A stretch of DNA of 35,743 nucleotides, from the NCBI GenBank assembly GCA_903828635.1, contig CAIKMY010000133.1:1-35743 (forward strand), in the 5' to 3' direction. Positions 1 through 35,743 of this stretch are shown in pieces. The stretch is from an uncultured Acidobacteriota bacterium. GTDB lineage: Bacteria; Acidobacteriota; Blastocatellia; RBC074. The notes under the pieces were generated by a model that saw nothing but the letters and a program-made list of their open reading frames with translations, was not told the DNA's origin and made no database searches. Numbering within the stretch: the first letter of the stretch is position 1; every line of letters starts with the position of its first letter. Made by a program: the position numbers and the translations under genes.

Positions 1-936
1 ATGGTGGTCGAGGCCGACGAAAGCGACAAGAGCTTTCTCAAGCTCTCGCCAACGATCGCCGTCGTTACCAATATCGATCTGGAGCACCTCGATTTCTACA
101 GCGACATCGAGGAGATTCGCTCCTGCTTCGTCCAGTTTGTCAACAAGGTTCCATTCTACGGTTCGGTCGTCATCTGTCTCGACGATCCTCAGATTCAGCT
201 GATCATTCCGCAGATCTCGCGCCGCGTGATCACCTATGGAATGCGTGCCCAGGCAGAGATCTCAGCCACAGACGTTTATCACGATCCCCGAAACTTCAGT
301 TCGACCTTCACGGTGCGCCGGGATGGCGAGATCCTTGGTCGCATCACCCTGCAGGTTCCTGGCAATCACAACGTCTGCAACGCACTGGCCGCTGTTGCCA
401 TCGGGCTTGAACTGGAGATGCCGTTTGAGCAGATACGGAAGGGAATCGAATCCTACAACGGCACTGAGCGTCGCTTTCAGATTAAGGGGAGCATTGGTGA
501 GGGAGAGGAGAGCATCCTCGTTATCGACGATTATGGTCACCACCCGACGGAGATACGCGCGACACTCGCCGCTGCCAAAGCCGCCGATCGTCGCCTTGTC
601 GTTCTTTTTCAACCCCATCGCTATTCGCGAACCGCAGCGCTCTTTGACGATTTTGCGAGGTCGTTTTACGATGCCGAGCTGGTGCTGTTCACTGATATCT
701 ATGCCGCCAGTGAGGAGCCAATCCCCGATGTTTCTGCCGAACATCTCGCCCGGCAGACGGAGCGCTTCGGACATCGACATGCGCGCTATGTTGGCTCACT
801 TGAACAGGCAACGGCTGCATTGGCGGCAGTGGTGCGTCCGGGTGACCTGGTGCTGACACTTGGGGCCGGCAGCGTCTGGCATGTCGGCGAACAACTGCTC
901 GAAATGTTGCGCGAGGGAGGAGGTCATCGGCAATGA
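1..936 (+). CDS. murC: UDP-N-acetylmuramate--L-alanine ligase, 5'-truncated by window edge
   Basis: Cytoplasmic Mur ligase that adds L-alanine to UDP-MurNAc using ATP, the first step of peptidoglycan stem-peptide synthesis. The 311 visible residues are the middle and C-terminal domains. They begin at the EADESD segment and run through [21 protein letters not shown] and the C-terminal [10 protein letters not shown] and PHRYSRT motifs typical of MurC. Full MurC proteins are about 450-480 residues. The N-terminal Rossmann part and the P-loop (GTHGKTTT type) therefore lie upstream of base 1, and the ATG at base 1 is an internal Met, not the start. The stop codon overlaps the ftsQ start (ATGA), indicating translational coupling in a division and cell-wall operon. 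Confidence 0.95.
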
Positions 937-1958
937 GCAAGGCCGACGCCGAACAACCTGCACCAAAACCTCGTCGCAAGCCGGTTGTCAGGAGGAATGA
1001 CGACAAACCCTTCAGCCCCTCCCGTCGTGCGGGAGAGCATCGCGCCGCGGCGAAGAGTGCCTCTTCCCGACGGACCGGCGGCTCTTCGCGGCGTGCCAGG
1101 CAGGACAGTCTGCCATTTGATGGGGCCCCCTCGCTGATTGCGAGGCTCAGGCCACAACGCTTCATGCAGAAGATGCTGCAGCTTGGTATCGGAGTGCTGG
1201 GAATACTCCTGCTGGTGGCGGTCGTTATGGCTACTTATATGCTTTCCCACGGCATCCGCCTCTTCGCCCCGAGGGCGATAGAGATCGAGGGCGCCACCAT
1301 TGTCTCGCAGGAGACGATAAAAAAGTCGATCGAACCAATGCTCGACAAGGGGGTTCTCCTTGCCGATCTGGTGAAGATGCGCGAGATGCTCCTCAAAAAT
1401 GAGCTGATCAGTAATGCCGCAGTGACAAGGATGCTGCCGGACACCATCAGAGTGACCGTCATCGAGCGGATTCCGGTCGGTCTGACTCGTCGTGCCAATA
1501 ATGACCTGGCCTGCGTCGATGCCGAGGGGTACCTCTTTGGCGATGAGAAACTGATCAAGAAGGGGCCGATCCCTCCGCTGATCAGCGGTCTGCGTGAAGA
1601 GGAGAGCAATGAAGCACGGGCCTTCAATCGTCAGCGGCTCGAAGCCTGCCGCACCCTGATCGCTGAACTCGACAGCAGCGAGCCACATCTCTCCGGGCGA
1701 ATTGATGAGGTTTATTATGACGACGTCGAGGGCATTCGCGTCATTCTTACCGATTCGCGCATCGCTGTCTACCTTGGAAAAGAGAATTATCGTCAGCGGC
1801 TCAACTCGGCACTCGATATCCTCGACGCCGCTGAGCGGCGCGATCTGCAGTTTCTCAACCTGCTGCACGTCGAAGATGCCGCGCGGATGATTGATGGCTC
1901 GCGGGTCGCCTATCTCAACACGAGAATTCCACGGCGGGTGATTGTCGGCTTCAAATGA
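933..1958 (+). CDS. ftsQ: Cell division protein FtsQ
   Basis: Bitopic inner-membrane divisome protein of the FtsQ/FtsB/FtsL complex. The 341 residues comprise a long basic cytoplasmic tail (about 1-80, rich in Arg and Ser), one membrane segment (about 88-108, [16 protein letters not shown]) and a periplasmic POTRA domain beginning near [14 protein letters not shown]. The FtsQ core follows ([11 protein letters not shown], then DAEGYLFGD). The start overlaps the murC stop by 4 bp. No ddl or murB lies between murC and ftsQ, although one or both occur there in many bacteria. The assignment rests on position and domain pattern, since FtsQ sequences are poorly conserved. Confidence 0.9.
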
Positions 1959-1973
1959 GTAGAGGGTCATACT

Positions 1974-3227
1974 ATGCCAAAAACTAGCTCTCCAATTGTT
2001 GGACTCGATATCGGTACCGGCAGTGTCCGCGTGGTGATGGTTGAGCTGATCGACGGCGAGGTGGAGATAGTCGGTCTCGGCGAGGTGGAGTCGCGCGGCC
2101 TGCGCAAGGGGGTGATCAGTCGGCCCGATCTTGCCGTCGAGGCGATCAGACGCGCCGTCGAGTCGGCCGAGCGCACCTCCGGGCTCGAGGTCAGCCACGT
2201 CTGTGTCGGGCTTGCCGGTGCCCACATCCGTGGCGAGAACAACGAGGGCAGAATCGCGGTGCCCGGACGACACCGCGAGATTGCAAAGGAGGACATTGAT
2301 CGCGTCATCGAGACTGCCTGCGCAATTTCACTGCAAGGCGGTCGCGAGATAGCTGATGTCCTGCCGCAGGAGTATACCGTTGACGACCAGGATGGCATCG
2401 ATGATCCGCTCGGGATGCTCGGGTCGCGGCTTGCCGTCTCGGTCCATATTCTCACCAGCCCGGTAGCGGCAAAACAGAGCATTGTCTCCAGCGTCAATCG
2501 TGCCGGGCTCCACGTCGCCGATCTCTATCTTGCCCATCTCGCATCGGCTGAGGCCGTCCTCTCCGAGGATGATCGCGAATATGGGGCCGCTGCCATCAAC
2601 ATTGGTGCAGAGACGACCAGCCTTGCCATCTATCAGCGCGGGGCCGTCTGGCACAGTGCCATCTTCCCGATCGGTGGGAGCCATTTCACCAACGATATCG
2701 CCGTCGGCCTGCGCACTTCGATGCCCGAAGCCGAGCGTATCAAGCGCACCTCGGGATGTGCCTCTCACCTGTTGCTCAATGGATCTGCCGCTTCCGAGCC
2801 GGTCGAGGTTCCCGGTCTCGGTGGCAAGGGGCCGCGTGTCGTCTCCCGTCAGATTCTCAGCGACATCCTTGAGCCGCGCGCCGAGGAGCTTCTCTCCCAC
2901 GTTCAGGAGGAGATCAGGCGATCCGGATTCGATCGTCAACTGTCGAGCGGCATCGTCCTCACCGGTGGTGGTGCGCTGCTCAGAGGAATGAATGAGGTCG
3001 CTGAACAGGTCTTCAATGCGCCTGTTCGGCTGGGCATCCCCGAACGATTTGTCGGTTTTGGCAATCAGTTCGAGCCCGCAGCCTTCTCTACTGCTGTCGG
3101 TCTCGCCATGCACAGCGCACGGCGCGAGATGAGCAGCGGCGTTGATCACCAGCAGCGGCGCTCATCTGAGGGCTCCGGCAATGCCGGTTTCGGTGATCGC
3201 CTCAAATCTTTCTTTGGAATTCGCTGA
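1974..3227 (+). CDS. ftsA: Cell division protein FtsA
   Basis: Actin-like ATPase that tethers FtsZ filaments to the membrane. The 417 residues start with the phosphate-1 motif [12 protein letters not shown]. The SHS2/1C subdomain follows ([24 protein letters not shown]), then phosphate-2 ([13 protein letters not shown]) and the adenosine motif ([13 protein letters not shown]). The protein ends in a predicted amphipathic membrane-targeting helix ([12 protein letters not shown]), as expected for FtsA. It begins 15 bp after ftsQ and precedes ftsZ, the standard order. A Ser/Gly-rich linker (about 380-405) separates the core from the C-terminal helix. Confidence 0.95.
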
Positions 3228-3395
3228 ATCAGCGGTCTGTGTTACGATTGGTTATTCCAGTTGGTGGTACGGATGCGCACAGCGATGGCATTAAATCGTC
3301 AATACCAGCAAGGCCAGCTCGGCCGTAATGGTCAACATGGCACAAGCGGCCATGGCTCGTCACCTCTTCGAGGATATGCTCCCCGGCGGTGGCAA

Positions 3396-3402
3396 TTGGA
3401 GG
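3396..3402 (+). promoter_or_regulatory. Shine-Dalgarno that fixes the ftsZ start
   Basis: TTGGAGG ends 6 bp before the ATG at 3409. The reading frame is also open upstream to an ATG at 3328, but no ribosome-binding sequence precedes that codon and the extra 27 residues do not resemble an FtsZ N-terminus. Confidence 0.75.
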
Positions 3403-3408
3403 CACACA

Positions 3409-4551
<1,143 letters not shown>

Positions 4552-4612
4552 CCGCGAGCCTGACCGCGAATCATCGGCCACGCGCGAGGCAGAGCTGCAA
4601 CGAGACAAGAAA

Positions 4613-4642
4613 GCCGGAGACAACAGAGCCGGAGACAACAGA
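4613..4642 (+). repeat. 15-bp tandem duplication feeding the post-ftsZ hairpin
   Basis: The 15-mer GCCGGAGACAACAGA occurs twice in direct tandem, at 4613-4627 and 4628-4642. The second copy forms most of the left arm of the hairpin that follows. Confidence 0.85.
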
Positions 4643-4683
4643 GAGGATGGAGCAGTCTCCATCCTCTCTGTTGTCTCCGGTTC
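4626..4683 (+). terminator. Long perfect hairpin after ftsZ (candidate terminator)
   Basis: Bases 4629-4652 and 4657-4680 are perfect reverse complements (24 bp), separated by the 4-base loop CAGT. The stem extends by three more pairs with one G-U. This is far longer than a usual intrinsic terminator stem and has no T-run after it. Termination is therefore plausible but unproven. RNA stabilisation, a REP-like function or a mobile palindrome would also fit. Confidence 0.55.
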
Positions 4684-4720
4684 ATAAACCCGCTTGCTTA
4701 CCATCGGCTCTTGGGGTAAG

Positions 4721-5096
4721 ATGCCGCCATCGTCGAACAAAAGTTCTTCCTGTACATGTTTCGGTGATCAGGCAGACACCAACCGCAATTCAGGACTGTT
4801 TGCCTTCAAGCCCAAATTAGCCGGTATATTTACAGGCGATAATTGAAGATGTCAGCGTCGATCCCTGCTTCGCACCTCCACTAACCATTGGTGAGAAGCT
4901 TTCCCGATATCCATTCCCCGATATCAATGGGGCGTATTACGCCCGGATCGAGATTCAACAACCATGTTGCCATAAGGTGAAGAACCTGATCGGCGATGAG
5001 CGAATACCCTTCGCATTGCAGACTGGCATTGATTATGGGTATGTAACCCTGAGAGTCGGTTATCAGGGGAGGGGAAGCATCAGTACTTCCATTTGA
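4721..5096 (+). pseudogene. Possible frameshifted small-gene relic
   Basis: An ATG at 4721 opens a 41-codon frame ending at 4846 (MPPSSNKSS ... LAGIFTGDN). A second frame is open across its end, from about 4824 to a TGA at 5094-5096. It gives a protein-like stretch (TIGEKLSRYPFP, INGAYYARIEI, LQTGIDYGYVTLRVGY). One frameshift near 4840 would join them into a protein of about 125 residues. I recognise no family. A 76-codon ATG frame on the opposite strand (4881-5111) is in exact register with the second frame and is probably its shadow. This could equally be chance open reading in non-coding DNA. Confidence 0.25.
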
Positions 5097-5111
5097 AAAA
5101 GGAGAGGTCAC

Positions 5112-5553
<442 letters not shown>

Positions 5554-5561
<8 letters not shown>

Positions 5562-6609
5562 TGATTCGCCAGCCGCGATCCCGATACCAAGGATCGGGAT
5601 TACGGTCGGGGATCCGGCGGGGATCGGCCCGGAGATATCGCTCAGGGCCGTGCGGCGACCGGAGGTTCTTGAGATCTGCCACCCGGTATTGATTGGCGAT
5701 GCCGGGTATTTGCTGGAGTGGGCGCGACGGTTCGGGATCGATGACAAGTTTGACATTGCGGATACCGGTGCGGAATTTTCGGGGAAGAAGGGGGGCGTGA
5801 CGATTGCCACGCCACCGTCGCTGGCCTCACTCGACAATGTGGGAAAGATCGAGATGGGCCGGGAACAGCCACTGGCCGGACGAGTGGCTGCGCTCCAGAT
5901 CGAGGCCGCCGTCAATCTCTGCCTTCAGGGTCGCATCGAAGCGATGGCCACGGCGCCGATCAACAAGCAGTCGCTCAGGCTTGCCGGGCTTCCATTTCCC
6001 GGTCACACGGAGTATCTGGCCAGCCTCACCCACTGCCATGATTTTGCCATGGCATTCTTCTCGCCCCGACTACGAGTCGCCCTGCTGACCATTCACGTCG
6101 CCCTCCGTGAAGTGCCGGCCCTCGTGCGGCAGGCTGATCTCGAAAGGTTGATTCGTCTGGCCGATCGCGAGTTGAGGCTCTATGGGATTGCCGATCCGCG
6201 CATCGCCGTTGCCGGGCTCAACCCGCACGCCGGTGAGGGCGGTCTTTTCGGCGACGAGGAGGCGAGAGAGATCGTGCCGGCAATCGCCGCCTGTCGACAG
6301 CAATCGATTGCGGTTACCGGCCCCTGGCCCGCTGATACCATCTTTCTGCGTGCGGTTCGCGGCGAATTCGATCTTGTTATCTCCTGTTACCACGATCAGG
6401 GGCTCATTCCGATCAAGTGCTTTGCTTTTGGTGAGGCGGTTAATGTCACGCTCGGATTGCCGATCGTCAGGACATCAGTCGATCACGGAACCGCCTTCGA
6501 TCTGGCTGGTCGCGGATGCGCCGATGAATCGAGCATGGCTGCCGCCATCATTCTCGCTGCTCAACTGGCAAGTGCTCGCCTGGAGGCCGGCCCCGGCAGG
6601 CAGATTTGA
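5554..6609 (+). CDS. pdxA: 4-hydroxythreonine-4-phosphate dehydrogenase PdxA
   Basis: NAD-dependent, divalent-metal enzyme that oxidises 4-phosphohydroxy-L-threonine in the DXP-dependent pyridoxal 5'-phosphate pathway. The 351 residues are of normal length and carry family motifs in order: [14 protein letters not shown] at the N-terminus, TAPINKQS, the metal-site region [28 protein letters not shown], and the C-terminal [10 protein letters not shown] and [10 protein letters not shown]. The ATG lies inside the hfq coding end, so the two are probably cotranscribed and coupled. This is a housekeeping vitamin B6 gene. Confidence 0.97.
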
Positions 6610-6720
6610 CGATCTCCTTCGTTCGGGCTTTTCGTAATTGAAAATGGTGGTGTTATGATGTTCCCGGCGTCCGCAGTGCCCGAAATAATTGCCGGATATA
6701 TCCGGAGAGATTTTATTCAT

Positions 6721-6744
6721 CTGACAGGCTGGCTGACAGGCCGG
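6721..6744 (+). repeat. 12-bp tandem duplication upstream of the oxidoreductase gene
   Basis: CTGACAGGCTGG is followed directly by CTGACAGGCCGG (11 of 12 identical). It ends 21 bp before the ATG at 6766. Confidence 0.7.
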
Positions 6745-6765
6745 CATTGACCTGCCGGAATTGAC

Positions 6766-7875
6766 ATGAAAGACGCAAGGATAGGAATAGGATTGGTCGG
6801 GACGGGGTTTGCTCGCAGTGCCCAGGCACCGGCCTTTCAGGTCTGTGAGGGAGCCGAACTGGTCGCGGTCTGCAGCGGACGACACGAAAACGCTGTCAGA
6901 ACGGCGGAGCAGTTTGGCATTGCGCATGCCTGTGAGAGTCACGAAGAGTTGCTCAGCCTGCCTGAGGTCTCGCTGGTTGTCGTCTCGGCACCACCTGCTC
7001 ACCACCGCGCCATCACGCTGGCGGCGCTTGCCGCGGGCAAGCACGTGATCTGCGAAAAGCCGATGGCAATGAATGCGGTCGAGGCTCGCGAGATGGTCGA
7101 CAGCGCCGCCTCGAGGCCGGGACAACTGGCAATCATTGACCACGAATTGCGCTTTAACCCGACGTGGCGAAGGATGAAGGAACTGGTCGATGCCGGTTTC
7201 CTCGGCGAGCTGCACCACGTCAGTGTCGTCATCTCCTCGGGGTTTCGTCACTCGGCGCAGCGTCCGTGGAACTGGTGGTCCCAGCGATCAGCCGGTGGCG
7301 GGCTGCTTGGCGCACTCGGGTCACACGCCATCGACGCCGTTCGCTGGCTCTTCGGTGATATTGAGGCCGTCTGTGCCACGATCGCGACCATGGTTCCCTC
7401 GCGCAAAGATCCCGTCTCGGGAGAGCAGCGCCCAAATGAGACGGATGACTACTGCTCTTTTCTTCTGAGATTTGCCCCTCGCGACGGACGGGTCTCCCAC
7501 GGCACTGTCATGCTCTCTGCGCTTCAGGCCAGCGGTGGGAAGAACCAGATCACCGCCGCCGGCACCAATGGAACCCTGGTCATGGATGGGGATGAGACTC
7601 TGATCGGTGCCATCGGCTACAACCATCAGTTCGAAGATATGTCGCTGATCGACCGTGCACGCGGAATCTCGATCGTTCCTGACAATATCTGGGCGCGATC
7701 CTTCTATCACCTCGCGCGCGAAACTGTGCAGGCCCTGCGTGAAGAACGGACCGAGATTGCCCATGCCGCCACCTTCCTTGACGGACTCCACTGTCAGCAG
7801 ACGATCGATGCCGTCAGGCGCTCGCACGAGGAGGAGCGCTGGATCAAGGTCAGGAGCGTGTCTGATCCAGCCTGA
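6766..7875 (+). CDS. Gfo/Idh/MocA-family NAD(P)-dependent oxidoreductase
   Basis: Soluble sugar or inositol-type dehydrogenase of the glucose-fructose oxidoreductase family. The 369 residues contain an N-terminal Rossmann fold (IGLVGTGFAR), the hallmark substrate/cofactor Lys motif CEKPMAMN near residue 100, and the C-terminal alpha/beta domain with GALGSHAIDAVRWLFGD. The family is too broad for a substrate to be named. The gene stands alone, 156 bp after pdxA. After its stop there is a 384-bp gap holding a minisatellite. Confidence 0.9.
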   Translation: MKDARIGIGLVGTGFARSAQAPAFQVCEGAELVAVCSGRHENAVRTAEQFGIAHACESHEELLSLPEVSLVVVSAPPAHHRAITLAALAAGKHVICEKPMAMNAVEAREMVDSAASRPGQLAIIDHELRFNPTWRRMKELVDAGFLGELHHVSVVISSGFRHSAQRPWNWWSQRSAGGGLLGALGSHAIDAVRWLFGDIEAVCATIATMVPSRKDPVSGEQRPNETDDYCSFLLRFAPRDGRVSHGTVMLSALQASGGKNQITAAGTNGTLVMDGDETLIGAIGYNHQFEDMSLIDRARGISIVPDNIWARSFYHLARETVQALREERTEIAHAATFLDGLHCQQTIDAVRRSHEEERWIKVRSVSDPA

Positions 7876-8259
7876 CAATGGCATGAGTTTAATCGCCCGG
7901 CAATGGTATCAGTGCGCCCGAGACTTCGATGTTAATTGATTTCTGCCTGTCTGATGATGTATGCTCGCCTCTTTGGTAATTTCCGTCGTTAGTACGGACA
8001 GTGCAGTGATGACAGCTGGTCAGAGGGTTCATCAGGCCGACGCATGGTCGACACATTGGGTCGACACAAGAGGTCGACACATTGGGTCGACACAAGAGGT
8101 CGACACATTGGGTCGACACATTGGGTCGACACAAGAGGCCGACAAATGGTAGCCGTTCGGGCCCTTGTTGGCGATGCACCTGTCAGGGAGTCAGACTCTT
8201 CACTCGCCTCTGTGGAACGGCCGGGATGTTAGTCATCAGCAGATCGGGAGAGATTCAAA
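7876..8259. other. Intergenic region with minisatellite, no convincing gene
   Basis: Of this 384-bp gap, 104 bp are a 13-bp tandem array (8046-8149). The remainder shows no conserved protein signal. The short frames across the array in several phases are artefacts of a repeat whose unit is not a multiple of three. Confidence 0.6.
8046..8149 (+). repeat. 13-bp minisatellite, 8 units
   Basis: Eight contiguous 13-bp units start at 8046. The constant part is GGTCGACACA. The final trinucleotide is TTG in units 1, 3, 5 and 6 and AGA in units 2, 4 and 7. Unit 8 is degenerate (GGCCGACAAATGG). Every perfect unit contains the palindrome GTCGAC. The first four units form two exact copies of a 26-bp TTG/AGA dimer, suggesting growth by slippage or unequal exchange of dimers. 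Confidence 0.95.
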
Positions 8260-8469
8260 ATGGCAACCGTCAAACGCTATAACATATTCTGTCAGAAGTG
8301 TCAGCACAAGTTTCCAGTCTTCGCGTCGCTGCATCATTCAATCGATGTTGATGCCTGGGTTCAGGGAAAGGCTGAAAACCACGATTGCAAGGCCTATGCC
8401 GACCAGTTGGCCAAGGAGCGCGCACCGCGTCCGATCAACCCGCTGAAGGCTTCGAAGAAGGGTAAGTAA
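8260..8469 (+). CDS. Small hypothetical protein with CxxC and His/Cys residues
   Basis: A 69-residue protein I do not recognise. It begins MATVKRYNIFCQKCQHKF and later has a NHDCKAY segment. The CQKC pair plus later His/Cys could form a small zinc or metal site. The C-terminus is Lys-rich (PLKASKKGK). The start ATG follows a GGGAGA sequence 7 bp upstream. Translation is plausible from the Shine-Dalgarno, the compact composition and the position in a coding run, but no function is claimed. Confidence 0.6.
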   Translation: MATVKRYNIFCQKCQHKFPVFASLHHSIDVDAWVQGKAENHDCKAYADQLAKERAPRPINPLKASKKGK

Positions 8470-8492
8470 CCCTCTCCCCTCCTTCCCGCCAG

Positions 8493-8528
8493 ACCGGTGT
8501 TTCTATATTCACCGGTGTTTCTATATTC
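8493..8528 (+). repeat. 18-bp perfect tandem duplication
   Basis: ACCGGTGTTTCTATATTC occurs twice back to back (8493-8510 and 8511-8528) in the gap between the small Cys protein and the CDGSH gene. Confidence 0.9.
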
Positions 8529-8610
8529 AATGGAATGGGTGAGTGGCCTGATTGCTGCTACAACTGGGAAGAGGGGCCTTCAGGGCCGATGCAGCGCGGC
8601 AGGAATGTAA

Positions 8611-8666
8611 CAGAAACGTGAAAAGCAGAAACGCTGAAACAGAAACGCTGAAACAGAAACGTTAAA
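8611..8666 (+). repeat. 14-bp tandem repeat, about 4 units, before the CDGSH gene
   Basis: Units at 8611-8625, 8626-8639, 8640-8653 and 8654-8666 share CAGAAACG followed by a short variable T/G/A stretch. The middle two are identical (CAGAAACGCTGAAA). The array ends one base before the GAGGAGAGG ribosome-binding sequence of the next gene. Confidence 0.85.
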
Positions 8667-8685
8667 CGAGGAGAGGTAGATTAGT

Positions 8686-8916
8686 ATGGCTGCGAAAATC
8701 ACCGTCAATCGGAACGGGTCGCTGAGAGTCGAGGGCGATTTTGAGATTTGCGATGGTGCTGGGAATGCTTATGATCTCAGCGGGCGGACAGCGATCGGGC
8801 TTTGTCGCTGCGGTGCGAGCAACAACAAACCCTTTTGTGACGGTGCGCATGCTCGCTGTGGTTTTGAATCGGAAGTGACGGCAACGACGTTGCCGCCAGT
8901 CAAGCCGAGAGCCTGA
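8686..8916 (+). CDS. CDGSH iron-sulfur domain protein (mitoNEET-like)
   Basis: A 76-residue protein with the CDGSH [2Fe-2S] signature. Cys40, Cys42, Cys51 and His55 occur in CRCGASNNKPFCDGAH, matching the Cys3-His1 ligand set. The remaining residues form the small beta-strands of a single-domain bacterial homologue. There is no membrane anchor. The gene has a good Shine-Dalgarno (GAGGAGAGG, 8668-8676). CDGSH proteins are proposed to act in Fe-S or redox exchange. The neighbours include citrate synthase and a glutaredoxin-like protein, so a redox role is consistent but inferred. Confidence 0.92.
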   Translation: MAAKITVNRNGSLRVEGDFEICDGAGNAYDLSGRTAIGLCRCGASNNKPFCDGAHARCGFESEVTATTLPPVKPRA

Positions 8917-8957
8917 CGAGCTGCGAGGATCACTGAAACATCGGGCGGGTTTGACCT

Positions 8958-9019
8958 ATCAGGCAGGATTGAATCATCAGGCAGGATTGAATCATCAGGA
9001 TTGACTCATCAGGATTGAC
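8958..9019 (+). repeat. 14-18-bp tandem repeats abutting the citrate synthase start
   Basis: ATCAGGCAGGATTGA (8958-8972) is followed by ATCATCAGGCAGGATTGA (8973-8990). Two shortened units of TCATCAGGATTGAC then follow (8992-9005 and 9006-9019). The array ends 5 bp before the ATG at 9025, and the AGGA of the last unit is the only plausible ribosome-binding sequence. Changes in copy number would therefore touch the translation start region. Confidence 0.85.
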
Positions 9020-9024
9020 TCATA

Positions 9025-10176
9025 ATGACAACACCGACAACGACGACGCATGAAGGGCTGAGGGATATCGTTGCCTCACCAAGCCGCATCTGCTTTATCG
9101 ACGGGGACAAGGGGATACTTGTCTATTCGGGCTATAACATTCATGATCTGGCGGAGAACTCGACATTTGAAGAGACAGTCTTTCTGCTCTGGAACGGACG
9201 GCTGCCGCGCAGGGAGGAACTGGAGAGCTTTTCGGCCGAGTTGCGGGCCTGCCGCCAGCTACCTGGCGGGGTAATCAGCCTGATTCGGACATTCCCGCGG
9301 GACATCATCCCGATGGATGCATTGCGCACGGCATTTTCAGCATTGTCGGCCTATGATCCGGAGCGGGAAGAGACCTCGGCTGAGGCTAACCGGCGAAGAG
9401 CGGTCAGGATGACGGCGCAGTGTGCGACGCTGGTGGCGGCGATCGATCGGATTCGCAATGGCAATGAGCTGCTCGAATCACGCGCTGATCTGAGCCATGC
9501 GGCCAATTTCCTTTACCTTTTGACGGGAAAGGTGCCAACATCGATTGAGGCGCGAGCGATGGACATCGCGCTGATTCTGCACGCCGATCATGAGTTCAAT
9601 GCCTCGACATTTGCAGCGCGGGTGACAGCGGGAACGTTGGCCGACATGTATGCGGCGATCACCTCGGCGATTGCCGCGCTCTCAGGGCCTCTCCACGGCG
9701 GAGCGAACGAGGCAGTCATGAAGATGCTTCTCGAGATCGGTTCGATCGAGAATGTTGAATCCTACGTCGAGAAGAAGCTGGGTGCAGGTGGGAAGATCAT
9801 GGGCATTGGTCATGCCGTCTATCGTACGGAGGACCCGCGAGCGACCCATCTGCGGCGGATGTCGGAGGAGGTTGGAAAGGTTAAGGGCTCGACACGGTGG
9901 TTCGACATGTCGAAGCGGATCGAGGAGCTGGTGATCGCCGAGATGAACCGGCGGAACAAAGCGATTCGTGCCAACGTCGATTTCTACTCGGCCTCGACTT
10001 ACTACATGATGGGGATTCCGGTAGACCTCTACACGCCGATTTTCGCAGTCAGTCGGGTATCGGGATGGATCGGACACGTGCTGGAGCAGTACCACAATAA
10101 CAAGCTGATCAGGCCACGATCCGAATATGTCGGGCCATCGGATTTGAAATGGGCGCCGGTCGATCAGCGGAGTTGA
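9025..10176 (+). CDS. gltA: Citrate synthase (or 2-methylcitrate synthase)
   Basis: Condenses oxaloacetate with acetyl-CoA, the entry step of the TCA cycle. The 383 residues match the shorter citrate synthase class found in Gram-positive bacteria, archaea and many others. The catalytic triad is visible: His224 in GPLHGGANEAVMKM, His263 in GIGHAVYRTEDPR, and Asp319 in NVDFYSA. The C-terminal SGWIGHVLEQ is also conserved. Sequence alone does not separate citrate from 2-methylcitrate synthases of this size, but no other propionate-pathway gene is adjacent, which favours citrate. The glutaredoxin-like gene starts 32 bp downstream. Confidence 0.93.
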   Translation: MTTPTTTTHEGLRDIVASPSRICFIDGDKGILVYSGYNIHDLAENSTFEETVFLLWNGRLPRREELESFSAELRACRQLPGGVISLIRTFPRDIIPMDALRTAFSALSAYDPEREETSAEANRRRAVRMTAQCATLVAAIDRIRNGNELLESRADLSHAANFLYLLTGKVPTSIEARAMDIALILHADHEFNASTFAARVTAGTLADMYAAITSAIAALSGPLHGGANEAVMKMLLEIGSIENVESYVEKKLGAGGKIMGIGHAVYRTEDPRATHLRRMSEEVGKVKGSTRWFDMSKRIEELVIAEMNRRNKAIRANVDFYSASTYYMMGIPVDLYTPIFAVSRVSGWIGHVLEQYHNNKLIRPRSEYVGPSDLKWAPVDQRS

Positions 10177-10208
10177 GCAGCGAGCCCGAACAGAAAGGCA
10201 GGTGAAGA

Positions 10209-10427
10209 ATGGCCGGAGTTGTAATCTACACCAAGCCGGGATGTCCACATTGTGCGAAGGCTAAAAGCTGGTATACCTCGCAGGGGATTTCCTTTGAGGA
10301 GCGGAACGCGCAGGAGAATCCACAATGGAGGCGGGAGATGCTGGGCTATTCGGACAATGATCCGACGGTGCCGGTAATCGTTGTTGATGGTCGCCTGAAG
10401 CAGATTGGCTGGGAGGGGCGAGGCTGA
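10209..10427 (+). CDS. Small glutaredoxin-like protein
   Basis: A 72-residue thioredoxin-fold protein with the redox motif CPHC (Cys12, Cys15) after a short beta-strand (VVIYTKPG). The cis-Pro glutathione-site loop (TVPVIVVDG) follows, and the protein ends in QIGWEGRG. It is about as short as a functional glutaredoxin can be. The likely role is dithiol/disulfide or glutathione-linked reduction in the cytoplasm. The TGA stop is followed at once by ACG ATC CGT TGA and a stem-loop, which raises the question of selenocysteine recoding (see findings). AGGTGAAG precedes the ATG. Confidence 0.88.
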   Translation: MAGVVIYTKPGCPHCAKAKSWYTSQGISFEERNAQENPQWRREMLGYSDNDPTVPVIVVDGRLKQIGWEGRG

Positions 10428-10464
10428 ACGATCCGTTGAGTCCGGCCGTGTGTCGGACAATCGT
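10428..10464 (+). promoter_or_regulatory. Stem-loop directly after the glutaredoxin-like TGA
   Basis: GTCCG (10440-10444) pairs with CGGAC (10454-10458) around a 9-base loop that starts with G. Outer pairing ACGAT (10428-10432) with ATCGT (10460-10464) is also possible. The loop begins 17 bases after the TGA, within the spacing usually allowed for bacterial SECIS elements. There is no T-run, so an intrinsic terminator is unlikely. Confidence 0.3.
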
Positions 10465-10600
10465 CAGTGAGGTTTGGGATTGTAATTTTTAGTCAGATCG
10501 GTTTGGGTTTGACTGGCAGGTCCGGGCGAGATTGGGCAGATGTTGTCTGATCTGGTTCGGACTTTTTGGTTATGGGAGACAGGGAAGCGAGGAGTCTGAG

Positions 10601-11695
10601 ATGGGGATCAGGCAGCAGCGGATCAATCGTCGTGACCTGTTGGGAATGGGGCTGGCGACGATGGCTGGCGGGGTGGAGACGGGGCTGCCGGGAGAGGTGG
10701 CGGCCCGGAGTTCCGGCTTCGATCGGTCTGGGAGTGCGATTACGGATGTTGCCGGCATCAGAGTCGGCCAGGCGACACACATGCGGCGTCCGACGGGATG
10801 CACGGTTATTCTCTGCGAAGAGGGAGCAGTGGCTGGTGTCGATGTGCGCGGGGCTGCTCCGGGGACGCGGGAGACCGATCTGCTCAACCCGCTCAATCTG
10901 GTGCAGCAGGTGCACGCCATTGCTCTCGCCGGGGGCAGTGCCTTCGGGCTCGATACCGCGAGCGGGGTGATCCGTTATCTTGAAGAGCGAAGGATTGGCT
11001 TTGATACCGGTGTGGCAAAGGTGCCGATCGTGCCGGCCGCGATCCTCTTCGATCTGGCGGTTGGTGACCCGGCAATCAGACCCGACGCGACTCTCGGGTA
11101 TGAGGCGTGTCGTCAGGCATCGACGAAGAGGCCGGCGATGGGTAATGTTGGTGCCGGGGCAGGAGCAACAGTCGGCAAGCTCTTCGGTATGGAGCGGGCA
11201 ATGAAAGGGGGCATTGGCACGGCTTCGGTAACGCTTCCCGGTGGGCTGACGGTCGGAGCGATCATCGCGGTCAATGCTGTCGGTGATATCTTCGATCCGA
11301 ACACCGGACGGGTTATCGCCGGTACGCGCACCGCTGACGGATCACGGATAGCTGGTACCATGGCCACGATTCTCAGCGGCGAGAAGCTGCCGCCATTGCT
11401 TGGCGGGACGGCGACAACAATCGGTGTGGTCGCCACCGACGCTGCGCTCACCAGGGTCGAGGCGACAAAGATCGCGCAGATGGCTCACGACGGACTGGCA
11501 CGGACGATCAACCCCGTTCATACTCTCTATGATGGCGACACGATCTTTGCGCTGGCAACCGGCAAGGCAGCGACGAAGCCCAACGTCACCCTGCTTGGGG
11601 CCTTTGCCGCCGAGGTCGCCGCACAGGCGGTACTCAGGGCAGTTCATGCGGCAACCGGTCTTCCCGGACTGCCGGCAATCAGTGATCTCCGCTGA
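10601..11695 (+). CDS. P1 (S58/DmpA) family aminopeptidase with Tat-like signal
   Basis: Member of the self-processing N-terminal-nucleophile DmpA/L-aminopeptidase D-esterase family. The 364 residues begin with a twin-arginine-like signal (INRRDLLGMGLATMAGG, Arg10-Arg11), suggesting export in a folded state. Family motifs follow: ITDVAGIRVGQ, GCTVILCEEGAVAGVDVRGAAPGT (given in part), LAGGSAFGLDTASGV, GNVGAGAGATVGK and the autocleavage/nucleophile region KGGIGTASVTL. The start at 10601 has GAGGAG 8 bp upstream. An in-frame start at 10532 would add a Cys/Trp-rich stretch before the signal and is unlikely. The sodium/solute symporter gene follows after 32 bp, which suggests uptake of a released amino acid or amide. 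Confidence 0.9.
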   Translation: MGIRQQRINRRDLLGMGLATMAGGVETGLPGEVAARSSGFDRSGSAITDVAGIRVGQATHMRRPTGCTVILCEEGAVAGVDVRGAAPGTRETDLLNPLNLVQQVHAIALAGGSAFGLDTASGVIRYLEERRIGFDTGVAKVPIVPAAILFDLAVGDPAIRPDATLGYEACRQASTKRPAMGNVGAGAGATVGKLFGMERAMKGGIGTASVTLPGGLTVGAIIAVNAVGDIFDPNTGRVIAGTRTADGSRIAGTMATILSGEKLPPLLGGTATTIGVVATDAALTRVEATKIAQMAHDGLARTINPVHTLYDGDTIFALATGKAATKPNVTLLGAFAAEVAAQAVLRAVHAATGLPGLPAISDLR

Positions 11696-11727
11696 TAAGA
11701 TCTCTCTTCTGATTCCCGGGCAGCAAT

Positions 11728-13122
11728 ATGATCTACCTTGCCATTCTTGCCGGATATGCACTGCTGATGCTTGTGGCAGGATTTGCCTTTTCGAGGCGGG
11801 TCAGCGGGTCGAGTGATTTCTATGTCGCCGGCCATCGGCTTGGCACCGGGCTGGTCTTTTCGACGCTGCTCGCGGCCAACATCGGAGCCGGCTCGACCGT
11901 CGGAGCTGCGGGACTCGCCTTTCGCGATGGACTGCTGGCATGGTGGTGGGTCGGCTCGGCGGGCATTGGATCGCTGATTCTTGCCTTCACCGTCGGGCCG
12001 CGCATCTGGCAGGTTGCCAGGGAGAACGGCCTCTACACTGTTGGTGATTATCTCGAGTATCGTTATGACCGCCGCGTCCGGGTGGTCATTTCGCTGCTCA
12101 TCCAGCTCGGTTCATTGGCGATCCTTGCCGGCCAGTTGATCGCCATCTCGTGGATACTCAATGTTACAGCCGGCATTGACAAACCAGTTGGCTGCCTGAT
12201 CGGCGCCGGAGTCGCCACTCTCTACTTTACTGCCGGGGGACTGCCCGGAGCCGCACGGGTCAATGCCCTTCAACTTGTGATCAAGCTGGCAGGCTTTGGC
12301 GCCGCATTGATCTGGCTGCTTGTCGACGTATCGCAGAAGCACCTCTACGGTACCAGCGATTTCATCGGTGGCTTCATCGGCAAGTCGTCTGGTGCGACCG
12401 TTCTCGGGTACCTCGCGATGCTGGTTCCCTCGTTTATCGTCTCACCGGGCCTCCTGCAGAAGATATTTGGCGCACGCGATCAGCAGGCGGCCCGCCGCGG
12501 AGTCGCCCTCAATGCCATTGCCCTGCTTCTCTTTGCCATCGTCCCCACCCTGCTCGGCATCATCGCCCGCATCCATTTTCCCGATCTGCCCAATCGTGAA
12601 CTGGCCATGCCATCCCTGCTCACCGAGGCCCTGCCTGTCTGGATTGGCGGCCTCCTCCTCGGTGCCCTCTTTGCTGCCGAGGTGAGCACAGCCGATGCTG
12701 TCATCTTCATGCTCAGCACGTCACTCAGTCGCGATCTCTACCAGATCTTCATTGCCCCGGAGGCCGATGATCGCCAGCTGGTTCGTGCCACACGCCTCGC
12801 TGCTCTTCTCAGTGGCACCCTCGGTGCCCTCCTTGCCATCCTTATCCCCACCGTCATCGATGCCATCACCATCTTTTATACCCTTCTCACTGCCGCCCTC
12901 TTTATCCCCCTGGTTGGCGGGCTCTACCTCCGAATGGCCAACTCCAGAGGCGCTCTTGCCTCCATTATCGTCTCCATTACCCTGACATTCGTCCTTGCTC
13001 GCCTCCGGTTTGCACTCCCGTTCCCCCCGCTGCTCTGCTCCCTGATCCCTGCAACGGTTGCCTTCATTACTCTCTCCCACGCCGGTAACCTCGCTAAGCT
13101 GAGAGGCCGGAGAAACAAATGA
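11728..13122 (+). CDS. Sodium:solute symporter (SSS) family transporter
   Basis: A 464-residue polytopic inner-membrane protein with about 13 hydrophobic segments and the SSS/LeuT-fold pattern. It begins with a Met-Ile-Tyr-Leu helix (ILAGYALLMLVAG), then FYVAGHRLGTGLVFSTLLA and NIGAGSTVGAAG. TVGDYLEYRYDRRVRVV and SPGLLQKIFGARD follow, characteristic of SSS members. The substrate cannot be read from sequence. It follows the exported P1 peptidase by 32 bp and is probably in the same transcript. The coding end is folded into a terminator hairpin. Confidence 0.9.
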   Translation: MIYLAILAGYALLMLVAGFAFSRRVSGSSDFYVAGHRLGTGLVFSTLLAANIGAGSTVGAAGLAFRDGLLAWWWVGSAGIGSLILAFTVGPRIWQVARENGLYTVGDYLEYRYDRRVRVVISLLIQLGSLAILAGQLIAISWILNVTAGIDKPVGCLIGAGVATLYFTAGGLPGAARVNALQLVIKLAGFGAALIWLLVDVSQKHLYGTSDFIGGFIGKSSGATVLGYLAMLVPSFIVSPGLLQKIFGARDQQAARRGVALNAIALLLFAIVPTLLGIIARIHFPDLPNRELAMPSLLTEALPVWIGGLLLGALFAAEVSTADAVIFMLSTSLSRDLYQIFIAPEADDRQLVRATRLAALLSGTLGALLAILIPTVIDAITIFYTLLTAALFIPLVGGLYLRMANSRGALASIIVSITLTFVLARLRFALPFPPLLCSLIPATVAFITLSHAGNLAKLRGRRNK

Positions 13123-13148
13123 GCCTGCCACCTTTCGGTGACAGGCTC
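13121..13148 (+). terminator. Hairpin overlapping the symporter stop codon
   Basis: GAGCCTG at 13121-13127 pairs with CAGGCTC at 13142-13148. After one mismatch the inner CACC/GGTG pairs across the loop TTTC. It lies between convergent genes and may serve both strands. There is no long T-run. Confidence 0.65.
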
Positions 13149-13206
13149 GTCAATTTCCGCCAGTAACAACTCTGTCAGTAATCGATCTGTTGGCGCACCG
13201 GGCCCC

Positions 13207-13584
13207 TTATCTCCTCGCTATCGGATTCTCCCCGATTGTCAGCACTACTTTCTGCCCCTTGAGCTGGATCGTCGCCACTCCCCGCGATCCGTCAGCCTCC
13301 ATGCGCCAGGTTACCTTGTCCTCGGCCGCCACTTCACTCAGCGCCTGTCGGGTAAAGGCCGCCTTGATCACCCTCTTGCCCGATCTCAACTCGGCCACTC
13401 CCTGATCCGCATCCGGTACTACCAGCGTCCATGCCCCCTTCTTCACCGACTCTGTGCCAAACTTGCCGTCAATGTGCAGCGTGATCTTCTGCTCGATCGC
13501 CTGACCCATGACCATCGACGCCATGATCGCCAGCCCGGCAACCGCCGCCATCAGTCTCTGCCCCATACCCTTGTTCGTTTTCAT
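13207..13584 (-). CDS. Small secreted protein, function unknown
   Basis: A 125-residue protein with a clear Sec signal peptide (MKTNKGMGQRLMAAVAGLAI, cleavage likely after about residue 28 near VMGQA). The mature part of about 97 residues is rich in beta strands (KITLHIDGKFG, GAWTLVVPDADQGVAELRSG, ATIQLKGQKVVLTIG). I recall similar small secreted beta proteins in Acidobacteriota but can name no function. It is transcribed in the same direction as the TetR gene upstream. A perfect TetR-type palindrome lies in the gap between them, so control by that regulator is likely. Confidence 0.75.
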   Translation of the reverse strand: MKTNKGMGQRLMAAVAGLAIMASMVMGQAIEQKITLHIDGKFGTESVKKGAWTLVVPDADQGVAELRSGKRVIKAAFTRQALSEVAAEDKVTWRMEADGSRGVATIQLKGQKVVLTIGENPIARR

Positions 13585-13629
13585 TGCTTTCTCTCCTTTT
13601 CCTTCTCTCTGTTCTTTCTGTTTATCTTG

Positions 13630-13668
13630 TGTAAGTTACTTATGTAAGTTGCTTGTGTAAGTTACTTG
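13630..13668 (-). repeat. 13-bp tandem repeat, 3 units, in the leader of the secreted-protein gene
   Basis: TGTAAGTTACTTA, TGTAAGTTGCTTG and TGTAAGTTACTTG lie in tandem at 13630-13668. The array ends 46 bp upstream of the start codon at 13584. Confidence 0.9.
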
Positions 13669-13745
13669 TTCCCTGATCGAACCGTCACTTCCCTGTACCA
13701 ACCCTCTTTCTTACTGCCCCTTGGGTGAGGTCGCGGTTGCATTAT

Positions 13746-13761
13746 CTGACCGGCCGGTCAG
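13746..13761. promoter_or_regulatory. TetR-type operator, perfect 16-bp palindrome
   Basis: CTGACCGGCCGGTCAG is a perfect palindrome and shares 12 of 14 core bases with a second site in the tetR promoter. On the minus strand it is followed directly by GATAAT, a plausible -10 for the secreted-protein gene, although I find no good -35. Confidence 0.6.
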
Positions 13762-13797
13762 GCATCAGTGAGAAAAGACCGGCTGAAACCTGCTCTG

Positions 13798-14400
13798 TCA
13801 GACGGTCAGGTAATCGAGAATGATACGCTCGCAGCGGCGACGATACTCCTCAAAGGTAATCTCCGAGGAGAAGAACCACTGCATCATCAGGCCGTCGATC
13901 AGCGCCCGGGACATTGACGAGGCATCGTCAATCGAGACTGACCGGAAGGCGCCGGTGGAGACACCAAGCTCGATGATCTCACGGTCGATGCCGCTGCAAC
14001 CGTGGTAAAACCGGGCATTGAGATCGTGAAATCGCTTATTCCTCGCGCCGATGCTGACAAAGTCACTGTAGGCGAGGAAGAACTGCCGACTCTCCTGGGC
14101 ATTGGCAAAGATGGAGGCAATCGCCGCCCGTACCTTCTCCACCGGATCATCGACGGCCTCGACCGCCCGTCTGATTCGCGCATGATTATGGACGACCATC
14201 CATTCCAGCGCCGCAAGGAAGAGATCCTCCTTCGAGGCAAAATAATAGAGTGTCGAGCCCTTGCTGACACCGGCACGTGTCGCAATGTCCTGAAGAGTCA
14301 CCGCAGAGTAGCCCTTCTCGGCCACCTCGTGATAGGTTGCCCTGATCAGCTCGTCCCGCCGCTGCTCTTCAAGTTCCTGAATGAACTGCTTTGCCGCCAT
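13798..14400 (-). CDS. TetR/AcrR-family transcriptional regulator
   Basis: A 200-residue repressor with the TetR helix-turn-helix at about residues 15-60 (IRATYHEVAEKGYSAVTLQDIA, given in part, then RAGVSKGSTLYYFASKEDLF). The C-terminal ligand-binding helical domain has several Cys and Trp residues. The ligand is unknown. The promoter upstream has a consensus TTGACA and TATAAA with an operator-like palindrome at the transcription start, so autorepression is expected. A matching perfect palindrome lies downstream before the secreted-protein gene. Confidence 0.93.
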   Translation of the reverse strand: MAAKQFIQELEEQRRDELIRATYHEVAEKGYSAVTLQDIATRAGVSKGSTLYYFASKEDLFLAALEWMVVHNHARIRRAVEAVDDPVEKVRAAIASIFANAQESRQFFLAYSDFVSIGARNKRFHDLNARFYHGCSGIDREIIELGVSTGAFRSVSIDDASSMSRALIDGLMMQWFFSSEITFEEYRRRCERIILDYLTV

Positions 14401-14463
14401 TCCCTGTTTTCTTTCCTCCCGCCTGTCTCAATGTTTGACAACATCAGCCAGGTTGGCGATTGT

Positions 14464-14509
14464 TTGACCGACCGTTCAGTTTATAATTCCTCACCAGCCG
14501 GTCTGTCAA
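14464..14509 (-). promoter_or_regulatory. tetR promoter with overlapping operator
   Basis: On the minus strand, TTGACA (plus 14504-14509) and TATAAA (plus 14480-14485) are separated by 18 bp. Directly downstream is the imperfect palindrome read on plus as TGACCGACCGTTCA (14465-14478). Binding there would block initiation. The tetR ATG is about 65 bp further on. Confidence 0.65.
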
Positions 14510-14590
14510 GAGGAAAAATGGGAGGCCGGTGAAAACAGTAGTGAGACAGCAGGGCAGCGGCATTGACCGCGACCCTGAATTCATGCCCCT

Positions 14591-14658
14591 TCGTGGCCTC
14601 TTGTGAGATTTTATGGCGATACAGAAAGGGCCGGTGGTTGTCTCACACGAAGCCACGA
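14591..14658. repeat. 18-bp inverted repeat in the tetR-protease gap
   Basis: TCGTGGCCTCTTGTGAGA (14591-14608) and TCTCACACGAAGCCACGA (14641-14658) are reverse complements at 16 of 18 positions, separated by 32 bases. This could be a REP-like element or an RNA hairpin. The rest of the 475-bp gap 14401-14875 shows no gene. Confidence 0.75.
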
Positions 14659-14875
14659 GGTGTTGCCATTGCAGGACTGATGCATTGACAGCGATTCAGA
14701 CTGCTCTCAGGCGGAGGGCATTCCATCGTGATACTCCTGAATAATTAAGTCCTGTTTGGAAGGTTCAACATGTGATTGCCATGATTGCCATGGATGACGC
14801 GGAGCGAATGAGAACGGCCAGTGATTGAGATGGTCAAGGCAGAGGGGATATATTGAGGGGGTGGGGCAGGCAATT

Positions 14876-16480
14876 ATGAGGCAAAGTGAAGAGGCGGGTG
14901 AAAAGGCAGGTGGAGAGAGGTGGCGAGGGTGGTGGCGTGCAGGCTGGCCGTGGCTGATGATGGTGGTCGGCGCGGTGGTCGGGGGAGTTGCCTGGCCGGA
15001 GCGCCCGTCGCTGGAGGCAGGTCGGAGAGTGAGTAATGACGACCTGTCGCAGCAGTATTTGTCGCAGCAGTATCTGAAGGCGGCACGAACGATCGAGGAG
15101 AATCATTTTCAGGAGCATGATCGCCGACTACTGACGAAGCAGGCACTTGAAAGGATGCTGAGTGAGCTCGATCCGCATTCACGATTCTTCGACAACCGGG
15201 AGTTTGCCGAGATGCAGAACGAGCAGACGAGCAAGTATTTTGGAACGGGGGCGACGATTGGCCGTCGGGGTGGCCGGTTTTATGTGCTTGGGGTGGGGAA
15301 GGGAACGCCGGCGGAGCGCGCGGGTCTGCGGTATGGCGACGAACTGGCAGCGGTTGACGGAGAGTCGACGAGCGGCTGGACGCCGTCGGACATGTTAAAG
15401 AACGTCCGTGGAGAGAGGGGAACACCAATCAGGCTGACAGTTGAGCGGGCTGGAGAGGGGAGTCTGACATACGATATGTTGCGCGACGAGGTCCCCTACC
15501 GCTCGGTGCGCATAGCCTTCATTCTCAGGCCAGGGGTGGGCTATATCGGTCTGACCGGTGGATTCAGCCTTGAGACGACCAGGGAATTGCAGGAGTCGAT
15601 AGCCGGGTTGAAGCGGCAGGGGATGGAGTCGCTGGTGCTCGATTTACGGGGGAATCCCGGCGGACTGCTGACGCAGGCGATGCGGGTAGCAGAGACCTTT
15701 CTGGAAAAGGGCAGGGAGATAGTCTCGGTGCGCGGCCGCGAGGGAGGTCGCGGTCAGCAGATCTACCGTTCGGAAAACAGTACACCCGAGCAGCAGCCAC
15801 TGGCCCTGCTGATTGATGGGGAGACCGCCTCGGCCTCGGAGATCGTCGCCGGGGCGATGCAGGATCACGGCCGTGCGGTAATTGTCGGAGAGGAGAGCTT
15901 CGGGAAGGGGCTGGTGCAGACGGTATTTAGGCTGAACTCGGCAACCGGCCTGGCGCTGACCACTGCTCGTTACTTCACCCCATCGGGGCGCTCGATTCAG
16001 CGCGACTATCAGGGGGCGGGACGCTACCGTTACCTTCGGCGCCGGAGTCCGACTGAGAGATGGGGAGGGATCGAACCGGAGATCAGAGTCATCCGACCGG
16101 TTGAGTCACTGCGATTGCGCGATGCCTGCTTTGCCTTTGCACGGCAGTTCAGTGCTGCCATGCCTGGCGCTTCTGCTGCTGACCCTCTCAATCGGTTACG
16201 CGCACATGACTATGTGATTCCGCAAACTATGATCACCACGTTTCGCCGTTTCCTGCGCAGCTATCCCGAATGGCAGGTGAGCGATGCCGAGATCGAGCGC
16301 GGACGAAGTTATATTGCCAGTCGTCTTCGTACCGAACTGATCGCCGTGGCCAGTGGGAGTGAGGCGGCTGAGGAATCGTCACTCTCCGTCGATGTTCAGG
16401 TGCTGAGAGCGGCTGCCGCAGTCGAGAAGCTCGCCAGGAAGGGAAAGTTTGATGCCGCCGCGAAAAGTCTGGAAAAGTAG
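14876..16480 (+). CDS. S41 family C-terminal processing protease with PDZ domain
   Basis: Periplasmic serine protease of the CtpA/Prc family, which trims C-termini or degrades tagged envelope proteins. The 534 residues hold a short basic N-tail, one membrane segment or signal anchor (about 25-41, MMVVGAVVGGVAW), a tandem SQQYLSQQYL duplication and a PDZ domain (about 115-205). The S41 core follows (LDLRGNPGGLL, ETASASEIVAGAMQDHG, FGKGLVQT). By family precedent the nucleophile is Ser319, with Lys344 as the base 25 residues later. The ATG at 14876 is preferred. The frame is open upstream through GTG 14861 and TTG 14825, and the ribosome-binding signal is weak for all three. Confidence 0.93.
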   Translation: MRQSEEAGEKAGGERWRGWWRAGWPWLMMVVGAVVGGVAWPERPSLEAGRRVSNDDLSQQYLSQQYLKAARTIEENHFQEHDRRLLTKQALERMLSELDPHSRFFDNREFAEMQNEQTSKYFGTGATIGRRGGRFYVLGVGKGTPAERAGLRYGDELAAVDGESTSGWTPSDMLKNVRGERGTPIRLTVERAGEGSLTYDMLRDEVPYRSVRIAFILRPGVGYIGLTGGFSLETTRELQESIAGLKRQGMESLVLDLRGNPGGLLTQAMRVAETFLEKGREIVSVRGREGGRGQQIYRSENSTPEQQPLALLIDGETASASEIVAGAMQDHGRAVIVGEESFGKGLVQTVFRLNSATGLALTTARYFTPSGRSIQRDYQGAGRYRYLRRRSPTERWGGIEPEIRVIRPVESLRLRDACFAFARQFSAAMPGASAADPLNRLRAHDYVIPQTMITTFRRFLRSYPEWQVSDAEIERGRSYIASRLRTELIAVASGSEAAEESSLSVDVQVLRAAAAVEKLARKGKFDAAAKSLEK

Positions 16481-16651
16481 CGGGAAGTCTTGTAAATTCA
16501 AGTGGTACTCCACGATGATCGTGGCCGGTATCCGTCTGCGTGGCGTCTGTCAGTAACCTGTCGGACTCAGCTCGCGACAATTTGCACTTTGCTTTTCATA
16601 CTTTGTCATACGATTGGTATCATTTTGTGGCACTGAGTCACACTTCTCTCA

Positions 16652-17419
16652 ATGAATCCACTGATTAACGGCATCATTCAGGTTCAGGAACTGACCTTGC
16701 TGACCGGGCGTGCAGTGCGCAGCATCACGCGCCAGCCGCGGTACTGGGGGGAGATGTTTCGCCAGATGGACGTTCTTGGCGTTGGGAGTCTGGCGATAGT
16801 TCTGCTGACCGGCACCTTCACCGGCATGGTACTGGCATTGAACACCGCCAACACCCTGCAGAAATTCGGCGTACAGAACGTGACCGGGCAGTTGGTGACC
16901 ACCAGTCTGATCCGCGAGTTGGGGCCGGTACTGACGTGCCTGATGCTTGCCGGGAGAGTTGGTTCGGGGATCGCGGCGGAGCTCGGATCGATGCTGGTCA
17001 GCGAGCAGATCGACGCCATGCGTGCACTGGGTACGGATCCGATCAAGAAGCTCGTCGTCCCGAGGATCGTCGCCCTCGTGACCATGGCGCCAGCGCTGAC
17101 GGTGATCTGTGATTTTGTCGGCATGCTCGGAGGGCTGCTCATCTCGATCACGCTGCTCCATCAGCCTTCTTCGGTCTACCTTGCCTCGTCCCGCAATGCT
17201 GTTGACATCAATGAAATGATTGGCGGACTGCTCAAGCCGATGGTCTTTGGTTTCATCATTGCGATCGTCGGTTGTTACAAAGGGTTGAGCACAACCGGGG
17301 GGACCGTGGGAGTTGGTCGCTCGACCACGCAGTCGGTCGTCCTCGCCTCGATCCTGGTGATTGTCACCGATTTTCTGTTGTCGAAAGTGATCATCTCGCT
17401 GCTGCTGCAGCCAAACTAG
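16652..17419 (+). CDS. mlaE: MlaE-family ABC permease
   Basis: Inner-membrane permease of an MCE/Mla phospholipid transporter. The 255 residues contain about five hydrophobic segments and the MlaE pattern ([49 protein letters not shown], then [13 protein letters not shown] near the C-terminus). The gene is followed after 2 bp by the ATPase gene and then the MCE protein gene, a complete E-F-D set. No MlaB, MlaC or MlaA is seen in the window. Confidence 0.93.
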
Positions 17420-17421
17420 CT

Positions 17422-18228
17422 ATGGGGAGCGCTCTCAACGCCATCGAGTTTCGTGATGTCTCGCTCGCTTTTGGCGAGCGGGTCATTCTTGATCGCGTCA
17501 GTTTTGCCGTCCGCCAGGGTGAGTCAAAGATTGTCATGGGCGGGTCAGGGACAGGCAAGTCGACGATTCTGCGGCTTGCTCTCGGCCTGATCAAGCCGGA
17601 TGCCGGTCGGATCTTCATCGATGGTGAGGATATCACCCATCACACCGAGGAGCAGATGATGGAGATCCGCCGCAAAATCGGCATGGTCTTTCAGGAGGGA
17701 GCGCTCTTCGACAGTCTGACGGTCTATGATAATGTGGCTTACCGCCTGCGTGAACAGCATGTTCCCGAGGAGCAGATCGAGCCGGTAGTCATGCGCATGC
17801 TGCGTTTCGTCGATCTTGAGGATGCGGTTGTCAAGATGCCCAACGAACTCTCGGGGGGGATGCGCCGCCGTGTTGGCATCGCCCGCGCCCTCGTCGGTAA
17901 TCCAAAGATCATCTTCTACGACGAGCCGACGGCCGGCCTTGACCCGATTACGGCAAGAACCATCTGTGAGCTTGCCCTCAAATTGCGTGATCTGGAGGAT
18001 GTCTCGTCGATCTTTGTCACTCATCGTCTGCAGGATATCGAGGTTCTTGCTCACGAATATGTGATCCGTGATGACAAGGGCAATCTCATCTTCGAGGAGG
18101 AGGGTGAGCGCCTCTGCCTGATCAATACAAAGTTTGTCATGCTCAAGGATGGCCATATCATTTTCAGCGGCACCGATGAAGAGATCCGTCAATCGGCCGA
18201 TCCCTATATTCTGAAATTCTTCACCTGA
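17422..18228 (+). CDS. mlaF: MlaF-family ABC transporter ATPase
   Basis: Cytoplasmic ATPase driving lipid transfer by the MlaE permease. The 268 residues carry Walker A (GGSGTGKST), a Q-loop ([17 protein letters not shown]), the signature [15 protein letters not shown], Walker B ([13 protein letters not shown]) and the switch His (VTHRLQD). The [10 protein letters not shown] segment is typical of MlaF. The ATG at 17422 follows the permease stop by 2 bp and matches family N-termini. Longer in-frame starts would lie inside mlaE. Confidence 0.95.
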
Positions 18229-18252
18229 TCAGTTATCGAAGCACAGCAGCCG

Positions 18253-18286
18253 CCAGAGGGTCAGCGAAACCAGAGGGTCAGCGAAA
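18253..18286 (+). repeat. 17-bp perfect tandem duplication before mlaD
   Basis: CCAGAGGGTCAGCGAAA occurs at 18253-18269 and 18270-18286, ending 14 bp before the mlaD ATG. An AAAAAGGA ribosome-binding sequence follows it. Confidence 0.9.
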
Positions 18287-18300
18287 AAGGATCATTGATC

Positions 18301-19443
18301 ATGCCTCAGAACAAACAAACCAGTCTCTCCGAACTGCGTGTGGGAATCCTTGTAGTTGTCAGTCTGGCAATTCTGATCTTCGTCATTTTCACGGTAAGCG
18401 GCGATATCAAGCTGCCGTGGATGACCACGACGACGATTGTTCGGACGCGGATGTCGAGTGTCGACGGGTTGCGGGTTGGAGCCGAGGTCAGGCTGTCGGG
18501 ACGGAAGGTCGGCAGTGTCAGGCAGATCCTCTTCGGCCGTGATATCCCGAGCGAGGTCACATCGCAGAGCAACATCGAGATTGTCATGCAGATCGATGGT
18601 CGGCTTGACGGTCGGCCGGCGATCGAGCGCATTCGCACCGATTCACTGGCCGTGCTCAAGGGAGCGGGAGTTCTTGGCGACAACGTCATCGACATCACGC
18701 CCGGTACGGCAAAGGGCTCGCCAATCAGGGATGGAGACTACATTAACAGCGTTGCGCAGAAGAGCGTCGGTGACATCATCAATGCCGCGCAGACTGCTGT
18801 TACCAATCTCAATGCCATCTCCGAGGATATCCGGACGATGACCGGCAACCTGCGTGCGGGGAAGGGAACCATGGGGAAGTTCCTCAATGATGAGGCCTTC
18901 TATCTGGATCTTGATCGCACCGTGCGTCAGGCCGAATCACTGATCAATGCCTTTCGCCAGGGAGAGGGCACGGTTGGCAAACTGCTTAATGATCCGGCGC
19001 TTTATAACGAGGCCAACCAGACAGTCATCAGGCTGCGTCGCCTCACCGACCAGATCTCTGACCAGGTTGACAATGGTAAGGGCACCATCGGCAAGCTGAT
19101 CAGGGATGAAGAGATCTACAATCGCGCCAACTCGCTCCTCAAGCGACTCGATGACAGCTCGAATCGACTCGAAGGTCTGCTGGCAAGGGTCGAACGCGGC
19201 GAGGGCAACCTCGGTAAACTGCTTAAGGATGAGAAACTCTACGCCGATGCCCGTGACACCATCGACAAGCTGAAGAGTATCGCCACCGGCCTCGAACGGG
19301 GTGAGGGCACCGCCGGCAAGCTCCTCAAAGATGAAAAGCTCTACCAGAACCTCAACACGATGTCGGCAGAAATCACCAAGCTTCTCTATGATTTCCGCCA
19401 GAATCCGAAGAAGTATCTCTCAGTCAGGGTGACGATCTTCTAA
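18301..19443 (+). CDS. mlaD: MlaD/MCE-domain lipid-transfer protein with C-terminal repeats
   Basis: Membrane-anchored substrate-binding subunit of the Mla system. The 380 residues start with one transmembrane helix (about 14-34, [18 protein letters not shown]). The MCE domain (about 45-135) includes [18 protein letters not shown] and [17 protein letters not shown]. From about residue 150 it is helical, with five copies of a motif like [15 protein letters not shown] spaced 34-45 residues apart. Such helical tails can build a tube or barrel in longer MCE proteins. The ATG at 18301 is chosen; a TTG at 18295 is also in frame. Confidence 0.92.
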
Positions 19444-19474
19444 ATAGAAACAGCTGATAGGAACAGCCGACCAA

Positions 19475-21640
19475 CTATGGTCTCCAGTTTTCGATGAGGC
19501 TGATGTCTCCGCGGATGAAGTTGAGAAATGTTCTGGCAATCACCGTCTCATCAGCCGAGACCGAGATCCCGGTAACCGGAGTGAACCCGTTGGCCGGCCG
19601 TGTGTCGCCAGTGGTGATCCGGCGTGTCTTCAGATCAAGCCGATAGGCGAGTTTGAACTCGTTGTTTCTCTGCGGGATATAGTAGATGGCCTGTGGCGTC
19701 AGCGCCCAATTCTGACTGACATTGATGTCCGCCAACTCGACAACGGGCGCTTCAATCCCGGTTCTGAGGTTCTTCGTCCACAGATTCCGGGTGCGAGTGA
19801 AATAGAGCAACTCTCCATCAAACGACTCCGAGGCCTCGCTGCCTTCGCCGGCAGTGATCAGTCTCTCCTCTCCACCGCTGACTGCCATGACGTATATCTG
19901 AAAGGTGCCGGAGCGATTGGAGGTGAAGTAGATAAATCTGCCGTCACGTGACCAGGACGGGAAAAAATCTGATGACGAGTTGTCGGTCAGGCGACGCAGT
20001 CCGCCACCGTCACGATTGATGATGGCGATTTCCGCTTGGCCGTCATAATACCTGGAGAAGGCGATCTTCTCTCCATCCGGGGACCATCTCGGACTGCCGA
20101 GAGAGCCCCCACTGTTTCTGGTCACCTGGAAGATTCGTGAGCAGTCTATGCTGGCGCCCCAGATCTCTATGGCACCGGTGCGCGCTGACTCAAAAACTAT
20201 CGATCTTCCGTCAGGGGAAATTGCCGGTGATTCATCCTTGCGGGAGGAGTCGATGAGGCAGCGAGCAGCATTCTGCCTCCCTGCCGATGAGACCTCGATG
20301 CTGGTCTCATTGATCCACTGGCTTCCGGCGAGCCTGGCTGTCCTCGGCGAGATGTCTATCTGGTAAAATTCGCTGGTGACTGACTCGACCAGTTCCGGCT
20401 TCGCGCCGTTCGGCCTGATCCTCCAGAGATGGTTCCTGCCGTTGCGGTTGGAAATGAAATAGATTTCACTGCCGTCGGGAGACCACTTTGGAGTAAGTAC
20501 TGATTTATTGTCAAAGGTGAGTTGTCGCAGTCTGCCACTACCAATCGTCGTCACAAAGAGCTCCCCCATTTGTTCGCTGATCCAGCGAACAAATGCCAAC
20601 TGCCGGCCGTCGGGCGAGAAGGCGGGGTCCCTGTCAACGATATAAGTCTCAGAGCCAGGTTTACTGATCGGCTGTTTTTCCGCACCATCGACTGAGACAA
20701 GCCAGATACCGGTTGCCATTCCCTGCTGTTCTTTGTCGGATACTGCCAGCCATCGCCCATCGGGTGACCAGTCAAGCCCTCCCCAGACACGGGCTACCTG
20801 CTGCTCCATGCCTCCAAGCGCCGGAATGGTCAACAGGTGGAACTTGTCACCAGCCACTTCCGGAGCTCGCAGGAAGGCGAGCATCTCTCCATTCGGCGAC
20901 CAGACGGGATGCAGATCCTCTTTGGGACTTGAGGTCAGCCGCACGATGCTGCCACTGTTGACCAGTTTGATGTAGATATCTTTGTTATTGAGACTATCAC
21001 CGTCCCACGTGAAGGCCGCAAATTTTTCATCGGGTGAGAAGGCGGGGAAGCCCACGTAGCCCGTGAGCGAGGTCAGCAGTGATGTTGTCGGGAAGATGAC
21101 CGGCACCGACTTTGAGTTGCGGGATCTGATCAGCAGCCCCACGGAAGTGGCCAGCAAGGAGGCTGCCAGCAGGATCACCCACATCAGGCCTCTTCTTCGC
21201 CAGATTGGCCTTGCCATCAATGCGGCAGGTGTCGGCTGACCGGCCGCTTCATCCTGCGCTTCCGGCATCCTCGCCGGTTGCTCGCCCTTTTTCGGCGGCT
21301 GGACGAGCAGTGAGGAGGGATTGATCTCCACCTTTTTCACTTCAGGAGTAAAGACATAACCCACTCCCGGTACGGTGAGGATCGCGTTGGCGGTCTCCGG
21401 GTATTCGCCGAGCACTCGTCGCAGCATGTAGATTCGCTGCGTAATGTTGCCATCCTCAAGGTTCTGATCCGGCCAGATAGCCTGAAAAATCTGCTCTTTG
21501 CTGAGCGGTTGCCCACGATTCTCGATCAGCAGGTGGAGGATCTGGAGAGTCTTCGTCTGGACGGACAGCACCTCTCCATTGCGGAGCAGTTGTCTCATCT
21601 CGAGGTTTAGCTGATATGGGCCAAATTCGTAAGTGACCAT
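19475..21640 (-). CDS. Winged-helix DNA-binding protein with membrane anchor and PD40 propeller
   Basis: A CadC-like one-component regulator of 721 residues. An OmpR/PhoB-type winged helix (about 1-105, FGPYQLNLEMRQLLRNGE, then QAIWPDQNLEDGNITQRIYML) is followed by a linker and one transmembrane helix (about 150-170, GLMWVILLAASLLATSVGLLI). A TolB-like propeller follows with repeated PD40 motifs (FSPDEKFAAFTWDGD, WSPNGEMLAFLR, WSPDGSEIYFISNRNG, WSRDGRFIYFTSNRSG). Such proteins are abundant in Acidobacteriota. The propeller is presumably extracytoplasmic and senses or binds a ligand. It is convergent with mlaD, and its targets are unknown. Confidence 0.9.
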   Translation of the reverse strand: MVTYEFGPYQLNLEMRQLLRNGEVLSVQTKTLQILHLLIENRGQPLSKEQIFQAIWPDQNLEDGNITQRIYMLRRVLGEYPETANAILTVPGVGYVFTPEVKKVEINPSSLLVQPPKKGEQPARMPEAQDEAAGQPTPAALMARPIWRRRGLMWVILLAASLLATSVGLLIRSRNSKSVPVIFPTTSLLTSLTGYVGFPAFSPDEKFAAFTWDGDSLNNKDIYIKLVNSGSIVRLTSSPKEDLHPVWSPNGEMLAFLRAPEVAGDKFHLLTIPALGGMEQQVARVWGGLDWSPDGRWLAVSDKEQQGMATGIWLVSVDGAEKQPISKPGSETYIVDRDPAFSPDGRQLAFVRWISEQMGELFVTTIGSGRLRQLTFDNKSVLTPKWSPDGSEIYFISNRNGRNHLWRIRPNGAKPELVESVTSEFYQIDISPRTARLAGSQWINETSIEVSSAGRQNAARCLIDSSRKDESPAISPDGRSIVFESARTGAIEIWGASIDCSRIFQVTRNSGGSLGSPRWSPDGEKIAFSRYYDGQAEIAIINRDGGGLRRLTDNSSSDFFPSWSRDGRFIYFTSNRSGTFQIYVMAVSGGEERLITAGEGSEASESFDGELLYFTRTRNLWTKNLRTGIEAPVVELADINVSQNWALTPQAIYYIPQRNNEFKLAYRLDLKTRRITTGDTRPANGFTPVTGISVSADETVIARTFLNFIRGDISLIENWRP

Positions 21641-22262
21641 CGGCAGGATTCTCCAGAACTCTGATGACTACTCTCAGGCTTTCTGAAGTAATCATCTGAT
21701 GTGCCGATGATATTTAGCGATGGCAGGCTCGTCAAGCGGCGATCTGAATCAGTCTGCACGAAGAATTGGAACACGCAACATTTGAACGCGCCTCGCCGGA
21801 ATGGTTACGAATCAGAGGGCAGGTGCCGGATTTGATGTGCCGGGCTGACAGTAAGCAGCTTTGTCGAGAGATCGGCAGTCGAGGCGGCAGTCGAAAACCA
21901 CCGTATTGGCCTCGTTACCAGAAAACGGTCGTCATTCTTGCGCAGAGCTCCCTGCAGTAACGCGCTGAAGGTGCACTTGGCATCACCGATCCACAAACGC
22001 CGATGATGCGCACTCCCTCGTACCAGCACCGCTGTCGGACTGTTTTCTGCTCGCTCTGTGACGGCCATTGCCTGCTTCGTTCTCTCCAGAACTTATGCAT
22101 TCAAACCACCAGCACACATGTGTACAGAAGTATAACTATGGAATCCCACCCGTGTGAGATTAATCTGAAGTGCTTTGAGTGCGTAAGTCCTGCTCTCGTC
22201 TCAATTACCCTTGTGTCAGCCGACTGATAACCAAGTGGTGCTGACGGAAGAAGTATGAACGC
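21641..22262. other. 622-bp intergenic region without a supported gene
   Basis: Only short frames (60-90 codons) occur on either strand and none shows a recognisable domain. It contains a 10-bp palindrome ACACATGTGT at 22112-22121 and small direct repeats near 21870-21895 (GGCAGTCGA twice). The left part presumably holds the promoter of the PD40 regulator, read on the minus strand. Confidence 0.5.
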
Positions 22263-23426
22263 TCACCCGATATCACCAATAGCAGGCTGACCAGTATCTA
22301 CTTTGGTTCTGGAGACCGGGCCGTGGCCCATCACCTCGGGGTAAGTACGCCTCTTCCAGGCGAAGCGACTCCAGTCACCGGTGACCTCGGTCGGTTTGTT
22401 GACGACTACCGGCTCGTCCCAGGTGCGCCGCAACTCGTCAGCGTGCGCGTTCAGCCAGTCTTCATTGTAGACGGTCTGCATATATCTGATTCCGTGGTCG
22501 GGGAGGATCATCAGAATGCGACTGTCGGGATGGGCGCGTGCAACCCACTCGGCAACGGCATATACCGCGCCGGATGTCGGGCCCAGGAGCAGCCCGTAGC
22601 TGCTGTGCAGGTGGTGAATTGCCTGGATCATCTTTGCTACGGGGACCCAGTGAACCTCGTCGCATTGGACGTGATCGACATTGGGGATGACGATATCGGA
22701 GCCCATGCCAAGCAGGAAATCATAGCACTCGTGACAGAGCGGATGCACGTTTGCACTCGTCGGTCCAAAAAGAACCGAGAGGTTATGATCGACGGCGATG
22801 ACCCGCAGATCGGGGCTGCTCTGGCGCAGGACACTGGTAAGGCCACAGAGCGAGCTGCCGCTGCCGACCGATCCAACGACGAAGTCGATCCTGCCGAGGC
22901 TCATTGCGGTGGCCGCGGAGATATCCTTGTAGGCCAGCGGATGGAGAGGGTTGTCGTACTGACGCGGCCAGAATGATCCGGGATTCTCTGCCATCACCTC
23001 GGCCAGCCGATTGAGCCGGGCCTGCTGGATGCCACCTGCCAGCCCGGCACCGCTCTCGATGCGGTCGATATTGGCCCCAAGGTGGCGCAGTCGCCACTCG
23101 ACACTCTTCTCCAGAGGTCCGGTCACCAACGAGAGGCGCAGGCCAAGAGTGGCGCAGACGATTGCCAGGCCGAGGGCAAAGGTGCCGGAACTGCTCTCGA
23201 CCACCAGTCCGCCCGGCTGCAATTCGCCGGTTTTGAGGGCCGTCTCCAGAATGAAACGCGCCGGTACGATCTTCATCAGATCAAACTGCAGGGCGAACAT
23301 GTTCGGCTGTAACCTGATGAGCGCCGGCCAACAGAGTCTGTCAAGCGGTGCGACTCCCCCCGGGTTGCGAAAGTCAATAGTCTCGGGTTGCTGCATGGTC
23401 GATGTAAAAATAGTACCGGTAGCCAT
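22263..23426 (-). CDS. SbnA-like PLP-dependent enzyme (cysteine synthase fold)
   Basis: Fold-type II PLP enzyme of 387 residues. The PLP lysine aligns to Lys52 in DLMKIVPARFILETAL. A substrate/phosphate loop is ESSSGTFALGLA (about 77-88), and the PLP-phosphate glycine loop is VGSVGSGSSLCG. Near the C-terminus, GLLLGPTSGAVYAV and LILPDHGIRYMQTVYNEDWL-like sequence resemble SbnA (2,3-diaminopropionate precursor synthase of staphyloferrin B) more than CysK. The residues around Lys52 differ from the usual PGGSxKDR pattern, so the substrate may differ too. An HDO gene lies 161 bp upstream in the same direction. The start at 23426 has AAGG upstream. Confidence 0.82.
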   Translation of the reverse strand: MATGTIFTSTMQQPETIDFRNPGGVAPLDRLCWPALIRLQPNMFALQFDLMKIVPARFILETALKTGELQPGGLVVESSSGTFALGLAIVCATLGLRLSLVTGPLEKSVEWRLRHLGANIDRIESGAGLAGGIQQARLNRLAEVMAENPGSFWPRQYDNPLHPLAYKDISAATAMSLGRIDFVVGSVGSGSSLCGLTSVLRQSSPDLRVIAVDHNLSVLFGPTSANVHPLCHECYDFLLGMGSDIVIPNVDHVQCDEVHWVPVAKMIQAIHHLHSSYGLLLGPTSGAVYAVAEWVARAHPDSRILMILPDHGIRYMQTVYNEDWLNAHADELRRTWDEPVVVNKPTEVTGDWSRFAWKRRTYPEVMGHGPVSRTKVDTGQPAIGDIG

Positions 23427-23587
23427 TATTCCAAGCCTTACAGTGCGACATCACCCCGGGGTGGCTCGTGCGGAGATCAAAGTTCAAAGGTTGATGCCGG
23501 AAAACCGCTATGGTTGAGCCTCACCAGTGGAGGTGACCAGCTTCCGCCCGGCTGGCTGATCCGCGACCTGAGGCGGGCCTCATCAGT

Positions 23588-24316
23588 TTACGGCTGTGCC
23601 GTCCTTGCCGCGATCCCGTTCTTCGCGTAAAGCTCCGCAAAGAGCCCTGCCCACCACATCTTCATCAGATGGATCGCCTGTCGGCCGCCACTCAGTACCT
23701 GCTGCGGCTTGAGCGTCGGGCGGTCTTCCGTACCTGCCACCACCTCCTGATCAGCATGTATCCCCCGCAGGAAGATTCCAAGTTCATCTTTGTGGCTCTG
23801 CTCAACCCCTTCGAGGTGCATCTGATGAAAACCAACCAGCGGCTTCCCCTCTTTTCCCGAGCACTTTCGCGCGATGACCTCTTCCGAGACATCCTTGAAG
23901 ACCTCATGCTCGAAGATCGCTGCTGCCTCGGTAGCGAATATCGTTCCCAGCACGAATGATGGCTCGCCCTTGCACAACTCACCAACCGCATCGAGGAAGG
24001 TTGTCGTCGGTCCAAACTCCTCACGCCCCCCGACATCCACGCCGATCTTTTTCAGCGCCAGCTTGTACATCGCCGCATGTCCGTTCTCTTCCTTGTAGTT
24101 GCGGATCAACTCGTTTTTAATCGCTTCGGTGTCAAATCCCCCGGCTCTCTCAGCAGCTTTCCATAAGAACTTTGTGTTAAGAAATGAGAACTGATAATGC
24201 TCCATCATCAGCCACTCAAGACTCCCGGTGCTGTATGGACTCAAATCCCTGAGAGGCTCACGGGCATTGCTCGTAAACTCCTCATTCCAACTGTTGATCA
24301 TTTGTTCAATATCCAT
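23588..24316 (-). CDS. Heme-oxygenase-like diiron oxidase (HDO) / iron-containing redox enzyme
   Basis: A 242-residue all-helical protein of the TenA/heme-oxygenase-like superfamily. It shows the acid/His spacing of the HDO group that includes UndA, BesC, SznF and CADD. Candidate metal ligands are Glu39 (MMEHYQFS), Glu77 and His80 (KEENGHAAMY), Glu130 or Glu136 (TEAAAIFEHEVF), and His167, Glu172 and His175 (HLEGVEQSH). HDOs use O2 for C-C cleavage, N-oxygenation or desaturation of amino or fatty acids. The pairing with a SbnA-like enzyme suggests an amino-acid-derived product. The promoter region has been invaded by an IS1380-like remnant. Confidence 0.78.
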   Translation of the reverse strand: MDIEQMINSWNEEFTSNAREPLRDLSPYSTGSLEWLMMEHYQFSFLNTKFLWKAAERAGGFDTEAIKNELIRNYKEENGHAAMYKLALKKIGVDVGGREEFGPTTTFLDAVGELCKGEPSFVLGTIFATEAAAIFEHEVFKDVSEEVIARKCSGKEGKPLVGFHQMHLEGVEQSHKDELGIFLRGIHADQEVVAGTEDRPTLKPQQVLSGGRQAIHLMKMWWAGLFAELYAKNGIAARTAQP

Positions 24317-24403
24317 AAGCTATTAGCCCGCATTTCCCATCTGTATCTATCTGAGCGCCAGTCGAGTGAGAATTTCACTTTCAGCACCCCGGAATCAGGC
24401 TGC

Positions 24404-24553
24404 TCAGATCCGTTTGCCCCGAAGGGGCAGCGCATAGCAGCCCGGTGCAGCGCTCCGGGTATGCCCCCACCCCGTATCCCCGCGTTCCTTAATCACTTGT
24501 CGGGCTCCACAGGGTTGAAATTCGAGTTTCTCTCTCTTACACTCTGTTCTCAT
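24404..24553 (-). pseudogene. Truncated transposase start inside the IS1380-like remnant
   Basis: Forty-nine codons from an ATG at 24553. The first 22 or so look like an IS1380 transposase N-terminus. The remaining part (GWGHTRSAAPGCYALPLRG) does not, and a TGA ends it. AGGAG lies 6 bp before the ATG. A functional transposase of this family is about 400-450 residues, so this is non-functional. Confidence 0.6.
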
Positions 24554-24556
24554 AAG

Positions 24557-24620
24557 AAGGCTCCTGTTTCTTTAGATAAGTCTTTGTAGCTAAACTCTTT
24601 ATCTCATGAAAAGGAGCCTT
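24557..24620 (-). promoter_or_regulatory. Hairpin that would sequester the transposase Shine-Dalgarno
   Basis: AAGGCTCCT (24557-24565) and AGGAGCCTT (24612-24620) are perfect 9-bp reverse complements. On the minus strand the second arm contains the AGGAG placed before the ATG at 24553. A transcript entering from outside the element would fold and hide this site. Confidence 0.5.
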
Positions 24621-24766
24621 TTTCCATAATCTGCTGAGAAATGCGGGTTAGAACCCTTTCGACTGCTGGTTCAAGCACCATGTCGATTACCTCTGAATTT
24701 AACTGTTATATTCAGGGAGAGCCGAAGATGTCATCCGATCGTTGGAGAGCCTTGCAGCCAAACTAC

Positions 24767-27454
24767 TCAGTCCGGTTCCGGTGTCGGTTCCGGTTCAGTG
24801 GCTCGCAATTCCTGGCGATGATCCAGCAGGGGTTTCAGGGCAATGCTCAATCCGCCGAACAGTGACAGCGAATATAAGATCTCGGTCGCGGTAAAGGTAA
24901 AGCCGGCTAGCAGAATCCCGGAGAGAGCCACCAGACTGATTCCGGATGTATAGCGCAAGTTGAGCTTCAGATTAAGCTCAAACTCGCTGGCGAGATCAAA
25001 GAGGCGGGGCAATTGATCGAGATTGCCCTCCATCAGCACAATGTGGGCGGTGTCAGTGGCGACGGTCGTCGCCCCACGCAGCGAGATGGAGACCTCAGCC
25101 TGTCGCATGGCAATCGCGTCATTGATCCCGTCACCAATAAAGCAGACCTTACGTCCGCCGGCCTGAAGCTGCTCCACCAGTGTCGCCTTGGCTTCGGGCA
25201 GCGTGTTGGCAAAATATCCGGTCATGCGCAGGTCGTTTGCCAGCTTGCGTGTCGGCGCTTCCTGATCACCCGAGATGATGTAGAGATCAAGCCCGCGATC
25301 TTGCAGCTCGCGCACGACCGTCATTGCTTCGGGGCGCACCGTCGGTTGCAACTCCAGACAGCCAACCAGCGAATCGTCGATGGCAACCATCACCAGCGAG
25401 TGGCCTTCCACCTTCGTCCTCTCCGTCAGTCTGGCGACCTCTTCCGATATCTCCACGCCCTCCATGGTCATGAAGCGGCTGCTGCCAACCCTGATCAGCG
25501 GCTGTGCCATCGAGGAGTCCTTCAGCCTCACCTTGATTCCGTAACCAACTTCGTAATGCGCATGGTCGATTGCCGGCAACTGCAGCCCCAGCTCCCTCGC
25601 CGCCGCGAGGATCGCCCGTGCGATCGGATGGCTCTGCCGAGACTCTGCCGCCGCTGCCAGCATCAGGACACCTGCCTCATTAAGCCAGGACGCAGTCTCA
25701 AACCATGGCGATGATCGCGCACCCGAGATCAGGTGGATCCGCGCCAGGCTCGGCTGCTCGACCGTCAGCGTCCCCGTCTTGTCAAAGACTATCGTGTCAA
25801 CCCTGCTCAGCTTCTCCAGTGCCGGTGGCTCCTTGATCAGCATCCGTTGCCGTGCCGCCAGATTGAGGAAATTGAGCATTGCCAGAGAACTGGAGAGGTA
25901 TGAAGCCGTCGTCGAATTGGCGCCGATCAGACTGACTGCACCATCGAGCCCGATGAATGGCCAGCTTGCAAGACTCAGCGTCAGTGTTGGAATTGCCAGC
26001 TTGTCAGCCGCCGCCATCGCACTTACCAGTTGTGGCCTGGTGTTTTGCGCTGTCCGGTTGAGGATTGCCGCGATCTGCCCCGCTGTCGTCTCAACGCTCG
26101 TCTTTTCGACCATCACGTCGAGCCGTCCCGAAATGACCATCGTCGAGGCCAGCACCGGATCACCAGTCGTCTTCTCCACCGGCTGGGCTTCTCCCGTGAG
26201 CATGTGCTGGTCGAGTGTCGCTTCCCCCGCGATTACCATACCATCTACGGGCGCAATCTGCCCGGCATGCAGCACCAGCGTGTCGCCAATTTGCAGCTGT
26301 GTGAACGGGATCTCGACCTCGACCCCCTTGCTCCGAATCCAGACAGTCTCCGGCTGCAACTGGAAGAGGTTGATCAGGTTGTCCCGTGACTTATTCTCGC
26401 TCACTGCCTTTGCCTTGAGCATCAGACCGTAAAGCACTGCCCCCAGTGATCCAACCGTCGCGTACCCTCCCAGCCAGAGATAGAGGCTGTAAATGCACAT
26501 CAGGTGCAGTGCCCCGATCTTGCCAGTCTCCTTCCATTGACGGTAGGCGTAGGGGTATTTCGAACTTGATGCAAGGATGCCGGTGGCAATCGCCAGCGGC
26601 ATCAGTGGAGCCACAAAGTTGCTCGCCAGCGCCAGCGCCAGCGCACCCAGCCCCATCCCCAGCCGTCGATTGGCGGTTTTCTCCTCAGGGCGCAGGCCGA
26701 TCTCGCCGCCGTTGAGTATCGCCTGCAACTGTGAACGGTGTGAATTGCCGAGCAGCGGATCGATTCGCTCCCTGACAAATACCTGATAGCTCTCGTCAAA
26801 TGCCTCCAGCCGTGGCCTGATACTCTCCTCATACTTTTGAAGCCACGGCTGGAGAAATTGCTCAAGTGCTGCGAGCCAGGGCAGTGACCGCTGCTTCAGC
26901 AGCTCCGTCTTCGGCTGGACACGCTCGTCGAGCGCCTCCATTGCCGATCTCACGTCTTCCCGCACCTCATCGCGCAGCGGCCGCGTCTTCTTATCGATCA
27001 CTGCTGCCTGGCCACGCACCTCACTCGCCACCTCTTTTCCAATCTCGCGCAGCTCCGGGCCATACTTCTCATCGAGTGCCGCTGCCTGGCCACGCACCTC
27101 ACTCGCTATCTCTTTTCCAATCTCGCGCAGCTCCGGGCCATACTGCTCATCAAGCGCTGCCGCCTGCTCGCGCACCTCCAGTGTAATCCTTTGCGCCACC
27201 CCCCGGATCTCCGGAAGCACATTATTCTCAAATTCCTTCAACTGCTTCCGCAGCTCACTGCTCAACCCTCGGATACCCGCCCAGCCCTTGCCGTTACTGT
27301 TGCTATTACTGTTCCCGTTTCTCGCCTCACTTTTTCGGGACTCTCCCTCTGCCGACCCATCAGACTGTCTGCCGTCGCCATTCTGCCGCAATCGGTCAAT
27401 CAGCTCGTCTCGTGTGCTGTTGTTGCTGTTGATCACCGTCGACAATGGGAACAT
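24767..27454 (-). CDS. P1B-like P-type ATPase lacking the CPx motif, with N-terminal amphipathic repeats
   Basis: Integral-membrane P-type ATPase of 895 residues. The catalytic core is intact: LTGEAQPVE (A-domain), DKTGTLT with the phosphorylated Asp at about 558, SHPIARAI (the HP motif of P1B pumps) and GDGINDAIAM. The membrane helix that carries CPC in heavy-metal pumps reads ANSTTASYLSSSL here, so the CPx ligands are absent. There is no N-terminal HMA domain. Instead about 270 residues precede the first helix, including three tandem 26-residue units like EVRGQAAALDEKYGPELREI, predicted amphipathic. The substrate is unknown. The start is uncertain; a TTG at 27526 would add 24 residues. Confidence 0.85.
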   Translation of the reverse strand: MFPLSTVINSNNSTRDELIDRLRQNGDGRQSDGSAEGESRKSEARNGNSNSNSNGKGWAGIRGLSSELRKQLKEFENNVLPEIRGVAQRITLEVREQAAALDEQYGPELREIGKEIASEVRGQAAALDEKYGPELREIGKEVASEVRGQAAVIDKKTRPLRDEVREDVRSAMEALDERVQPKTELLKQRSLPWLAALEQFLQPWLQKYEESIRPRLEAFDESYQVFVRERIDPLLGNSHRSQLQAILNGGEIGLRPEEKTANRRLGMGLGALALALASNFVAPLMPLAIATGILASSSKYPYAYRQWKETGKIGALHLMCIYSLYLWLGGYATVGSLGAVLYGLMLKAKAVSENKSRDNLINLFQLQPETVWIRSKGVEVEIPFTQLQIGDTLVLHAGQIAPVDGMVIAGEATLDQHMLTGEAQPVEKTTGDPVLASTMVISGRLDVMVEKTSVETTAGQIAAILNRTAQNTRPQLVSAMAAADKLAIPTLTLSLASWPFIGLDGAVSLIGANSTTASYLSSSLAMLNFLNLAARQRMLIKEPPALEKLSRVDTIVFDKTGTLTVEQPSLARIHLISGARSSPWFETASWLNEAGVLMLAAAAESRQSHPIARAILAAARELGLQLPAIDHAHYEVGYGIKVRLKDSSMAQPLIRVGSSRFMTMEGVEISEEVARLTERTKVEGHSLVMVAIDDSLVGCLELQPTVRPEAMTVVRELQDRGLDLYIISGDQEAPTRKLANDLRMTGYFANTLPEAKATLVEQLQAGGRKVCFIGDGINDAIAMRQAEVSISLRGATTVATDTAHIVLMEGNLDQLPRLFDLASEFELNLKLNLRYTSGISLVALSGILLAGFTFTATEILYSLSLFGGLSIALKPLLDHRQELRATEPEPTPEPD

Positions 27455-27552
27455 CTCTCTCAATCGGAGCACACAGGATTGGAACACACCCCGCTGCAAT
27501 CGCCACGAATCAGGGTTGTGCTCCAATGTGTGACGATGTCGGCTGTTTCTGT

Positions 27553-28146
27553 TTAGTTGAAATCGCTCTCCTGCAGGTTAAAAGCCTCCCGCAGTGCCTC
27601 AAGTCGTGCACTGAATGGTTCGAGGTCAGTCTTGCTGGCGAGGAAGATATCCAGCCGGTGGCTCACCATTGCCAGCTCGGGAAAACCCTCTGTTCGCCCA
27701 AGTTCCACTCGCAGCCGTACACCTTCCGTCAACTCAATCAATCTCTGCGTGCGCGACATGTCGCTTCTCAGTTGCTCGACTGCGCCTTCGTGTACCGCCA
27801 GTACCATCGGACTGTTCCAGTGACGTCCTTCGAGCGATGCCAGGATCTCACGCCGCTTGGCCTGTATTTTTACCAGATCATTTGTGTATGACTCGAATCG
27901 CTTCCTGAAATCATCCAGTGGCAGCTTGGCCAGTTCGTCGAGAACCACCCTCAGTTCACGCGCCAGCTTGTGCTCACTCAGCGCCACATTGCGCGCCTCC
28001 GGTGTGAGCGATTTCAGTTGTTTCCCCAGTGCTTTTGCTTCCTCGCGCTGGCTCCCGTAGGGCATGGGCACAAGGTGCACACACCCGCCGGCCAGCACTC
28101 CGATCAACAGCAGACTAAATAAACTCCATCGGGTCGTCAGTGACAC
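27553..28146 (-). CDS. Coiled-coil lipoprotein, function unknown
   Basis: A 197-residue protein with a lipoprotein signal (TTRWSLFSLLLIGVLAGGC; LAGGC lipobox, Cys22 as the lipidated residue). Long charged helices follow (EAKALGKQLKSLTPEARNVAL, ending in LEALREAFNLQESDF). The true start is the GTG at 28146, 1 bp after the SPFH stop, with GGAG about 8 bp upstream. The longer frame reaching 28251 would overlap the SPFH gene and bury the signal peptide. No family was recognised. Tight coupling to the SPFH gene suggests the two products act together at the membrane. Confidence 0.75.
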   Translation of the reverse strand: MSLTTRWSLFSLLLIGVLAGGCVHLVPMPYGSQREEAKALGKQLKSLTPEARNVALSEHKLARELRVVLDELAKLPLDDFRKRFESYTNDLVKIQAKRREILASLEGRHWNSPMVLAVHEGAVEQLRSDMSRTQRLIELTEGVRLRVELGRTEGFPELAMVSHRLDIFLASKTDLEPFSARLEALREAFNLQESDFN

Positions 28147-28147
28147 T

Positions 28148-29101
28148 TCATTTCTCCGGTGTCGTTCCAAAGAGGAGTGGCAATTCTCCCTTGCTTCCCA
28201 CCACGACAATCTTGGCGTTTGGCGATTTTGCCAAATCCTGTGTTGCCTCAATCCCCTTCCAGATCAGCACACTTTTGGGGATATTGGGAACCAGTCGCGC
28301 GTACTCTCTCAGCCCCTGGGCCTCAACCTGCTTCTGCAGCGACTGCTGCCTCTCCTCTTCCACTTTGAATACCGCCGCCATCGATCTCTGCTCAGCCTCA
28401 ACCTTTTGCTGGATCGCCTGCTGTACCATCTCAGGTAGTTTGATGTTGAAGAGGGCGACATCCTCGATCGCAAGAAATTCACCACCAATCAGCTGCTTGG
28501 TACTCTCAAGGATTCGACTCACCGAGACCCCTGTCTCTGACCCGTAGACCTCCTCAGCAAGGAATTGACCAATCACCCGCTGCACTGACCCCTTCAATTG
28601 CGGGGTCACGAAAGTGTTGACATAATCGGGCCCGAACCGCCGATGCAACTGTGGCACCATGTCCGGGATCGGGTGAAACCGGATCTGCGCGTCAAGATTG
28701 ACCTCAAGGCCATTGCGCGAGAGCACCTCCAATGACTGGATCATCGTCTGACTTCTGACCGAGTAGAGGTAGTACTTGTCCCATGGTGCGACGATGTGCA
28801 GACCTTCGCGGGAGATCCGGTTATGCTGCGTTCCGCCAAAGAGGCTGTAGTAGACAACAAGCACCTGACCCGTATCGACCCGAACAAATATTCGCTCACG
28901 CAGTACATAGAGCAGCGATACGACAAGAATCAGGTATATACCCCATTTGACAAATTTGTAGAGTCGCCGCAGCTTCGGAAACCTCGTCTTTGTTGCTCCC
29001 TTACCGACACTGGCGTCATTGCTGGCGGGATCAATAGTTCCTGACCCGGTACCCGGACTACTCGCCCCGGCTTTTGCATCGCTCGTTAAATCGTTATTCA
29101 A
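28148..29101 (-). CDS. SPFH/prohibitin (Band 7) family membrane protein
   Basis: A 317-residue protein with a Ser/Gly-rich N-tail and one transmembrane helix (about 52-70, GIYLILVVSLLYVLRERI). An SPFH domain follows (VRVDTGQVLVVYYSLFGG, LHIVAPWDKYYLYSVRSQ, LEVNLDAQIRFHP). A charged coiled coil comes next (IQQKVEAEQRSMAAVFKVEEE) and then a short C-terminal domain. SPFH proteins form ring-like assemblies that organise membrane microdomains or control membrane proteases. It lies between the DUF697 gene and the lipoprotein gene in one direction. No HflK/HflC partner or FtsH is adjacent, so this is not the usual HflKC pair. Confidence 0.88.
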   Translation of the reverse strand: MNNDLTSDAKAGASSPGTGSGTIDPASNDASVGKGATKTRFPKLRRLYKFVKWGIYLILVVSLLYVLRERIFVRVDTGQVLVVYYSLFGGTQHNRISREGLHIVAPWDKYYLYSVRSQTMIQSLEVLSRNGLEVNLDAQIRFHPIPDMVPQLHRRFGPDYVNTFVTPQLKGSVQRVIGQFLAEEVYGSETGVSVSRILESTKQLIGGEFLAIEDVALFNIKLPEMVQQAIQQKVEAEQRSMAAVFKVEEERQQSLQKQVEAQGLREYARLVPNIPKSVLIWKGIEATQDLAKSPNAKIVVVGSKGELPLLFGTTPEK

Positions 29102-29163
29102 TCATCCCTCCGGAGGAGTTGCCTGGCCAGTTCTGCGGTAGCACGCAGGCAGACCTGTAAACT

Positions 29164-29205
29164 TTCAGGCACTCGAAAGGCAGTAAGCCATTCCGAGTGC
29201 CTGAA
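29164..29205 (-). terminator. Perfect 12-bp hairpin between DUF697 and SPFH genes
   Basis: TTCAGGCACTCG (29164-29175) pairs perfectly with CGAGTGCCTGAA (29194-29205), with further partial pairing (GGC/GCC) inside the loop. It lacks a clear T-run on the minus strand. It could attenuate or process the transcript between the two genes rather than end it. Confidence 0.5.
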
Positions 29206-29267
29206 TATTGTCGTCATTGTAACTGATGATATGCGGGGCCGCGAAGCCCGGGCTCAGGCCCCCGTGT

Positions 29268-30191
29268 TCAGGCTGTGGCCGCGGCCGTTTCTGCAGAAGT
29301 CTGGGCTGACTCGTGGATTGTGCCACCCGCCTTCTTAAATTCGTTGACGAAGTGCTCCGTGAAGGCCTTCGGATCGAAGGTCAGCAGGGTTCCGCCACTC
29401 TCAAAGTGCATGATAAAAACACTGCCGACCGCTTTCGTCAGCGCGTAGGCGAGTACCGGCGTCGCAATGAATATTGCCAGCGCTCCAAAGAGCAGACCAG
29501 CCCCCTGTCCCGCCAGCACAGGAATCACCGACGTCAACAGCGAGATCAGCACACCACGTACCTGCTCTTTGGTCACGTTGTGTCCGAATGCGCGCGAAAT
29601 CCGCCAGACCATCGATACCTGAGCCGAGAGCACTCCAACGAGGCTGCCCACCGGACCCGGCACCAGGCCGAGACCTGCGGCGACCTTCGAGTGCAGGCTG
29701 ACAATGCGTATCGATTCCGCCAGCGGATCAGCCGGGGCCGTCTCCGCCTCGGTCGTCGTCTCGGTCGCATTGTCACTTGCCGCCGCACTTTTGGCCCTGC
29801 CCGGCAGCAGTGACCTTACCGACCCGATTATATTCTTCGTGCGCTTCAGCACACCGGTTGCTTTCTTTTCCAGCTCATCGGCTCGTGCCAGCGCCTGCTG
29901 CGCCTGCTCCATCTCGCCATCGTTGATCAGCTCAAGCGCCTTTTCGCGCTCCGCCCGCGCTTCCGCCAGCCATTGCTCTTTTTGATTCTCTTTCCGAATC
30001 CCCTCGGCCTCTTTCAGGACGCGTCGTGCCTCCGCATGGCGCCCCTCACGCAGCAGTTGTGCCGTCTTCTCCTGAATAGACTTCAGGCGTGCCTGCCGCT
30101 CGGCAGCGGAATCGACAGATCCTGCAGTTTCCTGCTCCGCCGTTGCTGCTGCGTTGTTGGTGTCAGTATTGAACCCGTTCGAATCGCTCAT
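29268..30191 (-). CDS. DUF697-domain membrane protein with N-terminal coiled coil
   Basis: A 307-residue protein. A low-complexity start is followed by a charged helical region (about 28-118, [20 protein letters not shown], then [18 protein letters not shown]). A Thr/Ala linker comes next, then a hydrophobic DUF697 domain (about 165-275) with [20 protein letters not shown] and [13 protein letters not shown], the hallmark end of that family. DUF697 is often attached to, or beside, GTPases; no GTPase domain is present here. The ATG at 30191 is chosen because AAAGGAG lies 6 bp upstream. The frame runs on to 30395 through a 15-bp repeat. Confidence 0.82.
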
Positions 30192-30796
30192 GCTATCTCC
30201 TTTATGCTGCAGCGGATATTGCTGTGCCTGCAGCTCCTCCTTGTCTGTCCGGCTTCCATCCTGGCCATGTCCATCCTGGCCATGTCCATCCTGGCCATGT
30301 CCATCTTGGCCATGGTCGTTGCTCCTGTTATTGGTCGCGGCCGGGCCTGCCGTTGCCTGCCTTTCGCCAACCCCCGTTTTTTTTGACCTGGCCACGCTTC
30401 GAGGCTCTCCAATTACTCGATTGTACTTCGTAAGACTAATCTGATCCTGAAGCTGATTCGGCGTTACTCAGCACACAATCAGACTTCGCAGTCTTCGCAG
30501 TCTTCTCATCAGTCTTCAAGGATGAAGATGAGATAGGTCGCCGCTGCCATTAGTGTCTGCAGTCGATTAAACATCAACTTTTGATGTCGTGCACTATACA
30601 GCAGTTATTACCAAAGTCACAGTATTTATACCATTATTGTCTCATCGATCTCTTTCAATTTTTGATTAATTTTACGATCATCACCATCAAATGTTCTGAA
30701 TTTTGCATTGATCGACTCGTTAATGTTAGCGGGCCATGCACGCAATGTATATATATCAATGCTTTAGTAGATTTAGTGGGAATGAGCGGTAAAGCC
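30192..30796. other. Leader and AT-rich intergenic region upstream of the DUF697 gene
   Basis: The gap holds the 15-bp repeat and small CAGTCTTC direct repeats (30480-30515). An AT-rich stretch at about 30570-30790 contrasts with the GC-rich flanks. It includes a short hairpin (ACATCA/TGATGT) and runs such as TATATATA. It is a likely promoter region for the minus-strand cluster. A 93-codon frame on the plus strand at 30581 has no recognisable content. Confidence 0.45.
30256..30315 (-). repeat. 15-bp tandem repeat, 4 units, in the DUF697 gene leader
   Basis: CCATCCTGGCCATGT occurs at 30256-30270, 30271-30285 and 30286-30300. A variant (CCATCTTGGCCATGG) follows at 30301-30315. On the minus strand, in the DUF697 frame, it would read as DGHGQ repeats if translated. 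The favoured start lies downstream, so it is probably untranslated leader. Confidence 0.9.
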
Positions 30797-31174
30797 TTAT
30801 CCCTGATCGGCATCGAGATCATAGCCAAGTTCACGCCAGGCGCGGATGCCACCCGCCATTGAGAGGACCTGGCGATAACCCATCTTCTGGAGATTGTCAG
30901 CGGCAAGGGCAGAGCGATAACCACCACCACAGTAGAGGACAATTTCAGCATCACGGTCAGGGATGAGATTCTCGATGTCTCGCTCGATGATACCGCGCCC
31001 GAGGTGTGCGGAGCCGGGTATCCGCCCCTTTGCCCATTCATGATCCTCGCGAACATCGAGCAGGTGGAAACTCTCTCCCACTGCCAGTTTTTGGCGTACT
31101 GCTTCAATGCCAATTTCCCTGATTCGTGAGCGGACCTCTTCACAGAGCGCCTCGAATGCTGCTGAATGCTTCAT
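30797..31174 (-). CDS. Rhodanese-like sulfurtransferase domain protein
   Basis: A single-domain rhodanese of 125 residues. An N-terminal helix is followed by HLLDVREDHEWAKGRIPGSAHLGRG and the active-site loop with Cys82 (YCGGGYRSAL). The conserved end (MAGGIRAWRELGY) follows. The catalytic Cys is present, so it may transfer sulfane sulfur or act in thiol redox signalling. Its start overlaps the stop of the upstream membrane glycosyltransferase gene by 4 bp (ATGA), implying coupled translation, but no functional link between them is obvious. Confidence 0.92.
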   Translation of the reverse strand: MKHSAAFEALCEEVRSRIREIGIEAVRQKLAVGESFHLLDVREDHEWAKGRIPGSAHLGRGIIERDIENLIPDRDAEIVLYCGGGYRSALAADNLQKMGYRQVLSMAGGIRAWRELGYDLDADQG

Positions 31175-32787
31175 TTTCTCTCCCTGCTTTCATTGTTGTT
31201 AGTGGACGACTCGCTCTGAGGCTCCTCACGGACGAGGAGGGCGAGCGAGGCCCCCGGTCGAAGATTGTAGGCGGTCGGACTGACACGGTAGCCCGGCAAC
31301 CCGATTATTGGATCCATCTGGTCGAGGTTGACAATGATCAGTGGCTGATTGGTAACCAGCTTTCCGTCTTCGTTGACAGCCGGCAGTGTGCCACTCCAGG
31401 CGATATTGGGGAACTGGCGCAAGTACCACGGTAGCGGCCAGTAGTCGGGGGAGGTCACGAGGATACCAGTCTCCCGCCCCTCTGCACGAGCCGCCACCTC
31501 ACTCACGATCAGACCGACGAGTGTCATTATCTCACGACTGGTCTGGACATAGACGTAACCATACTGGCTGTCGCGATAGGCCGCCAGTCTCAGCCGCTCT
31601 CCAATGCTCTTCAGGTATCCGCTGGCATTATTGTTGTCGTCATATTTCCTGAAGTTGAGCTCAAAGGCAAGTTGTGCCGGGAACCAGAGGCTCGACACGA
31701 GGAGCAGGAGGACTGCTGTCCGCAGGATGTTGCCTGAGACCAGCGTAAAGAGCCGTGCGGCCGCCTCGCCGGCGAGGAGTGATGCCGGGAGCAGTATATT
31801 GATGACCAGCCATGGCGTCTTGTAGCCGATCAGCGAATAGGCAAGGAATATACCCAGTGTCCAGGCCCCGATAAAGAGTTGAAAGCGAGTAGCACGTCTG
31901 ATAATGAATGCCCCGGCAACCAGCGATCCGACCAGCAGCGGCAACTCCATTCTGAGCATCAGGCCGGTGTAATACCAGAAGCTCTTGACGTGTTCTGAAC
32001 CGGTCCTTTGCGTCCAGAGCCGGAGCGACCTGAACGCATCCGCCACCCCCTGCCAGTTGACGAAGAGCGAGGAGTAAAAGAGGAGGTTGATGAAGACGAA
32101 GATCGTCAGTGCCGCAAGCCCGAAGTCGAGTGAGGGCAGGGAAGCCCGCATCTCTTGCAAGACGCTGCCGGCGATGCCGGCCAGCGTCTCGTCCTGCCTC
32201 TGGATGATTCTGTCGTAGAGTGTCGCCAGAAGGAGTGCAAGGGCGATTACCAACACGGTGATGATCGCCGTCTCTTTGGTGGCAAAGAGCAGACCCGCCG
32301 CCGTTGCGCCGAAGGCGAGCCAGCGGAACTTTCCGCTGTCACGAAATCGCAGCAGGCCGACGACCATTGCCAGGGTGAAGCAGGTGAAACTGGTTTCGTG
32401 AATAAAGTCCCTTGAAAAGAAGACCAGCCCCGGGGAGAGTGCGAGCATCAAGGCCGCCGCCGGCAAGCCGATCGGGCCAAGTCTCGCTCTCAACGGCCAG
32501 AGCAGCAGGATCGTCAGCACCCCGAAGGCTGCCGGCATCAGGCGCAGCGCAAAGTCGGTCTCACCAAAGATCCGCAGTGCCGGCAGTGCCAGATAGTAGA
32601 GGGTCGGCCCGTGATAATTTGTCGGATCGTAGCGGTAATGGCCATCGCGCGCCAGATTGAGCAGAAAGAAGCTGTTGACTCCCTCGTCGTGATGCAGTGG
32701 TTTCAGGGAGAGATGGTCGAAACGGAGCCATCCGCCGATGACTGTCGCGATGACGAAGACGAGAATACTCAGTCGCTGCACTCGCAT
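31171..32787 (-). CDS. Agl23-like GT39-type membrane glycosyltransferase
   Basis: A polytopic membrane protein of 538 residues and about 11-13 hydrophobic segments. It resembles the flippase-associated Agl23/TIGR03663 group of the PMT/GT-C superfamily. The diagnostic first periplasmic loop carries the acidic pair in SLKPLHHDEGVNSFFLL and continues RYDPTNYHGPTLYYLALPAL. Other conserved parts are FFSRDFIHETSF and FATKETAI. GT39-type enzymes transfer sugars from polyprenyl-phosphate donors outside the cytoplasmic membrane. The start at 32787 (MRVQRLSILVFV) is preferred. A GTG at 32847 would begin inside the preceding terminator. Confidence 0.85.
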   Translation of the reverse strand: MRVQRLSILVFVIATVIGGWLRFDHLSLKPLHHDEGVNSFFLLNLARDGHYRYDPTNYHGPTLYYLALPALRIFGETDFALRLMPAAFGVLTILLLWPLRARLGPIGLPAAALMLALSPGLVFFSRDFIHETSFTCFTLAMVVGLLRFRDSGKFRWLAFGATAAGLLFATKETAIITVLVIALALLLATLYDRIIQRQDETLAGIAGSVLQEMRASLPSLDFGLAALTIFVFINLLFYSSLFVNWQGVADAFRSLRLWTQRTGSEHVKSFWYYTGLMLRMELPLLVGSLVAGAFIIRRATRFQLFIGAWTLGIFLAYSLIGYKTPWLVINILLPASLLAGEAAARLFTLVSGNILRTAVLLLLVSSLWFPAQLAFELNFRKYDDNNNASGYLKSIGERLRLAAYRDSQYGYVYVQTSREIMTLVGLIVSEVAARAEGRETGILVTSPDYWPLPWYLRQFPNIAWSGTLPAVNEDGKLVTNQPLIIVNLDQMDPIIGLPGYRVSPTAYNLRPGASLALLVREEPQSESSTNNNESRERK

Positions 32788-32847
32788 ATGTGATTGAGAG
32801 ATTCCCCGGCAGGATTTGTTCAATGCCCGGCGGAGTCGTGGAGGCAC

Positions 32848-32879
32848 AAAAAAGGCAGGCGACCCGTGGATCGCCTGCC
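32848..32879 (-). terminator. Intrinsic terminator of the outer-membrane protein gene
   Basis: On the minus strand a 9-bp perfect stem (plus GGCAGGCGA 32854-32862 with TCGCCTGCC 32871-32879) is followed by six T residues (plus 32848-32853). It begins 28 bp past the stop of the outer-membrane protein gene. This is the clearest intrinsic terminator in the window. Confidence 0.9.
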
Positions 32880-32907
32880 CTGATCAGTTGCCATTCGGCA
32901 TCCCTGA

Positions 32908-35205
32908 CTAGCGGCGACCTCGCCGCGGCTTCTTCGTTGCTTTCACCGGTCCGACATCGACCGTTGCCGGGCCGGCCGGATCGTCAGCACCAGTCGGTAC
33001 CAGCCAGAGCTTGACCTGGTCACCACCCTCCGAGATCCCTCCCGGACGAACGGCAATGCGGTTGGCATCGATCGCCGTGCCAAGGTCGGTGTTCGGATCG
33101 GCCAGTGCGTTGCGGACATTCCTTCCGCGGTCGATATCGAGGTTCTTCGCCTTCTCCTTCGCACCGCGATAGGAATCGATCACCAGCCTGGCACCCGGAT
33201 CCGCCTGGAGGGCAGAAATGACCTGGCTGCGCAGCACATCCTTGCAGGCATTGTCGACACGCGACTTGTTCTTCTTGAACGTCGTGCAGACGCCAATCTG
33301 GCTCGCCCGCGGCTTCGGCTTCGGTGGCGGCGGCGTGTTGAGCGTGACTCGTGTCGAGCCGCTCGCCGAGCAGCTGCCCGCCTCGGAGGTTGCCTTGACC
33401 GTGATCTCGATCGTCGTTCCGGGAGTGACCCCCGTAGTGTCGAGCGTGGCGCTCTGGCCATTGACGCTGATCGTTCCCGCCGAAGTCGACCATCGATAAT
33501 CGACCGCACCGAAGTTGCGCCCACCACTGACACCAGTAGTCGTCAGCCTGAATTTCTCGCCTGCGTCAGCCTTCGCCTTGTCGGCCGAAACACTGAGGTT
33601 TGAACCGAAGCAGACCGTCAGCGGCGGACATGACGTTACCCTGATCGTCTTCGAATCGAAGGCCACACACCCGCAGCCATCATCGACCTGAACGGTGATC
33701 GTGTACTCGCCAGGAGCCAGACCCGTGGTGTCAAATGAAGTGTTCGCCCCCTCACCACGGATTTTCCCGCCAGTCGTCGACCACGAATAAAGGAGCGTGT
33801 CCCCATCCGGATCCGAGGCCGAGGTGCTCAACGCTACGGAATCGCCAGTGCAGATCGTCGTTGCCGATTCACGCAGGACATCGGTCGCGACCTTGGTCAC
33901 CTCGCCAACCGTCAGCGTCACCGTCGGCGGCTGGTTTGGCAGCACCGGCTCCTTCCGCTCGTTCGCCCGGCCGAGCGCGACCCCGGCAATGAAACCATTC
34001 GATCCGAAACGACGGTTGAGAACCGAAAGTGCGTTGAGATGGCGCTGGTATGCCGCACTCACCGAAAGCCACCGCGTCGGGAAGACCCTCGCGCCGCCAA
34101 CGAAGTCGATCGGACTGTTCGTCATCAGCGATGGTGTCCGCGACCCGACATAATGTGTTGAACTCACCTCGGCAATGAACTGCAGATACTGGCTCAGCGG
34201 GAAGTCGACGCCAATGCCCGCCCGCACTTCGTTCGGCAGGTCAAGCGCGTTGTCGCTCCGGCCAAACCCCTGAATCACCGCGCAGCCAACGCAGAGCGGG
34301 CCGAGATTCATCGATGATGCCTTCGGATCACCCTTGTGGATGAATCCGATGTTCGTGCTGAGGTTGATATATTTGCTGAGCCGTCCGTCAAACGCCGCAA
34401 TCATTCCGTAATCAAAGGCGCCAGTGCCCCTTCCGCGCTCGAGTCCGGGGAAGAGATCCCCAACCGTCGGAACCTTGATCACCGGAATCAGCGCAAACCC
34501 AAACGGGTTCTTTGCCTCTGTCAGCCGCACCTTTGCTCCAACCCAGACATCACCCATGCCACTGCCGGCGTAACGGGAGATGAAGGGCGCTCCCGGGTAA
34601 TAGCCCGGATTAACATTCGGCAGCAACGCCGGCAGAATGCCGCCAACCGGAGCACCAAGACCTACATAGAGCGCCGTGTTGTTTCCCGTCGGCCGCGCCG
34701 TGAACGGCCCGAGGTTTCGTGATCCCGCCACTGTGCACGGTCCCGGAAATCCTCCGTTGCCGCAGGGATCGCCACTCAGCACCGAAGCCGCATTCTGCCC
34801 GGGAACGACCACCAGCCTCCCAACCCTCATCAGTGGCTGCGTCCGCACGTCCGGCATATAAAAACCACTCAGCAGTGCCGGTGTTCCTACCGCTACCTGC
34901 CGGTTCGCCTCAAAGTTGACGAATAATTCAAGCCGGTCATTGAAGCCAACCTGGAAGTTGATCGGAAATACCTCCCAACGCAGGTCACCCGGATCACGGT
35001 GATAATGGTTCGCGAAGAAGCCAACGCTGAACTCGCCCTTGCGCAAAGTCTGCGCATCGTAGACCGTGAACAGGCCGGTGCCGCCGTTGACGGTCGGGGC
35101 CTGATTGCGAGTGTCGTCGGTCGAACGCAGGGTCTGCGCCGCAGCTCCAAAGACAATGAGCAGCATCATCAGCATCAGACCCGGTAAGCGTCTCGCAAAA
35201 CTCAT
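32908..35205 (-). CDS. Outer-membrane protein with beta-barrel, PKD-like and OmpA-like parts
   Basis: A secreted protein of 765 residues. A signal peptide ([21 protein letters not shown]) is followed by a beta-rich porin-like region (to about 420). Two Ig/PKD-like domains follow ([28 protein letters not shown]), then a Pro-rich hinge (PPPPKPKP). The C-terminal OmpA-like domain has the peptidoglycan-site pattern spread over [20 protein letters not shown] and GRNVRNAL. It ends in a basic tail (KKPRRGRR). The likely role is a structural link between outer membrane and cell wall, perhaps with a pore. The ATG at 35205 has AGGAGGAG 6 bp upstream. It is monocistronic, ending at a strong terminator. 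Confidence 0.85.
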
Positions 35206-35276
35206 AATTCTCCTCCTGGTGTTGGATGACTTGGTTCCAATCTCACTCTCTGGTTCAATCATCGGTTACTTGTTCT

Positions 35277-35303
35277 CTTATATGCCTTTTATCAACCTGT
35301 CAA
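35277..35303 (-). promoter_or_regulatory. Candidate sigma-70-like promoter of the outer-membrane protein gene
   Basis: On the minus strand a consensus TTGACA (plus 35298-35303) and TATAAG (plus 35277-35282) are separated by 15 bp, slightly short. The -35 lies in a 13-bp direct repeat (ATCAACCTGTCAA on plus at 35291-35303 and 35313-35325), so a second TTGACA sits 22 bp upstream. Confidence 0.4.
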
Positions 35304-35630
35304 ACTATCAACATCAACCTGTCAACCCTCTTCCTGCATCCTGTTACTGCATCCTGCTCTCTCTTTTTTGCCGTTCCCGGTTTTGAGTGCCACCTGAATA
35401 ACTCTCAGTTTGTCTGATAGTTGCGTCTCACGGCCTCTCTCGTAAAGCGGAAGAATCTGCAGGGAGGGTAGGAATCTCATAACCGGTCTGTTGCTGGTTT
35501 CGCCCGGCTTTGTATTCCAATAGTTATCCTGCCCGCGCCGAATAAAACTACCTGGATTTTGTGACCTGATAATCTGATCGACGCCTCAAATCGGCAATTT
35601 ATACGATCGGTGGGCCATGTGTCAACTAAT

Positions 35631-35721
35631 GGAGAATGGAGAATGGAGAATGGAGAATGGAGAATTGAGAATTGAGAATTGAGAATTGAGAATTGAGAAT
35701 TGAGAATTGAGAATTAGGAAT
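35631..35721 (+). repeat. Heptanucleotide tandem array, 13 units in two blocks
   Basis: Five GGAGAAT units (35631-35665) are followed by seven TGAGAAT units (35666-35714) and one TAGGAAT (35715-35721). The purine-rich array is contiguous and exact within each block. It resembles the short heptameric tandem repeats described in cyanobacteria in form only. Confidence 0.95.
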
Positions 35722-35743
35722 GAACAAAACAATTTGAATTTCC

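Follow-up and report, generated by a model that had tools for sequence, protein, structure and literature searches.

Background

Metal-efflux platforms of the PacL/CtpC kind are the closest known systems to the gene set reported here. In Mycobacterium tuberculosis, as in our locus, a P1B-type P-ATPase is encoded beside the gene of a small membrane scaffold; the pump, CtpC, has a CPC motif and transports zinc, the scaffold is a flotillin-independent DUF1490 protein, and PacL1 gathers CtpC into foci in the membrane (PMC9374683).

Here we describe four consecutive membrane genes on the minus strand of an acidobacterial contig, which encode a DUF697-like protein, a prohibitin-type SPFH protein, a helical lipoprotein and a P1B-like P-type ATPase without CPx. 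To our knowledge, the functions of bacterial SPFH proteins are mostly unknown; SPFH proteins of the prohibitin and HflK/C types have known roles in envelope stress or membrane quality control. An HMA or other N-terminal metal-binding domain is common, not universal, in P1B ATPases. The window, meaning the whole stretch of DNA analysed, is 35,743 nucleotides long.

Locus organisation

The set and two downstream genes that are possibly linked to it are listed below.

29268..30191, minus strand: DUF697-like membrane protein P0001, 307 aa; N-terminal coiled coil, hydrophobic hairpins
28148..29101, minus strand: prohibitin-type SPFH/Band_7 protein P0002, 317 aa; TTG start
27553..28146, minus strand: putative lipoprotein P0003, 197 aa; GTG start, all-helical
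24767..27454, minus strand: P1B-like P-type ATPase P0004 without CPx, 895 aa; ATG start
27003..27178, minus strand: 78-bp tandem repeat, 2.3 copies (TRF), within the N-terminal helical extension of the ATPase
23588..24316, minus strand: helical protein with weak DUF3865 similarity, downstream, possibly linked
22263..23426, minus strand: PLP enzyme of the SbnA/cysteine-synthase type, downstream, possibly linked

The initial annotation had placed four same-strand genes of these families at approximately these positions, and all four are present. They are separated by gaps of 166, 1 and 98 bp, and the promoter and terminator scan of the region gave signals at chance level. The DUF697-like gene has an ATG start with AAGGAG ahead of it, the SPFH gene carries GGAGG 5 nt ahead of its TTG, and the lipoprotein gene does begin 1 bp past the SPFH stop, as had been read, at a GTG preceded by GGAG. 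The GC content is 0.536 for the SPFH gene and 0.604 for the DUF697 gene, and no clear transfer signal was found in GC content. Misassembly or misbinning is unlikely, since the FtsZ encoded on the same contig matches the main FtsZ copy of nine other family members at 68-77% identity.

The remaining genes of the 35.7-kb contig are mostly housekeeping genes, MlaEFD among them, and no NRPS, PKS or RiPP genes were found on it. Nearest to biosynthetic genes are the PLP enzyme (PALP 2.7e-30; top NCBIfam match SbnA, 188 bits, below the cut-off of 350) and the DUF3865-like protein (7.9e-4, below cut-off), which is probably of a heme-oxygenase-like type and whose only matches among solved structures were to repeats or coiled coils.

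The four proteins

P0001 matched Pfam DUF697 at 1.4e-4 with 22.1 bits, short of the gathering score of 27.7, so the match is weak for P0001 itself, though its Desulfonema relative (locus L138) scored 47.1. Its comparison with solved structures returned only repeat or coiled-coil matches. P0002 has a clear SPFH domain (Band_7, PF01145, 1.9e-26), and its best solved match is Prohibitin-2 (PHB2, 4.5e-19), in agreement with the prohibitin likeness first noted. P0003 has a lipobox (..LAGGC) and an AF2 model that is a helical bundle (pLDDT 74.5), which matched no PDB fold at E<=0.001.

P0004 was assigned to E1-E2_ATPase (1e-28) and Hydrolase (3e-27) in Pfam and to TIGR01525 with 358.1 bits (cut-off 346.25); the catalytic motifs DKTGT, TGE, HP and GDGIND are intact, and the top Foldseek matches are P1B ATPases. 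Its M4 reads STTASYLSSS, with STT where the CPC of P1B enzymes is expected, so the description as CPx-less was correct. The Pfam search of all four proteins gave no HMA and no DUF1490 domain, the N-terminus of the ATPase matched no metal-binding domain, and no DUF1490/DUF6110 scaffold was detected in the set. The amphipathic repeats that had been read in the ATPase correspond to an apolipoprotein-like match over residues 67-227 in the helical extension and stem partly from the 78-bp tandem repeat; they were not seen in the closest homologue (locus L025, 65% identical across the shared part) and therefore look lineage-specific. The membrane bridging first suggested for them is a putative role. 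The AF2 model of P0004 (mean pLDDT 68) is too weak for the substrate site to be read.

A clade of CPx-less ATPases

P0004 falls within a monophyletic clade of 22 ATPases (support 1.0 for 21 members), all of which lack CPx, whereas control P1B ATPases mostly have CPC. A cysteine occurs in M4 of 2/22 clade members versus 60/62 ordinary P1B ATPases, and a basic residue in 19/22 versus 5/62; P0004 and its sister are without this usual basic residue. The catalytic motifs are kept throughout the 22 members, except for the TGE of one outlier. The sister of P0004 is a Chloroflexota copy, and a second copy from the source genome sits elsewhere in the clade, which points to two acquisitions. Only one of 395 Desulfobacterota genomes carries a clade member, and among 297 Acidobacteriota the ATPase was found in the source genome only.

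Clade members, the second copy of the source genome included, recur in polyketide, nonribosomal-peptide or C39-peptidase-ABC clusters. The neighbours are as follows, with our genome and contig handles.

PKS: G000:C103, G326:C287
NRPS: G327:C50, G759, G760
Acyl-AMP ligase/ACP: Roseivirga, Desulfonema
C39-peptidase ABC: G326, G327, G761
Halogenase and sulfotransferase: G327:C69

A scan for natural-product motifs was positive at 8/18 clade loci and 0/38 control P1B loci (p=3e-5), the control loci coming from taxonomically different hosts; the loci with natural-product context had been retrieved through these same gene families. Neither the CPx-less clade nor SPFH genes in NRPS clusters were found described in the literature outside subscription papers. 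In the miuraenamide cluster, the yield did not change when a region containing one annotated P-type ATPase was deleted, and it rose tenfold on deletion of a region containing another such gene (PMC10051162), so that annotated P-type ATPases, CPx status aside, are dispensable for production there.

These data bear on a PacL/CtpC-like platform, in which the other three proteins would form the scaffold of an ATPase that still uses a non-CPx site to pump an inorganic ion, metal or otherwise. P0004 is P1B-derived in sequence and fold, an iron-dependent repressor gene (DtxR/FeoA-type) upstream of the closest homologue in L025 hints at metal, and genes for metal-dependent regulators and for an ABC transporter of metal lie no more than about 12 kb from a distant Deinococcus relative. 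We nevertheless consider such a platform rather unlikely: CPx is absent, M4 is poor in cysteine and, in most clade members, holds a basic residue, HMA and DUF1490 domains are missing from the four proteins, the clade lies repeatedly in natural-product loci, and the mycobacterial foci are independent of flotillin and built on a pump that keeps its CPC (PMC9374683).

Distribution and recurring pairs

No other genome searched carries all four genes, and the initial expectation that they would be conserved together in relatives, taken strictly, fails. Relatives of P0001 occur in 7/296 other sampled Acidobacteriota. The SPFH, lipoprotein and ATPase genes are nearly absent from that phylum as sampled: vertical conservation of the set was rejected on counts of 1/297 for the ATPase, 1/297 for the lipoprotein (the source genome, with no solid relative, one match at E=7e-4 aside) and 3/58 genomes for SPFH, source genome counted.

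Members of the set recur elsewhere as pairs. A DUF697 relative is accompanied by an SPFH relative in three other acidobacterial genomes (G031, G072 and G240) and in Desulfonema; in G031 and G072 the order is DUF697, cyclic-peptide exporter (TIGR01194), SPFH, solute-binding protein, NRPS. The closest relatives found for P0002 include those of the NRPS loci L143 and L144 and of Desulfonema, and five of the seven inspected loci with P0001 relatives adjoin NRPS/PKS genes. The association of scaffold and pump suspected initially is also seen outside the window, since a CPx-less ATPase adjoins an SPFH gene in four Chloroflexota loci, and SPFH genes lie near clade ATPases in 5/18 loci against 0/38 control P1B loci (p=0.002). 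The Chloroflexota SPFH proteins are not orthologues of P0002, which scores 29 bits against their profile versus 155 for another acidobacterial SPFH; they belong to another subfamily, and the linkage is parallel rather than inherited. In all, natural-product contexts were found for relatives of every gene of the set except the lipoprotein.

That up to four independent genes came together by separate transfers and share no function is unlikely in our judgement. The single occurrence of the full set, the gene-to-gene variation in GC, the orphan lipoprotein and the chance-level promoter and terminator signals fit such an origin; the 1 bp between the SPFH and lipoprotein genes and the recurrence of both DUF697 with SPFH and ATPase with SPFH in other phyla speak against it. 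The initial annotation holds for the families, prohibitin likeness, CPx loss and SPFH-pump link, and not for a conserved set.

Proposed function

We propose, with confidence about evenly balanced, that horizontal transfer assembled the set as an accessory membrane module, which serves specialised-metabolite export or self-protection and is organised by a prohibitin-like cage. It may handle or protect against an antibiotic-like compound rather than pump a metal. The module would be of the inner-membrane/periplasmic type that stands beside NRPS, PKS and peptide-export clusters. Its SPFH protein is predicted to oligomerise in the membrane into a cage or patch, with the translationally coupled lipoprotein on the periplasmic side, in the position taken by a solute-binding protein in related loci, and the DUF697-like protein would add coiled coils anchored at the membrane. 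Through an ordinary phosphoenzyme cycle the ATPase would move a substrate other than a soft metal ion, or alternatively keep the membrane composition safe; in this way the cell would export a membrane-active specialised metabolite or protect itself against it. Co-transcription, a physical complex, and the substrate and direction of the ATPase are predicted parts of this scheme. Because the contig has no megasynthase, we can only infer that the window copy still serves a metabolite.

Counted for the accessory module were gene order and coupling, clade monophyly with two acquisitions, the retained catalytic motifs and altered M4 of the clade, natural-product neighbours, the recurring pairs and SPFH peptide resistance in B. 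subtilis. Counted against it were the lack of NRPS/PKS/RiPP genes on the contig, the four-gene set being found only here, the parallel Chloroflexota linkage, the miuraenamide deletions, the L025 repressor, the missing basic M4 residue of P0004 and its sister, and the taxonomically different controls.

The general stress-responsive microdomain suggested at first is less likely than a metabolite export or immunity module, given the natural-product context of the relatives. As an envelope-stress or membrane quality-control module of a prohibitin-like cage and helper proteins, unrelated to metabolites, the set would suit what is known of prohibitin and HflK/C type proteins and its housekeeping neighbourhood with MlaEFD; its rare and patchy distribution, unlike that of a housekeeping stress module, and again its relatives' context make this very unlikely.

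For the clade as a whole we suggest, tentatively and as the more doubtful proposal, that a metal-pump-derived lineage swapped its cysteine metal site for a basic/polar one and that natural-product clusters took it up on many occasions. There its members, in some cases housed in SPFH cages, would neutralise organic, peptide-like or lipid-like products or export them. If so, P-type ATPases would be a class of specialised-metabolite pump beside ABC, MFS and RND exporters, a group annotated as heavy-metal pumps would be misnamed, and genome-mining tools could use these enzymes among the self-resistance and export proteins of specialised metabolism. Bacterial prohibitin-type SPFH proteins would gain testable partners, namely a pump or ABC exporter, a solute-binding protein or lipoprotein, and a DUF697 protein.

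Comparison with known systems

With the heavy-metal P1B ATPases CopA, ZntA and CadA, P0004 shares topology, the DKTGT, TGE, HP and GDGIND motifs, a TIGR01525 score above cut-off and the nearest solved folds; it differs in lacking CPx and HMA and in belonging to a clade linked to natural-product loci. Annotated heavy-metal P-type ATPases also lie within the PKS/NRPS clusters for miuraenamide (orf16 and orf23; PMC10051162) and lusichelin (PMC12210259), in the former beside a mechanosensitive-channel gene as at our locus L092; no SPFH gene is reported in either, the authors do not discuss them as a system, and the likeness is one of annotation. The TIGR01194 exporters (SyrD/PvdE type) lie between DUF697 and SPFH genes in L143 and L144 and have an ABC fold, whereas the window carries no ABC exporter and the pump of the set is a P-type ATPase. 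Like the prohibitin/SPFH4 family and the SPFH5 protein YqfA, P0002 has an SPFH domain, an N-terminal membrane anchor and no NfeD partner, and unlike them it is encoded next to a P-type ATPase and a lipoprotein rather than FtsH or NfeD; for YqfA of B. subtilis, toxic-peptide resistance is reported in work cited in PMC2636767. Compared with PacL/CtpC, whose clustering takes place in the membrane, the window set has neither CPx nor DUF1490 and instead has a prohibitin-type SPFH protein, a DUF697-like protein and a lipoprotein.

Gene cluster and genomic context

Contig C133, complete in the window, belongs to an acidobacterial draft genome of 4.3 Mb. The FtsZ encoded on it is 68-77% identical to the main copies in other genomes of the family, and the contig is therefore taken to be correctly binned. 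The genes of the cluster are, in transcription order:

29268-30191, minus strand, DUF697-like protein
28148-29101, minus strand, prohibitin-type SPFH protein
27553-28146, minus strand, lipoprotein with a GTG start
24767-27454, minus strand, P-type ATPase

The successive gaps are 166, 1 and 98 bp, with good Shine-Dalgarno sequences at three of the four start codons. The single base between the SPFH stop and the lipoprotein GTG suggests that these two genes are translationally coupled. A 15-bp repeat (TCCATCCTGGCCATG) occurs in four copies shortly before the start of the DUF697 gene (30255-30314). Neighbouring genes in the window include murC-ftsQ-ftsA-ftsZ, pdxA, citrate synthase, a solute symporter and mlaEFD, as well as a rhodanese, a PMT_2 protein and a PKD-domain outer-membrane-type protein; no NRPS, PKS or RiPP genes were found on the whole contig. 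Just downstream of the cluster, a PLP enzyme of the SbnA/cysteine-synthase type adjoins a DUF3865-like helical protein on the same strand (22263-24316), possibly forming a small amino-acid-derived pathway. The lipoprotein is an orphan, with no solid relative in 297 Acidobacteriota and no PDB fold match at E<=0.001, and is predicted to be a helical bundle.

The ATPase and the CPx-less clade

The window ATPase scored 358 bits against the P1B subfamily model (cut-off 346) and retains DKTGT, TGE, SHP and GDGIND. In an ungapped alignment from membrane segment M4 to DKTGT, STT takes the place of the CPC of CopA-like pumps. Because the protein agrees with P1B pumps in sequence, fold and motifs but not in CPx, we term it P1B-derived. 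It shares only ~30% identity with the ordinary P1B ATPases of family relatives. Its N-terminal helical extension, apolipoprotein-like by score and derived in part from a 78-bp tandem repeat, is absent from the sister ATPase.

No close relative was found at E<=1e-100 in 296 other sampled Acidobacteriota. Contig C103 carries the genome's one paralogue (46%), next to the KR-ACP end of a PKS module and a gene resembling type II thioesterases. Degenerate patterns were run against 84,980 species genomes and the surroundings of the matches were then searched, which yielded 22 sequences, a collection that is non-exhaustive because of the pattern step. Hosts were one Chloroflexota order, another Chloroflexota genome (G597), Desulfonema magnum, a Roseivirga MAG and two plasmids. 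In a tree that included 62 control P-type ATPases, the CPx-less ATPases grouped as a single clade (21 members with support 1.0, all 22 with 0.93). The sister of the window ATPase was a Chloroflexota copy, G326_C90 (support 1.0), and the C103 copy was placed elsewhere in the clade, which points to two separate acquisitions.

Of the 22 clade members, 2 have a Cys in the M4 segment of ten residues and 19 have a basic residue there; the corresponding counts among the 62 controls are 60 and 5. G-x-N-x-R is the commonest clade pattern where controls have the CPC region. The window copy (STTASYLSSS) and its sister (SMYTSYLSGS) carry neither CPC nor G-x-N-x-R. The usual soft-metal site is therefore absent, whereas the energy-coupling motifs are retained, which makes a metal substrate less likely.

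Neighbourhoods of the clade ATPases

Neighbouring genes were classed by Pfam/NCBIfam.

Natural-product and transport genes near clade ATPases (genome, contig)
G326, C287: PKS AT-DH-ER-KR-ACP-TE
Window genome, C103: PKS KR-ACP
G327, C50: NRPS C-PCP, three clade ATPases in a row
G759: A-ACP-sulfotransferase-TE
G760, C187: A-PCP
Roseivirga: AMP ligase-ACP-aminotransferase
Desulfonema: AMP ligase and cyclic-peptide exporters
G327, C69: tryptophan halogenase with sulfotransferase
G326, C784; G327, C91; G761: C39-peptidase ABC transporters

A single motif scan applied to both sets found genes of these kinds in 8 of 18 clade loci versus 0 of 38 control P1B loci (p=3e-5, a guide only, the controls being from other taxa and often on shorter contigs). 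At loci L026 and L089 (C50 of G327), the three CPx-less ATPases alternate with family 5 solute-binding proteins (SBP_bac_5), adjoining NRPS genes.

On four contigs (G326:C784, G327:C91, G597:C44 and G761:C84) clade ATPases have an SPFH gene a few genes away at most, and no SPFH matching the profile used was found in the 38 control loci. At three of the four, the gene immediately before SPFH is a truncated or degenerate ATPase; such genes are possibly split or regulatory ATPase halves:

L092:10101-11000, truncated ATPase, E1-E2 domain only, no DKTGT, directly before SPFH
L093:11961-12824, truncated ATPase, E1-E2 domain only, no DKTGT, directly before SPFH
L115:17434-19233, ATPase of 599 aa without DKTGT, directly before SPFH
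L101:16038-16538, N-terminal part of ATPase only, near SPFH

These SPFH proteins belong to another subfamily than that of the window, so the pairing arose in parallel, which hints weakly at a functional link. Pentapeptide-repeat proteins fused to periplasmic-binding-protein domains occur near SPFH genes in L092, L093, L101 and L116, directly after SPFH in the first two.

Relatives of the SPFH and DUF697 proteins

Nearest to the window SPFH, with weak tree support for its placement, are those of two acidobacterial NRPS loci (G031, G072), of a G240 locus with a cyclic-peptide exporter, and of Desulfonema; all four have a DUF697 relative near SPFH. G031 and G072 share the gene order DUF697, cyclic-peptide export ABC transporter (scoring above the TIGR01194 cut-off), SPFH, periplasmic solute-binding protein, NRPS. 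The window protein scores below the Pfam cut-off for DUF697, which its relatives reach. Among seven inspected DUF697 loci of sampled Acidobacteriota, NRPS/PKS genes adjoin five (L140, L142, L143, L144, L145) and SPFH is present in three (L141, L143, L144). The search tool also reported a weak DUF697 match (G161:C11, ~743643-743999, L135) inside a 24,207-codon open reading frame. SPFH is followed by a solute-binding protein in L137, L138, L143, L144, L092, L093, L116 and, divergently, L101; the window lipoprotein stands in this position.

Proposed function

We infer that the four-gene set most likely serves to export a membrane-active metabolite or to confer immunity to it. The SPFH protein would assemble into a ring or cage of the prohibitin kind whose body lies in the periplasm, where the lipoprotein would dock on it; the DUF697 protein would link the cytoplasmic face to this structure, and the ATPase would move a substrate other than a soft metal, either across the inner membrane or within it. 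A B. subtilis SPFH5 protein has been reported as protective against toxic peptides (PMC2636767). Producer genes may lie at another site in the genome, for which the PKS contig C103 is a candidate, may have been lost, or may be the SbnA-like/DUF3865-like pair.

Against export or immunity stand the lack of a megasynthase in the window and a DtxR-type repressor upstream of the closest ATPase homologue. This DtxR/FeoA-type gene (L025:454-1202), directly upstream, is split over two frames by a frameshift or assembly error. The miuraenamide cluster also counts against it: yield was not reduced when annotated P-type ATPase genes were deleted together with neighbours (PMC10051162), an outcome more in keeping with a role in immunity or regulation than with one in biosynthesis.

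Comparison with known platforms

In the literature searched, which covered few subscription journals, no description was found of the CPx-less clade or its SPFH and natural-product linkages. The nearest described idea is the PacL/CtpC platforms, in which a P1B pump and a scaffold occupy membrane foci (PMC9374683). Two defining features of these platforms, CPC and DUF1490, were sought in the window cluster and are absent from it. As its ATPase resembles P1B pumps except in CPx, the cluster is best regarded as a variant, and not a member, of the known PacL/CtpC-type platforms.
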